Source: Alphaproteobacteria bacterium
GTDB lineage: Bacteria > Pseudomonadota > Alphaproteobacteria > Reyranellales > Reyranellaceae
Assembly: GCA_026126245.1 (NCBI GenBank)
Contig: JAHCJT010000003.1
Coordinates: 1-56,641 of the forward strand
Direction of reading: 5' to 3'
DNA length: 56,641 nucleotides
The notes below the pieces were generated by a model. The model worked only from the letters and a program-made list of their open reading frames with translations. It was not told the origin of the DNA and did no database searches. This document shows positions 1 to 56,641 of the stretch, one piece after another (position 1 is the stretch's first letter; every line of letters starts with the position of its first letter). The position numbers and the translations under genes were made by a program.

Positions 1-445
1 TGCGAGCGTACGCATCGTCGGTGTCGAGGCGGCCGGCAAGGGCATCGAGACCGGCGAGCATGCCGCGTCGCTGACCGGCGGTCGCCCCGGTGTGCTGCAC
101 GGCAACCGCACCTATCTGCTGCAGGATGCCGACGGGCAGATCACCGAGGCGCATTCGATTTCGGCCGGCCTGGACTATCCGGGCATCGGTCCGGAGCACG
201 CCTGGCTGAAAGAGGCCGGCCGGGTCGAATACGTATCGGCCACCGACACCGAAGCGCTCGATGCCTTCCAGCTGCTGTGCAAGCTGGAAGGCATCATCCC
301 GGCGCTCGAGCCGGCCCACGCGCTGGCGCATGTCATCAAGCTGGCCCCGACCTTGCCGAAAGACAATCTGCTGGTGATGAATCTGTGCGGTCGCGGCGAC
401 AAGGACGTGTTTGCCGTCGCTGAGCGGCTGGGAGTGAAGCTGTGA
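1..445 (+). CDS. trpB: Tryptophan synthase beta chain, C-terminal part
   Basis: Partial gene: the 5' end lies outside the window and the reading frame is open from base 2 to the TGA at 443-445. The beta subunit condenses indole with serine using pyridoxal phosphate, in the cytoplasm, as an alpha2beta2 complex with TrpA. The visible 147 residues match the C-terminal third of TrpB: a GVEAAGKG stretch, the HG-x3-YLLQD and [20 protein letters not shown] segments, and a late NLCGRGDKD motif (the family's usual (N)LSGRGDKD phosphate-binding loop). The last codons overlap the trpA start (GTG inside the GTGA junction), which implies translational coupling. Identification is secure. Confidence 0.97.
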
Positions 446-1275
446 GCCGCATTACCGCGCGATTCGACAAGCTGAAGGCCGAAAAGCGCGCCGGTCTGGT
501 GACCTATGTCACGTCGGGTGATCCCAGCCCCGAGCTGTCGTTCGAGATCCTCAAGGGCCTGCCCAAGGCCGGCGCCGATCTGATCGAGTTCGGCATGCCC
601 TTCACCGATCCGATGGCTGACGGCCCATCGATCCAGGCAGCCGGCCAGCGCGCGCTGAAGGCCGGCATCACCATGGACAAGACCCTCGACATGGTGCGCC
701 GCTTTCGTGCCGAGACCGGCGATCGGGACACGCCCGTGCTGCTGATGGGCTACTACAACCTCATCTACCAGCGCGGCGTCGAACGCTTCTGCAAGGACGC
801 GGCCCAAGCCGGTGTCGATGGCTTCATCGTTGTCGATTTGCCGCCGGAGGAAGCCGACGAGCTCAAGCCGCACGCCACGGCCGCGGGCCTGGACACCGTG
901 CTGCTGACGGCGCCGACCACGGATGCCAGGCGGCTGCCCGCGGTCCTCAAGTATGCCTCGGGTTTCCTCTACTTCGTCTCGATCCTCGGCATCACCGGTA
1001 CGCGCTCGGCCACCGAGGAGGCGATCAGGAGCCACGTGGCGCGCCTGCGGGCGCAAACGACGCTGCCGGTCGGTGTCGGTTTCGGCATCAAGACGCCCGA
1101 TCAGGCCGCCGCCGTTGCACGACACGCCGATGCTGTTGTCGTGGGCTCGGCGATCGTCGATCGCGTCAAGGCTGGCCTCGACGACAAGGGCCATCCCAAG
1201 CCGGACCTGCTGCCCGGCGTCTTCGCCTACGTCCGGGCCCTGGCCGACGGCGTACGCGGGGCGCGGCAAGCCTAA
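442..1275 (+). CDS. trpA: Tryptophan synthase alpha chain
   Basis: 277 residues, the usual length. TrpA cleaves indole-3-glycerol phosphate to indole and glyceraldehyde-3-phosphate and channels indole to TrpB. The two catalytic acids fall at the classical positions: Glu49 in [11 protein letters not shown] and Asp60 in MADGP. Loop 6 (LGITGTRS, with the conserved GxTG) and the C-terminal phosphate-binding GFGIKTP and VVGSAIVD strands of the TIM barrel are present. The start is a GTG that overlaps the trpB stop, as expected for a coupled pair. No trp leader is visible because the operon begins upstream of the window. Confidence 0.97.
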
Positions 1276-1391
1276 GCGACCTCTCTAGCGGCCGCATCGG
1301 GGCCGGTCGCGCATTGCGATCGGCGGCTGGTGTCTTGAACGGTTGACCGCAATCGGGAAGTCTGGCGCCTCCCAAGGGAAGGCACGCAGTC

Positions 1392-3542
1392 ATGGACCAC
1401 CCTGCGCGCGGCGATCAGTTGGCCTACCAGCGCTATTTTGCCGGCATGGACGCGTCGATGGACCAGAAGGCCGCCTTCCTGGCGGCGCACCTGGTGACCG
1501 ACCCCGGCGCACGCATCCTCGATCTCGGTTGCGGTTCGGGCGCATTGTCGGCGCGGTTGGCGGCACTTGCGCCAGGGGCCGAGGTTGTTGGCCTCGACAT
1601 CGACCCACAGAGCGTGGCCCTGGCACGCGGCAAGTATCCGCTGCCCAATCTCGCTTTCGAAGTGGGTGACGCCGCTGCCGTACACGGGCCAGCCGACGCC
1701 GTTGTGTCGTGCTCGATGCTGCATCACATCTACACTTATGGTCCGCGGCCTTACGACGAGGGCGCGGCCGAAGCGGCAGTGCGCGCCCATATCGCCTCGC
1801 TGCGGCCAGGCGGACTGCTGGTGCTGCGCGATTTCTGCGTCGATGGCGCCCCCGACGAGACCTGCCTGCTGGATCTTAGCGACAATCCCGGACCTGACGG
1901 TCGCTCCGACATCGACATGCTGCGCGATTTCGCCACTCGCGCCCGGCCGCTCGATGCGTTGGGCAGCGGCTTTCCGCTCGAGGATCTCGGCGACAGCGGC
2001 GACGGCAGGCGGCGCTTCCGCCTGCCGCGACGTTGGTCGGCCGAGTTTCTGTTGCGCAAGGACTACCGCACGGACTGGGAGATCGAGCTGCGAGAGCAGT
2101 ACGCATTCTGGACCGTCGAGCACTTTGCGCGCCTTGCCGAGGCAGCCGGCACGCGCGTCATTCGCGCCGCACCTGTGCTCAACCCCTGGATCGTGCAGCA
2201 CCGTTTCGACGGCAAGGTGCGCCGCCTCGACGAACGCCTGCGGCCGCTGCCCTGGCCGGCAACCAACATGGTGCTGGTGGCACAGCGCGTCGCCCCGGGT
2301 CGGGCATTGCGCCTGCGCGAGCAACGGCTCGACCCGACGCCGCCTGACTATCTGCGGCTGAGCGCCTGGTCGGGCGACGGCAAGGCCTATGACCTGATCC
2401 AGCGCCCGACCGGTGCCGTCGACTTTCTTCCCTACACCATCGAGGCAAGTCGGTTGCGGGTGCTGGTGCGCGGCGGCTGGCCGCGGCCGGCCATGGTGAT
2501 GATGCGCCGCGGTGGTGACGTCGGCGAGGAGATCCGCTCGGGGCACGCCGTCGAGATGATTTCGCTGGCGTCCGATGGCCACGATCCGGCCGCCGATTTC
2601 CAGGCGCGGTCAGGCATCGCGATACCGGATGCCGCTGCCATCGAGGAGCTGTTGGCGTTTCTGCCGTCGGCCGGGATGGTCGACGAGGCCACGCGCGGCT
2701 TCGCCGTGCGCCTTGATGCCCAGCCCGCGCAGCGTCCCGCGCCGCGTCCACCAGGTCTCGCGTTTGACGCCGGTGCCCTTCAATCCGCCGACGCGCAGGG
2801 CCTGTTGCGCGCGGCCGAGGTCGGCATGCTGCCCGACGGCCGCCTCGAGCTGATGGTCCGCGCCTTGTCCCATCGACTGGGTCTGCCGGCCGGCGCGTGG
2901 GTGGGTGATGCGTTCACGCCGCCTGCCGCCGATCTGCCGGCCACGACCTGGGCTCATGCGGCTCGCCCCGCTGGCACGCCCTTTGTGCCGCAAACCGCCG
3001 TCAGCGGTTTCCTGCGGCGCGTGCGATCGGTGTTTGGTGAAGATCTTCTCGGGCCGGACGGTCCGGTACCTGGCGCACGGCAGGCGTTGGAAATGGCGAT
3101 ACCGGCGAGGCACAGCACCTGGACCGTCTCGATCCTGCCTACTTGCCGCGATACGGCGGGGCGGCTCGTCATCGGCATCGAGCGGCGCGTGCTGCCTGCG
3201 GCCCAGCTGCGCTTCGGCGACGCTGCGCTGCCCTGCGTGCCGGCATGGCGCGTGCCGCTGCTGCCCGACGCGGCCGACCCGTTGTTGTCGGCGGCTGCGC
3301 AAGCGATGGGCTGCGACGCAGGCGCTCTGACCCGCCTGGGCGCCGCCTACCATCCCAGCCTGGGCATCACGCCCGAGCGCGTGCAGCCATTCGTGCTGCC
3401 AGCCGATGCGCTGCCGACGGACAAGCGCAGCTGGCTCGATTTCGTGGCGCTGGACGAACTGCTGGCGCGGGCACGCGAGGTGCGCGACGGACACCTGCTC
3501 ATCGCGGCGTTCCGACTGGCCGGCATGACCGGCCTCGCCTGA
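1392..3542 (+). CDS. SAM-dependent methyltransferase fused to two Nudix-like folds
   Basis: 716 residues. The N-terminal ~300 residues form a class I methyltransferase: motif I at about residues 42-50 (ILDLGCGSG), acidic motif II (VVGLDID), a motif with SCSMLHH, and LRPGGLLVLRDF. From about residue 317 two successive regions look like Nudix folds that have lost the Nudix box. The first runs from an FLPYTIEASRLRVLVRGGW strand to FLPSAGMVDE near 423. The second runs from STWTVSILPT near 575 to YHPSLGITPERVQPF near 653. The PS-x-G-x-x-xE layout recalls the tail of ADP-ribose pyrophosphatase-type Nudix proteins, but no GX5EX7REUXEEXGU is present. The substrate is unknown. It stands alone between trpA and a convergent hydrolase. 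The methyltransferase call is firm; the Nudix-like reading is my inference. Confidence 0.75.
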   Translation: MDHPARGDQLAYQRYFAGMDASMDQKAAFLAAHLVTDPGARILDLGCGSGALSARLAALAPGAEVVGLDIDPQSVALARGKYPLPNLAFEVGDAAAVHGPADAVVSCSMLHHIYTYGPRPYDEGAAEAAVRAHIASLRPGGLLVLRDFCVDGAPDETCLLDLSDNPGPDGRSDIDMLRDFATRARPLDALGSGFPLEDLGDSGDGRRRFRLPRRWSAEFLLRKDYRTDWEIELREQYAFWTVEHFARLAEAAGTRVIRAAPVLNPWIVQHRFDGKVRRLDERLRPLPWPATNMVLVAQRVAPGRALRLREQRLDPTPPDYLRLSAWSGDGKAYDLIQRPTGAVDFLPYTIEASRLRVLVRGGWPRPAMVMMRRGGDVGEEIRSGHAVEMISLASDGHDPAADFQARSGIAIPDAAAIEELLAFLPSAGMVDEATRGFAVRLDAQPAQRPAPRPPGLAFDAGALQSADAQGLLRAAEVGMLPDGRLELMVRALSHRLGLPAGAWVGDAFTPPAADLPATTWAHAARPAGTPFVPQTAVSGFLRRVRSVFGEDLLGPDGPVPGARQALEMAIPARHSTWTVSILPTCRDTAGRLVIGIERRVLPAAQLRFGDAALPCVPAWRVPLLPDAADPLLSAAAQAMGCDAGALTRLGAAYHPSLGITPERVQPFVLPADALPTDKRSWLDFVALDELLARAREVRDGHLLIAAFRLAGMTGLA

Positions 3543-3683
3543 GCCGGCGGCGCAACCAAGCCGATGGCGCCGCACGGGAGGCGCGGCGACAGGAAGAAGT
3601 TTCGACTGGTACAGGGAAGAGAATCTTGGTCGGGTCAGGCGCGAGGACGGCGTGACTCACCGCCGCATCGCGCGGGTCGGACG

Positions 3684-4337
3684 TCAATCGTCCTCGAACA
3701 GCATGTCGCAGACAAACGGATTGGTCTTGCGTTCCCAACCGAAGGTCGACGTCTGGCCGTGGCCCGGCACGAAGCCGATGTCGTCGCCCAGCGGGAACAA
3801 TTTGTGGCGGATCGAGTGGAACAACTGCTCCTGATTGCCCGTGGGCAGGTCGGTGCGACCGACCGAGCCGCGGAACAGCACGTCGCCAACAAACGCGATC
3901 TTCGCCGGTCTGTGCACGAAGACAACGTGGCCCGGCGTGTGACCCGGGCAGTGAACGACGTCGAATGTCTGTTCGCCAAAGCTGATCGTGTCGCCGTCGT
4001 GCAGCCACCGGTCGGGCCGGAACGGCTTGGGCACCGCAAAGCCATACTTGCGGTTGGAGTCCGGCAGGCCGTCGATCAGGAACAGGTCATCTTCGTGCGG
4101 CCCCTCGATCTTCACGCCATAGTGCTCGGCGATGGCGCCGGCGCCGGAGGCGTGATCGATATGACCGTGCGTCAGCAGCACCTTGGCGATGTCGACGCCC
4201 ATTTCGGACACCGCCTCCTCCAGCCGCTCGACCTCGCCGCCGGGATCGACCAGCGCGCCCTGGTTGGTGGTTTCGCACCAAACTAGCGAACAATTCTGCT
4301 GGAACGGCGTGACCGGAATGACCGCGACTTTTAGCAT
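3684..4337 (-). CDS. Metallo-beta-lactamase fold hydrolase (glyoxalase II-like)
   Basis: 217 residues, cytoplasmic (no signal peptide). The zinc-binding motif THGHIDH lies at residues 56-62. Further ligands are His133 in CPGHTPGH, the Asp in FVGDVLF, and His193 in VPGHGQ, so the full dinuclear-metal set of the family is present. The insert GSVGRTDLPTG is typical of the YcbL-like small glyoxalase II group (type II hydroxyacylglutathione hydrolases), which probably hydrolyse thioesters such as S-lactoylglutathione. I start at the ATG giving MLKVAVIPVTPFQQNC, where family similarity begins; the frame stays open far upstream but that part is antisense to the dac gene. Convergent with the methyltransferase and divergent from the carboxypeptidase. 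Confidence 0.85.
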   Translation of the reverse strand: MLKVAVIPVTPFQQNCSLVWCETTNQGALVDPGGEVERLEEAVSEMGVDIAKVLLTHGHIDHASGAGAIAEHYGVKIEGPHEDDLFLIDGLPDSNRKYGFAVPKPFRPDRWLHDGDTISFGEQTFDVVHCPGHTPGHVVFVHRPAKIAFVGDVLFRGSVGRTDLPTGNQEQLFHSIRHKLFPLGDDIGFVPGHGQTSTFGWERKTNPFVCDMLFEDD

Positions 4338-4469
4338 GATCCGCAAGCAATCAGTGGTGACAGGCCTTCCTAAGCCCTGACCGGATGCTTGCCTAGCATC
4401 AATTGCACCGGTGGCCCCATGGGCCGCGCAACAGTTCCGGCCGGTCGCGATCGGCGGTAATATGACAAC

Positions 4470-5690
4470 ATGCGTAGTCTGCGTTCTTGGCTTGTGGCCA
4501 CCTCGGCTGCGGTGCTCGCCATCCTGGCCGCGCCCGCAACCGCCCAACTCTCGACCATCCAGACGCCGACTGGACCGCTGGTGGTTGGCCCCTCGATCGT
4601 TGTCGACGCCCAGAGCGGCGAAGTCCTGCACCAGCGCGATGCCGGCTCGCCGTTCTATCCGGCATCGATCACCAAGTTGATGACTCTCTATCTGTTGTTC
4701 GAAGACCTGAAGGCGGGCCGCATCAAGCTGCAGGACAAGATCGGCTTCTCCGATCATGCCTACAACCAGCAGCCATCCAAGCTGGTGCTGCCGCGCGGCT
4801 TCCAGATCACCGTCGAGCAGGCGATCCTGGCGCTGATCCTGCGTTCGGCGAACGATGTCGCCGTGGCGATCGGCGAGCGGCTGGGCGGGTCGGAGGCCGC
4901 TTTTGCGCAGCGCATGACGACCACCGCCCGTCGCCTGGGCATGACCGGCAGCATTTTCAAGAACCCCAGCGGCTGGAAGGATCCCGGCCAGATGACCACG
5001 GCGCGCGACATGGCGCTGTTGGCGATCGCCCTGGTTCATGATTTTCCGCAGTACTACACCTACTTCAACGCGCACGACGTGGTGATCAACAACGTGCGCA
5101 TCGCGCATACGGTCAAGTTTCTCGACATGTATCCTGGTGCCGACGGTCTGAAGACCGGCTTTCTGTGCTCATCCGGCTTCAACCTTGTGGCCTCGGCAGT
5201 GCGCGACGGCCGCCGTCTGGTTGGCGTGGTCACCGGGTTCCGGCGCGCCGACCTGCGCGACGAGCACGCGGTGCGGCTGTTCGACGAGGCGCTGCGCGTG
5301 AAGAGCGGCGGCGCCCGACCCAAGGTCTGGCAACTCGACAACGCCGGCGGTGCGCCGGCCACCATTTTCACCGACGCCGACTGCGTGCCGGCACGCTACG
5401 ACTATCCCGGCGACGGGGCCTGGGTTGGCACGTTCGCCAGCGTGGCCGCAGCACGCCAGGCGCATGTCGCCGCACAGGCCAAGCTGGCCAGCGCCGGCCG
5501 CACTTGGTTGGGGCGCGAGTGGATCGTCGATATCGTCATGAACAAACAGCGCAAGTTCGCGACCGTGATCGCCGATCTCGAGCCCGGCGAAGCGCAGCAG
5601 CTGTGCGCCATTTACCAGGCCGGCCGCCAATTCTGCCAAGTCATGCAGCCGCAACAACTGAGGCGTCCGTTCCACAACCTGTGGCGTTGA
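4470..5690 (+). CDS. D-alanyl-D-alanine carboxypeptidase (S11 family) with SPOR-like tail
   Basis: 406 residues. A Sec signal peptide (about residues 1-26, ending APATAQ) exports it to the periplasm, where family members remove the terminal D-Ala from peptidoglycan stem peptides. All three penicillin-binding motifs are intact: S66-I-T-K69, S126-A-N128, and K228-T-G230 followed by FLCSSGFNL. The C-terminal part (about 320-390) carries an aromatic/Ala-rich stretch (GAWVGTFASVAAARQA) resembling the SPOR peptidoglycan-binding fold found in several alphaproteobacterial DacA/DacC proteins; that domain call is tentative. No obvious Shine-Dalgarno precedes the ATG. Monocistronic, between divergent and convergent neighbours. 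Confidence 0.9.
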   Translation: MRSLRSWLVATSAAVLAILAAPATAQLSTIQTPTGPLVVGPSIVVDAQSGEVLHQRDAGSPFYPASITKLMTLYLLFEDLKAGRIKLQDKIGFSDHAYNQQPSKLVLPRGFQITVEQAILALILRSANDVAVAIGERLGGSEAAFAQRMTTTARRLGMTGSIFKNPSGWKDPGQMTTARDMALLAIALVHDFPQYYTYFNAHDVVINNVRIAHTVKFLDMYPGADGLKTGFLCSSGFNLVASAVRDGRRLVGVVTGFRRADLRDEHAVRLFDEALRVKSGGARPKVWQLDNAGGAPATIFTDADCVPARYDYPGDGAWVGTFASVAAARQAHVAAQAKLASAGRTWLGREWIVDIVMNKQRKFATVIADLEPGEAQQLCAIYQAGRQFCQVMQPQQLRRPFHNLWR

Positions 5691-5711
5691 ACGGGCCGCG
5701 CCGATCTGCTC

Positions 5712-8000
5712 TCAGGCCGCAGTCGACGGCATCGGCAGTGGTGCGACCACGGCGGTAGCGGGCGTCGGCGCCGAGTCCAGGGTGATCGTGAAGCGGGCAC
5801 CGCCCTCGGCGCGGTTTTCCGCCACGATCGTGCCGCCCATCTGACGGACAATCTGGTAGCTGACCGACAGGCCAAGGCCGGTACCCTTGCCGACGGGTTT
5901 GGTGGTGAAGAACGGCTCGAACAGTCGCGCCATGACATTGTCCGGCATACCCGGTCCGTCGTCTTCGACGGAGATCACGACCTTGCCGGCCACTGGCTGG
6001 CAGCGGGCGACGATCGCGATCATGCCGGATTGCGGGCGACCTTCCATCGCAGCACTACGCCCGAGGATGGCGTCACGCGCATTGATAATTAGATTGATGA
6101 CAACCTGCTGCAGGCGGCTGGCATGGCCCAGAACCGGCGCGCAGACCGAGCCGACGTCCAGATCCAGGTCGATGTGCGACAAGCGCATTTGTTCGCGCAG
6201 CAATTGGGTTGCCGCCCGCAGAGTCTCAGGAACGTCGAAGGGCTGCGGCGCGACTTCGGGCCTGCGCGCAAAGGCCTTGAGCTCCTGGATGATGCTCGCC
6301 GCGCGTTCGGTCTGCCCGACGATCCGCGTCAGCTTGGCGTCGATCAACTCGGTGACATCGGCAAGCGACGCCTCGGGCATGTCCTGCAACTGCTCAAGCA
6401 GGCTTTCGGCGGCAAAGCGGATGATGGTCAGCGGCTGGTTGATTTCGTGAGCAACGCCCGATGCCATCTCGCCGACGGTCGCCAGCCGCGCGGAATCAAA
6501 AAGCTGCATCTCGGTGGCGCGCCTCTCAGTCTCATCGACTGCTAAGAATACCACCTGCTGGACGTGGCCGTCTTCGTCGCGCACGGGGTTTGCCGTGACG
6601 TGAAAGGTACGCCGCCGCCCTTGACGGTCGGCAATCGAGCTTTCGTAGTCGATGGCCGCAATGGGATCGGACGGCGCCGCCGAAAACCAGGCGTCGAAGG
6701 CCTCCCGATTGATCGGGTTCCTGACTACTTCGTCCAGCGGTCGGCCCACCACCATCTCGATTGTTCTGCCTGGCTGGCTATCGATGAAGCCCCGATTGGC
6801 CATGACAATGCGCATCTCGCGGTCAACGACCACGATGGACGCGCCAGATGACTGGACCACGGATTCCAGGCGCTGCAGCTCATAGCGCAATCGCTCGGCC
6901 ATCTCGTGCTCGGCCTGGACGTCACGCACGACGCCCGTTGCCACCACATTGTCGCCGAGTCCGTCGGCCTTCTCGGGCGCGGCCATGCGCACCTCGACAT
7001 GCCTCACCGAGCCATCCTTGCAGAGCGCGCGGTGCGGGAAGGCCACGGGCGTGCCGCGATACCGCAGCATCTGGGTGACGCAATCGTCGAGGCGCGAACG
7101 ATCGTCGGGGTGGACAATGTCATGCGTCCGGCGGCCAACGAGTTCGTCGGGGCGGTAGCCAAGGATTTGCGTGACCGCACCGCCGAGGTACAGGAACCGC
7201 CCGTTCCTGTCGGTGGAGAAGACGGCGTCGGAAAGCGAATTGACCAGCTGGTCGAACCGACGCCGGGCATCCTCCGCTTCCTCTTCTCTGCGCTTAAGGT
7301 CGGTGACATCCATGCGGATCATGGCGGTGAAGCCGCTTGTCGTCGGTGTCTGCGATAGGCGCACCGTCTGACCGTTGGACCACAGCAAGTCGACGGTCTG
7401 GCCCTCGCGGTAGCGCTTCAGATAGTCCGCTTTCCAGTTGGTCAGATCGCGATCCGGGAACTCGCGGCGCAAGCGGTTCTCGAATTCGCTGAGGACGCCG
7501 TCGTAGGTCAGACCGATCATGCCGTCGGTCAGGCCGCCCATGTGCCCGAGCATGCGATTGTAGGGCGCGCTGTAGTACGTCAGACGATCATGACTGTCGT
7601 AGAGCGCAAAGCCGACGGGGATTGCGTCCAGGGCTTCGGCCAGCAGCTTGTAGTTCGCGTCAGCCTTGTCCGCCGCGATCCGGGCGGCATTGGCCGCCGC
7701 CCGGTGTCGAGCTGCAAGGCGGGTCACGTGCCACGACAAAGCCACTGCCGCCACCAGCGCAACGGCACAGAGGGCAAGCACCGGCAGGATCCAAGTGGGC
7801 GCATCGCCACCACCCGCAGGCAAAGACACATGCGCCAGCCCAGTCACCGCAACCCCGGCGACCGCCACCAACGTCAAGACGATCAAGCAGCCAGCCGTGG
7901 CGGGGCCGCACACGTCGCTGATGCGCTTCACAAGGTTGGCGGAATCGGAGCTATCGGCTCTCGCCGTTGCCGCCTGCGTTGCTTGGTGAGTCGCTGCCAT
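5712..8000 (-). CDS. Membrane sensor histidine kinase with three PAS domains
   Basis: 762 residues from the ATG giving MAATHQATQ. Two membrane segments (about 36-58 and 70-90) are separated by only a dozen residues, so there is hardly any periplasmic sensor. Sensing is probably through three cytoplasmic PAS domains (about 120-235, 260-375 and 385-500). The HisKA box (GVAHEINQP) places the phospho-acceptor at His518. The HATPase domain shows N (VINLIINARDA), G1 (EDDGPGMP), F (LFEPFFTTK) and G2 (GTGLGLS) boxes. No receiver domain is attached and no response regulator is adjacent, so the partner is unknown. The frame extends 27 codons further upstream, but the internal ATG gives a more normal start. 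It ends 21 bases from the convergent carboxypeptidase gene. Confidence 0.92.
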   Translation of the reverse strand: MAATHQATQAATARADSSDSANLVKRISDVCGPATAGCLIVLTLVAVAGVAVTGLAHVSLPAGGGDAPTWILPVLALCAVALVAAVALSWHVTRLAARHRAAANAARIAADKADANYKLLAEALDAIPVGFALYDSHDRLTYYSAPYNRMLGHMGGLTDGMIGLTYDGVLSEFENRLRREFPDRDLTNWKADYLKRYREGQTVDLLWSNGQTVRLSQTPTTSGFTAMIRMDVTDLKRREEEAEDARRRFDQLVNSLSDAVFSTDRNGRFLYLGGAVTQILGYRPDELVGRRTHDIVHPDDRSRLDDCVTQMLRYRGTPVAFPHRALCKDGSVRHVEVRMAAPEKADGLGDNVVATGVVRDVQAEHEMAERLRYELQRLESVVQSSGASIVVVDREMRIVMANRGFIDSQPGRTIEMVVGRPLDEVVRNPINREAFDAWFSAAPSDPIAAIDYESSIADRQGRRRTFHVTANPVRDEDGHVQQVVFLAVDETERRATEMQLFDSARLATVGEMASGVAHEINQPLTIIRFAAESLLEQLQDMPEASLADVTELIDAKLTRIVGQTERAASIIQELKAFARRPEVAPQPFDVPETLRAATQLLREQMRLSHIDLDLDVGSVCAPVLGHASRLQQVVINLIINARDAILGRSAAMEGRPQSGMIAIVARCQPVAGKVVISVEDDGPGMPDNVMARLFEPFFTTKPVGKGTGLGLSVSYQIVRQMGGTIVAENRAEGGARFTITLDSAPTPATAVVAPLPMPSTAA

Positions 8001-8370
8001 CCGTGTTCCGCCACTCGGCTCGCAGTTGCGCGGACGCGCGAGCCAATTTTGCCTCGGCATCCGGACAATCCCGATTTGCACATTTTACAGTATCTTGCCG
8101 CCTATCTCGAATTTCTCAGTGAAGATACGTCTCGTATGGCACAGTAACAGTTCATCTTATATGAAAGTAGATCATATGGGGCGGCGGCATAGTAAGGGCT
8201 TTTCGGTCGAACGCGGACCGAAGCCCCGGCCGTATCGTCCGCGCGGCGGCTGCCACGGTTAATCTGTTGATCTAAAAAAGAGAATCGGACTTTGCGACAT
8301 CCCGCGATTCATGCGATATGGCTCCCTTGACGAGGCTGTCGCGGTCAAACGGGGGCGATAAGGTCTCACC
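8001..8370. promoter_or_regulatory. Divergent intergenic region (histidine kinase / accD) with clustered half-sites
   Basis: 370 bases without a convincing gene between two divergent starts, so both promoters should lie here. About 8080-8180 is clearly AT-richer than the surroundings. It contains overlapping inverted half-sites: TTCAT (8151-8155) paired with ATGAA (8161-8165), and ATATGA (8159-8164) paired with TCATAT (8172-8177). This looks like an operator cluster, but I cannot name a regulator. A modest ribosome-binding site (AAGG, about 8 nt spacing) precedes accD. I do not see a confident sigma-70 -35/-10 pair. Confidence 0.35.
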
Positions 8371-9249
8371 ATGAACTGGCTGACCAATTTCGTGCGGCCC
8401 AAGCTGCGGGCCCTCGTGGCGCGCAAGGAAGCGCCCGAAAATCTGTGGCTGAAATGCCCGAATTGCGAACAGATGCTGTTCCACCGCGATCTCGAGGCCA
8501 GCCAGCAGGTCTGCACCCACTGCGAGCATCATCTGCGCATCCGGCCGGCGGCCCGGCTGGAAGCCTTGTTTGATGATGGCAAATACGACAGCCATCCGCT
8601 GCCGAAAACGCCGATCGACCCGCTGCGATTTCGCGACCGCAAGCGCTACACCGACCGACTGAAAGAGGCGCAGGCCGAGATCGGCCCGCACGCCGAGGCA
8701 CTGGTCGTGGCCAGCGGCAACATCGGTGGCCATGCAACTGTCGCTGCCGTCTGCGACTTTGCCTTCATGGGCGGCTCCATGGGGATTGCCGTCGGCGAGG
8801 GCATCCTGATGGCAGCCAGCCTCGCGATCGAGAAGGCGGCGCCGCTGGTCGTGTTTTCCGCGTCGGGCGGGGCGCGCATGCAGGAGGCGATCCTGTCGCT
8901 GATGCAGATGCCGCGCACCACCATCGCGGTGCAGCGGGTCAAGGAAGCCGGCCTGCCCTACATCGTGGTGTTGACGGATCCGACGACCGGTGGCGTGACG
9001 GCTTCTTTCGCCATGCTGGGCGACATCCATATCGCCGAGCCGGGGGCGTTGATCGGCTTCTCCGGCCAGCGCGTCATCCAGGACACCATCCGGGAGACAC
9101 TGCCTCCCGGCTTCCAGCGTGCCGAGTACCAGTTCGATCACGGCATGGTCGACATGATCGTGCATCGTCACAAGATGCGCGAGACGCTGATCCGTATCAC
9201 CGACCTTCTGCTCAAGCGGCCGCCGGCGGAAACGCCCGCGGCGGCCTGA
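8371..9249 (+). CDS. accD: Acetyl-CoA carboxylase carboxyltransferase subunit beta
   Basis: 292 residues. Forms the beta half of the carboxyltransferase that moves the carboxyl group from biotin to acetyl-CoA, giving malonyl-CoA for fatty acid synthesis; it works with AccA, AccB and AccC, which are not in the window. An N-terminal zinc ribbon has C29-P-N-C32 and C48-T-H-C51. The crotonase-like core shows SASGGARMQE, TDPTTGGVTASFA and GALIGFSGQRVI, all typical. Immediately followed by folC, an arrangement common in alphaproteobacteria. Confidence 0.97.
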   Translation: MNWLTNFVRPKLRALVARKEAPENLWLKCPNCEQMLFHRDLEASQQVCTHCEHHLRIRPAARLEALFDDGKYDSHPLPKTPIDPLRFRDRKRYTDRLKEAQAEIGPHAEALVVASGNIGGHATVAAVCDFAFMGGSMGIAVGEGILMAASLAIEKAAPLVVFSASGGARMQEAILSLMQMPRTTIAVQRVKEAGLPYIVVLTDPTTGGVTASFAMLGDIHIAEPGALIGFSGQRVIQDTIRETLPPGFQRAEYQFDHGMVDMIVHRHKMRETLIRITDLLLKRPPAETPAAA

Positions 9250-9282
9250 CGATTGCGCCGCGCGGATTGCCGTGCAGCGACC

Positions 9283-10578
9283 ATGACGACCGACACGATC
9301 CTGACGCGCCTGATGGCGCTGCATCCGCGGGTCATTGATCTCGAGCTGACGCGCATCCAGCGCCTGCTCGATGCGCTGGGCAATCCCGAGCGCAAGCTGC
9401 CGCCGGTGGTGCACGTTGCCGGCACCAACGGCAAGGGGTCGCTGATCGCCTATCTGCGCGCCATGGCCGAGGCGGCGGCGCTCAAGGCGCATGTCTATAC
9501 GTCGCCGCACCTCGTGCGCTTCAATGAACGCATTCGCCTGGCCGGCGAACTGATCGACGATGGCGATCTGGAGATGGTGCTGGAGGCTTGCGAAGAGGCC
9601 AACGGCGGCCAGCCGATCACCTATTTCGAGATCACGACGGCGGCGGCGCTTCTCGCCTTCGCGCATTGTCCGGCCGACATCCTGCTGCTGGAAGTGGGGC
9701 TGGGCGGCCGGTTCGACGCCACCAACGTGGTCGACTCGCCTGTCGCAACGGCGATTACGCCCATCGGAATCGATCACACCCAGTTTCTCGGCGATACACT
9801 GACGAAGATCGCACACGAGAAGGCCGGCATCTTCAAGCGCGGCGTGCCGGCAGTCATCGGCCGCCAGCGCGCGGAACCGGCGGCAGTGTTTGTCGCCCAG
9901 GCGCGGTCGCTCGACGTGCCGCTGTTCCGCATGAACCACGAGTGGCACATGCGGCCGCACGATGACGGCTTCCGTTACGAGAGCGCCAGCTTGGCGCTCG
10001 ACCTGCCACTGCCGAAACTCGTTGGGGCTCACCAGCTCGACAACGCCGCGACGGCGGTCGCCGTCGTCGAGCGGCTGCGCGGCGCCGGCTTGAGTATCAG
10101 CGACGACGCGGTACGCAGAGGCCTGACGACCGTCGAGTGGCCGGCGCGCCTTCAGCCGCTCGTGCGCGGCAAGCTGGCCGACGCGATGCCGCCGGGCTGC
10201 GAGCTATGGCTCGACGGCGGTCACAATGAGGATTGCGGCCTGGTGCTGGCCGAGCAGGCGCGGCGCTGGGCGCAGGAACCGGGGGCGCTACCGCTATACC
10301 TGATCTTCGGCATGCTCACGACCAAGGATGCCGGTGGCTTCTTGCGGCCCCTGGCGCGTTACGCCACGCAGGCACGCGCCGTGCCGATCGAGGGCCATGC
10401 CAGTTACACACCCGTGGATGCCTGTCGCCGCGCCGATGACGTCGGGCTCGACTGCCTGCCGGCGGCCAGCGTGACGGATGCCCTGGAGGACCTGCTGGCC
10501 AACGTGCACCCGCCGTTCCGGGTGCTGATCTGTGGCTCGCTCTACCTCGCCGGCACCGTGTTGGCGAAGAACGGGTAG
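9283..10578 (+). CDS. folC: Bifunctional folylpolyglutamate/dihydrofolate synthase
   Basis: 431 residues from ATG 9283; a TTG at 9253 would add ten unconvincing residues. An Mur-ligase-family enzyme that adds glutamate to dihydropteroate and to reduced folates in the cytoplasm. The ATP loop is HVAGTNGKGS, followed by YTSPHLVRFNERI (folate/glutamate site), EVGLGGRFDATN and IGIDHTQFLGDT. The C-terminal ligase domain has WLDGGHN. It lies 33 bases downstream of accD and is probably cotranscribed with it. Confidence 0.95.
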   Translation: MTTDTILTRLMALHPRVIDLELTRIQRLLDALGNPERKLPPVVHVAGTNGKGSLIAYLRAMAEAAALKAHVYTSPHLVRFNERIRLAGELIDDGDLEMVLEACEEANGGQPITYFEITTAAALLAFAHCPADILLLEVGLGGRFDATNVVDSPVATAITPIGIDHTQFLGDTLTKIAHEKAGIFKRGVPAVIGRQRAEPAAVFVAQARSLDVPLFRMNHEWHMRPHDDGFRYESASLALDLPLPKLVGAHQLDNAATAVAVVERLRGAGLSISDDAVRRGLTTVEWPARLQPLVRGKLADAMPPGCELWLDGGHNEDCGLVLAEQARRWAQEPGALPLYLIFGMLTTKDAGGFLRPLARYATQARAVPIEGHASYTPVDACRRADDVGLDCLPAASVTDALEDLLANVHPPFRVLICGSLYLAGTVLAKNG

Positions 10579-10594
10579 ATACCGCCAACGCCGA

Positions 10595-10626
10595 AGCGCG
10601 CGCCCGGCTTCTACCCGACGCGCGCT
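10595..10626. terminator. Inverted repeat between convergent folC and trxA
   Basis: A perfect 8-bp stem, AGCGCGCG (10595-10602) with CGCGCGCT (10619-10626), encloses a 16-base loop. It sits in the 76-base gap between two converging genes, where a bidirectional terminator is expected. There is no T-run on either strand, so this is a candidate hairpin rather than a classical intrinsic terminator. Confidence 0.35.
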
Positions 10627-10654
10627 CCGCTTGCAGGACCAGGGCGTTTCGTTG

Positions 10655-10975
10655 CTACACGACCGAGTTCAGCCATTGCGCCAGCTGCTGCTTCGGCGCG
10701 GCGCCAATCTTGGTGGCGGCGACCTGGCCGCCCTTGAAGACCAGCAGGGTCGGAATCGAGCGTACGCCGTACTTCGAGGGGGACATCGGGTTTTCGTCGA
10801 TGTTGACCTTCACGACCTTGAGCTTGCCGGCCATTTCTTCGGCGATCTGCTCCAGCGATGGGCCGATCATCTTGCAGGGGCCGCACCACTCCGCCCAGAA
10901 ATCGACCAGCACGGGCGTATCGGATTTCAGCACTTCCTCTTCGAAGGTGCTGTCGGTCGCCTTCTGGGTTGTCAT
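10655..10975 (-). CDS. trxA: Thioredoxin
   Basis: 106 residues, the normal size of thioredoxin 1. The redox-active WCGPC motif sits in [16 protein letters not shown]. The cis-proline loop (RSIPTLLVF) and a C-terminal FKGGQ turn are present. It reduces disulfides of cytoplasmic proteins such as ribonucleotide reductase. The start is fixed by a GGAGA ribosome-binding site about 8 bases upstream of the ATG at 10975; the longer open frame upstream has no support. It lies just downstream of addA, the usual alphaproteobacterial position. Confidence 0.97.
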
Positions 10976-11049
10976 GAACGCTCTCCGCATCCGGGGCGGA
11001 TGTGCCCCTGTCTCTCCAGCGTCGAATCTAGGAACGGCAGGGTGGCGGG

Positions 11050-14000
11050 TCAAGGCAGCGCCGCCGAAAGCCCTGCCTCTGGCAAGGCCATCAACCGCGG
11101 ACCGTCCGTCCACAGCAGGAAGCAGCGTATGGTCTTGTCCGGGTAGATCTGCCCCAGCAGGCTCCGGTAAAGCGACATCTGCCGGCGATAGACCAACGGC
11201 ACGCCGGCCGCATCGCGGGGCGGCGGCCGGTTGGTCTTGAAGTCGGCGATAAGCACTTCGTGATCAGCCACCGCCAGCCTGTCGATCTGGCCGCTGACGC
11301 TGTACGGGCCGCTGCCCAGCGTCACGGTACCAACCACAGGCACCTCGGCGCGCGAACCGCGACCGAACAGCGCACTGGCCGCCGGCAAGTCAAGGACCGC
11401 CAGCGTTTCCGCCAGCCAGCGCTCGCGCGTGCCGGCATCGACAGCGGCCGCCTCCGCCGCGAGCAGGCGCCGGCCGGCCGCCCCTCGGCGCGACGGCGGC
11501 AGCTCCGGCAGAACCCGCAGCAGGTGATGGATCACGTTGCCCCGGCGGAAGCGTGTATCCCGGTCGGGCGCGAAAGGTCCCAGCGGCGGCGGGTCAAAAA
11601 CCGGCGCCTGCCCCGCATCCGGCTGCTCGTCAGCGAATGGCCGCGACGGCGCCAGTGGCACCGGCGGCTGCGGCTCCGGCGCCGGTGGACGCCGCGCCCA
11701 ACCGGGCAATGCCGAGACGTCGGGAAGAGGTAGCGGCGGCTGATCCGGCGGCAGCGGCTTGTCGCCGCTGGCCACCCGCCAGCCCTTGCCCGACCAGCCC
11801 TCGCGCTCACCGAGCATCGATGCGAAATCGAAATCACGTGGGGCCGGCCGGGCGCGACCGCCGACCTCGCTGGGCCCGGCATCGCGCACGAACGCCTGGG
11901 CTATCAACTCGTACCAGCAGCCCTTGTCGGGATTGCGGCTGCCGGCCCAACCGGCGACATAGAGCCGATCGGCAGCCCGCGTCATGGCGACGTAGAGCAG
12001 GCGGTTCTGCTCTTCGTGTTCGCGGCGCTTCACGCCGTCCAGCAGTTCGCGTGCCGCGTCGCTGGCATCCTCGCTGCGTGGCAACCACAACACGGTCCGC
12101 CCGTCGCCCGACCACAACAGGCGGTGCTGCGGGCTGGGCACGCGGCTGGTGTCCGGCAAGTAGACGATCGGCGCCTGAAGGCCTTTGGCGCCGTGCACCG
12201 TCAGGATGCGCACCTCGCGGCGTCGGTTCTCGTCCAGCTCGCGCTTGATGTCGCTGCCGCCCTGCTCCAGAGCGCGCAGGAAACCCTGCAGCGACGGCAC
12301 CTCGCCGCGCTGGTAGTGCAACGCCGCCGACAGGAACTCGTCGATCGGATCGGCGGCCTCGCGACCCAGCCGCGCCAGCAACTTGTCGCGGCCACGACCG
12401 GCGCCCAGGATATCGGCGTAGAATTCGAAGGGCGGCGTGTAGTCGGCCCGCGCCAGCCAGGCGGACAGTTGCTCGTAAACCGGCACAAAGCGCGAATCGC
12501 CGGCCTGCGCTCTCGCCCGCAGCGCCGCCCACAACCGGCCGGGACGTCGCCAGGCGAGATCGAACAGCCCGTCTTCGTCGACTCCGACCAGCGGCGACTT
12601 CAGCAGGCAGGCGAGATTGAGATCGTCTTGGGGCAACAACACGAACCGGCCCAGCGCCATCAAATCCTGCACCGGTAGTTCATCGACCAGGGTCATGCGA
12701 TCGACGCCGGCGACCGGCAGTCCCTCGCGCTTGAGCGCCCGCACCAGCGCCGTCACGAACGCGTTGCGCCGGCGCACAAGCACCATGATGTGGCCGGCGT
12801 GGATGCGCTCTCCGGTGTTGGCCAGCCGTTCGCCACCCTCGATCAGGTCCCTGGCGTGGCGGGCGATCAGCAGTGCCAGACGCTCGTCGGGCGAGGCCAG
12901 CGAGTCCTGGCGGTCCGCCCCATCCGTCGGGTCGGCATCATTCGCCAGCGGCCGCGCCACCGGCCAGACTTCGACGATGCCCGGCTCGTCGCTGCGGATC
13001 GCCACGTGGTGGATCGCATGGCCCTCGGATGCCACGCCCTCGCTGGCTGGCGCCGCCGAGAATACTTGGTCGACCGCATCGAGCACGGCGCTTACCGAGC
13101 GGTAGGAATCGATCAGCTCGACATGCTCGAAGCGACGCCCCGTCTGCTGCACGCGTTCGGCGAACCACTGGCGCATCTGCGCCAGCCTGGCGGGATCGGC
13201 ACGCTGGAAGCCGAATATCGACTGCTTGGCGTCGCCGACCGCGAACACGGTACGCTCGCGCTCGACGGCGCCTTCGCCGGCAAAAAACTCTTCGGTCAGA
13301 TGGCGCACCACGTCCCACTGGTCGGGATTGGTGTCCTGCGCCTCGTCGATCAGCACATGGTCGATGCCGCCATCGAGCTTGTAGAGCACCCAGGCGGCGA
13401 TGCCGCTGCGGCTCAACAGATCGCGCGCGCGCAGCACAAGGTCCTCGTAGTCCAGAGCGGCCCGGGCGCGCTTGGCGTGCTCGTAGCGCACCAGGATGTC
13501 GGTCCCGAGTTGCAGCAGGGCGGCAGTGCGCTCGATCAATCTCACGCTGCGCGTCGTGTCCGCCAGCTGTCCCGCCCGCACGGCTTCAGCGGTGAGAATC
13601 TCCATCACGTCCGGCAATGTCTGGACCGCGGCTTTGGTGGCCAGCGTCTTTCGAATCTCGCCTTTGTCAGTGAAGAATATCGAACAATAGTCGCCAAAAC
13701 GCTCGATGCGTGCCGCCGGATCGGCTGCCAGCCATGCCGACAGGGTGGCACCGCGCTCGACGTCGGTCTTGGATCCCTGCGCCAGCGCCCGCGCGGCTTG
13801 TGTCAGCGCCCGCCGGTCAATCGCGGCATCCGCGCAACCGGCGGCCAGCAGGTCAGCGGCGCTGCCCGCCGCCTCCACGCCAAACTGGCGGCGCAGGCGT
13901 GCGACGTAGCGCGCCAGTGCCGCGGGATCGCCGGCCAGGCGCGTGACGCGGCCACGCTCGGCGAGCAGCGCGCTCATGATCTCGACGTATTCCGTCTCCG

Positions 14001-14583
14001 ATACGCGCACCGCCACGTCCTTGAGCGCCGCCGCCAGATAGGCCGGTGCATGGTCGCTGGCTAGCAAGGCGAGCTGGGTGTCCTGCGCTTGCTGCAGCAA
14101 CTCGATCGACTGGCTTTCGTCGAGCACGGCGAAATTCGGAGACACGCCGGCCTCGATTGGAAAGCGCTGCAGCAACGACTGGCAGAAGGAATGGATGGTC
14201 TGGATGCTGACCCCGCCTGGCGCATCCAGCACCCGCGCAAAGAGGCGTCGCGCCGTCATCATATTGGCCGGCGTCGGATCGCGACCCGTCAGTCCGCGCA
14301 ACTGGTCGACCAGCGCCGCGTCTTGCGCCAGCGCCCAACCGCCCAGCAGCGTCGCCAGACGATTGCGCATCTCGGCCGCCGCCGCCTTGGTGAAGGTGAG
14401 GCAGAGAATGCGCTGCGGCGCGGCGCCGTCGAGCAGCAACCGCACGATGCGATCGGTCAGCACCTTGGTCTTGCCGGTGCCGGCGTTGGCCTCGACCCAG
14501 GCCGAAACCTTGGGGTCGCTGGCGCGCGCCTGACGCTGATTGGCATCGAGGCGCGGATCGATGGTGCGTACCGGGCTTCTCAT
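11050..14583 (-). CDS. addA: Double-strand-break repair helicase-nuclease AddA
   Basis: 1177 residues. With AddB it forms the helicase-nuclease that resects broken DNA ends to Chi-like sites before RecA loading. Superfamily 1 helicase motifs are intact: Walker A GTGKT at about 35-39, Walker [14 protein letters not shown], motif [18 protein letters not shown], motif [19 protein letters not shown], and motif [17 protein letters not shown]. The C-terminal RecB-type nuclease domain shows SGQIDRLAV and [11 protein letters not shown]. The ATG overlaps the addB stop as ATGA, so the two are translationally coupled; the longer upstream frame lies inside addB and is not used. Confidence 0.96.
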
Positions 14584-17500
14584 GTGTCGCCCCGGCCGCC
14601 GCTCGACCACTCGGTGACACGCTCCAGGTGTTCGTAGTCGTTGAAGTAGGGGCCGAACTCCGGCCACGGCAACGGGATGTAGGCGGTGTCCGGCCGGTCG
14701 AAGCGACGGATCATGTCGCCCAGCAACGCAAACATCTTCTCCGTGAGTTCAGCAGCGTCCTTGACCGGTTCGATCCGGCCGCCTTCGTCGCGGCCATGGA
14801 TCTGCCAATACTGCAGCTCGACGGCTTCGGGTTTGTCGGCCGCGACCGGCAATTGGAAAGTGCCAAAGCGCGCGATGGACGCTTCCAGCAGCAGCTGCGG
14901 CGCAAACAGCGCCCTGAGTTCCTTGACCTGAGGGATGCGGCCGGTCTTGTAGTCGATGATCTCCCAGACGCCATCGGCACGTCGGTCGATGCGGTCGGCC
15001 CGCGCCCGCACGACAAAGGGTTTGTCGCCGGCAATCACAAGACGGCCTTCGGTCTCATGTGCCAGTGCCCGGGTACCGGCGGCGCGGCGCTGCTGCTCCG
15101 CACGCACCACCCATGCCGCCAGCCGTTCGAAGCGCGACCACCAGAAGGCGCGTTCGCCGGGCGACTTCAGCAGCTCCGCCAGTTCCCGCTCGCCAATGCG
15201 CAGCAGCTGTGCTGCCGCGTCCGGCGGCAATGTGTCGGGATATCGGGAAAGGAATTCCTCGAGCGCGGCGTGCAGCGCGCTGCCGCGATCAGCGGCGCCC
15301 AGCTCGGCCTCCAGCGGATCCAGCGGTTCCAGGCGCAGAATGCGCCGGGCGTACAGGCCGTAGGGATCGCGGCGCCATTGCTCGATCGCTGACACCGACA
15401 GCTCGCGGGGCCGCGCGTCCAGTGGTGGCCGCGGTTCGGGGCGCGGCCAGGAAACGTACTGTGCCGGCTCGTCCAGCGCCTCTGCCCAGACGACGCGCGC
15501 ATCGCCGCGCCGCAGGTAGGCCGGCCGCGTGCGCACATCGTCGGCGCGGTGGCCGAGCAGGGCATCGAGCCGCGCCAGCCAGCGACTGGGCACCGTGGGG
15601 GCGCCGCCGACGCGACCAGCGCGCGTCACCAGCACATTAGCGGCGGCAAAGGCCTGGGCGAAATCGTGTGCTGCCAGACCGATGCGTCGTTCCGGCTGTG
15701 GCAGACCCAGCGCCGCCCGCATCGGCCGGTTGAGCCATGGGCCGGTATCAACGGCCGGCGGCCATGTCCCTTCGTTGAGGCCGCCCAGTACGACCAGATC
15801 TGCGTGCTGCAATCGGGCTTCCAGCGGCCCCAGAATCGCGAGCCTTGGATGCGCGCCATGGCGCGGCCGCACGACAATGCCCGTCAGCAACGTGTCGAGC
15901 AGTGCAGGAATCTCGTCCACAGCGAGCTGCGGCAGTTCCCTCAGATGCCGGCGCCATTCCAGAACCGCCAGTGCCAATGCCTCACCGGCATCGCCACGCC
16001 ACAGGCGATCGGCACCGGAGATCGACTCAGTCGCGGCCATCGCCTCGGCGGCGCGCGCCAGGTCGTCGAGCCGCTCGACCGCCGGGACCCGATCGCCACG
16101 CGCGAGCAGCGGCTCGACACAGGCGGCCAAGCGTCCCAGCAGGTCGCGCACTGCTTCGCGATCGGGCGCCAGCGGGAAGCCGGCTTCCGCCACACGGTGA
16201 TGCAGCGCGGCCAGCCCGGCCTCCGGCTTGGGGCCACGCAAGACCCGACGGTCCAGCCCGCGCGCGGCGCGCACGAGGGCCGGCCGGGCCATGCCGAGGC
16301 CGGCCAGCGGATGCTTTACCAGCGCCAGCAAATCGACCGGCGCGAATCCACTGGCCAGCGCCCGCGCCAGCAGGCGCAAGAAGGCGCCCGGCGGCGTGTG
16401 CGCCAGGTCGATTCCGGCCGAATCGTCGATCACGATGCCCCAGCGCTGCAGCTCGGCGGTGACGCGGCGCGCCAGCTCGCGGTCGGGCGTGACCAAGGCG
16501 GCCGTGCGGCGCGGTGTCTCCAGCGCCTCGCGCAACGCCAAAGCCGCCACAACCGCTTCCTGTTGCGGTGTTGCGCAGTCGACACGCGCGACTCGTTCCA
16601 GCGCCGCGGGATCGAGCGGCGCGTCGGTGCTCCAGGCATCGGTCGTCTCGGCCGGCCGCATGACCGCCGACAACAGCCGGCGCGCCGGCAACTCTCGCGC
16701 CCCTGCGGCCGGCCACACCGGCACCGCGGTACGCGCCACGCCCAGCGCCGCCAGCAGGTCGCGCAGGCCGGCTTGTGGGTGCGTGGCGTCGATCGCCGCC
16801 CATCCCGCCTCGTCGAGCACCTGATCAAGCCCCGGCAGCACGACGCAACCGAGCGGCAACGAGGCCACGACAGCCAGCAATTCGCGGGTGGCAGGCTGGG
16901 TACCGGTCGAACCTGCGGCGACCACCGGATGCCCGGGTGGTCTGGCGCGCCAGCGCGCCGCCTGCTGCCGCAGCAGGCGGTTACGGCGGTCGACGGCATC
17001 GATCACGCCTCGTTCGGCCAGGATGGCAGGCCAAGCCTCACCGATGATACCGAGGAACTTCAGCGTCTGCTGCCAATGAGCGGCAAAGGGAGCGTCGACG
17101 ACGCCCTTCAGCTGCTCGAACGCCACGCCGTCGATCTGCAGCTCGTCAAGCAGGCGGCCCAGTTCGCGTGCCAGCCCAAGAGCCTGCGCCACAGATCCGG
17201 CGATCGGCCTGGTATCGTCGTCGCGAAACGCCAGCACCAGCCGCGTCAGCAGCGCCTCGCGCGCCAACGGATCGATCGGCGGCGGCACGGCAACGGAGTC
17301 GACGTCGTCCTCGCCCAGCGCCGCCGCCGCGCCGACCTCGTCGCCCTCTTCCACGTCGCCGATCGGTTGCAGGCGCGGCAACAGCAATGGCCGGCCCGAT
17401 GTGGCGCGCAGGAACGCCTCGCGCAGCGCGCGCACGGCACGTCGCGTTGGAACCAGCACGAGCAACGTCGAAAAGCCCAAGGGATCGTCGCCCCAAGCAT

Positions 17501-17615
17501 CGAGCAGGCCGCGCGCCAAGGCATCGACAAAACTGACGTCGGGAGGAATGGTGTAGATGCCGCGCGGCGGTTCGATCGCGCGTGGCGCCGACTCCATCTT
17601 GCGGCGCCGCGCCAT
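14580..17615 (-). CDS. addB: Double-strand-break repair protein AddB
   Basis: 1011 residues. AddB pairs with AddA: its inactivated helicase fold scans DNA and its own nuclease cuts the second strand. The N-terminal region has LLVLVPTRRAVRALREAFL. The middle contains NEGTWPPAVDTGPWLNRPMR, typical of the family. The C-terminal nuclease motif is ADRIDRRADGVWEIIDYKTG. I see no four-cysteine iron-sulfur cluster around the nuclease, in line with my recollection of alphaproteobacterial AddB. A GGAG ribosome-binding site within the preceding gene's end supports the ATG at 17615, 7 bases after that gene. Confidence 0.94.
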   Translation of the reverse strand: MARRRKMESAPRAIEPPRGIYTIPPDVSFVDALARGLLDAWGDDPLGFSTLLVLVPTRRAVRALREAFLRATSGRPLLLPRLQPIGDVEEGDEVGAAAALGEDDVDSVAVPPPIDPLAREALLTRLVLAFRDDDTRPIAGSVAQALGLARELGRLLDELQIDGVAFEQLKGVVDAPFAAHWQQTLKFLGIIGEAWPAILAERGVIDAVDRRNRLLRQQAARWRARPPGHPVVAAGSTGTQPATRELLAVVASLPLGCVVLPGLDQVLDEAGWAAIDATHPQAGLRDLLAALGVARTAVPVWPAAGARELPARRLLSAVMRPAETTDAWSTDAPLDPAALERVARVDCATPQQEAVVAALALREALETPRRTAALVTPDRELARRVTAELQRWGIVIDDSAGIDLAHTPPGAFLRLLARALASGFAPVDLLALVKHPLAGLGMARPALVRAARGLDRRVLRGPKPEAGLAALHHRVAEAGFPLAPDREAVRDLLGRLAACVEPLLARGDRVPAVERLDDLARAAEAMAATESISGADRLWRGDAGEALALAVLEWRRHLRELPQLAVDEIPALLDTLLTGIVVRPRHGAHPRLAILGPLEARLQHADLVVLGGLNEGTWPPAVDTGPWLNRPMRAALGLPQPERRIGLAAHDFAQAFAAANVLVTRAGRVGGAPTVPSRWLARLDALLGHRADDVRTRPAYLRRGDARVVWAEALDEPAQYVSWPRPEPRPPLDARPRELSVSAIEQWRRDPYGLYARRILRLEPLDPLEAELGAADRGSALHAALEEFLSRYPDTLPPDAAAQLLRIGERELAELLKSPGERAFWWSRFERLAAWVVRAEQQRRAAGTRALAHETEGRLVIAGDKPFVVRARADRIDRRADGVWEIIDYKTGRIPQVKELRALFAPQLLLEASIARFGTFQLPVAADKPEAVELQYWQIHGRDEGGRIEPVKDAAELTEKMFALLGDMIRRFDRPDTAYIPLPWPEFGPYFNDYEHLERVTEWSSGGRGDT

Positions 17616-17621
17616 CAGCGG

Positions 17622-18368
17622 TCACTCCATGGCGCGCCGGCGTCCGCCGCCGCGCGCGAAGTAGGCTTCGGCCTCGGCCAGCGCCGCCGGCGTGCCGACA
17701 TGAAAGAATTCGCCGTCGTGACGCAATCCGTAGAGCCGCTCACGCATCTCGGCTTGGTTCCACAGCAGCAGCTGTGAGAAGGCACCTGCCGGCGCCGCCT
17801 CATAGAGTCGTCGGTCGCACACCGTGACGCCGGCAAATACGAACGACGCCACGCCGCTGCGCCCCCGCCAGCGTGCCCGGCCATCGGGCGCCAGATGGTA
17901 GTCGCCCATAGCGTCGCTATCGTAGCCGTGCGCCGCCACGGTCGGATGCAGCAACAGCAATGCGTCCATCCGCGCCGCTTCCCAGCAGCGTGCCAGACGC
18001 GTCAGCATCGGCGATGGTCCATCCAGCCATAGCGCATCGCCGTTGACGGTGTAGAAGGGCTCGTCGCCGAAATGAGCCAGCGCCTGCTTGACGCCGCCGC
18101 CAGTGTCGAGCAGCGCCGCTTCCGGCGACAGCACGATGCGCGGAGTCACGCGGCGCGCGAGGTGCGCAGCGACTTGCTCGCCCAGGTGATGTGTATTGAC
18201 CACGCAAAGCTCGACGCCGGCGCCGGCCAGCGCGTCGAGCGCATGATCGAGCAGCGCGCGGCCCGCTACCTTTACCAGCACTTTGGGCAGGGTGTCAGTG
18301 ATCGGGCGCATCCGCTCGCCGCGACCGGCGGCCAGCAGCATGGCGCGTTTGATGACTGCACCCGTCAT
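17622..18368 (-). CDS. murU: Nucleotidyltransferase, MurU-like (MurNAc-1-phosphate uridylyltransferase)
   Basis: 248 residues. A sugar-nucleotide pyrophosphorylase fold with the signature LLAAGRGERMRPITDTLPK (GxGxRx9PK), an NGDALW metal-binding strand, and the late FFHVGTP motif. In known pairs MurU turns MurNAc-1-phosphate into UDP-MurNAc, bypassing de novo synthesis in peptidoglycan recycling. The pairing with an AmgK-like sugar kinase immediately upstream (ATGA overlap) is the main reason for choosing MurU over other nucleotidyltransferases. Biochemical specificity is inferred. Confidence 0.82.
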   Translation of the reverse strand: MTGAVIKRAMLLAAGRGERMRPITDTLPKVLVKVAGRALLDHALDALAGAGVELCVVNTHHLGEQVAAHLARRVTPRIVLSPEAALLDTGGGVKQALAHFGDEPFYTVNGDALWLDGPSPMLTRLARCWEAARMDALLLLHPTVAAHGYDSDAMGDYHLAPDGRARWRGRSGVASFVFAGVTVCDRRLYEAAPAGAFSQLLLWNQAEMRERLYGLRHDGEFFHVGTPAALAEAEAYFARGGGRRRAME

Positions 18369-19381
18369 GTCACGAGGATCCTCTTGGCCGGCGGCACGTG
18401 ACCATCCACCCAGCGTCGCAGCGGCGTCAACGCCTCGTGCGTCAGTGACCGCTCCAGCAGCCGCCAGACGCGCGGTAGATGCGGCAGATAGACCGGTTTG
18501 CCGTCGCGCTTGAAAAGACGCACGAACAGACCGACGACACGCGCGTGTCGCTGCGCACCCAGGATCGCGAAGGCCGTTTCGAATTCCGCGCGGTCGCGAA
18601 TGCCGGTGCCGACAACATATCTGTCGCGCATGGCCGCATGCAGCGCCGGATCGATATCGCGCCGCGCGTCCTCGATCAGCGACATCAGGTCGTAGGCCGC
18701 ATGGCCGCGGTGCGCATCCTGAAAATCCAGCAGGCCGCAGGCGCGGACGCCAGGCCGCCGCGGCAGCCACATCAGATTGTCCTTGTGAAAGTCACGCAGC
18801 AGAAGGGTCTCAGGCGCCTCCGGCATCGCCGCGAGCACCTCGCGCCAGGCGGCACGGTAGCCGGCCAGTTCATCGGCCGTGGCCGGTCGGTTATGCGCCG
18901 CCGGCAGATACCACTCCGGCAGCAGCATCGCTGCCTCGATCAGGACGTCGCCGGTATAGGCGGACAGGCCGGGCAGAACGGCCGCGGCACCTTTCGTATG
19001 CAGGGCCACCAGCACGTCGGTGGCCAATGCGTACAACGAGAATTCATCGCCTCCGGGCGGCGACGGCGCCTGCGCCAGAACGCGCGCGAAGGTATCGTCG
19101 CCCAGGTCCTCGAGCAGCAGGAAACCGTTGACGGGATCGTCTGCCAGGATCTCCGGCGCACTGAAACCCAGGTGGCGGAGATGACGAGCGATGGCAACAA
19201 ACGGCCGCACGTCTTCCTGCGGCGGCGGCGCATCCATGACGACGGCCGTCTGCGGCCCGCGCCGCAGCCGGTAGTAGCGGCGAAACGAAGCGTCGCCGGT
19301 CAGCGGCGACAGCGATGCGTCGCCCCAGCCTGCGCCGTCGACGAACTGCCGCAACTGCACGGTACGCGACGGCTCAGCCAC
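18365..19381 (-). CDS. amgK: Anomeric sugar kinase, AmgK-like (aminoglycoside phosphotransferase fold)
   Basis: 338 residues. The fold is that of aminoglycoside/choline kinases: a GDASFRRYYR glycine-loop region near the N-terminus, the catalytic loop LLLRDFHKDNLMW, and the metal-binding LLDFQDAHRG (DFG equivalent). AmgK phosphorylates MurNAc and GlcNAc at C1, giving substrate to MurU. I choose the GTG at 19381 because a clear AGGAG lies 7 bases before it; the GTG overlaps the tsaE stop by 8 bases. An ATG at 19408 would give a 347-residue form but lacks a ribosome-binding site. Substrate is inferred from the operon. Confidence 0.82.
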   Translation of the reverse strand: MAEPSRTVQLRQFVDGAGWGDASLSPLTGDASFRRYYRLRRGPQTAVVMDAPPPQEDVRPFVAIARHLRHLGFSAPEILADDPVNGFLLLEDLGDDTFARVLAQAPSPPGGDEFSLYALATDVLVALHTKGAAAVLPGLSAYTGDVLIEAAMLLPEWYLPAAHNRPATADELAGYRAAWREVLAAMPEAPETLLLRDFHKDNLMWLPRRPGVRACGLLDFQDAHRGHAAYDLMSLIEDARRDIDPALHAAMRDRYVVGTGIRDRAEFETAFAILGAQRHARVVGLFVRLFKRDGKPVYLPHLPRVWRLLERSLTHEALTPLRRWVDGHVPPAKRILVT

Positions 19382-19853
19382 CCGGCCACTCCTGCGCCAA
19401 CGCGGCAAGGCGATCGTGCCACGAGGACTCGCCGGTCAATGTCGCGCGCCGCGCGTCTCCTCGCGTGACGTGCAACGCGACGTCGAGGCGCCGCGCCGGC
19501 AGAACCCCATCAAGGCGTTCTGGCCATTCAATCACGCAAATGCCGTCGGCCAATGCCTCCTCAAAGCCCAGTTCCCAGACTTGCTCGGGAGAGTCGAGAC
19601 GATAGAGATCGAAATGCCAGATGGCACCTGCATTCGTATCGTAGACCTCCACCAGCCCGAAGGTCGGACTGGGCACGATCAGGTCGGGATCTGCCGACGC
19701 GGCGCGGATCAAGGCCCGGGCCAGCTCGGTCTTGCCCGCCCCGAGATCGCCGCGCAGGGCGATGACGTCGCCGCGGCGCAGCCCACGCGCCAGCGCCGCG
19801 CCAAGCCGCGTTGTGGCGTCAAGATCAGGGAGCTCGATGTCGAGCGTTGACAT
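19374..19853 (-). CDS. tsaE: tRNA t6A biosynthesis ATPase TsaE
   Basis: 159 residues from ATG 19853; an in-frame ATG at 19886 would add 11. Neither has a good ribosome-binding site, so the start is open. TsaE is a small P-loop ATPase that drives the TsaB-TsaD cycle forming threonylcarbamoyl-adenosine at tRNA position 37. Visible motifs: Walker A GDLGAGKTELAR, the SPTFGLVEVY switch-like segment, HFDLYRL, and VIEWPERL. It heads the run tsaE-amgK-murU-addB-addA, a conserved order in alphaproteobacteria. Confidence 0.93.
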   Translation of the reverse strand: MSTLDIELPDLDATTRLGAALARGLRRGDVIALRGDLGAGKTELARALIRAASADPDLIVPSPTFGLVEVYDTNAGAIWHFDLYRLDSPEQVWELGFEEALADGICVIEWPERLDGVLPARRLDVALHVTRGDARRATLTGESSWHDRLAALAQEWPGG

Positions 19854-20007
19854 TTGCCGTGATGCGCCGGGAACGAGGCCATCCATGGCCGTTTTCTAGC
19901 ATCCCGCGACTCGGCCCCGGAAGACGCCACGTCCATGCCTTCGCCGACCGGAGAAGGCACGGGCGCGTGGGCGGCGACGATCCTTTTGCCGTCCTGACTG
20001 GTGCGAC

Positions 20008-21411
20008 TCAGTAGCGATAGTGGTCCGGCTTGAACGGCCCGGTCTGCGGCACGCCGATATAGGTGGCCTGGTCGGGACGCAGCTTGGTGAGCTTGACGCC
20101 GATTTTCTCGAGATGCAGCGCCGCGACTTTCTCGTCGAGGTGCTTGGGCAGAGTGTAGACTTTCTTCTCGTATTTGCCCGGATTGGTCCACAGCTCGATC
20201 TGCGCCAGCGTCTGGTTGGAAAACGACGAGGACATCACAAAGCTGGGGTGGCCGGTGGCATTGCCGAGGTTCACCAAGCGGCCTTCCGACAACATGATGA
20301 TGCGCTTGCCGTCGGGGAACTCGATCTCGTCGACCTGCGGCTTGACGTTGTGCCACTTGAAGTTCCGCAGGCCCGCGACCTGGATCTCGCTGTCGAAGTG
20401 GCCGATGTTGCAGACGATGGCGCGGTCCTTCATCTGACGCATGTGCTCGACGGTGATGACGTCGACATTGCCGGTGGCAGTGACGAAGATATCGGCGCGC
20501 GGTGCGGCGTCCTCCATCGTCGTGACCTCGTAGCCCTCCATCGCCGCCTGCAGGGCGCAGATCGGATCGACCTCCGACACCATGACGCGGCAACCGGCAT
20601 TGCGCAGTGAGGCGGCCGAGCCCTTGCCCACGTCACCGAAGCCCGCGACCATCGCCACCTTGCCGGCCATCATCACGTCGGTGCCGCGGCGGATACCGTC
20701 GACGAGCGATTCGCGGCAGCCGTAGAGGTTGTCGAACTTCGACTTGGTGACTGAATCGTTGACGTTGATCGCCGGCCACAACAGGCGGCCTTCCTTTTCC
20801 ATGGTGTAGAGGCGATGCACGCCGGTGGTGGTTTCCTCGGTGACGCCGCGGATGGCGGCACCGTTGCGGCTGTACCAGCCGGGCTTGGCCTTCAGCTGCT
20901 TGGCGATGGCGGCGTAGAGGACTTCCTCTTCCTCGTTGGTCGGCTTGGCGATGACCGAGGCGTCCTTCTCGGCGCGCATGCCGAGATGGATCAGCAGGGT
21001 CGCATCGCCGCCGTCGTCGAGGATCATCGTCGGCGTGCCGCCATCGGCCCACTCGAAGATGCGGTGCGTGTAGTCCCAGTACTCGGGCAGCGACTCGCCC
21101 TTGACCGCGAATACCGGCGTACCGGCGGCGGCGATCGCCGCGGCGGCATGGTCCTGGGTTGAATAGATATTGCACGAGGCCCAGCGCACATCGGCACCGA
21201 GCGACTTCAGTGTCTCGATCAGCACGGCCGTCTGGATCGTCATATGCAGCGAGCCCGCGATGCGCGCGCCCTTGAGTGGCTGCTGCTTGCCGTACTCGGC
21301 GCGGATCGCCATCAGACCCGGCATCTCGGTTTCGGCGATGGCCATTTCCTTGCGGCCCCAGTCGGCGAGGCCGATGTCCTTGACCACGTAGTCGGGCTTG
21401 TCCTTGGCCAT
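20008..21411 (-). CDS. ahcY: S-adenosylhomocysteine hydrolase
   Basis: 467 residues, the long form typical of bacteria with the extra ~40-residue insert. NAD-dependent; splits S-adenosylhomocysteine into adenosine and homocysteine, relieving inhibition of methyltransferases. Conserved segments: [16 protein letters not shown] near the N-terminus, [16 protein letters not shown], the Rossmann loop [11 protein letters not shown] (Phe where Tyr is common), and the C-terminal FKPDHYRY, whose Lys-Tyr contacts NAD across the subunit interface. It sits directly downstream of the PTS genes in the same orientation. Confidence 0.97.
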
Positions 21412-21616
21412 GAGATGTCCTGTCGGAAAATGTCAGCGGGTGTCGCGGCGCACAAATTCGCACGCCGGGTCGGCGCGCCATGCGCCGCGATTCGTCGGCG
21501 CGCTCCTATAGCAGCGGGTCAGATGGCCCACAACGCGGCCGATATAAAAACATGCTTATGAGTTTATGAGATCCACAACCGAGGCCAACCGCGGGCACGG
21601 CCGCGCGGCAATGCCG
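21412..21616 (-). promoter_or_regulatory. ahcY leader region with short repeats
   Basis: 205 bases between HPr and ahcY. The sequence GTCGGCGCGC occurs twice on the plus strand (21469-21478 and 21494-21503). Because GGCGCGCC is self-complementary, the copies can also pair as a 7-bp hairpin in the ahcY leader RNA. An AT-rich segment at 21540-21565 may hold a promoter. I compared it mentally with the SAH riboswitch, which often precedes ahcY, and could not fit the conserved core, so I do not call one. Confidence 0.25.
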
Positions 21617-21892
21617 CTAGTCCTCGCCGAACCGGCTCTGCACAAGATTGGCCAAGGCCTCGAGCGCTTCCGGCGCCTGGCGCCCGACGGCGGAAATCTG
21701 GATCTGCGATCCCATGGCGGCGGACAGCATCATCAGACCCATGATGGACAGGCCCGACACTTCCTGTCCGCCATGCGCCACTTTCACCGCGGCATCGTAC
21801 TGGGCAGCGAGGCGCACGAACTTGGCCGCGGCCCGGGCATGCAGCCCACGCTTGTTGGCGATCGTCAGCGTGCGCAAATCCGCGGTGGTCAT
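21617..21892 (-). CDS. ptsH: HPr family phosphocarrier protein
   Basis: 91 residues. The phospho-acceptor is His18 in RGLHARAAAK. The regulatory-serine region reads SGLSIMGLMML, matching the site phosphorylated by HPr kinase. In alphaproteobacteria this HPr relays phosphate from EI-Ntr to an EIIA protein and regulates rather than transports. It is the last of the run hprK-rapZ-EIIA-HPr; EI (ptsP) is not in the window. Confidence 0.93.
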   Translation of the reverse strand: MTTADLRTLTIANKRGLHARAAAKFVRLAAQYDAAVKVAHGGQEVSGLSIMGLMMLSAAMGSQIQISAVGRQAPEALEALANLVQSRFGED

Positions 21893-21907
21893 TGTCGGCG
21901 TCCGCTT

Positions 21908-22315
21908 CTAGCCGGCATCCTTCGCCAGCAGGCGCGAGGCGACCGTGATGTACTTGCGCCCGGCATCCTGGCATGCCGCCACTGTCTCGGCCATCGGACG
22001 TTCAACGCGCACGCTCGCCAGCTTGACCAGCATCGGCAGATTGACGCCAGCGACCACCTCGACACGCGCCCGGTCCATGATCGAGATGGCGAGGTTGGAC
22101 GGCGTGCCGCCAAACATGTCTGTCAGCACCACAACGCCCTGCCCGCTATCGCACTCGGCGACACGTTGCAGGATCTCGGCGCGGCGCTTCTCCATATCGT
22201 CGTCGGCCTCGATGCAAACGGCGGCGGCCTGCCGCTGCGGCCCCACGACATGCTCCAGCGCCGCCAGGAACTCGCGCGCCAGTTTGCCGTGCGTCACCAG
22301 CACCATGCCGATCAT
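21908..22315 (-). CDS. PTS EIIA component, mannose/fructose type
   Basis: 135 residues. An EIIA-Man fold with the phosphorylated histidine at position 9 (MVLVTHG), followed by VVLTDMFGGTPSNLA, the family's hallmark. No EIIB, EIIC or EIID accompanies it, so a sugar transporter is unlikely. By analogy with ManX/EIIA of other alphaproteobacterial regulatory PTS branches, its phosphorylation state probably controls other proteins. The ATG overlaps the rapZ stop (ATGA), and HPr follows after 15 bases, so all three are likely cotranslated. Confidence 0.92.
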   Translation of the reverse strand: MIGMVLVTHGKLAREFLAALEHVVGPQRQAAAVCIEADDDMEKRRAEILQRVAECDSGQGVVVLTDMFGGTPSNLAISIMDRARVEVVAGVNLPMLVKLASVRVERPMAETVAACQDAGRKYITVASRLLAKDAG

Positions 22316-23307
22316 CCGTTCACCCTCTTCCCCGTCGCGGCACTTCTCGACCGGACGGCACGTGCCGCCGGCACGGTATCGATATCGCGATGCGTCAAAG
22401 CCAGTGGTCTACCCAGTCGCCGGATCCGACCCGCCAATTGCTCTGCCACCACCACCGATCGATGGCGCCCCCCGGTACATCCGATGGCCACAGTCAGGTA
22501 ACTCTTGCCTTCACTTTCGAAGCGCGGCAAGAGGCTCACCACCAACGCCACAATGGCCTCGAAAAACCCCTTGTAGGCGTTATCGCGCGCGACATAGCGC
22601 CGCACGGCGGCGTCTCGGCCGGTGAGGTCACGCAACGCAGAATCCCAATAGGGATTGCGCAAGAACCGCGCATCGAACACCAAATCTGCCTCTCGCGGCA
22701 ATCCGCGGCGGTAGGAAAACGACATCACCGACAGCTGAAGACCGCCGCCTTCGCGGCCGAAATGGCCGAGGAGGACCTGGCGCAGGTCGTGCGGCCCCAG
22801 CAGCGATGTATCGACCGTCACGTCGGCATGGTCACGCAGCGTGCGCAACATGCGCCGCTCATCAATGATGCCGTCAAGCACTGGCCGATCGAGCGCCAGC
22901 GGATGACTGCGCCGGGTCTCGGTGAAGCGGCGCAACAGCACATCGTCGTCGCAATCCAGAAACAACAGCCGCGTTTGCAGGTCGTCGCGGTCACGCAGCG
23001 TGCGCACCCGCGCCAGTACGCGCGCAACGTCGAATCCGCGCGTGCGCACATCGATGCCGATGGCAACGGGGTAGGTGTCATCGCCCGACTCACCCGTCAC
23101 CTGAAGCAGGCGATCGACCATTGCCAACGGCAGATTGTCGATCGCGACGTAGCCAGCATCCTCCAGGGCACGCAGCGCCGTCAGACGCCCCGCCCCGGAC
23201 AGGCCCGTTATCAAGATGACGGATCGGACTGTGGCCGACAGTGACGCGCGGCGCCGCCGGATCTGTGCCGGCAGTGAACGCGATGTCACGGGACGCTTGC
23301 GACGCAC
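22312..23307 (-). CDS. rapZ: RapZ/YvcJ-family nucleotide-binding protein with altered P-loop
   Basis: 331 residues from a GTG at 23307; an in-frame GTG at 23289 is another possible start and neither has a clear ribosome-binding site. In enterobacteria RapZ is an RNase adapter sensing glucosamine-6-phosphate; outside them the role is less clear. Conserved parts: LLFLDCDDDVLLRRFTETRR, DVTVDTSLL, SFSYRRGLPREADLVFDARF, the NPYWDSALRDLTGRD segment and the C-terminal GCTGGRHRSVVVAEQLA. The expected Walker A GxxGxGKS reads GLSGAGRL here: the nucleotide-binding Lys is Arg and the Ser/Thr is Leu. Lies between hprK and EIIA, as in many alphaproteobacteria. Confidence 0.9.
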   Translation of the reverse strand: MRRKRPVTSRSLPAQIRRRRASLSATVRSVILITGLSGAGRLTALRALEDAGYVAIDNLPLAMVDRLLQVTGESGDDTYPVAIGIDVRTRGFDVARVLARVRTLRDRDDLQTRLLFLDCDDDVLLRRFTETRRSHPLALDRPVLDGIIDERRMLRTLRDHADVTVDTSLLGPHDLRQVLLGHFGREGGGLQLSVMSFSYRRGLPREADLVFDARFLRNPYWDSALRDLTGRDAAVRRYVARDNAYKGFFEAIVALVVSLLPRFESEGKSYLTVAIGCTGGRHRSVVVAEQLAGRIRRLGRPLALTHRDIDTVPAARAVRSRSAATGKRVNG

Positions 23308-23314
23308 GCAAAAA

Positions 23315-23770
23315 TCATGTGACTCGCGTGGCGGTCAGGGCAAGGCGAATCTTGGCCGAAGTGGATGCTTCAAAGGCAGCGAGTTGGACGCGCGGAACGT
23401 CGACACCGAGCAACGACTCGACTCCCGCTTCCGGCATCCGTTCGACCACGGCCGCATCGACCAGGTCGACAATCAGCATGACCGGCGCCGCAGCCAGCAC
23501 CTCCTTCGGCGGCAACCGCAGCACGCCAAGCCCACGCACTTCGATCAGGCCGGCGAGGTTCGCCGGCGCCCGCGCAACCAGTCGGCCGGCGTCAGCACTC
23601 AACCGGGTGCGGTCGTCGGCGATCAAGCGGCCGCCGGCCTCCAATATCCGAATCGCCAAGTCGGATTTTCCGGCACCTGACGGCCCGCGCAGCAAGACGC
23701 CGTGCCAGGTTCCGCCGACCGGCAGCGCAACGCAGGTCGCGTGAATATTCTGCTGTAAGGCGCCATCCAT
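23315..23770 (-). CDS. hprK: Short HPr kinase/phosphorylase (C-terminal domain only)
   Basis: 151 residues from ATG 23770; an ATG at 23869 would add 33. Walker A is GPSGAGKSDLA, followed by RLIADDRTRL and the ARAPANLAGLIEVRGLGVLR signature. The Firmicutes enzyme has a further N-terminal domain of about 130 residues, which is missing; this compact form is usual in alphaproteobacteria. It phosphorylates HPr on serine. It leads the PTS regulatory run and is divergent from the nucleotide cyclase gene. Confidence 0.9.
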   Translation of the reverse strand: MDGALQQNIHATCVALPVGGTWHGVLLRGPSGAGKSDLAIRILEAGGRLIADDRTRLSADAGRLVARAPANLAGLIEVRGLGVLRLPPKEVLAAAPVMLIVDLVDAAVVERMPEAGVESLLGVDVPRVQLAAFEASTSAKIRLALTATRVT

Positions 23771-23973
23771 GGCGCCAAACTGACCCGTGCCGCCGCTCAC
23801 CGTCAATGCGCCTGCCGGAAGGGCCCGCAGGCGTTCGGGAGCGCACCCAACAGTCAGCTCACGTGGCATCGGACAGGATCCGCCACGCTTTGGGCGCAAT
23901 ACGCGGTTTGTGTTAAGAGTCAGTGACGGCCCCCAGGGATTACCTACAGGGCGCGCCGGAGGAGAGCAACAGG

Positions 23974-25896
23974 GTGACGGATTCACCCATCGATGCACCG
24001 GGGACCCCGACCACGGTGCCAGCCCGGGCTTCGACGGACGCGCCAGCCAGAGCCGTCAGTTGGCGTATCGCCGGACTGTTGAAAAGCATGCGTCAGGTGC
24101 GTGTGCGCATCGTCACAGCGCTGGCCGCGGGCTTTCTGGCCGTTACGGTCATTGCCGGCGGCGCGTTCACTCTCACGGTGCTGGGGGCATCGGACAGTAC
24201 CCAGCGGCTGCTGCTCGACCGCAATCGGCGCATGGTCGAATCCCAGGCGCAGTTCCTGCGCGACCGGCTCGATCCGGTCTCGGCGCAATTGCAGTTCATT
24301 GCCGCGCTGGCTGCAGCCGGAAGGCTCGACGTCGGCGCCCCCTCGCAGCTGGTCGACGCACTGACCACCGCCGCCCAACAGCTGCCGCAGATTTCCGGCG
24401 CCGTGTTCGTGTCGCTCGACCAGACGGCTCACCGGGTCTTGCGGACGGCTGACGGCACGCTGTTCCGCGACAGTGTACCGCTGAGTTCGATCCCGGGCGC
24501 GTTCGACCGTTTCCGGGAGCTGCAGTCGGCGTCCGGCCCGTTCTGGGGTGAATTGTTGTGGTACCAGGCGCAGCGCCAACCGGGCATCAACGTCCGCGTT
24601 CCGATCCGTCGGATTGACGGAGCCTTCGTGGGTGGCCTTGCCGCCACAGTGGCCATGGGCGAACTGTCGCGCCTCGTGGTCAGCCGCGAACTGGAAGGTG
24701 AAGGCCGATCGTTCATCCTCGTCGGCCGCGACCGTGCCTTGGCACACCGTCGGCTGGTGGAGCCCTCCAGCGTGGCGCTGACGGAAGGCAGGCTCTTGCC
24801 GCGTCTCAACGAGATCGATGACCCGGTGCTGGCCGCGATCTGGCAGCCGCCGGTAACGACCGGCACTTTCGCCAAGGCGCTCGGCAAATTCGGTCATGTG
24901 ATTGATCTGGACGGCCATCGCTGGGTTTTTGTCTATCGCGAGGTTGTCGGCTACGGGCCAGAGCCCTGGCTTGTCGGGCAGTACTTCCCATTCGAAGAGG
25001 CGACGCGCGACATTGAGCGGCTGCGGCAGGGCATCTGGGCCGGGGCCGCCGCATTGGCGTTCGCTCTGCTGCTCGCGGCGATCATGGGTATGCGGATGGC
25101 CCGCGCCATTGGGCGTCTTGGCGCGGCAGCCGCTACGCTGGAGCGCATGGAGTTCGAGGGCGGTCCGGTCGCGCATTCCCGCCTCAGGGAGATCGACGAT
25201 GCGGCCGAAGCACTCGACAAGGCACGAGCCACACTCAAGTGGTTCGGCCTCTATGTGCCCCGCCGGCTGGTTGCGCGCCTGATGGAAGAAGGCGAGGAGA
25301 GCCTTCTCTCCAAACGCCGCACCGTGACGGTGATGTTCACCGACATCGTGGAGTTCACGCCCCAGGCCGAGGACATGGATGTCCGCAGCACCGCCGACCT
25401 GCTCAATCATCATTTTGCTCTTCTTGGCTCTGTCATCGAGCGCGAGCACGGCGTGATCGACAAGTACATCGGCGACGCCGTGATGGCCGTGTGGGGCGGC
25501 ATCCACAAGATGCCGGACCATGCCGACGCTGCTTGCCGCGCCGCATTGGCCATCGTCGAAGTGCTGCACGCTGACAATGCCGCCCGACGGGAAAGGGGCC
25601 TGGCTCCGATCCGCGTTCGCATCGGACTGCACTCCGGTCCCGTGATCATCGGCAATATCGGTGCGCCCGAGCGAATGAACTACACCGTGGTAGGCGACAC
25701 CGTGAACGTGGCACAACGGCTCGAGCAGCTGGGCAAGCAGCATATGCTCGACGACCAGGACATCGTGGTGCTGACCAGCGGCGGAACGATCGACGCCTTG
25801 CAGGATCCCGGCGCGCTGGGCACCGAGCCCGTCTTTGTCGGCGAGCAGGCAGTGCGTGGTCGCACGGAACCTGAAAAGGTATATCGGCTGGCGTGA
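23974..25896 (+). CDS. Membrane-bound class III adenylate/guanylate cyclase
   Basis: 640 residues from GTG 23974, supported by GGAGGAG about 10 bases upstream; an earlier GTG at 23923 lacks that. Membrane segments at about 43-70 and 354-374 enclose a periplasmic domain of some 280 residues, plausibly Cache/CHASE-like. A HAMP-like linker leads to the catalytic domain from about residue 450. Metal aspartates are Asp457 (FTDIVEF) and Asp501 (YIGDAVMAVWG). Lys497 (DKYIGD) and the NYTVVGDTVNVAQRLE stretch, with the transition-state Asn and Arg, point to an active cyclase, more likely of adenylate type. It is divergent from hprK, so it may share regulation with the PTS branch. Confidence 0.93.
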   Translation: MTDSPIDAPGTPTTVPARASTDAPARAVSWRIAGLLKSMRQVRVRIVTALAAGFLAVTVIAGGAFTLTVLGASDSTQRLLLDRNRRMVESQAQFLRDRLDPVSAQLQFIAALAAAGRLDVGAPSQLVDALTTAAQQLPQISGAVFVSLDQTAHRVLRTADGTLFRDSVPLSSIPGAFDRFRELQSASGPFWGELLWYQAQRQPGINVRVPIRRIDGAFVGGLAATVAMGELSRLVVSRELEGEGRSFILVGRDRALAHRRLVEPSSVALTEGRLLPRLNEIDDPVLAAIWQPPVTTGTFAKALGKFGHVIDLDGHRWVFVYREVVGYGPEPWLVGQYFPFEEATRDIERLRQGIWAGAAALAFALLLAAIMGMRMARAIGRLGAAAATLERMEFEGGPVAHSRLREIDDAAEALDKARATLKWFGLYVPRRLVARLMEEGEESLLSKRRTVTVMFTDIVEFTPQAEDMDVRSTADLLNHHFALLGSVIEREHGVIDKYIGDAVMAVWGGIHKMPDHADAACRAALAIVEVLHADNAARRERGLAPIRVRIGLHSGPVIIGNIGAPERMNYTVVGDTVNVAQRLEQLGKQHMLDDQDIVVLTSGGTIDALQDPGALGTEPVFVGEQAVRGRTEPEKVYRLA

Positions 25897-25901
25897 CGCT
25901 A

Positions 25902-25916
25902 GGCGCGCGTCGCGCC
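25902..25916. terminator. Short hairpin between convergent genes
   Basis: GGCGCG (25902-25907), a three-base loop, then CGCGCC (25911-25916), followed on the plus strand by GGCTTTGATT. It lies six bases after the cyclase stop and before the end of the convergent PAP2 gene. The stem is short and the T-run weak, so it is only a candidate terminator. Confidence 0.3.
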
Positions 25917-25941
25917 GGCTTTGATTCGGCTGCGACGTCTG

Positions 25942-26808
25942 TCAGCTACCGGACCGTTCAACCGGCCCGGCGACGTCATCGCATTGTCGCACATGCGCCG
26001 CAACAGCCAAACCCACCGCCGCCAAGACAACCCCGGCGAGGACATCAACGCCGTAGTGATAGCGCAGGTAGACAGTCGACAACCACAGCAGCCCGCACGG
26101 CACGAGATATCCATAGTACCAAAGGCGCCGGTACCTGAAGTCGACTGCCAGGATGTAGGCCGAGGCCGCGACGTGCAGGCTGGGAAAGGCATCGCAGCGA
26201 TTGGTGCCGATGGGATACAGCGCGGTCAGCAGGTCGCTGATCCAATAGCCATGGAGCGGCACCACGAAATGGTCGGCCATCGCAACATAGGGTCCGATCG
26301 CCGGCAGCAGCGTATAGCCGAGATACCCGATGCCGTAGATCGTAAACAGGCCGCTGTAGAACGCGCGCGCCGGCACCAGATCGCCCCAGGCGTAGAGTAT
26401 CAGCGTCAACAGCAGATACGGGATGAACGCGCCATAGGCGAGGCTCATCGTTTCGGTTAGCCACGGCGTGACCAGTGGTTCAAGCCAGATGCTTGGACTA
26501 CCGCCGAGCCACCTCATATCCCAGGACCACAGCGCGACGTCGTGCTTTGCAGCACTGATCAGGGGAATCGACCAGCGCATGTCGATGAAAATCACGTTGA
26601 GCGCGACGATGTAAAAGACGAATCGCAGACGCCACGTTGAGGTCCGGGGCCATCGCAAGCAAAAGCCGACCGCGCCGACATTGAGCAGGATGGCGCAAAA
26701 ATACAGCAGCGTCTGGGTGTTGGCGGGTCCGGCCGCGACCAGCAACCGGACCGCTGTCACGATCAGGAAACAGCCGAACACGATCTCATGCGGCAGCAGG
26801 CGATTCAT
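25942..26808 (-). CDS. PAP2-family integral membrane protein (phosphatase or inositolphosphotransferase-like)
   Basis: 288 residues from the ATG giving MNRLLPHEI. Six or more hydrophobic segments are visible. The C-terminal active-site motifs are DAFPSLHVAAS (PSxH, phosphate binding and first His) and RYHYGVDVLAGVVLA (second His and Asp), matching the PAP2_3/Aur1-like branch. Members dephosphorylate or transfer head groups of lipid phosphates at the membrane; the substrate is unknown here. The long stretch between the first two motifs also fits the Aur1/Ipt1-type architecture. Several upstream in-frame ATGs exist but precede no recognisable sequence. Confidence 0.8.
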   Translation of the reverse strand: MNRLLPHEIVFGCFLIVTAVRLLVAAGPANTQTLLYFCAILLNVGAVGFCLRWPRTSTWRLRFVFYIVALNVIFIDMRWSIPLISAAKHDVALWSWDMRWLGGSPSIWLEPLVTPWLTETMSLAYGAFIPYLLLTLILYAWGDLVPARAFYSGLFTIYGIGYLGYTLLPAIGPYVAMADHFVVPLHGYWISDLLTALYPIGTNRCDAFPSLHVAASAYILAVDFRYRRLWYYGYLVPCGLLWLSTVYLRYHYGVDVLAGVVLAAVGLAVAAHVRQCDDVAGPVERSGS

Positions 26809-26985
26809 GTGACCAGGCATGTGGGCCGGAACGCCGCCCTTGTGCCCCCTCCCCGACTCACAAGGCTCACGCGTACAACGGGACGAAGCCTTGACGTGTC
26901 GATGCACCACCATACTGCGCACGCGACTGGTGAATGCGCCAGAGCGATCCGGCGTGCCAGCGGCGCGCGGCTGTCGTGACCTCCG

Positions 26986-27615
26986 TCAGGTCATCTTCAC
27001 CATCACGTTTTTCTGGTAGGCGGGCCGGGTTCCCAGACGCTCGTACCAAGCGCGCAGATGTGGCAGCTCAGGCAGGCCGGCACGGTCGAACGGCAGGTTG
27101 AACCAGCGATAGACCATCGCGCCCACGGGAATGTCGCCCATCGTGAAATGCCCGCCCGCGACGTAGGCGCGGTTCGCCAGATAGCCGTCCAGCCGTCGCC
27201 ACAGATCGGCAGTGGCAACGCGCGCCCTTTCCATGGCGTCGAGGTCGCGCTTTTCGGGCGGCGTGCGGATCCAGCCCAAGAACAGCGTCGTCATGCCGCC
27301 CTGGATCGTCGACAGCTGCCAGTCCATCCAGCGCTCGGCGTCACCGCGCACCTTGGGATCCGTCGGCCACAGCGTGCCGGCAGCATGCGTGGCCGCAAAG
27401 TAGCGGATGATCGAGTTCGACTCCCACAACGTGTAGCCGCCATCATCGATCGTCGGCACGACGCCATTGGGGTTCATCGCCCGGTACCACGGTTGATCGT
27501 TGCCGCCGAAGGCGCCGCCGACATCGGTGCGCTCGTAGCTGAGACCGCATTCGTCGGCGGCCCACAACGCCTTCTGCACATTGATCGAATTGGCGCGTCC
27601 GTAGATCTTCAACAT
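26986..27615 (-). CDS. Glutathione S-transferase family protein
   Basis: 209 residues. The N-terminal thioredoxin-like domain starts MLKIYGRANSINVQKALW, with the glutathione-binding NPNGVVPTIDDGG and LWESNSIIRY segments (cis-Pro and Glu-Ser). An all-helical C-terminal domain follows, with VAGGHFTMGDIPVGA, the usual folding motif. The active-site residue is likely the Ser in RANS rather than a Tyr. GAGAGG about 8 bases upstream supports the ATG at 27615. The electrophilic substrate cannot be read from sequence. It lies between polA and the PAP2 gene in the same orientation. Confidence 0.93.
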   Translation of the reverse strand: MLKIYGRANSINVQKALWAADECGLSYERTDVGGAFGGNDQPWYRAMNPNGVVPTIDDGGYTLWESNSIIRYFAATHAAGTLWPTDPKVRGDAERWMDWQLSTIQGGMTTLFLGWIRTPPEKRDLDAMERARVATADLWRRLDGYLANRAYVAGGHFTMGDIPVGAMVYRWFNLPFDRAGLPELPHLRAWYERLGTRPAYQKNVMVKMT

Positions 27616-27751
27616 GTTCCCTCTCTCAATCGTGGCCAGCGGCCCTGCGGCCATCGCAGGCGATGCACGTGTTTCTCGAACGGACGCAGGGTGCGTCGGT
27701 GCCGAACTGTCCTCGTTTCGCCTGGAACGACATCGATGCCGACACGATGCG

Positions 27752-30700
27752 CTAGTGGGCGTCAGCCCAGGTTACGCCGCTGCCGACCTCGACGACCAGC
27801 GGCACCGACAGCCGCGCGGCGCGTTGCATGGTGTCCCGGATCACGCTGGATGCCCGCTCGATTTCAACGTCGGGCGCCTCGAAGACCAGCTCGTCGTGCA
27901 CCTGCAGCAGCATGCGGGTCTTGAGCGACGCCGCACCGAGAGCGCCAGGGAGGCGAATCATGGCACGCTTGATGATGTCGGCTGCCCCGCCCTGCAGCGG
28001 GGCATTGATGGCGGCGCGCTCATGGAAGCCGCGGCGCGCCGGGTTCTTGTCGTTGATGCCCGGCAGGTGGATCTTGCGGCCGAACGGCGTCGTCACGAAG
28101 CCGGCCTTGCGGCAGGACGCTTTGGTGCGCTCCATGTAGTCGCGGATGCCCGGATACCGCTTGAAGTAGGTGTCGATGTAGGTGCGCGCCTCGCCCTGAC
28201 CGATGCCGAGCTGGGCAGCCAGACCGAATGGCGAGATGCCGTAGATAATGCCGAAATTGATCGCCTTGGCACGCCGCCGCACCATCGGGTCCATGCCCTT
28301 GGCCGGGATGCCGAAGACTTCCGAGGCCGTGATGGCGTGGATGTCGTCGCCACGCTCGAACGCCTCCTTCAGCGACGTGATGTCGGCCACATGCGCCAAC
28401 AATCGCAGCTCGATCTGCGAATAGTCGGCGCTCAAGAGCTTGTGGCCTGGCTCGGCGATGAACGCCTTGCGGATCTTGCGGCCGTCCTCGGTACGGACCG
28501 GGATGTTCTGCAGGTTGGGGTCGGTCGAGGCCAGACGTCCGGTCGAGGCGCCGGTCATATGATAGGAGGTGTGAACCCGCCCGGTCTTGCGGTCGATTTG
28601 CTGAACCAGGGCGTCGGTATAGGTGCCCTTGAGCTTGGCGAGCTGGCGATGCTCCAGCAGCTTCTTCGGCAGGTCGTGTCCCTGCGCCGCCAGATCATCG
28701 AGCACCTGCGCGTCGGTACTCCAGGTGCCGCTCTTGTTGCGCTTGCCGCCTGGCAGCTTCATCTCGTCGAACAGAATCTCGCCCAGCTGCTTGGGCGAAT
28801 TGACGTTGAACGGTCTGCCGGCGAGCTTGTGCAGGTCGATCTCCAGATCCGCCATGCGGCGCTCGAAGTCGGCGCTCAGGCGACGCAGTTCGGCGGCGTC
28901 GATTTTCACCCCGGCCCGCTCCATGTCGGCCAGCACCGGGATCAGCGGCCGCTCGATGGTCTCGTACATCGTGGTCATGTGCTCGGCCGCCAGCCGCGGC
29001 TTGAGCGCCAGCCAGAGCTGCAGTGTGACGTCGGCGTCCTCAGCGGCATAGTCGCGCGCCTTCTCGAGCGGCACCCGGTCGAACGTCACCTGCTTGGCGC
29101 CACTGCCGGCAACATCGTTGAACTTGATGGTCTGTACGCCCAGGAACAGTTCGGCCAGCTCGTCCATGCCGTGGCCGTGCAGCCCGCCTTCCAGGACGAA
29201 GGACAGCAGCATGGTGTCGTCGACCGGCGCGATGTTGACGCCGTAGCGCCTCAGCACCGCCTGGTCGTATTTAATATTCTGCCCGACCTTCAGCACGCCA
29301 GGATCGTCCAGCAGCGGCTTCAGGCAACTCATCGCATCGGTGATGGCAAGCTGACCTGCCAGCAGATCGTTGCCACCTTGGGCGCCAGCAGATGCGGGCG
29401 CGCCGCCGGCACCAAGGTCCAATGCCCCCTGTGCCGGCGCGGTGGCGCCGGGGGCAAGGTGGCCCAGCGGCACGTAAATGGCGCGACGGCGGCTGGCGCC
29501 GATATCGGCGATCGGCCCGTCGGGCAATGCCAGCGATACGCCGACAAGGTTGCCATTCAGCGAGTCCAATGCATCGGTTTCGCAGTCGAACGCGACGACG
29601 CCGGCGCTCGACGCGGCCGCGACGAAATCCGCCAGGACATCGAGGCTGGTGACCATTTCGTAGTCTGCCAGACCGAAGGGCTTGGCACGTTGAAGCCGCC
29701 AGTCCAGCGCACCGGCCGCCTGGCGCGCCGCCGACAGCGCTTCCGGTACCGCTGCCATCAGGCCTTCGGCCGCTGCCACTTCCTTGTCGGCCGTGGCCGT
29801 AGTTTGTGCCGTCGTATCGGCGCCGGCCGCCGGGCCCACGTTTTCCGGCGCGGCACCTGCCGACGTGATATCGGCGGTAGGCGCCCCCGGCATCGCCCGG
29901 TACTTGGTCAGCAACGAGCGAAAGCCCTGTTCCTCCAGCCAAGGCACCAACTTGGCGAGGTCGGGCTGCTTCTTGTCGAAAGCGTCGGGATGCTCCTTGA
30001 CCGGGACATCGTCGCGAAGGTGCACAAGCTGGCGCGAGACGCGCGCCTTGTCGGCATTCTCCAGCAGCGCCTCGCGCCGCTTGGGCTGCTTGATCTCGCC
30101 GGCCCGCGCCAGCAGCGTGTCGAGATCGCCGTATTCGGTGATCAGCTGGGCTGCGGTCTTGATCCCGATGCCGGGCACGCCGGGCACGTTATCCGTGCTG
30201 TCGCCGGCAAGCGCTTGCACGTCGACGACCTTCTCCGGCGGCACGCCGAACTTCTCGATCACCGCCTCTCGGCCGAGCTTGCGCAGCTTGATGGGATCGA
30301 ACATCGCGACCTTGTCGCTCACCAGCTGCATCAGGTCCTTGTCCGATGACACGATGGTTACGTCGGCGCCGGCCGCCACCGCAATCCGCGCATAGGTCGC
30401 GATCAGATCGTCGGCCTCGAAGCCTTCCATCTCGATGCACGGCAGATTGAAGGCGGCAATGGCCTCGCGGAACAGCGGGAACTGCGGCACCAGTTCCTCC
30501 GGTGGCTCCGGCCGGTGCGCCTTGTACTGCGGGTAGATCTCGTTGCGGAACGTCGTGCGGCCGGCGTCGAGAATCACGGCCACGTGGTCGACCGCCGGAT
30601 CGTCCAGCAGCTGCGCCAGCAGCTGGCGGCAGAAGCCGTAAACAGCGTTGATCGGCGTACCGTCGGGCCGCGTCATCGGCGGCAATGCATGAAAAGCCCG

Positions 30701-30898
30701 GAAGATGTAACCCGACCCGTCGATCAGCCACAGATGCTTGAGCGGCTTGTTGTTGCCAGTGGGCGCCGGTGGCGATGGCGCGGCCTCAGGCTGCGCCACG
30801 GATACGGCCGGGGCTGGCGGCGGCGTGCTCTTGGCGGCGGCCGGCGCGGCTGACTTGGCGGCGGCCGGTTTGGCCGAAGCAGCGGACTTGCGGGGCAT
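27752..30898 (-). CDS. polA: DNA polymerase I
   Basis: 1048 residues from ATG 30898; an ATG at 30919 adds 7. Repairs gaps and removes primers. An Ala/Pro/Lys-rich extension of about 50 residues precedes the 5'-nuclease domain (LWLIDGSGYIFRAFHAL; GYEADD-type EGFEADDLIATYA). The 3'-5' exonuclease keeps its metal ligands (FDCETDAL, NIKYDQ, YAAEDADVT), so proofreading is likely active. The polymerase domain has DYSQIELRLLAHVAD (motif A), RRRAKAINFGIIYGIS (motif B) and QVHDELVFEAP (motif C). It is longer than the 928-residue E. coli enzyme because of the N-terminal tail, a low-complexity linker before the exonuclease domain, and a Gly/Ala-rich insert within it. Confidence 0.97.
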   Translation of the reverse strand: MPRKSAASAKPAAAKSAAPAAAKSTPPPAPAVSVAQPEAAPSPPAPTGNNKPLKHLWLIDGSGYIFRAFHALPPMTRPDGTPINAVYGFCRQLLAQLLDDPAVDHVAVILDAGRTTFRNEIYPQYKAHRPEPPEELVPQFPLFREAIAAFNLPCIEMEGFEADDLIATYARIAVAAGADVTIVSSDKDLMQLVSDKVAMFDPIKLRKLGREAVIEKFGVPPEKVVDVQALAGDSTDNVPGVPGIGIKTAAQLITEYGDLDTLLARAGEIKQPKRREALLENADKARVSRQLVHLRDDVPVKEHPDAFDKKQPDLAKLVPWLEEQGFRSLLTKYRAMPGAPTADITSAGAAPENVGPAAGADTTAQTTATADKEVAAAEGLMAAVPEALSAARQAAGALDWRLQRAKPFGLADYEMVTSLDVLADFVAAASSAGVVAFDCETDALDSLNGNLVGVSLALPDGPIADIGASRRRAIYVPLGHLAPGATAPAQGALDLGAGGAPASAGAQGGNDLLAGQLAITDAMSCLKPLLDDPGVLKVGQNIKYDQAVLRRYGVNIAPVDDTMLLSFVLEGGLHGHGMDELAELFLGVQTIKFNDVAGSGAKQVTFDRVPLEKARDYAAEDADVTLQLWLALKPRLAAEHMTTMYETIERPLIPVLADMERAGVKIDAAELRRLSADFERRMADLEIDLHKLAGRPFNVNSPKQLGEILFDEMKLPGGKRNKSGTWSTDAQVLDDLAAQGHDLPKKLLEHRQLAKLKGTYTDALVQQIDRKTGRVHTSYHMTGASTGRLASTDPNLQNIPVRTEDGRKIRKAFIAEPGHKLLSADYSQIELRLLAHVADITSLKEAFERGDDIHAITASEVFGIPAKGMDPMVRRRAKAINFGIIYGISPFGLAAQLGIGQGEARTYIDTYFKRYPGIRDYMERTKASCRKAGFVTTPFGRKIHLPGINDKNPARRGFHERAAINAPLQGGAADIIKRAMIRLPGALGAASLKTRMLLQVHDELVFEAPDVEIERASSVIRDTMQRAARLSVPLVVEVGSGVTWADAH

Positions 30899-31045
30899 GG
30901 CGATTCGGTAGCACACCATGGCGAGGTTCCGCGAGTCGGAAGCCGCAGGACATAGTCCACCTGACGGCGATCATTGAACGCCGCGGCGTCGCGGGCTATG
31001 GCAACCCCGTTGCCGCCTCGTGCGGCCGTCTGATCCGGACAATCC

Positions 31046-32848
31046 ATGCCAGACGACACCACCCGCCCACGCCACGAGATGCATGCCCCGTTCGGCGCGC
31101 ACAACATTGCGCCCGATTGCCGTGGCATGAATTTCTACCGCATCGATCGCGGCTTCCGCGACCTGCTGGGCGTCTATCTCGACGCCGATTGGCGGGCGCG
31201 GATGGAGCCGCATTTCGACCGGATGGGTGAACTGGCCGGCGGCCGGCTCGACGAGCTCGCTGACATTGCCGACAAGCATGGCCCGGTACTGCATCCGCGC
31301 GACCGCTTCGGGCGCGACGAGGAGTGGATTCAATACCACCCCGCCTATCGCGAGATGGAGCAGATCGCCTTCGGCGAGTTCGGCATGCACGCCATGAGCC
31401 ACCGGCCTGGCGTGCTGGGCATGCCCGAGCCGGCGCCGCCACTGGTGAAATATGCCTTCACTTACCTGTTCGTGCAGGCCGAGTTCGGCCTGATGTGCCC
31501 GATTAGCATGTCGGACACCTCGAACCTCACAATCAACAAGTACGGTTCCGATGCCCTCAAACGCCTGCTGCTCGACCGCCTGTTGTCGACCGACATGGCG
31601 ACGGTTCTGAAGGGCGCGCAGTTCATGACGGAGAAGGCCGGCGGCTCTGACGTCGGCGCCATCGAGACCGAGGCCGAGAGAGTCGGCATGGGACCCGACG
31701 GTATCGAGCGCTGGCGTATCTTCGGCGACAAGTGGTTCTGCAGCCACGCCGACGCCGACCTGACCGTCATGCTGGCGCGGCCGCGCGGCGCGGCAGCCGG
31801 CACAAGGGGCCTGGGCCTGTTCGCGCTGCCGCGGCATCTGGAGGACGGCGCACGCAACGCCTATCGCGTCATCCGCCTGAAGGACAAGCTCGGCACCCGC
31901 TCGATGGCGTCGGGTGAAGTGCGGCTGGACGGCGCCGTCGCCTATCTGGTGGGCGACGTGAACAACGGCTTCAAGCAGATGATGAACCAGGTCAACCTGT
32001 CGCGCCTGTCGCATGGCGTCCGGGCTGCCGCCATGATGCGCCGCTGCCTCAACGAATCGCTGGTTGTGGCACGCGTGCGCCGCGCCTTCGGCCGCACGCT
32101 CGATGCCTTCCCGCTGCTGCGCCGGCAGCTGCTGAAGATCATGGTGCCGACCGAGCAGGCCCTGTCGATGGCCATGTGGTCGGCCGCCGTCATGGGCCGC
32201 GCCAATGGCGGCGACCGCGGCGCCGCCGAGCTGCTGCGCATCCTGACACCGGTGTTCAAGTTCCGCGCCTGCCGCGACAATATCCCTGTCGCCGGCCACG
32301 CACTGGAGGTGCGCGGCGGCACGGGATATGTCGAGGAGTGGGTCAACGCCCGGCTGGTGCGCGACGCGCAGATCGGCACATTGTGGGAAGGCACGAGCAA
32401 CATCAACGCGCTGGACGTGGTGACCCGCGCCGTAGCCAAGAACCAAGGGCATCGCGCCCTGCAGGCCGCCATCGACGAGATGCTGGGGCGCTCCCCGTCG
32501 CTGCCCGGCCAGTTCCGCGGCCTGTTGAGCGCCACCATGAGCCATGCTGCCGACTTCGCGCAGCAGGTGGCTGCCGACTCCAAGCGCGAGAAGCATAGTC
32601 GCGTGGCTGCCGGCGCACTCTACCATGCGGCCACCGCGGCACTGCTGGCCACTGAGGGTGCGATGCTGGGCGCGGCTGGGGGCGATTCCCGTCGCCTGCT
32701 GCTGGCGCGGCTGGTGCTGGAGCAGCGCCTGCGGCGCCATGATCCGTTCGAGCTGCGCGACGGCGGCTGGGAGGACGAGGCCACGGCATTGCTGCTGTCG
32801 GACGAGCCGGTCCCGCTGGAAAAGGCGGCAGCCCTCGTGTCGGCCTGA
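31046..32848 (+). CDS. Acyl-CoA dehydrogenase, AidB-like
   Basis: 600 residues, longer than the ~380 of classical acyl-CoA dehydrogenases and near the 540-600 of the AidB/long-chain branch. Visible are MTEKAGGSDVG (flavin/substrate-binding strand), WFCSHADADLTVMLARP, RLKDKLGTRSMASGEV, and LEVRGGTGYVEEW with the following IGTLWEGTSNINALDV, which carries the WEGT flavin-site motif. It should be an FAD-containing oxidoreductase acting on acyl-CoA, or a DNA-protective AidB relative. The substrate is unknown. Divergent from polA across about 150 bases. Confidence 0.8.
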   Translation: MPDDTTRPRHEMHAPFGAHNIAPDCRGMNFYRIDRGFRDLLGVYLDADWRARMEPHFDRMGELAGGRLDELADIADKHGPVLHPRDRFGRDEEWIQYHPAYREMEQIAFGEFGMHAMSHRPGVLGMPEPAPPLVKYAFTYLFVQAEFGLMCPISMSDTSNLTINKYGSDALKRLLLDRLLSTDMATVLKGAQFMTEKAGGSDVGAIETEAERVGMGPDGIERWRIFGDKWFCSHADADLTVMLARPRGAAAGTRGLGLFALPRHLEDGARNAYRVIRLKDKLGTRSMASGEVRLDGAVAYLVGDVNNGFKQMMNQVNLSRLSHGVRAAAMMRRCLNESLVVARVRRAFGRTLDAFPLLRRQLLKIMVPTEQALSMAMWSAAVMGRANGGDRGAAELLRILTPVFKFRACRDNIPVAGHALEVRGGTGYVEEWVNARLVRDAQIGTLWEGTSNINALDVVTRAVAKNQGHRALQAAIDEMLGRSPSLPGQFRGLLSATMSHAADFAQQVAADSKREKHSRVAAGALYHAATAALLATEGAMLGAAGGDSRRLLLARLVLEQRLRRHDPFELRDGGWEDEATALLLSDEPVPLEKAAALVSA

Positions 32849-32973
32849 GCCGCGCAGCCGGCGGCAATCGGAGGTCCCCTCCGACGCCAAGACTATCCCG
32901 ACGTTCTCAACGATCTATGCCTTCTCCGGACGTGCCGCTACGATTGACGTGACAGAGGGGGAGGAAGACAGCA

Positions 32974-33948
32974 ATGCATCTCTCGCGCCGCGCCGTTGCC
33001 GCCGGACTGGCGATGGTGCCGCTCCTGGCGACACGGGCTTCGCATGCCCAGGCATGGCCATCGCGGCCATTGCGCCTCGTCATCCCCTTCCCGCCCGGCG
33101 GCGCCCAGGACAATGTCGGGCGGCTGATCGCCGCCAAGCTCGGCGAGCGACTGGGCCAGCAGGTCGTCGCCGACAACCGGCCCGGCGCTAGCGGCGTGCT
33201 GGCGGCCGAGATCGTGGCGCGGGCCCCAGCCGATGGCTACACAGTCCTCCTGGCCAACATCGCCACCCACACCATCAACCCGCATCTGCAGAAGCTGCCT
33301 TACGATCCATTCAAGGATTTCATTGCCGTGGCGATGGTCGGCGCGCAACCGAACCTGCTGTGCGCCAACCCGTCGTTTCCGCACGACACCATCGCCAAGC
33401 TTGTCGCCGCCGCGAAGGAAACACCGGGAAAAATCACCTACGGATCGTCCGGCACCAGTACGTCGCCCAGCCTGTCGATGGCGCTGTTCAAGCTGCGTGC
33501 CGGTGTCGATCTGGCACTGGCCGCGTACAGAGGCGCCGCGCCGGCGGCCAGCGACGCAATGGCCGGACACATCCCGCTGGTCATATCCAACTTCGACAGC
33601 CTGCGGGCACAGGCGCAGGCAGGGAAACTGAAAGCGATCGCCACTACGGGCGCGAACCGTTCGCCGACCCTGCCCGACGTGCCGACCTTCGCCGAATCCG
33701 GCTTTCCCGACGTGATTGTCACGTCATGGTCGATGCTGGCAGTGCCGGCCGGTACGCCGCGCGATGCCGTGGACCGGCTGCGGGCCGAGACCATGGCCGT
33801 CGTTGCCGACGCCGACCTGCGCGCCCGCTATGCGCAGATGGGCGTCGAACCCTTGGATCTGAAGGAAAGCGAACTGGCGCCCTATATCCGCGCGGAACAC
33901 GAACGGTGGGGGCAGGTCATCCGTGCCGCCGGAATCAAGACCGAATAG
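32974..33948 (+). CDS. Tripartite tricarboxylate transporter substrate-binding protein (TctC/Bug family)
   Basis: 324 residues with a twin-Arg-containing signal peptide cleaved near RASHAQA. The mature start WPSRPLRLVIPFPPGGAQDNVGR is the Bug-family signature, followed by DNRPGASGVLAAE, APADGYTVLLAN, YGSSGTSTSP and a C-terminal VPAGTPRDAVDRL. These periplasmic proteins bind small carboxylates or related ligands. No TctA or TctB membrane subunits are adjacent, so it is an orphan binding protein, as is common in this family. A GAGGAAG ribosome-binding site precedes the ATG. The next gene begins within its last 26 bases. Confidence 0.92.
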   Translation: MHLSRRAVAAGLAMVPLLATRASHAQAWPSRPLRLVIPFPPGGAQDNVGRLIAAKLGERLGQQVVADNRPGASGVLAAEIVARAPADGYTVLLANIATHTINPHLQKLPYDPFKDFIAVAMVGAQPNLLCANPSFPHDTIAKLVAAAKETPGKITYGSSGTSTSPSLSMALFKLRAGVDLALAAYRGAAPAASDAMAGHIPLVISNFDSLRAQAQAGKLKAIATTGANRSPTLPDVPTFAESGFPDVIVTSWSMLAVPAGTPRDAVDRLRAETMAVVADADLRARYAQMGVEPLDLKESELAPYIRAEHERWGQVIRAAGIKTE

Positions 33949-34504
33949 CGCCGCCGTTCAGCACCTGGTGCCCGACGTGCTGGCGCCAGACCTTGACCTG
34001 GTGTTCTGCGGTACAGCGCCCAGTCCGGTCTCGTTTCGCGCGCGTGCCTACTATGCCAATCCCGGCAACAGCTTCTGGACGACACTGCACAAGGTCGGTC
34101 TGCTGCCCGAGCGCTTCGAGGCCAGCCGCTATGCCGAGGTGCTGCGCCACGGTATCGGGCTGACCGACTTGAACAAGACAGAGTACGGCAGCGACCATGA
34201 GCTCTCGCCCGGCGCGATGGACCACCGCGCCTTGGCCGCAAAGCTGCGGCGCTATCGACCGGCTGCCGTGGCCTTCACCAGCAAGAACGCCGGGTCGCTG
34301 TTCTTTGGGACACGCACCCTCGACTACGGTCGCCAGCCGGCCGCAATCGTCGCGACGCTCGACGATCCGGTACTGCAGACGATCGTCTACTTTGTGCTGG
34401 CCTCGCCGTCCGGCCGCGCCCGCTCCTGGTGGACGATCACGCCCTGGCGGGAAGCCGCCGCATTCGTGCAGAGCCGGCGGCGCCGGAGGGCACGGCAGAA
34501 CTGA
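33923..34504 (+). CDS. mug: Mismatch-specific (G:T/U) DNA glycosylase, Mug family
   Basis: 193 residues from a GTG that overlaps the previous gene. The fold is that of uracil-DNA glycosylase family 2: a strand ending VFCGTAPS, then YYANPGNSFWTTLHKVGLLP, GIGLTDLNK, and AVAFTSKNAG. Such enzymes remove uracil or thymine opposite guanine. The catalytic Asn of E. coli Mug lies in GINPG; here the position reads GTAPS, so that Asn is replaced, as I recall for a subgroup of proteobacterial relatives. A basic tail (RRRRRAR) follows. Activity should therefore be treated as probable, not certain. Confidence 0.82.
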   Translation: MPPESRPNSAAVQHLVPDVLAPDLDLVFCGTAPSPVSFRARAYYANPGNSFWTTLHKVGLLPERFEASRYAEVLRHGIGLTDLNKTEYGSDHELSPGAMDHRALAAKLRRYRPAAVAFTSKNAGSLFFGTRTLDYGRQPAAIVATLDDPVLQTIVYFVLASPSGRARSWWTITPWREAAAFVQSRRRRRARQN

Positions 34505-34573
34505 CCGTGTGGCACCCGGATGGTCGCACGCGATCGTGCGCTGTCGATGACGCGCGGCATCAATCGAAAACCT

Positions 34574-35020
34574 TCAGACGTGTGCCGCCGCACGCGCCTC
34601 GGCTTGCGCCTCGATGGCTTCCATGTCCTCGTCGCTCAGTCCGAAATGATGGCCGATCTCGTGGATCAGCACATGACGCACGAGGTGCGCGAGGTCCTCG
34701 CCCGATTCGATCCAGTAGTCGAGGATCGGCCGTCGATAGAGAAAGACGCGATCGATATCGTTGGCGACATGCGCCACGCTCTTCTCGGCCGTCGACACTC
34801 CCTGATAGAGTCCCAGAAGGTCGAAAGGGCTTTCCAGCTGCATCGCCTTCTCGATCTCTTCGGTCGGGAAGTCCTCGATGTGGATGCGAACGTTGGCGGT
34901 GTGGCGTCGGAACTCGGGCGGGATCGACGCCAGCGCCTCGGCGGCAATCTGCTCGATCTCCTCGAGCGTCGGCGCCAAGGTGAAGGCGCGTTCTGGCATA
35001 TCGTCGCGATATGAGACCAT
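34574..35020 (-). CDS. Small zincin-type metallopeptidase family protein
   Basis: 148 residues, no signal peptide. The C-terminal half carries HVLIHEIGHHFGLSDEDM: HEIGH followed after three residues by the third ligand Asp/Glu, as in the minimal metalloprotease (Zincin_1/DUF1025) family. An acidic N-terminal part contains IHIEDFPTEE and LLGLYQG, also typical. Its physiological substrate is unknown. It converges with the mug gene and is divergent from the pterin dehydratase gene. Confidence 0.87.
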   Translation of the reverse strand: MVSYRDDMPERAFTLAPTLEEIEQIAAEALASIPPEFRRHTANVRIHIEDFPTEEIEKAMQLESPFDLLGLYQGVSTAEKSVAHVANDIDRVFLYRRPILDYWIESGEDLAHLVRHVLIHEIGHHFGLSDEDMEAIEAQAEARAAAHV

Positions 35021-35123
35021 GGCGGACTCCTAGACCCGGCGTGCAGGCCGCGCAAGGGACATGGGTCGACGGCACACTGTAGGCACGAGGGCAACCGGCG
35101 CCCCTGTCAAGCGGAGGATTTCG

Positions 35124-35420
35124 ATGGCAACCAGACTCAGTGGCGCGCAAAGAACCGAGGCGCTCGCGCACCTCGATGGCTGGCGCGACGTCGACGGGCG
35201 TGATGCGATTGCGAAGTCGTTCCGGTTCGCCGATTTCAACGCCGCCTTTGCCTTCATGACGCGAGCAGCGCTGATGGCCGAAAAGCTGGATCACCATCCC
35301 GAATGGTTCAACGTCTACAACCGGGTCGATGTGACGCTCGCGACGCACGACGCTAGCGGCATCACCGAACTGGATGTGAAGCTCGCAACCTTCATGAATG
35401 CCGCGGCGCAGGGCAGCTGA
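35124..35420 (+). CDS. phhB: Pterin-4-alpha-carbinolamine dehydratase
   Basis: 98 residues. The family signature is the His triad in [23 protein letters not shown], which is clear, preceded by [13 protein letters not shown]. It dehydrates 4a-hydroxy-tetrahydrobiopterin during aromatic amino acid hydroxylation, or acts in molybdopterin/pterin housekeeping. No phenylalanine hydroxylase is nearby. A strong GGAGGA ribosome-binding site precedes the ATG at 35124; the open frame further upstream is not needed. Confidence 0.95.
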
Positions 35421-35521
35421 GCCCCTCTGCCCTTCGCCGGGAAAAATGGATACCGACGGCGGACGACCGGCGGTGCGCAGTCCGGCCTTGCGTTTCCCGA
35501 CGCAACGCGGAATCGTGCATC

Positions 35522-38500
35522 ATGAGCCTGTCCGCTCCCGCGGAGTCCCGCCTGCTGGCGGTGCTCGGGCCGACCAATACCGGCAAGACCCATCTGGCGA
35601 TGGAAAGGCTGCTCGGCCACGAGTCGGGCATGATCGGCTTCCCTTTGCGCCTGCTGGCGCGCGAAAACTACGACCGCGCCGCGCGCCAGGCGGGGGCTGG
35701 TGCCGTGGCACTGGTGACCGGCGAAGAAAAGATCCTGCCGCCTAACGCGCGCTATTTCGTCTGCACCGTCGAATCGATGCCGCTGGATCGGCCCGTGCGA
35801 TTCCTCGCCGTCGACGAGATCCAGATGTGCGCCGATCCCGAACGCGGCCACATCTTCACCGACCGGCTGCTGCGGGCACGCGGCCTGGACGAGACCATGC
35901 TGCTGGGCGCTGACACGATGCGACCGCTGCTGCAGCGCCTGTTCGCCGGCATCGATGTCATTGCCCGCCCCCGCTTCTCGACGCTGAGTTACGCCGGCAG
36001 CAAGAAGGTGACGCGCCTGCCGCCGCGTTCGGCGATCGTGGGTTTCTCGGCCAGCGAGGTCTATGCGCTGGCCGAACTGGTGCGCCGCCAGCGCGGCGGT
36101 GCGGCGGTCGTGATGGGTGCGCTCAGCCCGCGTACACGCAACGCCCAGGTCGAGATGTTCCAGAGCGGCGAGGTCGACTATCTGGTCGCAACCGATGCCA
36201 TTGGCATGGGCTTGAACCTGGAAGTGGCGCACGTCTGGTTCGCCGGCTTGCGGAAATTCGACGGCCGCAGCCTGCGTCCGCTGCGCAACGAAGAACTGGC
36301 GCAGATCGCCGGCAGGGCCGGCCGGCATATGACCGACGGCACGTTTGGCACCACCGCCGATGTCGGGCCGATGACACAGGAGCAAGTCGAGGCGATCGAG
36401 AACCATCGTTTCGATCCGATTCGCACGATCCAGTGGCGCAACGCCGATCTCGATTTCCGGTCGGTCGCCGCGCTGGTGGATTCGCTGGGCAGGCCGCCGG
36501 CCCTGCCCGGCCTGCAGCGGGCGCGCGAGGCCGACGATCAGCTGGCGCTGACGGCGCTGATCCAGCGGCCGGAAATTGCCGAGGCGGCGCGCAGCCACCA
36601 GCGGGTGCATTTGTTGTGGGACATCTGTCAGGTACCGGATTTCCGCAAGACGATGAGCGAGGAGCACACGGCGCTGCTGGCCCAGCTCTTCAAGTACCTG
36701 ACGGCACCGGCCGAACGCCTGCCGGAAGACTGGGTCGATAGTCATATCAAGCGGTTGGAGCGCTATGACGGCGATATTGATACGCTGATGAGCCGCATCG
36801 CCCATACCCGGACCTGGACATATATTTCGCACCGCGCCGGCTGGCTGGAGCGATCGGCGCACTGGCAGGAGCGGACCCGCGCCATCGAGGACCGGCTCTC
36901 CGACGCCCTGCACCAGCGCTTGACGCAACGGTTTGTGGACCGGCGTACCGCGTTGCTGGTAAGGAAACTGAAGTTGCCGGAGGAACTGATGACGGGCGTC
37001 TCGGAAACGGGCGAGGTCACGGTCGAGGGCGAACGGCTGGGTCGTATCGAAGGCTTCCGTTTCGCGCCCGAGGCCGCGCGCGATGAAGCCGACCAGAAGA
37101 CCGTGCTGTCGGCCGCCTTGCGCGCGCTGCGTCAGGAACTGCCGGCGCGGCTCGAGCGGTTCGTGGCGTCGCCGGACGCCGCCATCGGCATTGACGAGAA
37201 CCTGCGTCTCACGTGGGGCGGCGGCGCCATTGCGCGTTTGCTGCCGGGTACCGATCCGCTGTCGCCACGAGTCGAGCCGCTCAGCAGCGATTTGCTCGAC
37301 GGACCGGCGCGCGAAGCGGTGCGCAAGCGCTGCGCCGACTGGCTGGAAGCCAGCATCAAGAAATCGCTGCCCGACCTGATGGCGGCGCGCGACGCCGAAG
37401 TGTCCGGCGCGGCCCGAGGTGTCGTCTTCCAGCTCGGCGAGGCACTGGGCGCCATGCCGCGTGCGCCGCTCGAAGAGCAGATCGCCGCCATGACCGACGC
37501 CGACCGCAAGGCGTTGGCGCGGGCCGGCGTACGCTTGGGCGTTTACACGGTATTCATCCCGACCATGCTCAAGCCGGGTGCCATCCGCACGCGCGCTCTG
37601 TTGTGGACGATCTTCAAGGGTCGGGAGGCGATTCCGCCGCTGCCCACCGAGGGCCGCACGTCGGTGATCATTACGCCGGAGATGGATCGCGATTTCCTTG
37701 CGGCCGTTGGCTATCTGCCGATGGGCGACCGCGCGATCCGCGCCGACATGGTCGAGCGTCTGGCCTGGGTCGCACGCAACGCGGTGCGGGTGTCGCGCGA
37801 AGCGCATCGCGCCTGGCAGGACGCGCAGTCGCAACCGCCGGCGACGGCGCCTGTGACGCAGGCCGAGCCGGCGACGGAGAGTGTGGTCAGCGAATGGATG
37901 ATCGCCGCCGCCGCGCTGGGCGAGAGTATCGAGCCGGCCGCGACGACGCCATCCGATGCCGTGTCGGTCCCAGCGGCAACGCCTGCGCCGACCGTCAGCC
38001 CCGCCCCGGTTTGGACACGTGGATCACCTGAAACCGGCGGCGCCATTCCCGTCGCCGAGGACTACGCGGCGGCAAGCCGGACGTGGCAGTTGGCCGCCCC
38101 CCGGACGGGAGCCTCGGCAACACCCCGTGCCGCTGCCCCGGAGAAGCCGTCGGTGCCGCCGGGCCATTTCCGGGCGACGCCGGAGATGCTGTCGCTGATC
38201 GGTTGCGGCGAAGCGGAAATGACGGTGATCCTGCGCGCCCTAGGCTATCGCGTACACCAGCCGCCGGAGGGCGTCGAAGGTCCGACGACGTTTTCCATAC
38301 GGCCGCGGTTCCAGCGCGAACGCGAAGGGCACCGGGACCAGGATCGTCGTGGGCCGCGGCCGGAGTGGGCGCGCCGTCGGCGACCCGATGATCAGCCCTT
38401 CCAAGAGCCGGGCGAGGGGCGCCGGCCGCGTCGTGAGCGGCGTCACCATGGCCAACCACCGACCGACGGCGCGTCGCAACCGCCGGTGACCGTGGAAGGC

Positions 38501-38791
38501 GGCTCACCAGCGGTCGAGGAGCGTCGTCCCCAGTTTCGCGACCGCGGCCCGCGCGAGGAGCGCCGCGAGCGACACGAGACCGCCGGCAAACCCGGCAGAC
38601 CCCCCGGCGATGGGGATCGTCGCGGTGGTGAGCGACGCGGCGGATTCGGTCCACCGCGTGACCGGCGCGACCGCGACCGTGAGAGTGGTCCGGAAGTTCG
38701 CCTTGTCGCGACGACAGAGAAGAAGGGCGACCGGCCCGCCTCCGACTCGCCTTTTGCCAAGCTGCTTGAGCTGAAGCTCGGCAAGAAGTGA
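35522..38791 (+). CDS. SUV3-like superfamily 2 RNA helicase with long basic tail
   Basis: 1089 residues. The first ~300 residues form an SF2 helicase close to mitochondrial SUV3: Walker A LGPTNTGKTHLAM, Walker B FLAVDEIQMCAD, YLVATDAIGMGLN (motif V) and QIAGRAGRH (motif VI). SUV3 unwinds RNA for degradation or turnover, and this protein probably does likewise in the cytoplasm. The middle is helical. From about residue 780 to the end lies a low-complexity region, first Ala/Pro/Val-rich, then very Arg/Gly/Glu-rich, probably disordered and RNA-binding. The stop codon overlaps the start of an S4-domain gene. Confidence 0.9.
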   Translation: MSLSAPAESRLLAVLGPTNTGKTHLAMERLLGHESGMIGFPLRLLARENYDRAARQAGAGAVALVTGEEKILPPNARYFVCTVESMPLDRPVRFLAVDEIQMCADPERGHIFTDRLLRARGLDETMLLGADTMRPLLQRLFAGIDVIARPRFSTLSYAGSKKVTRLPPRSAIVGFSASEVYALAELVRRQRGGAAVVMGALSPRTRNAQVEMFQSGEVDYLVATDAIGMGLNLEVAHVWFAGLRKFDGRSLRPLRNEELAQIAGRAGRHMTDGTFGTTADVGPMTQEQVEAIENHRFDPIRTIQWRNADLDFRSVAALVDSLGRPPALPGLQRAREADDQLALTALIQRPEIAEAARSHQRVHLLWDICQVPDFRKTMSEEHTALLAQLFKYLTAPAERLPEDWVDSHIKRLERYDGDIDTLMSRIAHTRTWTYISHRAGWLERSAHWQERTRAIEDRLSDALHQRLTQRFVDRRTALLVRKLKLPEELMTGVSETGEVTVEGERLGRIEGFRFAPEAARDEADQKTVLSAALRALRQELPARLERFVASPDAAIGIDENLRLTWGGGAIARLLPGTDPLSPRVEPLSSDLLDGPAREAVRKRCADWLEASIKKSLPDLMAARDAEVSGAARGVVFQLGEALGAMPRAPLEEQIAAMTDADRKALARAGVRLGVYTVFIPTMLKPGAIRTRALLWTIFKGREAIPPLPTEGRTSVIITPEMDRDFLAAVGYLPMGDRAIRADMVERLAWVARNAVRVSREAHRAWQDAQSQPPATAPVTQAEPATESVVSEWMIAAAALGESIEPAATTPSDAVSVPAATPAPTVSPAPVWTRGSPETGGAIPVAEDYAAASRTWQLAAPRTGASATPRAAAPEKPSVPPGHFRATPEMLSLIGCGEAEMTVILRALGYRVHQPPEGVEGPTTFSIRPRFQREREGHRDQDRRGPRPEWARRRRPDDQPFQEPGEGRRPRRERRHHGQPPTDGASQPPVTVEGGSPAVEERRPQFRDRGPREERRERHETAGKPGRPPGDGDRRGGERRGGFGPPRDRRDRDRESGPEVRLVATTEKKGDRPASDSPFAKLLELKLGKK

Positions 38792-39087
38792 TCGCCCCTG
38801 CGATGCCGACGCCCGACGGGCGCGACGCAATTCGTCTCGACAAATGGCTGTGGCATGCGCGCTTTTTCCGTTCGCGCGGCGCGGCGGCGCGCGCCATCGC
38901 CGCCACGCGGTTCCGCATTGACGGCCGGCCCACTGACAAGGCGCACGCGCTGATTGAACCCGGCATGGTGCTGACATTCGCGCTGGGTCCCCATATCCGG
39001 GTGGTCAAGGTCCTGGCGTCCGGTACCCGCCGCGGTCCGGCAAGCGAGGCCCGCACTCTCTACGAGGACCTCGGCGGCACGCCCTAA
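38788..39087 (+). CDS. S4-domain RNA-binding protein (Hsp15/HslR-like)
   Basis: 99 residues from a GTG overlapping the helicase stop (GTGA); an ATG at 38803 is an alternative. The S4 fold is complete: IRLDKWLWHARFFRSRGAAA, then RFRIDGRPTDKAHALIEPG and a short beta tail. Hsp15-type proteins bind stalled 50S subunits or structured RNA. Translational coupling with an RNA helicase suggests a joint job in RNA or ribosome metabolism, which is inference. Confidence 0.92.
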   Translation: MIAPAMPTPDGRDAIRLDKWLWHARFFRSRGAAARAIAATRFRIDGRPTDKAHALIEPGMVLTFALGPHIRVVKVLASGTRRGPASEARTLYEDLGGTP

Positions 39088-39114
39088 GCCGCACGGCTAT
39101 GGCATACTGACTGA

Positions 39115-40515
39115 ATGACCGACACGGCGGTACGTGACGACGACGGCGATGTCTCGGCCCGTCACGGCGCGTGGGTGCAGCGCCGTCTGTCGGACGTGTC
39201 CGGCCACTTGGCCGCCACCCAACTGGTGTGCCGGCCCGATCGGCTATCCCGCGTCCTGGCGGCGATTCCGGCACCGGAAGGTCGCAGCTTGATCGCCCGC
39301 GGGGGCGGACAAAGCTACGGTGATTCAGCGCTCAACGACGGCGGTTGCATCGTTCTCACCGACCGGCTCGATCGCATGCTGTCGTTCGATTCCGAAACCG
39401 GCCTTCTGGTCGCCGAGGCCGGCGTCACGGTCGGCGATATCCTGCGAACCTTCCTGCCGCGCGGCCATGCCCTCGCCGTCTGTCCCGGGTCCAGCCGCAC
39501 CACGCTCGGTGGCGCCATCGCCGCGGATGTGCATGGCATGAACCACGTGCACGCCGGCGCGTTCGGCGCGCATATTTCCTGGCTCGATCTGGTGACCGCC
39601 CGGGGCGGTCTGCGGCGTATCTCAGCGCTAGACGAACCCGACCTGTTCGACGCCACTGTCGGCGGCATGGGCCTGACCGGAGTCGTCGTCCGCGCCGCCA
39701 TCTGCCTGTCGCCGTTGACGTCGCCGCTTGTCGATGTGGATTGCCAGGCGATGGCGTCTTGCGAATCGCTCCTCGACGCGCTGGTAGCGGCTGCCGAGGC
39801 GCATACGTATGCCTCCGCCTGGATTGACGTCGCCGCAGTTGGACCGAAACAGGGGAGTGGCGTGCTGGAGACGGCGGACCTTGTGCCGCCTCAGGGCCGG
39901 GCAGCGACGTCGGCAGACCGGTGTTCTCGGCGGGAATGGCCCCAACGTGTGATCAGCACGGCGACGGGACGCGCCTTCCGCCGCACGTCTGCCTTCTGGC
40001 GACGGCGCGGTAGGTTGATCGGGCCGCGGGCCTGTCGGTTGCCGCTGGGGCAATACCTCTTCGAAGACGAACATCCGGCTCGATCGCGAGAGGGGCTATG
40101 GCAGCGTAACTGCGTCCGCTTCCAGGTCGTCCTGCCACTCGAGGACGCGGCTGGCGGCATCCGCCGTCTGCTCGACATCGCGCGCCGCGGCGGCGGCGTC
40201 TCAAGTGCCCATCTGCGGACGATGGGGAAGGAAGGTCGTGGCTTGTTGAGCTTTGCGCGCCCGGGCATGAGCCTGACTCTTGACCTTCCGCCGCGCATAG
40301 CCACGCCCGATCTCATGCGGCGCTTGGAGCGGGAGACGCTCGACCGGGGCGGTCGCGCGTTCCTCGCCTGCGACGCATATCTGACCGATCACGGATTTGC
40401 AGCGATGTATCCGCGTCTGCCGGTGCTGCGCGACGTGCTGGCGCGCGTCGATCCGGAGATGCGCCTGCAGTCGGATCTCGCCCGCAGATTGCGGCTGCGC
40501 GACTACATCGTGTAG
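39115..40515 (+). CDS. FAD-linked oxidoreductase, DprE1-like (decaprenylphosphoryl-ribose 2-oxidase type)
   Basis: 466 residues. A vanillyl-alcohol-oxidase-type flavoprotein: FAD-binding LIARGGGQSYGDSALNDGG, EAGVTVGDILR, and GGAIAADVHGMNHVHAGAFG, close to the mycobacterial DprE1 segment (which has HGKNHH; the Lys is Met here). Then ATVGGMGLTGVVVRA. In actinobacteria DprE1 oxidises decaprenylphosphoryl-ribose as the first step to decaprenylphosphoryl-arabinose. An SDR partner follows after 6 bases, as DprE2 does. The prenyl-phosphate phosphoribosyltransferase is not in the window. Specificity is inferred. Confidence 0.78.
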   Translation: MTDTAVRDDDGDVSARHGAWVQRRLSDVSGHLAATQLVCRPDRLSRVLAAIPAPEGRSLIARGGGQSYGDSALNDGGCIVLTDRLDRMLSFDSETGLLVAEAGVTVGDILRTFLPRGHALAVCPGSSRTTLGGAIAADVHGMNHVHAGAFGAHISWLDLVTARGGLRRISALDEPDLFDATVGGMGLTGVVVRAAICLSPLTSPLVDVDCQAMASCESLLDALVAAAEAHTYASAWIDVAAVGPKQGSGVLETADLVPPQGRAATSADRCSRREWPQRVISTATGRAFRRTSAFWRRRGRLIGPRACRLPLGQYLFEDEHPARSREGLWQRNCVRFQVVLPLEDAAGGIRRLLDIARRGGGVSSAHLRTMGKEGRGLLSFARPGMSLTLDLPPRIATPDLMRRLERETLDRGGRAFLACDAYLTDHGFAAMYPRLPVLRDVLARVDPEMRLQSDLARRLRLRDYIV

Positions 40516-40521
40516 ACGGCC

Positions 40522-41265
40522 ATGGCGTCTGTAACCGATACCTGGCTCATTCTCGGCGCATCGTCGGCGCTGGCGCGCGCCTTTGCACGTCGGGTCGCAC
40601 ACGCGGGTGCAAGATTGCTGCTGGCTGGTCGCGACATTGTCGACCTCGATGCTTGCGCCGCTGATCTGCGCACGCGCTTTGACGCCGACGTCGAAACACT
40701 TGTCTTCGACGCCGTCGCGTACGAGACGCATGAGGCGGTCGCGGAGCGGCTCGCGGCAGCCGAACGCCCCAACGTCCTGCTGGCGTTCGCTGTCATGTCG
40801 GACCAGGCGGCCCTCGAGCAGCAACCGTCGACGGCGGCCGCCGTGTTCGATTCAAATCTGGCGGGCGCCGCCACCATCCTGTTGCGGTTGCTGCCAATCC
40901 TCGAAACCAGGCGTGGCGCGCGTGTTGTCGTCGTTGGCTCGGTCGCGGGCGATCGCGGGCGCAAGCGCAACTATGTCTACGGTGCCAGCAAGGCCGGACT
41001 GCATGCCCTGGTCTCCGGCTACCGGGGACGGCTGCACCGCGCCGGCGTGTCAGTGACCCTGGTGAAGGCTGGACCGTTCGACAGCGCAATGACCTTCGGT
41101 CGGACCGATCTGCGCAACGTCGCTGCGGTCGACGCCGTTGCGCGCGATTGCTGGCGTGCGGCGCAGCGCCGACGCAGTGTCGCCTACAGCCCCGCGCTCT
41201 GGCGCTGGATCATGACAGCGGTAAAGGCGATCCCGGAGCCGATATTCAAACGCCTGGATCTCTGA
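40522..41265 (+). CDS. Short-chain dehydrogenase, DprE2-like
   Basis: 247 residues. NAD(P)-binding LILGASSALARAFAR and catalytic Tyr-Lys in YGASKAG identify an SDR; VVVGSVAGDRG supplies the catalytic Ser strand. The C-terminal half contains VKAGPFDSAMTF, then a hydrophobic tail with YSPALWRWIMTAVKAIPEPI, as in DprE2. It would reduce the keto intermediate made by the preceding flavoprotein. Coupling is tight (6-base gap). It converges with the phosphoesterase-like gene. Confidence 0.8.
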   Translation: MASVTDTWLILGASSALARAFARRVAHAGARLLLAGRDIVDLDACAADLRTRFDADVETLVFDAVAYETHEAVAERLAAAERPNVLLAFAVMSDQAALEQQPSTAAAVFDSNLAGAATILLRLLPILETRRGARVVVVGSVAGDRGRKRNYVYGASKAGLHALVSGYRGRLHRAGVSVTLVKAGPFDSAMTFGRTDLRNVAAVDAVARDCWRAAQRRRSVAYSPALWRWIMTAVKAIPEPIFKRLDL

Positions 41266-41310
41266 GGAACAAGGGCCGCCGCGTACCTGCTTTCGCCTCT
41301 GTGCGCGACT

Positions 41311-42132
41311 TCAGGCGCGCACCACGTCGATGAGCTTCCCACACCCGTCGAGCAACCCCACCAGCAACTGTCCGCCGAAGCCGCAGCCGGCATCGACGGT
41401 CAGCGTGTGCCGGTCATCGACGATACCGGGATGTCCGCGGTCGAAGCCGCGAATCACTCGCTCGATGTTGCCGTAAGGGCTGTCGATGGCTTCGAACGGC
41501 GTGCTGCCGCCCCACCAGAAGGCATCGCCTTGCAGGTCGAGCGGCTTGGCAGTGTCGACGCCGTGATGCACGGCTAACAGACGGCCATCGTCGGTCAGAG
41601 CGGCACGACGTATCGCGGCCAACCACTCGACGTGACCGGGATGCCCACGCAGTGCGTGACGCAGACCGGCCGTCCAGCGCGCTATCGCGACGGGGCCGTC
41701 GCGTGCCGCCCGTTCTCCGTCAGCAACGGCAGCAGTGCCCCCATAGGCCGCGATGGTGTCGGCCAGACCGTGGGCAACCATCCAGCGCAGCACGTCGGCC
41801 GGGCTCTCGGCGAAATGCAACTGTTCGAGCTTGGTCCACATCTCTTCTTGCGTGCCACGCAGGAAGACCACATCGCAGGCCCGCCCACCGGGCAGTGCCA
41901 GCACCCGCCGCCGCAGTTTCAACGCAACATCGATTGTCGCTGCCACGTCGCACGCGTCGCCGCCCGCGCCACCAATCAGATTGCCGAGAAAGACGACGGC
42001 ATCACCGGGCTCGAGCCGTGAGCCAATGGTTTCGGCGATCGAGCGCAGCCGATCAACCACACCGTGCACAGCCGCAACTGCCCACAGGCGCTTCGGCTGT
42101 CGCAGCATGGCAATGGCGGGCGGGGGACTCAT
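41311..42132 (-). CDS. Metallophosphoesterase-like protein lacking most metal ligands
   Basis: 273 residues. The overall plan follows calcineurin-like (PPP/ApaH-type) phosphatases, but the metal-binding motifs have changed. GDxHG reads AVHG (Ala21), GDxxDRG reads GNLIGGAGG (Asn51), GNHE reads RGTQE (Thr94, Gln95), and the GHT site reads GFD. Surrounding sequence is well kept, for example FLRGTQEEMW and WWGGSTPFEAIDSPYGN, and the C-terminal DAGCGFGG resembles the family's DTGxxxGG. I recall related alphaproteobacterial proteins with QEEMW in this place, so it appears to be a conserved divergent subfamily rather than a decaying gene. Start could also be ATG 42108. Function unknown. Confidence 0.65.
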   Translation of the reverse strand: MSPPPAIAMLRQPKRLWAVAAVHGVVDRLRSIAETIGSRLEPGDAVVFLGNLIGGAGGDACDVAATIDVALKLRRRVLALPGGRACDVVFLRGTQEEMWTKLEQLHFAESPADVLRWMVAHGLADTIAAYGGTAAVADGERAARDGPVAIARWTAGLRHALRGHPGHVEWLAAIRRAALTDDGRLLAVHHGVDTAKPLDLQGDAFWWGGSTPFEAIDSPYGNIERVIRGFDRGHPGIVDDRHTLTVDAGCGFGGQLLVGLLDGCGKLIDVVRA

Positions 42133-42209
42133 GAGTGCGCACCATAGCCGACCGACGGCGGTGCCTGTCAAAGAGACGTCGGGGAAAACCCACGCGGCGC
42201 AAACCTAAG

Positions 42210-42244
42210 CCAAGAAACGAAGGGCCGGTCTCTATGACCGGCCC
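42210..42244 (-). terminator. Intrinsic terminator after the polymer-export operon
   Basis: A perfect 9-bp stem (42222-42230 with 42236-42244) closes a 5-base loop. Read on the minus strand the stem is GGGCCGGTC ... GACCGGCCC, followed directly by TTCGTTTCTT. It lies about 33 bases past the stop of the minus-strand lipoprotein gene, so it ends that operon. Confidence 0.8.
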
Positions 42245-42276
42245 CGCCATGCGAATCCAACACGTGCCAGCGTAAC

Positions 42277-42894
42277 TCAGCCGCCGCGACGCAGGATTTC
42301 CACCGTATCGCCAGGGAACAACGGCGTTTCGGGCTTGCCATCACATTGGCCACCGGGTCGGAAGATAACCGAGCGATCAGGGCTCGCGCGCCGCTCCAAT
42401 CCGCCGGCCAGCGCCGAGGCGCCGCGCACGTCTAGTCCGAACGAGAACGGATATCGACCAGGCAGCTTCACCAAGCCAAGCACGGTGACCGGCCGATAGC
42501 CGATAACCTGAACCGCAATCCGCGGATCGATCAGGATGTTGTTTTTCAGCTTGCTGAAGATTTCCGACTGGACCTCGCCCACGGTGCGATCCGCGGCCAT
42601 GATCTCACCGGCGAGAGCAATGACGATCTTGCCGCCGGCATCGACCTCGGCTTCGCCGCCCAACTCAGGCTGGCCGACAACAGTGACCTTCAGCCTGTCG
42701 CCGACGCCCAGTTTGTAGTCCAGTCCGCCGACCAGCGCCTTGGACGTCGGGCAAGGAATGCCCGTGCTGCTCGTTCCCCCGGTCTCGCACGCCGTCAGCG
42801 CCAGTGCACCGACCAGTGCCAAGGCGGCAGCGGCGGCGGCGGCGCGATTGATCTTGCGGCCAACTGACCGCCCAGAACGGAAAATGCCAATCAT
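42277..42894 (-). CDS. Polysaccharide export outer-membrane lipoprotein (Wza/GumB type)
   Basis: 205 residues. A lipoprotein signal ends ALALTAC, with Cys as the acylation site. A Poly_export domain follows (YKLGVGDRLKVTVVGQPELGG, EAEVDAGGKIVIALAGEI, VGEVQSEIFSKL, DPRIAVQVIGYRPV) and then a short SLBB-like part (VLGLVKLPGRYPF). It is shorter than E. coli Wza (~380) and near GumB (~210), so it probably works with the beta-barrel encoded just upstream to make the outer-membrane exit for a polymer. Last gene of a three-gene operon. Confidence 0.92.
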   Translation of the reverse strand: MIGIFRSGRSVGRKINRAAAAAAALALVGALALTACETGGTSSTGIPCPTSKALVGGLDYKLGVGDRLKVTVVGQPELGGEAEVDAGGKIVIALAGEIMAADRTVGEVQSEIFSKLKNNILIDPRIAVQVIGYRPVTVLGLVKLPGRYPFSFGLDVRGASALAGGLERRASPDRSVIFRPGGQCDGKPETPLFPGDTVEILRRGG

Positions 42895-42935
42895 GCAAAC
42901 CTACCCCAAATATGAACGAATTCTCTCTCTCCAAG

Positions 42936-44255
42936 TCATAGCTGAGCACCGAGCGTAATCATGAAACGGTTGTCGGTGTAGTTGGCGCTGCTCGGTTTGG
43001 CCTCACGACGCGAGAAGTAGTAACGCGGACCGGCATAGAAATGCGTATTGAAGTAGTACTTCGCACCGGCATCAAAGAAGATGTAGTTCTCGCGGCCTCC
43101 GCTTCCACTGTACGTATATCGTGAAACCGCCGCGCCAGCGTCGAGCAACAGCGGATCAATTGGCTCCCATCCGCCGCGCACGCCGATATAAGTCTCGACG
43201 CCATTCGCCAAGGCTCCGGCCGTCGAAACCGTTGCCACTCGGTACTGAGTGAATCCCTGTCGTGCCTCTGCTTCGATCGAAACTGTATCGGTCGGATTCC
43301 AATACAGTCGGCCGAGAAAGGATACGCCGCTTGCCGGTTTGCCAGGACCATCGTAGGTCCGCCGATAATAGCCGACACTACCTTCAACGGTTAGGTCGCG
43401 CGCCACATCGTATGCAACACCGGCACGCACGTCGAAGCCCTGATTGTCAGGCCCCGCCACGCTCGGTTTGTCGTACTTCACCCACTGATATGACGGATCC
43501 ACAAATACCGAGAGTTCCGGCGTAATCTTGTATCCGACCCGCGCAAAAACGTCGTAGACGTTAAAGTCACTGTCGAAGGTAACGCCCTTGACATAGTAAA
43601 TGCGTCTGAACCTCGATCCGACGCGGCCGTAAAACGGGTCTCCGCCGTAGATCAACTGGGTTGTCGCCGAAAGCGCCTGGATAATCTGGAGCGGGTTGCT
43701 GAAACCACCACTGAACAGGCCCGGCGCGCCCGGCGGAATTGGAATTCGCTCAAAAGTGACGTCAGTCGTCCAGGCGAGTTCGTCGTTGATGTCGTATTTT
43801 CCACTGCCTCCGACGGCAAACGCCTCGTAGTCCTGGCTCGTCAACTTGGCATAGCGCGCAATTTCGGCCGAAGCGAAGAAACCAAGTGCATGCTCGCCCC
43901 AGTCGGTCTCCACTGAGAACGAGGGCCGAACCCTGAAAATGAAATCATCCTGCCGGCCACTGCGCGTCCGAAAGACGTTGTCGTCGTATTCGCCGTCGAC
44001 CTCGAGCTTCGGATACACCACGAACCCACCGCCGATCGCCCAGCCATCCGGCTTATCGATATGCGGGCGGCGCAGAATCGATGCGTCGCGTGCGGACTCC
44101 TCGGGTGTGGGTGCGACCGCCGGCCGCTTGGTGACCGGCGTGGGCGGATACTGGGCCGACGCCGGACCACTATCGATGACACCGATCGAACCGAAGGACA
44201 GGGCAATCAGAAACGCGATTGCCCTGCCGGCCATGGGGGTCGATTGAGTTCGCAC
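42936..44255 (-). CDS. Outer-membrane beta-barrel protein (BBP2-type), polymer export cluster
   Basis: 439 residues from a GTG; an ATG at 44234 gives a shorter signal peptide. The signal ends near ASAQ. The mature protein has alternating aromatic strands throughout, such as PKLEVDGEYDDNVFRT, a segment typical of the putative beta-barrel porin 2 family, and ends in a strand with an aromatic residue (FMITLGAQL), as outer-membrane proteins do. BBP2 proteins accompany GumB-type export lipoproteins in exopolysaccharide clusters and are thought to form or guard the exit pore. The lipoprotein gene follows after 41 bases. Confidence 0.87.
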   Translation of the reverse strand: MRTQSTPMAGRAIAFLIALSFGSIGVIDSGPASAQYPPTPVTKRPAVAPTPEESARDASILRRPHIDKPDGWAIGGGFVVYPKLEVDGEYDDNVFRTRSGRQDDFIFRVRPSFSVETDWGEHALGFFASAEIARYAKLTSQDYEAFAVGGSGKYDINDELAWTTDVTFERIPIPPGAPGLFSGGFSNPLQIIQALSATTQLIYGGDPFYGRVGSRFRRIYYVKGVTFDSDFNVYDVFARVGYKITPELSVFVDPSYQWVKYDKPSVAGPDNQGFDVRAGVAYDVARDLTVEGSVGYYRRTYDGPGKPASGVSFLGRLYWNPTDTVSIEAEARQGFTQYRVATVSTAGALANGVETYIGVRGGWEPIDPLLLDAGAAVSRYTYSGSGGRENYIFFDAGAKYYFNTHFYAGPRYYFSRREAKPSSANYTDNRFMITLGAQL

Positions 44256-44285
44256 GTACCCGTCCCGGAAGTTGAAAACAGATGA

Positions 44286-45374
44286 CTAGCTGCGACTCAC
44301 CGGCGCGCACACGCCCTGACACGGCGGATCCGGCGGCCGGCACACGCCACCCGGGCAGTTCCTGCTGGGCGGCTGCTGCTGCGGTAGTTCCGCCAGAGCC
44401 CTGTCAATGCGGGCTTCCTGCTCGAGGCAACCCTTGTTGGATACCGGTCCCATGGATTGTGCGGTGGCGTCAAGTATGAACCCTGACGGCTGACCCACAG
44501 GCTCGATCAGGAGGGCACCAATTTCAGCGCTCTGCGGAAACTGAAGCATCAGCTCCCCGCCGGCGTGATCGATGTCGAAAACGATCGCCGGAGCGCTGCC
44601 GGGCAGCACATTGCTGGGCGAGAACACCTGTTCGGCCGGCCCATTGGCCAGCGCGCCCCGCGGCAACCAGCGGTCAGGGCCGGCGGCGGCGACCTCAATG
44701 GTCCGGCCACCGGCCTGGATCGAGCGGCCGAATGGCGTCGTCAGTGCCTGCGCCAGTGGTCGCTTGCCGCTGACCACGACCACCCGGTACTTGCCGGCGT
44801 CCGCCTGGGTCTTGAAGCTCGAGATACCAATGATTGAGTCGCCCGAGGCCGGATAGGCGTCATTGTAGCGCACGCCGCTTAGGCTGACTCCGGTGATGCG
44901 CGGATCGCCCGGTACAACGGCGCGCATGCCGGGGTAAACGGGCTGCCCCGCCGGCCCGAAGTCAAAGGCCTGCGCACCCTGAGGCACAGTAAAGCGACGC
45001 ACGCAGACCGAATCGATGATGAAGGCGGCGCACACGGAACTCTTGGAGATCACGGCGATCTCGTTGAGCACGTTCGGCGGGCAATTGCGCGACGCCAGGC
45101 ATTTGTCGTTGACCGACTTCAGGAGCTGGATGGCTCGGTCGGTAGTCGCCGGGCGATCCGGGTAGGCCGCCTGCAGAAAGCTGCGGACCCGGCTTCGCCA
45201 ATCGCCATCGTTACGGGCGATCGCATCGGCAAGTTCGTTGGCCTGCGCCAGCAGGGCAGCCGGAGCGACGCCCTTGGGGCCGCTCAGTTGCGGTGGCGCG
45301 GCAATGGCAGACGTGAACGCGCCGACACCGAGGACGATGCCGGCGACAAGGGTAGTCAGGCGCGAGCGGAACAT
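44286..45374 (-). CDS. Secreted protein of unknown function with Cys/Pro-rich tail
   Basis: 362 residues; not recognised. A Sec signal peptide (about 1-26, ending SAIAA) sends it out of the cytoplasm. The AGGAAG ribosome-binding site 8 bases upstream fixes the ATG at 45374. The N-terminal mature part is helical with two Cys (CLASRNC); the middle is a beta-rich region (GDSIIGISSFKT, YRVVVVSGKRPLAQAL); the last 45 residues are Pro/Gln-rich with five Cys in total (CLEQEARID, then NCPGGVCRPPDPPCQGVC). It is the first gene of the operon with the beta-barrel and export lipoprotein, so a role in polymer export or anchoring is plausible. Confidence 0.7.
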   Translation of the reverse strand: MFRSRLTTLVAGIVLGVGAFTSAIAAPPQLSGPKGVAPAALLAQANELADAIARNDGDWRSRVRSFLQAAYPDRPATTDRAIQLLKSVNDKCLASRNCPPNVLNEIAVISKSSVCAAFIIDSVCVRRFTVPQGAQAFDFGPAGQPVYPGMRAVVPGDPRITGVSLSGVRYNDAYPASGDSIIGISSFKTQADAGKYRVVVVSGKRPLAQALTTPFGRSIQAGGRTIEVAAAGPDRWLPRGALANGPAEQVFSPSNVLPGSAPAIVFDIDHAGGELMLQFPQSAEIGALLIEPVGQPSGFILDATAQSMGPVSNKGCLEQEARIDRALAELPQQQPPSRNCPGGVCRPPDPPCQGVCAPVSRS

Positions 45375-45768
45375 GAAAATCACTTCCTGAAAATACGGCT
45401 GGTGGCAGATGTTTAAATCTACCAATTGCTTATAACATTGTTAGGGGTAATTGCGCAGCCCTTTTCGCCCCGCGCGTCATACCGAAAGGGCGATAGTCGG
45501 CACCAACGGCGACCAATCCGACGCTTGGGCGCAGGGCCTTGCGCCCCTGAGCGCTCCGATCGAGATGCGTTAGACCAACCGTTCAGAGCACTTAAGGAAA
45601 CACGGATAAAAGATTGTAATCGAACATAAATTCTGAGACATTCACTCCTGAGAAAGAGACGTCATCGGGTTGATCCCCGCCCCTCCGGCGATGGCCCGGT
45701 CCGCGGGCGCCTGGCGAAATCGCCCACGATCGGCGCTCCCATGACGCGAAAACGGAGCTCCTCGGCGC
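45375..45768. promoter_or_regulatory. Divergent intergenic region between export operon and type I secretion operon
   Basis: 394 bases with no convincing gene; the lower-GC parts are about 45375-45450 and 45590-45660. It must hold promoters for both operons. An inverted repeat GCCCTTT (45458-45464) / AAAGGGC (45485-45491) with a 20-base spacer could be an operator. On the minus strand TTATAAG and TTTAAAC near 45410-45435 are candidate -10 elements, but I find no good -35. Upstream of the ABC gene GGAG sits about 10 bases before the ATG. Confidence 0.4.
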
Positions 45769-48123
45769 ATGGCCTCGGTCGACACTGCGGTGCAGCATCC
45801 CTTCGATCCGCAGGCAGCACGGGCGCCTTGGAAGGTCGGGGCGAGGCCGGCGTCCGCCGCGAACGGATCAATGCGCGAAACTCCTTTGCGCGATGGCGGA
45901 ACTGCCGCTGACCGCACAACGCAGACCGGGGCGGCGCGGGTCGACGCCGAGGCGTCGCGACCTGCCGTCGATTCGCATCTGGCAAGCTTATTGTACCTCG
46001 TTCATCAGCTCGGCCGGCCGGCGTCCGAGGCTGAGCTGCAGACCCTCCTGCCGACGGACGATGGCGGCATCACCGAGGCGGCCTTGGCCACAGCCTGCGC
46101 CCGCCTGGGGCTCGACGCCGTCACAATGGACGTCACAGCCCGTGCGCTCGAGCGCCTCCCGGCACCGTTCGTCCTGATGGGCGGCCCCACTGGCGCCTTT
46201 CATGTCGTTGTCGGACGCGATCGCGATACAGGCGAATTGCAGGTGCTCGACGCGGTCGGTGGCGGCGTTCGCAGCCTGTCGCCGCGCACGGCAGCGGCCT
46301 TGTCCGGTCGCGCCATCGTCTTCAGGAACGCCACCGGCGGCACGCCTCCGGACTGGAAGAGACTGCTGCGAGCGCGCATTCGGAAGGTCATGGCCGAATT
46401 GCTGGCGGCGTCCTTTGCCATCAACGCCCTGGCGCTGGTGACGCCCTTGTTCATGATGGCGGTCTTCAACCGTGCGATCGGCCACGGCGGCATCGAGACG
46501 CTCGCCCGGACCATGACGGTGCTGAGCATCGGCGTGGCCGTCGCTTATGCGTTCGATCTGCTCCTGAGGATCCTGAGGGGCTATGTGTCGAGCCATACCG
46601 GGGCCCGCATTGACACGCTCATGTCGGGTGAGGTCGTGCGCCATCTGGTGCACCTGCCGTACCGGCACTTCGAGCGCACCCCGTCGGGCGTCATCGCTGA
46701 ACGGCTGCGCCAGCTCGATACCCTGCGCGCCTTTTTCACCGGGCAGATGCCGGCCCTGATCATCGATCTGGGGTTCGCCTCGATCTTCCTCGGCGCCATT
46801 TTTGCCATCAACTGGCCGATCGGACTGTTTGTCCTGCTGGCCGCGCCGCTGTTCGCCGGCATATCGCTGCTCGCCCGCGGCGCCCAGAAGCGGCACATCG
46901 ACGAGAGCTTTCACGCCCTGGCGGCAAAGAACTCAGCCCTGAACGAGGTCGTCAACAACGCCGGCACCATCAAGGCGCTCGGACTGGAGCCGGAGATGGA
47001 ACGGCGATGGGGCGCGCGCGTCGCCCAATCGGCGTGGACCGGCTTCCGGGCCAACAACCTGAGCAGCGTAGTGGCATCGCTGACCGGCGTTCTGCAGCTC
47101 TTCTTCTCGCTGGGGGTCGTGCTGCTCGGTGTCTGGGAGTTCGTCGATCAGCGTGTGTCGCTGGGGGGACTGGTTGCCGTCAGCCTGCTATCGACCCGCG
47201 CGATCACGCCCATGCGCCAGGTGACCAGTGCCTGGCATGCAATCCAGTCCGTGCGATCGGCGTTCGCGCGGGTCGACGAAATGATGCGCGCCCCGACCGA
47301 GGCCGAGCCCGGCCGCCTGACGCCCATGCCGCCGCTGGTCGGCGACGTGACGCTCGAGCAGGTCGGCATGCGCCACGAAGACGGCGGCCCGCCTGCGCTG
47401 CAAGACGTCGATTTCCAGATCGAGGCCGGTTCCGTCGTCGGCATTATCGGCCCGTCTGGGTCTGGCAAGACGACGATCGCCAATCTGATCCAGGGCCTCT
47501 ACGGCCCGACATCCGGTCGGGTGCTGATCGACGGCACGGACGTCGCCCACATGTCGCCGGCGCAGCTACGCGGCCAGATCGGTTGCGTGCCGCAAGAGGT
47601 CCAGCTGTTTTCCGGCAGCGTGCGCGAGAACATTGCGATGGGCGCCGCCGACAAGGACCCGGCCCGCGTCGTGGCCGTCGCCAGATTTGTCGGCGCGCAC
47701 CAGTTCATCCAGCGATTGCCTCAGGGCTACGATACCGTGCTGGGCGAGCGGGGTGGCGGCCTGTCGGCCGGCCAGAAACAGCTTCTGTGCATCGCCCGCG
47801 CCCTGATCCGCAATCCACGCATCATCATCCTGGACGAAGCAACCAGCGCGCTTGACCCGGCGAGCGAGGAGCAGATTCTGCGGGCGCTGCGCGCCAATGC
47901 CCGCGGCCGAACGATCATCATGATCACGCACCGGCTGGCGCCGCTGGCGATTGCCGACAAGGTGGCGCTGGTCATCAATGGCCGCATCGAGCGATTCGGT
48001 CCGCCGACCGAAGTGATGGCCTACGCTCGCATTCGCATGGCAGAGGCAAGCCGCGGTCAGTCGCCGAGCCGCCCGACCGTCGTTGGCGGTGTGACCTTCT
48101 CCTGGCCCTTGAGCACAGCATGA
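45769..48123 (+). CDS. Type I secretion ABC transporter (permease-ATPase) with inactive C39-like domain
   Basis: 784 residues. After a ~60-residue unstructured start comes a C39 peptidase-like domain (about 70-180: LASLLYLVHQLGRPASEAEL, then APFVLMGGPTGAFHVVVGRD). The catalytic Cys of true C39 peptidases is absent, as in HlyB, so it may dock substrate without cleavage. Six membrane helices span about 205-490 (LLAASFAINALALVTPLFMM is the first). The ATPase has Walker A GPSGSGKTT near 560, signature LSAGQKQ (in place of LSGGQ) and Walker B IIILDEATSALD. The stop overlaps the adaptor gene (ATGA). The exported protein is not identifiable. Confidence 0.92.
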   Translation: MASVDTAVQHPFDPQAARAPWKVGARPASAANGSMRETPLRDGGTAADRTTQTGAARVDAEASRPAVDSHLASLLYLVHQLGRPASEAELQTLLPTDDGGITEAALATACARLGLDAVTMDVTARALERLPAPFVLMGGPTGAFHVVVGRDRDTGELQVLDAVGGGVRSLSPRTAAALSGRAIVFRNATGGTPPDWKRLLRARIRKVMAELLAASFAINALALVTPLFMMAVFNRAIGHGGIETLARTMTVLSIGVAVAYAFDLLLRILRGYVSSHTGARIDTLMSGEVVRHLVHLPYRHFERTPSGVIAERLRQLDTLRAFFTGQMPALIIDLGFASIFLGAIFAINWPIGLFVLLAAPLFAGISLLARGAQKRHIDESFHALAAKNSALNEVVNNAGTIKALGLEPEMERRWGARVAQSAWTGFRANNLSSVVASLTGVLQLFFSLGVVLLGVWEFVDQRVSLGGLVAVSLLSTRAITPMRQVTSAWHAIQSVRSAFARVDEMMRAPTEAEPGRLTPMPPLVGDVTLEQVGMRHEDGGPPALQDVDFQIEAGSVVGIIGPSGSGKTTIANLIQGLYGPTSGRVLIDGTDVAHMSPAQLRGQIGCVPQEVQLFSGSVRENIAMGAADKDPARVVAVARFVGAHQFIQRLPQGYDTVLGERGGGLSAGQKQLLCIARALIRNPRIIILDEATSALDPASEEQILRALRANARGRTIIMITHRLAPLAIADKVALVINGRIERFGPPTEVMAYARIRMAEASRGQSPSRPTVVGGVTFSWPLSTA

Positions 48124-49586
48124 CTCGTGTTGAGCGCGCCCATCGGCATAACACGCCGTCCATCCCGGATGGGATCGTGGAGCGGCCCGGCGTGCAGGCC
48201 ACGACACAGACGCCACGGTCCCTTCTCCCTGGTGAACCTGTGGCGACGCGGCGGCCTCGGGACAACCAGGCCTTCCTGCGTCTCGTCACCGAGGCGCGGC
48301 TGCCGGGCGTGCGCAACCGCTACGAGGATTTCCTGCCTGAAGCCGAGGTCGTCTCTGGCCGACGGCATTCGCCCTATGCGACATGGCTGATCTACGCCCT
48401 GTCGTCGCTGGTGATCGCCGCGGTGGCGTGGATGCATTTCTCGCGGATCGACAAAGTGATCACGGTGACGGGCGTCGTCCGGCCGACGGGTCACCCCTTG
48501 GCCGTCGATCACGCCGAGGGCGGCCATGTCGCGCGCGTGTTTGCCAAGGACGGCGATCTGGTGGCGGCAGGCCAGCCATTGATCGCCCTCGACGACTCGC
48601 AGGTGCTCGCGGAGATCGCCAAGGTTTCGGCTGCACTGCGGATGCTAACCGCCGAGGTGGTGCGGCTGAAGGCCGAAACCGCCGAGCCGCCCACGGTGCC
48701 GATGTTTCCCCTCGAACTTGGCACCGACGCCGCGGCGGCCCAACTGATTCTGTGGCAAGCCCGTCAGGCCGAGATCGAACGCCAACGCAGCGCGGCCGAC
48801 ACGCTGATCCAAGACGCCCGTGCGCGTGTCGCCACAACAGCGAAATTGGCACCGTTTCTGGGGCGAGAGACGGCGTCGGACGGCGAGCCGACCGACTCGG
48901 CATCTGCCTCACCCCAGGAGTCGCAGACCGAGCTGGAAGCGGCTGAGCGGGCTTTGGCTGCTTCGGTGGCCCGACGTGCCGCCGTCGACCACGAGTGGCG
49001 CGCCGCGGCGCTCCGCCGTTTGGCCGATGCGGACGCCGAGCGCCAGCGGGCCCAGGGCGCCCTTGATCTCCTAGAGGAGCGCCAACGCCGCTTGGTCTTG
49101 CGCGCGCCCGTCAGCGGTATGGTGATCGGTCTGGGTCGCACGCACGCTGGCGCGACCGTCCGGGTCGGGGAACCGGCGGCCATGGTCGTCGCGCCCGACC
49201 AGATGCATCGGGTCGACATCGACGCATGGGTTCCGGTCGAGGCCATCGATGCCGCGGCGGTCGGTCAGGATGTAACCATCCGTGTCCAGCCCCAAGGCCA
49301 CGTGCCGTTCGCGACGCTGAGGGGCAAAATCACCCAGGTCGGCACAGGCGCCGTCGGGCGCGATCCCTCTTCCCGTTCCCCAATGGACCCCTCGTCAAGT
49401 GGCCACATCGCTGTCCGCATCGCCGTCGAGCGAGGCCAGGGTCAGGGAGATCGGTGGAACGGCCAGCTTGTCCCCGGCATGACAGCCAGCATCGAGCTGC
49501 GCGCCGGCGACTATTCGATCCTTGACCTCGTGAGTGGCACTGTCCGAGGGACAATCGGCGGCGGCCGGCTCGCCAGCGGCGGCTGA
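48120..49586 (+). CDS. HlyD-family periplasmic adaptor of type I secretion
   Basis: 488 residues. A cytoplasmic N-terminus of some 85 residues, one membrane segment (about 87-107), then GVVRPTGHPLAVDHAEGGHV (lipoyl-like half), long Ala/Glu-rich helices (about 150-340) forming the periplasmic hairpin, the returning lipoyl half LVLRAPVSGMVIGLG, and beta-barrel LVPGMTASIELRAGDYSIL near the C-terminus. It links the ABC transporter to a TolC-type outer-membrane channel, which is not encoded here. Coupled to the transporter by an ATGA overlap. The N-terminal extension is longer than in HlyD. Confidence 0.92.
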   Translation: MTRVERAHRHNTPSIPDGIVERPGVQATTQTPRSLLPGEPVATRRPRDNQAFLRLVTEARLPGVRNRYEDFLPEAEVVSGRRHSPYATWLIYALSSLVIAAVAWMHFSRIDKVITVTGVVRPTGHPLAVDHAEGGHVARVFAKDGDLVAAGQPLIALDDSQVLAEIAKVSAALRMLTAEVVRLKAETAEPPTVPMFPLELGTDAAAAQLILWQARQAEIERQRSAADTLIQDARARVATTAKLAPFLGRETASDGEPTDSASASPQESQTELEAAERALAASVARRAAVDHEWRAAALRRLADADAERQRAQGALDLLEERQRRLVLRAPVSGMVIGLGRTHAGATVRVGEPAAMVVAPDQMHRVDIDAWVPVEAIDAAAVGQDVTIRVQPQGHVPFATLRGKITQVGTGAVGRDPSSRSPMDPSSSGHIAVRIAVERGQGQGDRWNGQLVPGMTASIELRAGDYSILDLVSGTVRGTIGGGRLASGG

Positions 49587-50034
49587 TCTTCCGCCCTCCC
49601 ACCCCGTGGAGCCGCTCTGGGCGGCGCGTTCACGTTCTGGATCGGCTGCAGGGCCGCGCGCCGGATGCCCCGCCATCCTGCGGATGACCATCCACATCGG
49701 GCCTGCTCAACGGGTGTGACATCGTTCTTGGGTGAGCACTCGATTTATGTTAAAAGAGGTATGCGTCGAATCACCGGTCATGCGCCTGTAATTTCTGGTC
49801 CAAAGCTGTCATTGGAAATTTGCCTTGGTATGCTTTTTTCAACATTGTGGGCCTATACGCTCTTCAGACCACTATATATTGCGGCTTTGCCGTGCCGGTG
49901 ACAGTTATAAACAGGTTCCCATTTGTATGCTGTTAGAGTAGTTTACGATTTATTCTTTAAGCGAGAGTACGTGGCTCAAAGGCTGCGGGTTGATTGTGCG
50001 TCGGTCGCGGCGCCTACGTACTAAGGGATCAATA
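49587..50034 (+). promoter_or_regulatory. 448-base AT-rich gap upstream of the tyrosine autokinase
   Basis: Bases 49720-49980 are clearly lower in GC than anything around them. The region presumably holds the promoter of the autokinase gene; TATATT near 49873 is a -10-like element, without a clear -35. A 46-codon open frame at 49761-49901 has a hydrophobic stretch but the GAGG lies too close to its ATG to be a normal ribosome-binding site. I see no terminator hairpin for the preceding operon. Nothing else is recognisable. Confidence 0.35.
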
Positions 50035-52315
50035 ATGGCGAACGTAAGCCGTTTGCAGACCGGTTATAGCAATCTGCCCGCTGAAACATCGCCGCCATTG
50101 CCTGCACCTCCGGGGGGTGGAGGTGGGGATGAAGGCGGCTCGGGGCTCTCATTTCGTCAGATTCTGGGCACCCTGCGACGCCACAAACTACTGATCGGTG
50201 GCATCGCCCTGATCGGTACGACCATCGCCTGGCTGGTTGCGAACCAGCTGACGCCGGTCTACCAGGCGCAAGCCGACCTGGTCGTCGAACCGCGGTCGAC
50301 CGACGTCATGAAGGCGGGACCCACGGACTATGCCCAGCCGCCACTCGACTACCGCACGATGGAAACGGAGGCGGCCAAGCTGCGGGCCGAGCGCCTGGCG
50401 CGCAAGTCCGTGATCGCGCTGGGGTTGATCACGCACCCGCTCTATAATCCCGATCTCGCGCCGCCGGAACAAAGTCGACTGCGCACCATCTTCCAGCCGG
50501 TGCTGCAGATCCTGCGGCTGAGCGACGCGCCAACGGCGCCGAAGATCTCGGCGGAAGAGATCCAGCGGCGCATCGACGCGATGCCGGCTCGGGCGCGTGA
50601 GCGGCTCATCAACCAGATCGCCGATATGTGGCTGGCGAACCTCACGGTCCAGACCTCGGCGACCTCGGTCATGACGGTGTTCCGGTCGCCCGATCCCGGA
50701 TCTGGCGGCCAATTCGGTCAACCAGTCGATCCGCAGCTACATCGATGAGCAGAAGAAGGAGAAATCCGAGGGCCCGCTCGATCTGATGAAGTTCCTCAGC
50801 GCGCGTATCGATGACGTGCGCTCGGCCGTGGTCGAGGCTGACCGCAAGCTGGCAAAGTTCCGCTCTGAAAACGCCATGTACGATGCGACCGATGCATCGT
50901 CACTGGCCAAGACATTGGCCGACGTCCGCGGCCAGCTGCTGATTGCCGACCAGGTCGCGACGCAGAAGGAACTGGGCGTCAAGCAGGGCGTATCGGCCGA
51001 CGCCGCCGGCATGACGTTGCTGGCCGAGATGGCCGCGGCCGAAAAAGAGTTCCAAGCGATCGCATCGTACGCGGCACCAGGCCATCCGGACTATCAGAAG
51101 GCGGCCAAACGTCTGGCCGCCGTGCGGGCGCGTTTGGACGATGAGCGTCGGCGCAGCGCCAACAACCTGCAGGCCGAGGCCAAGGCGGCGCGCGAAAACG
51201 CCAACAAACTGCAGGCCGAAGTTGCCCGGCTGGAACGCGAGTTGAAGCGGCAGACCGAAGGCTCGGCCCAGCTCCGCGCGTTACAGACCGAGCTCGATAC
51301 CGCCAAGGCCCTGTATTCAACGCTTCTGACGCGCCTGCAGGAAGTGAACGTCCTGGCCAGTGTCGACAAGAAGGGCGACGCCAAGCAGATCAACGAGGCG
51401 GCACCGCCCAGCTTCCCGGTCGCGCCGCGCAGGGACCTGATCGTCCTGATGGCGTTTGTGGCCTCCATGGCGCTGGCCGTCGGCATCGCGGTCATGCTCG
51501 AGTTGATGGACTCGGGTTTCCGCTCGGTGCACCAGCTCGAGCAGCAAACCGGCGTGGCCGCCCTGGGCATGGTGCCCTACCAGTCGGCCGGCCGACTGCG
51601 GCGCAGCAACAAGCCGTGGCTCAACGTCGTCGAGAAGCCCAACTCGGCCTACTCCGAAGCGTTGCGGACGATCCGCACGGGCATTGCGCTCAGCAGTGCC
51701 GACCACCCGCAGCGTACCGTCGCGGTCACGTCCGCGGTGCCGGGCGAGGGCAAGACGACCACGGCTCTGTCGCTGGCGGCCGCTTCGGCCGCGTCGGGCG
51801 CGCGCACGCTGATCATCGACTGCGACATGCGCCAGCCGTCGCTGCACAAGAACATCGGGGTCGAGAACCAGGCCGGACTGGCTGAATTCCTGGCGGGTCA
51901 GCGCGACCTGGAGGATCTGGTTCAGGTCGAGCCCAAGACCGGGCTCTACTATGTGCTGGCGGGCAAGCGACCGCCGTCGCCGACCGACCTGCTGGGTAGC
52001 CTGCGCATGCGCCGGCTGTTGCAGCAGCTGGGCGATGCCTTCGACATGGTGTTGCTCGACACGCCACCGGTGCTGGCCGTCTCCGACGCCCTGCTGCTGG
52101 TGCGGCAGACCGACACCACAATCTACGTGGTGCGATGGGAGAAGACGCGCCGCGACATTGCGATGGCCGGCCTCAAGATGGTCTATGAAGCCGGTGCGCG
52201 TCTCTCGGGCTGCGTGTTGAGCCATGTCGACCTGCGGCGCCACGCGCAGTACGACTACACCGACAGCGGCGTCTTCTACTATCGCGGCTATCGTCGCTAC
52301 TACGGCGACGGTTGA
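50035..52315 (+). pseudogene. Wzc/ExoP-type polysaccharide tyrosine autokinase, interrupted by a frameshift
   Basis: Two open frames (50035-50748, then the frame ending at 52315) are parts of one gene. Removing one G near 50698 (in GATCCCGGATCTGG) joins SPDP to DLAANSVNQSIRSY and gives about 759 residues. AAGGGA precedes the ATG. The N-terminus has a Wzz domain (membrane segment LLIGGIALIGTTIAWLVA, YQAQADLVVEPR), then coiled coil, a second membrane helix (LIVLMAFVASMALAVGIAVM), and a bacterial tyrosine kinase domain: Walker A TSAVPGEGKTTTALS, Walker A' LIIDCDMRQP, Walker B VLLDTPPVL. The tail holds seven tyrosines (QYDYTDSGVFYYRGYRRYY), the autophosphorylation cluster. It controls polymer length and export with the Wza-type lipoprotein. 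Whether the break is real or a sequencing error is unknown. Confidence 0.85.
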
Positions 52316-52334
52316 TCACGACCACCGGTCGGAC

Positions 52335-52352
52335 GGGCGGCCCTGGCCGCCC
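52335..52352 (+). terminator. GC-rich hairpin after the autokinase gene
   Basis: GGGCGGCC (52335-52342), two bases, then GGCCGCCC (52345-52352), flanked by partly complementary CCACC/GGTGG. It starts 20 bases after the stop codon at 52315. There is no T-run, so it may be a weak terminator or an RNA 3'-end hairpin only. Confidence 0.4.
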
Positions 52353-52424
52353 GGTGGACGCTGCGGATTCGAGTCGCAACCCGATTGCCGGCCGATGTAG
52401 GCTCGCGGCGACAAGAAGCCGCCG

Positions 52425-53207
52425 ATGAGACTGTTTTCGCCAACCACCGACATCGAGATTGACGTCGAGCCACGGGAAAAATCCCACCCCGAGCTCGACC
52501 TGCGGCCGGTTGACCCTGACCGGCGCCGACCGGCGCGCCTGTTTGTCGCCGGAGCTGCGGTGGCCGGTGGCTTGTTGTTGCTGAGTCTGGCTGTGCCGCA
52601 TCTTTTCTCGGCCATTGAACTTCTGGATGCCCGCAGCGTCGCCGAACGCGCCCAGCTCGATGATCCCAAGCTGACGAATCCCGAGATCGAGAGCGCTGCC
52701 GCCGCGTTGCTGCATGCCCTCGAATGGCAGGACGACGCCGATCTGGCGGCGCTGCTGGCCGCAACGCGGTTGACCCAGGCGGCGCGCGCCACGACGCCGG
52801 AAGCCGCCGGCCAGCGTCTGAAGCAGGCAATCGAGGCGGCGAAGGCGGCCATTCGCCTGTCGCCCGCCCACCCGACGGCGTGGACGCTGCTGGCAACGTC
52901 GCTGGAGGCCAGCGACCCCCGCAACCCACAGTTCGTGGCAGCGCTGCAGCGTGCCATCGCGGTCGCGCCATACGATGCCCGCTACCTGGCGCAGCGGGTC
53001 GAGATGGCCTGCCGCTACTGGCACCTGATCGATCAGCCCACCCGGCAACTCGTGGCGGCGCAGATCCACATCCTGGCGGGCCGCGACATGCCCGCCCTGG
53101 CGGCACTGGCGAAGCGCAGCTACGGCCTGCTGCCCGTGCGCGAGTCGCTGGCCGGCGACCCGGCGCTACTGGAACGCTTCGACGCGATCTACATCACGCT
53201 GCAGTAG
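52425..53207 (+). CDS. Membrane-anchored TPR-like protein of the polymer locus
   Basis: 260 residues. A charged cytoplasmic N-terminus (about 1-37), a single membrane segment (about 38-60: LFVAGAAVAGGLLLLSLAV), then an all-helical part. Helical pairs such as AIEAAKAAIRLSPAHPTAWTLL and ALQRAIAVAPYDARYLAQR have TPR spacing. The C-terminal domain should lie in the periplasm. TPR proteins in exopolysaccharide clusters often scaffold the export complex; its position after the autokinase suggests this. Not a recognised named gene. Confidence 0.72.
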   Translation: MRLFSPTTDIEIDVEPREKSHPELDLRPVDPDRRRPARLFVAGAAVAGGLLLLSLAVPHLFSAIELLDARSVAERAQLDDPKLTNPEIESAAAALLHALEWQDDADLAALLAATRLTQAARATTPEAAGQRLKQAIEAAKAAIRLSPAHPTAWTLLATSLEASDPRNPQFVAALQRAIAVAPYDARYLAQRVEMACRYWHLIDQPTRQLVAAQIHILAGRDMPALAALAKRSYGLLPVRESLAGDPALLERFDAIYITLQ

Positions 53208-53260
53208 CGCGCGGCGGCGCCGCCATGCCGTGCGATGGCCGGTGCTCAAGCCGCCGCAGC

Positions 53261-54214
53261 CTAGGGCGCGCTGGCGGCATCCAGTTTGGCGGTTGCGGCG
53301 GCATCGAGTTTGATATCGACCGACTTGAGGATCTCCGCCAATTGTTGGGTGCTGGTGGCGCTGACGATCGGCGCCGCTACCGCGGGCCGGGCCATCGTCC
53401 AAGCCAGCGCCACCTGCGCCGGCGTCGCCTTCAATGACGCCGCGATCCCGTCGAGCGCCTTAAGAATCCCGAAGCCGCGGGCATTGACGTACTTCTTCAC
53501 GCCACCGGGACCGCGCACGCTCTTGCCGAGATCGGCTTCGCTCCGGTATTTGCCGGTCAGGAAGCCGCTGGCGAGCGAGTAGTAGCCGATCACGCCAATT
53601 TGCTCCTTGACGCACAGATCCTGCAGCGGGCCCTCGAACAGGGCGCGCTCGCACAAATTGAAGTGCGGCTGCAGGGTCTCGTACCGCGGGGCACCCATCT
53701 TCTTGCTGGTTTCCAGCGCCAGCTTCAGCCGCGGGGCGTCGTAGTTCGAGGCGCCGATCGCCCGCACCTTGCCTTGCTTTACCAACTGCGCGTAGGCCTC
53801 AAAACGCTCTTCCATCGGCGCATCGGGATCATCGCGGTGTGACTGGTAGAGGTCGATGTAGTCGGTCTGCAGCCGCTTCAGGGAGTCCTCGACCGAGCGC
53901 AGGATGTAGCCTTTGGCCAGCCCCTTGCGATCGGGCGCCATCTGCATGCCCACCTTGGTGGCGATCACCACCTTGTCGCGGCCGCCGCGCTGCTTGAGCC
54001 AGTTGCCGATCACGGTTTCCGATTCGCCGCCCTTGTGCCCCGGCGCCCACACTGAATAGACGTCGGCCGTATCGATCAGGTTGAAACCGGCCGCGACAAA
54101 GGCGTCGAGCACGGCGAAAGAGTGCGGCTCGTCGGCCGTCCAGCCGAACACATTGCCGCCCAGCGCCAGCGGCGCCACCTCGATGCCCGACCGCCCGAGC
54201 TTGCGCTTCTCCAT
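53261..54214 (-). CDS. Aldo/keto reductase
   Basis: 317 residues. A TIM-barrel oxidoreductase using NADPH. The catalytic tetrad is visible: Asp and Tyr in NLIDTADVYS, Lys in VIATKVG, His in LYQSHRDD. The cofactor part shows IGASNYDAPRL, VIGYYSLASGFLTGKYRSEAD and the C-terminal PIVSATSTQQL. It belongs to the YghZ/Tas-like branch by these segments. A strong GGAGG ribosome-binding site precedes the ATG at 54214. The substrate is unknown. Divergent from the amidotransferase gene across 215 bases. Confidence 0.94.
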   Translation of the reverse strand: MEKRKLGRSGIEVAPLALGGNVFGWTADEPHSFAVLDAFVAAGFNLIDTADVYSVWAPGHKGGESETVIGNWLKQRGGRDKVVIATKVGMQMAPDRKGLAKGYILRSVEDSLKRLQTDYIDLYQSHRDDPDAPMEERFEAYAQLVKQGKVRAIGASNYDAPRLKLALETSKKMGAPRYETLQPHFNLCERALFEGPLQDLCVKEQIGVIGYYSLASGFLTGKYRSEADLGKSVRGPGGVKKYVNARGFGILKALDGIAASLKATPAQVALAWTMARPAVAAPIVSATSTQQLAEILKSVDIKLDAAATAKLDAASAP

Positions 54215-54429
54215 CTTCGCCTCCGTCGTCCCTGTGAAGGCCCGGAGCATAGGACCCCAAGGCCGGACTGGGAAAGGGCCGATGGTGACCGCCTTGAGAT
54301 CCGGCCGCCCGCCGACCACTTGACGGCCGGTGCGACGGCATGGCTGGCAGCGAATACCGGCATTTGCAGCGGTGGCGGAACCGACCGAGTATGATATTTG
54401 CATAAGTCTAGCGGAGGTCCCGCACGCCT
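54215..54429. promoter_or_regulatory. Divergent intergenic region with a possible -10 element
   Basis: 215 bases between two divergent genes. TATGAT at 54390-54395 resembles a -10 box for the plus-strand amidotransferase gene; TTGCAG 20 bases upstream is too far for an ideal -35. GGAGG follows about 12 bases before the ATG at 54430. I see no operator repeat. Confidence 0.35.
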
Positions 54430-55230
54430 ATGTCTCACGCCTTGCGTCCGATGATCGGCATTTCCGCCTGCCGCCGTACGGTGGGGATATGGACCGCGCA
54501 CACCGTCGGCGAGAAGTACGTCAAGGCGGTGACCGAGGTCATTGGCGGCATCCCGCTGATCCTGCCGGCGGTCGGTGACGGCGACGGCGGCTTGGACATT
54601 GACCGTGTTCTGGACGTGCTCGACGGCGTGATCCTGACAGGCAGTCCATCCAACGTCGAACCTGCGCACTACGGCGGCCGTCCGGCGCGCCGCGGGGTAG
54701 CGGCCGATCCGGCGCGCGACATGACCACCCTGCCCCTGATCCGACGGGCCTTGGAACGGGCGGTGCCGTTATTTGCGATCTGCCGCGGGTTCCAGGAACT
54801 CAACGTGGCGATGGGCGGTACCCTGCACCAGCATGTCGAAGAAGTGCCGGGACGCCTCGATCACCGCGCGCCCAAGACCGACGACTTCGAACCCAAGATT
54901 GCGCCGGCGCATCCCATCGCGATCACGCCGGGCGGTCAGCTGCATCGATTGCTGGGCTGCACCGAAGCCGAGGTCAATTCACTGCACGGTCAAGGTATCG
55001 ACCGCCTGGCGCCCGGCTTGCGCGTCGAGGCAGTCGCGCCCGACGGCCAGATCGAGGCGGTCAGCGTGATCGATGCGCCGGGCTTCGTCTGCGCCGTGCA
55101 GTGGCATCCCGAGGCCCATGCGAGCGAAAACCCGGTGTCGGCGAAGCTCTTCGAGGCGTTTACCGCCGCCTGCCGCGCGCGCACCGCGGCCCGCCTCGCC
55201 CCGCTGTCTGTTCGCGCGGCCGCCGAATAA
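54430..55230 (+). CDS. Class I glutamine amidotransferase, PuuD-like (gamma-glutamyl-GABA hydrolase family)
   Basis: 266 residues. The nucleophile Cys lies in LFAICRGFQELNVAMGG and the His-Glu of the triad in VQWHPEAHAS. The N-terminal IGISACRRTVG and YVKAVTEVIGGIPLILP strands, and LTGSPSNVEPAHYG, match peptidase family C26. The enzyme hydrolyses gamma-glutamyl bonds, for instance of gamma-glutamyl-GABA in putrescine breakdown. No other puu gene is adjacent, so the substrate is uncertain. Confidence 0.9.
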   Translation: MSHALRPMIGISACRRTVGIWTAHTVGEKYVKAVTEVIGGIPLILPAVGDGDGGLDIDRVLDVLDGVILTGSPSNVEPAHYGGRPARRGVAADPARDMTTLPLIRRALERAVPLFAICRGFQELNVAMGGTLHQHVEEVPGRLDHRAPKTDDFEPKIAPAHPIAITPGGQLHRLLGCTEAEVNSLHGQGIDRLAPGLRVEAVAPDGQIEAVSVIDAPGFVCAVQWHPEAHASENPVSAKLFEAFTAACRARTAARLAPLSVRAAAE

Positions 55231-55239
55231 CCACACGCC

Positions 55240-55842
55240 TCAGTGCAAGCGCCGGCCCTGCAGGACATCCTGCAGCTTGGCCACGACAATCCCCCATGCG
55301 CCTTGGGGATCGCCGTCGTGCAGTGTCTCGAGCGGCACCCAGCGTACGCCCTTGACCTCGCCATCCTGGCCGCTGAGCTCCTGAGTCGAGTCGGCCAGGA
55401 ACAGATAGCGAAAGTCGAAATGGAAGTGCTGCCGCTCGCCGCGCGCGGCGTTGGCCGGGATCATGTGCGGATCGATGTCCAGCGGCAGCATGGGATCACG
55501 GGCCCAGTCGCTGGGCGTAAATCGCTGGAGGCCCGTCTCCTCCCACGTCTCGCGCGCCGCCCCGTCGCGCGGACTCTCGCCGGCATCGACGTGGCCGCCC
55601 GGCTGGAGCCAGCGATCAAGGGTGGCGTGATGGACCATCAGCATGGCACCGCGCCGCGGATCGACCACGAACGCGCTGCCCGTGATGTGGCCGGACATCG
55701 AGGTGCGCGCGAACAGATCAGCGGGATCCGCCAGGCGATCGAGCAACGGCCGCAGCCGTGACCTCTCGGCCGGAAAGCGGGTCAGGTACCGGCGCACGAC
55801 GCCGGGCACCCGCGCCGCTGGATCACGTTCATCCTGCCCCAC
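55240..55842 (-). CDS. Nudix hydrolase
   Basis: 200 residues from a GTG, 2 bases after the preceding gene on the minus strand. The complete Nudix box reads GHVDAGESPRDGAARE followed by TWEETGL (GX5EX7REUXEEXGU), so metal-dependent cleavage of a nucleoside diphosphate-linked compound is expected. Upstream strand SAFVVDPRRGAMLMVHH and the DRWLQPGGH entry are typical. The N-terminal ~45 residues precede the domain. Substrate unknown. Confidence 0.93.
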   Translation of the reverse strand: MGQDERDPAARVPGVVRRYLTRFPAERSRLRPLLDRLADPADLFARTSMSGHITGSAFVVDPRRGAMLMVHHATLDRWLQPGGHVDAGESPRDGAARETWEETGLQRFTPSDWARDPMLPLDIDPHMIPANAARGERQHFHFDFRYLFLADSTQELSGQDGEVKGVRWVPLETLHDGDPQGAWGIVVAKLQDVLQGRRLH

Positions 55843-55844
55843 GT

Positions 55845-56222
55845 CTAGGACGCCGGCTTGAGGTAGACGTCCTTCACCGCCAGACGGCCATCGCGAAATG
55901 TGTAGCGCTCGACGCCGACGTTCTCGAAGGCGAGGCCCGTTGCCTTGTCGGTGCCGGTCATGCGGAAAGTCATGAACGTCGCCTCCGGCGCGTGATGATA
56001 GACGACGTCGTGGAAGCGCACGTTCTCGACCTGCTGCTTGCGTTCGGCGAAATAGGCGGCGATCTGCTCACGCGACGCCAGCTGGCGCACCGCATTGCCG
56101 GCCTGCACGCTCCATACGAAATCGGGCGTCACGACCTGGTACATCGCATCGAGGTCCTGCTTGAAGAAAGCGCGGCCGAAGGCCTTGAAGACGACATCGC
56201 GATCAGCGGCGGTGGGAGTCAT
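55845..56222 (-). CDS. NTF2-like / SnoaL-like protein
   Basis: 125 residues. A cone-shaped NTF2-fold protein: an N-terminal helix pair (AFGRAFFKQDLDAMYQVVTPDFVW), then SREQIAAYFAERKQQVENV and a beta sheet ending VERYTFRDGRLAVKDVYLKP. Such proteins bind or isomerise small hydrophobic molecules, or have no known activity. AAGGAG before the ATG fixes the start. It is the middle gene of a minus-strand run creatininase - NTF2-like - Nudix. Confidence 0.85.
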   Translation of the reverse strand: MTPTAADRDVVFKAFGRAFFKQDLDAMYQVVTPDFVWSVQAGNAVRQLASREQIAAYFAERKQQVENVRFHDVVYHHAPEATFMTFRMTGTDKATGLAFENVGVERYTFRDGRLAVKDVYLKPAS

Positions 56223-56253
56223 CGGTTTCTCCTTCGGGCTTCGTCAATCCGGT

Positions 56254-56641
56254 CTACGTGGTCATGAAGGCCAGATAGTCGCGCGCCACTTCCTCGACGG
56301 CAGTTTCGTAGATTCGCTTGCCATGCGCCGCGGTCGACAGATTGGGGTTGGAGCCGATGCGGCCGTCCGGGAACTTGCTGCGGTAGTCGTCGGCGTCGGC
56401 AAAGCTGCCGTTGGGCGCGACGGCCGGTTCCATCGGCAAGTGCTTCTCCGTATCGGGATGCATGAAGAACGTCAGCGATACCTCGCTGGGCGTCGCGTGA
56501 CTGCCCTCCTGGCTGCCGTACAGTTCCTTGGACAGCGCCCGGGTACCGGGGCCTTCCCACCAGTTGCGCAGCTTGCATTTCACGGAGGGCGCGTTGCTGC
56601 CGCGCTCCAGCGAGCGCTCAGCGTAGATTTCCGAGAACGCC
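56254..56641 (-). CDS. Creatininase-family amidohydrolase, C-terminal part
   Basis: Partial: the gene enters from beyond base 56641 and about 128 residues are visible. The GSHATPSEVSLTFFMHPDT segment matches the creatininase family (GxHAxxxETS, where Glu helps bind the metal), followed by a C-terminal helix ending DYLAFMTT. Family members hydrolyse creatinine or remove formyl groups from cyclic amides in coenzyme and pigment pathways. No downstream neighbour clarifies the substrate. The apparent start at 56583 is an internal GTG. Confidence 0.82.
   Translation of the reverse strand, partial: AFSEIYAERSLERGSNAPSVKCKLRNWWEGPGTRALSKELYGSQEGSHATPSEVSLTFFMHPDTEKHLPMEPAVAPNGSFADADDYRSKFPDGRIGSNPNLSTAAHGKRIYETAVEEVARDYLAFMTT

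Follow-up and report, generated by a model that had tools for sequence, protein, structure and literature searches.

What does a locus export when the parts of a polymer translocon lie beside a type I protein exporter and sugar-assembly genes are missing? The question is raised by positions 42277-53207 of the window, the whole 56,641-nucleotide stretch of DNA analyzed here, which belongs to a Reyranellaceae MAG. The main ORFs of this interval yielded no recognizable glycosyltransferase, Wzx, Wzy, TolC or RTX protein. Gene identities, a conserved neighbourhood, predicted folds, adaptor deletions and kept ABC motifs have been observed, and the locus is probably an export module that spans the envelope and serves a Wzx/Wzy-type exopolysaccharide (EPS); it would be of the composite OPX/beta-barrel kind and has a type I pair linked to it. 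Most likely, the machine is for the larger part of a known type, the unexpected part being the fading protein exporter beside it.

The probable translocon and its secreted companion

The Wza/GumB-type lipoprotein proposed in an earlier note is a short, 205-aa Wza-like OPX protein (42277..42894, minus strand). It carries a Poly_export domain (PF02563, E 4.7e-18, 65.6 bits against a cut-off of 28), a lipobox-like N-terminus by inspection, and an SLBB match below its cut-off (22.3 against 27 bits). It is 50-76% identical to the module orthologs, and its relatives among solved structures include Wza (2j58) and a 186-aa export protein (9n9a). About 24 residues, counted on the sequence and not from a predicted secondary structure, follow the SLBB match. 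The BBP2 barrel of the same note, a proposed outer-membrane pore, was also found (42936..44255, minus strand; BBP2_2, PF10082, E 3e-52). Its model (pLDDT 79.4) contains 18 strands of at least 12 residues, and no sequence relative of the barrel was found among solved structures.

In excerpts of PMC9601211, the composite OPX/beta-barrel translocon comprises an OPX protein of up to 280 aa, lacking the C-terminal outer-membrane helix, and a barrel of 16-18 strands; EpsY/EpsX of Myxococcus xanthus and VpsN/VpsM of Vibrio cholerae are members (PMC9601211, and PMC9603273 in part). The window resembles this kind in its OPX, which at 205 aa falls within the size limit, in the adjacent barrel, whose 18 modelled strands lie within the range and within five genes of OPX, and in a Wzc-type co-polymerase, a Wzz/GNVR/AAA_31 polysaccharide gene in two frames that also lies within five genes. 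It differs by the extra SecP and the linked ABC-HlyD pair, and by assembly genes that are not adjacent in its family.

The co-polymerase is the Wzc-like kinase of the earlier note, which is present but split over two frames. The N-terminal piece (49990..50748, plus strand; probable start at the ATG at 50035) holds the Wzz domain (Pfam E 1.1e-8). The C-terminal piece (50786..52315, plus strand) comprises, by Pfam, GNVR and the AAA_31 kinase with a tyrosine-rich tail, and is 80-87% identical to three genus orthologs. Alignment with relatives, in which the module Wzc genes are single frames of 751-892 aa, places the frame change near 50.69-50.70 kb. The split counts against the EPS-export reading. 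Downstream, a VpsP-like TPR-type membrane protein (52425..53207, plus strand) stands where a TPR membrane protein had been noted, although every TPR match falls below Pfam cut-offs. Its match to NF038257 is weak (E 1.7e-4, 21.3 bits, cut-off 125); this model matches five of nine aligned orthologs, with a best E of 2.1e-9.

The Vibrio VPS cluster has the order vpsL-M-N-O-P. The loci of the relatives are alike in transferase, barrel, OPX, Wzc and VpsP-like protein, whereas the module differs by SecP, the type I pair and PqqD/HprK-like genes, and the window's VpsP-like protein scores below the model cut-off. Related OPX, barrel and kinase families also occur in XrtA/PEP-CTERM EPS export. Membership in that system was rejected, with all scores below cut-offs (TIGR03027, 54.1 of 180 bits; TIGR03016, 57 of 90.85; TIGR03018, 113.8 of 230.65).

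Next to the barrel, SecP (44286..45425, minus strand; an internal ATG near 45374 is the probable start) corresponds to the Cys-tailed secreted protein of the earlier note. A signal peptide was recognized by inspection and no Pfam or NCBIfam match was found in the window protein; the Cys-rich tail, however, is restricted to the window's genus in the aligned set. The structure model (pLDDT 79.8) predicts a malectin/CBM35-like beta-sandwich, and VIA-align gave a Z of 11.1 with a GH2 beta-glucuronidase domain, 9.2 with malectin and about 7 to 8 with CBM35. The larger ORFs with a SecP domain (8 of those in L100-L110) showed no informative Pfam family beyond FecR in L100 and some weak hits. From its modelled fold, SecP may represent an undescribed, glycan-binding-fold family accompanying the module.

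The type I pair and its shortened adaptor

A gap of 343 bases and opposite transcription directions separate the SecP side from the ABC side. Both the ABC transporter (45769..48123, plus strand) and the HlyD-family adaptor (48120..49586, plus strand) lie where type I genes had been noted, but the helical region of the adaptor lacks 47 profile positions. The ABC exporter is type I secretion like, with a degenerate C39-like N-terminal domain, and scores 543 bits with TIGR03375 (cut-off 693). Its Walker A, signature, Walker B and H motifs are intact. A catalytic C39 peptidase was rejected by inspection, the catalytic Cys not being in place (the sole Cys of the first 195 aa is residue 110). In the window, the models for SLBB, VpsP, HlyD and the type I ABC all score below curated cut-offs, an observation against the EPS-export and type I reading.

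On the 467-position module-adaptor profile, the window adaptor aligns in two stretches, 26-208 and 256-459, leaving out positions 209-255; with TIGR01843 it reaches 158.8 bits (cut-off 208.65). It does not possess a complete lipoyl/helical hairpin region. A gap at the published RLT motif was considered and rejected, the motif-matching region being retained in the window alignments. All four genus members carry an internally deleted adaptor, whereas 34 of 34 adaptors from elsewhere (28 distinct) run through without a break. The gaps of the three genus relatives exceed that of the window, and three different extents occur among the four members. Such a deletion need not equal lost function, because BesA, a hairpin-less adaptor, belongs to a named pump.

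The polysaccharide half is conserved, and the protein-secretion half appears to be decaying or being re-tooled in the window's genus. The two halves have different fates there: the adaptor has an internal deletion, and the ABC is diverging at a higher rate than the polysaccharide genes. Within the genus, dN expressed relative to genus g3 amounts to 0.9-1.3 for ABC and HlyD and to 0.3-0.8 for the other genes. As to partners, the window's MAG has six OEP matches to the TolC-family channel, unlinked to the locus, and no HemolysinCabind match, the mark of an RTX substrate, which is found in nine of the ten genomes searched. Type I secretion substrates are not all RTX proteins.

In Reyranella, the ABC ortholog adjoins neither adaptor nor module; the polysaccharide half was seen in none of the 23 loci with enough sequence. 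A metK-linked second ABC paralog, considered as an explanation for Reyranella, was not seen at E 1e-100. At that threshold the module ABC is the match in each g1, g3 and G001 genome, with one extra 35% paralog in G074; G053 has none. Locus L179, with a 69% ABC match, was rejected as a fifth genus member; it is Reyranella-like, 76% identical to L150 and with the same neighbours.

The pairing of EPS and type I genes has precedents in PrsDE, ExpD1/D2-ExpE1 and AtrB/AtrD. In rhizobia, type I secretion is tied to EPS processing or secretion through PrsDE and ExpD1/ExpD2-ExpE1 (excerpts of PMC1403797, PMC3233446 and PMC9298526); the window differs, with no substrate gene recognized and an adaptor internally deleted in the genus. 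In sphingan EPS clusters, a type I ABC and HlyD (atrB/atrD) lie beside export genes (excerpts of PMC8921679 and PMC9197254). The likeness is one of gene content, and the window adaptor is deleted. Among the titles listed in a literature search (for example 12 of 309, 12 of 28 and 15 of 25 matches, mostly open-access), none joins these parts.

Sugar genes and neighbourhood conservation

The absence of sugar-assembly genes holds for the interval, but about 1 kb beyond its edge lies a DprE1/DprE2-like pair (39115..41265, plus strand). It scores 267.9 bits with NF053785 (cut-off 500) and 155.2 bits with NF053786 (cut-off 250), and matches the solved structures of DprE1 (E 2.2e-58) and DprE2 (E 1.6e-21). 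The pair adjoins the module in all three genus relatives and was not seen in g3 or G001 stretches. The two enzymes could produce a lipid-linked arabinose donor, one that might serve the exporter. Apart from this pair, sugar genes do not adjoin the module in the window's family.

The suggestion that sugar genes lie elsewhere was borne out in the three genus relatives, all of which carry an initiating transferase and a Wzy-type gene on other contigs or far off. The window's MAG, 87.66% complete, gave no Bac_transf, Wzy_C or RTX match, which counts against the EPS-export reading; for this reason neither assembly pathway nor substrate is proven in that genome. A cluster of transferase, GT4, epimerase and ManC genes with a GT2/carbamoyltransferase pair is conserved in g1 and g3 genomes (four stretches compared). 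Its dedication to the exporter was rejected, as its GT2 also matches most Reyranella, which are without the module; within the order, this GT2 matches 63 of 76 genomes, the window's MAG not among them, a distribution unlike that of the module that counts against the EPS-export reading. The cluster's transferase shows no well-supported grouping with module-linked transferases.

Across the class, SecP, BBP2 and OPX genes occur together at 16 of 30 SecP loci, in 10 families. These 16 core loci contain Wzc in 13, VpsP-like protein in 12, a Wzy-type gene in 12 and an initiating transferase in 11, the last two lying beside the module in lineages other than the window's. ABC+HlyD, scored within the analyzed 20-kb stretch of each locus, is present in 10 of them, from 6 of the 10 families, so that the halves proposed to belong together do co-occur across genomes; the other six are without the pair in that stretch. 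The condition that the earlier note named as refuting its idea, halves that do not occur jointly in relatives, is contradicted by these loci. Conversely, of the 16 adaptor-linked ABC loci whose upstream sequence reaches at least 6 kb, 15 carry SecP and BBP2, the exception being L173 of Geminicoccus. Of the SecP matches, four among the 20 better and all 10 weak ones are without the barrel and OPX pair. By these gene counts, SecP seems to co-occur with barrel and OPX more than by chance. An RTX substrate beside the module was rejected: a crude motif count found none near the 16 core loci, and only G001 shows one. The RTX count, the SecP matches without barrel and OPX, and the six core loci without ABC+HlyD weigh against the EPS-export and type I reading; the G001 protein and the OEP matches weigh for it.

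Competing readings and a proposed mechanism

That two unrelated loci merely adjoin is highly improbable. The opposite directions, the intergenic gap and the Reyranella ABC without module would suit it, but the linkage of ABC+HlyD to core loci in six families, and of SecP and BBP2 to adaptor-linked ABC loci, already contradicts it at the neighbourhood level. The proposal of the earlier note, one distinct system whose ABC passes a protein-linked or otherwise unusual cargo, draws on the same conserved adjacency and on the interval free of sugar genes. It is nevertheless very unlikely, since most other lineages have sugar-assembly genes beside the module, six of 16 core loci are without a nearby ABC+HlyD, and the genus has lost an adaptor segment and kept the rest; the parts fit the polysaccharide translocon described in excerpts of PMC9601211, with an accessory type I pair.

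The ABC-HlyD half could also be a relic in the window's genus that came with the module, is non-functional and is heading for loss. The adaptor deletions of three extents in 4/4 members, the fast divergence of ABC and HlyD, the ABC of L134 without its C39-like domain and the missing adaptor beside the Reyranella ABC all favour such decay, which is a tentative possibility but a doubtful one: the ABC keeps its ATPase motifs in all four genus members with a dN/dS of 0.20-0.30, the adaptor remnants remain in frame, and 40 of 41 solo ABCs, which have no adaptor, keep the motifs, so that the ABC as such is retained. An adaptor-free ABC that serves this polymer as a flippase-like carrier of lipid-linked sugar or lipid over the inner membrane would suit the solo Reyranella orthologs and the neighbouring pair predicted to make a lipid-linked sugar. 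It is distinctly unlikely, as the families that the ABC matches best are those of C39-like-domain type I protein exporters and no recognizable sugar genes lie next to the Reyranella ABC.

For the preferred EPS export module, we infer each transport step, as well as what the polymer, the ligand of SecP and the cargo of the ABC would be, as follows. Wzc in the inner membrane would control polymerization and hand the polymer to the short OPX lipoprotein. The 18-strand barrel would be the outer-membrane pore, a role proposed because OPX probably has no outer-membrane helix of its own. SecP, exported by Sec, may hold glycan near the translocon via its malectin-like domain. Where relatives keep a whole adaptor, ABC-HlyD and a TolC encoded elsewhere could secrete a protein for binding, trimming or anchoring the polymer. 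Since the helical region is partly or wholly missing from the adaptors of the window's genus, the pair would there be decaying or working without the usual TolC contact, with the polysaccharide genes remaining conserved.

Within the Reyranellaceae, the adaptor is full in genus g3, internally deleted in the window's genus and absent beside the ABC in Reyranella. An unlikely further step is that the type I ABC was uncoupled stepwise from TolC and survives as an inner-membrane, periplasm-loading exporter, which in Vineibacter may feed the SecP/OPX/barrel translocon, so that protein and polysaccharide would share one pore. Some EPS clusters contain type I genes, whose role there one sphingan paper describes as unknown. 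The conserved alphaproteobacterial module links such genes to one kind of translocon and to the undescribed SecP family, and offers a defined, testable gene set. Full, shortened and absent adaptors in one family constitute a natural experiment on a secretion ABC without its usual TolC contact.

Gene content of the locus and its polysaccharide half

All the genes that the earlier note named at 42277-53207 are present, as judged from reading frames and Pfam. Its picture of polymer-export genes mixed with type I secretion genes, and devoid of sugar-assembly genes, was sound apart from some corrections, among them that the adaptor is internally deleted and that a sugar-type gene pair lies at the edge. 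The OPX lipoprotein (42277-42894, minus strand) has 205 residues and adjoins a BBP2 barrel (42936-44255, minus) modelled with 18 strands. Both fit the composite OPX/beta-barrel translocon which relevant passages of PMC9601211 describe as an OPX of at most 280 residues coupled to a barrel; parts of PMC9603273 treat the same class. The TPR membrane protein (52425-53207, plus) is VpsP-like, though its match is weak (E 1.7e-4) and scores below the cut-off, and the VpsP model matches five of nine orthologs (best 2.1e-9). In Vibrio the gene order is vpsL-M-N-O-P, and relatives of the window carry a similar set. The Wzc-like gene (49990-52315, plus) occupies two frames, switching near 50.69-50.70 kb in the alignment, and aligned relatives are single-frame. 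Its C-terminal piece has low dN and shares 80-87% identity with the genus orthologs, which points to an assembly error or recent mutation as the likely cause of the split. The interval between adaptor and Wzc genes (49740-49980) is AT-rich (42% G+C vs 66.5% window-wide), suggesting that Wzc-TPR may have a promoter separate from that of the adaptor.

The secreted protein SecP (44286-45425, minus) matched no Pfam family; a FecR domain is added in one of 19 aligned members. In its model (pLDDT 79.8) residues 55-131 contain helices, and a beta-sandwich spans roughly 137-318. Among solved structures, with a Foldseek search also run, the sandwich resembles an accessory domain of GH2 beta-glucuronidase (Z 11.1), YxiM (10.6), plant malectin-like ectodomains (9.2-9.7), malectin (9.2), CBM35 modules (about 7 to 8) and domains of insecticidal crystal proteins (6.7-7.0), values below 8 being common with this tool. 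Such modelled likeness of fold would not by itself imply sugar binding. A short C-terminal motif, S[PR][SNA], chosen after the tails had been viewed, occurs in 21 of 29 distinct tails of low overall identity.

Sugar-assembly genes

The window is a complete contig of a MAG of 4.98 Mb (496 contigs, 87.66% complete), in which Bac_transf, Wzy_C and RTX gave no match. The MAG does hold 13 Glycos_transf_1 matches on other contigs, two OPX genes and six OEP matches. Since all three genus relatives, including Vineibacter (Alphaproteobacteria in the NCBI taxonomy), have Bac_transf, Wzy_C and RTX elsewhere in the genome, their lack in the MAG may reflect incompleteness. RTX-repeat matches number 69, 60 and 38 in these relatives vs none in the MAG, through incompleteness or real absence. 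In two relatives, RTX, Wzy_C and Bac_transf matches share small contigs (L235-L239; G075:C47, G006:C78), which may represent EPS clusters that include a type I substrate. A DprE1/DprE2-like pair at 39115-41265 scores under curated cut-offs and may supply lipid-linked arabinose. It is found near the module in all three genus relatives, and none was seen in the stretches from the neighbouring genus of the family or from genome G001.

Co-occurrence of the two halves

Within the order, SecP matched 12 of 76 genomes; its profile matched 31 of 385 genomes sampled from the class, at 32 places. All 30 places outside the MAG and genome G073 were taken, in fetched stretches of at most 20 kb, some of which stop at contig ends. 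SecP, barrel and OPX stand together at 16 of the 30, in 10 families, all within the 20 better-scoring places; the trio is absent from the other four and from all 10 weak places. The latter, where the SecP-like stretch mostly lies inside a larger ORF, have an OPX match nearby in three cases and a weak Wzc match in six. These large ORFs (L101-L110) are mostly of 675-1289 aa, and those scanned gave no informative Pfam family.

The 16 trio loci have Wzc in 13, TPR/VpsP-like in 12, Wzy-type in 12, an initiating transferase in 11, PqqD in nine and HprK-like in seven; the Wzy, transferase, HprK and PqqD profiles, whose identity Pfam supports, were made from two or three of the same or related loci, so that L083, L086 and L092 count by construction. 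No RTX gene was found in the 16 fetched stretches. ABC and HlyD genes occur at 10 trio loci, in six families, and thus the two halves do co-occur in relatives. In several relatives PqqD-like and HprK-like genes lie near ABC-HlyD (L047 1262-6906 in G001; L083 14619-15914; L086 3056-3928). In the neighbouring genus, two SecP paralogs flank BBP2 and OPX (L037 4072-8527; L039 18387-22787, running into L040).

A scan by alignment of the ABC gene (45769-48123, plus) found 114 relatives, of which 80 were kept. Sixty-eight have an ABC of the window's subfamily, 23 of them with adjacent HlyD. Where 6 kb or more of upstream sequence is available, SecP and barrel accompany all adaptor-linked loci but one, L173 of Geminicoccus (15 of 16). 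They accompany none of the 23 loci that lack an adjacent adaptor and are long enough on either flank to judge. These counts are not independent, the loci being phylogenetically clumped and partly shared with the class sample. A fuller layout, as in Tistlia consotensis and Rhodospirillaceae ECT2AJA-110-B, runs transferase-Wzy, TPR-Wzc-OPX-BBP2-SecP, divergent ABC-HlyD, then PqqD-HprK. Unlike this, the window, its genus and the neighbouring genus place Wzc-TPR after HlyD. Kordiimonadales IMCC3096 and Minwuia (L157, L159, L168) have SecP-BBP2-OPX with ABC-HlyD, and no Wzc or TPR within the stretch examined.

The shortened adaptor and the type I pair

The highest-scoring family models for the ABC protein are those of type I secretion, whose cut-offs it does not reach; its ATPase motifs are intact. 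The adaptor gene (48120-49586, plus) was compared with a 467-position profile trained on every adaptor from outside the genus, 34 in number and 28 of them distinct, as six loci are present twice. These match in one continuous stretch, as expected of the training set, and in all four window-genus adaptors the match is broken in two. The missing positions are 209-255 in the window, 152-289 in L134 (Rhodospirillaceae bacterium SYSU D60007), 89-355 in L111 (Reyranella sp. CPCC 100927) and 89-352 in L112 (Vineibacter terrae CC-CFT640), the last two retaining little beyond membrane anchor and C-terminal domain. An adaptor of the neighbouring genus can be aligned along its whole length with HlyD (8dck). 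According to part of PMC3391258, E. coli HlyD bears its TolC-binding RLT motif in the helical region; the window adaptor keeps the part aligned to this motif, so its defect is partial. BesA, in the portion of PMC8277102 concerned, lacks a hairpin domain and still belongs to a named pump, which cautions against over-reading the deletion.

Ratios of dN within the genus (window vs L112, L111, L134) to dN against the neighbouring genus (window vs L114), rough values, since the counting method is simple and dS in many pairs approaches or exceeds 1, are 1.00-1.28 for HlyD and 0.88-0.94 for ABC, and on the polysaccharide side 0.70-0.82 for BBP2, 0.43-0.62 for OPX and 0.37-0.40 for TPR; SecP has 0.27-0.38 and the Wzc C-terminal piece 0.27-0.46. 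The ABC is still under constraint in the window genus, because its dN/dS there is 0.20-0.30. A tree of 78 ABCs joins the window genus (itself a clade, support 0.987), the neighbouring genus and 41 solo sequences without an adjacent adaptor in one clade (support 1.0). ATPase motifs are kept in 40 of the 41, and the remaining row does not align there. The Reyranella ABC is about 60% identical, with no HlyD, OPX or SecP adjoining, and that of locus L150 follows a gene read by inspection as metK. One family thus contains full, shortened and absent adjacent adaptors.

Type I secretion tied to EPS has precedents. In portions of PMC1403797 and PMC9298526, PrsDE appears together with EPS glycanases and with Rap proteins, and ExpD1/ExpD2-ExpE1 would be a further case, going by the title of a cited paper. 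For AtrB/AtrD of sphingan clusters, a section of PMC8921679 calls the function unknown, and an excerpt of PMC9197254 reports a raised yield upon overexpression. The distinct export system which the earlier note had considered is an unlikely reading. The locus most likely encodes a conserved exporter of EPS, to which a type I pair is linked; in the window genus the adaptor of this pair is internally deleted.
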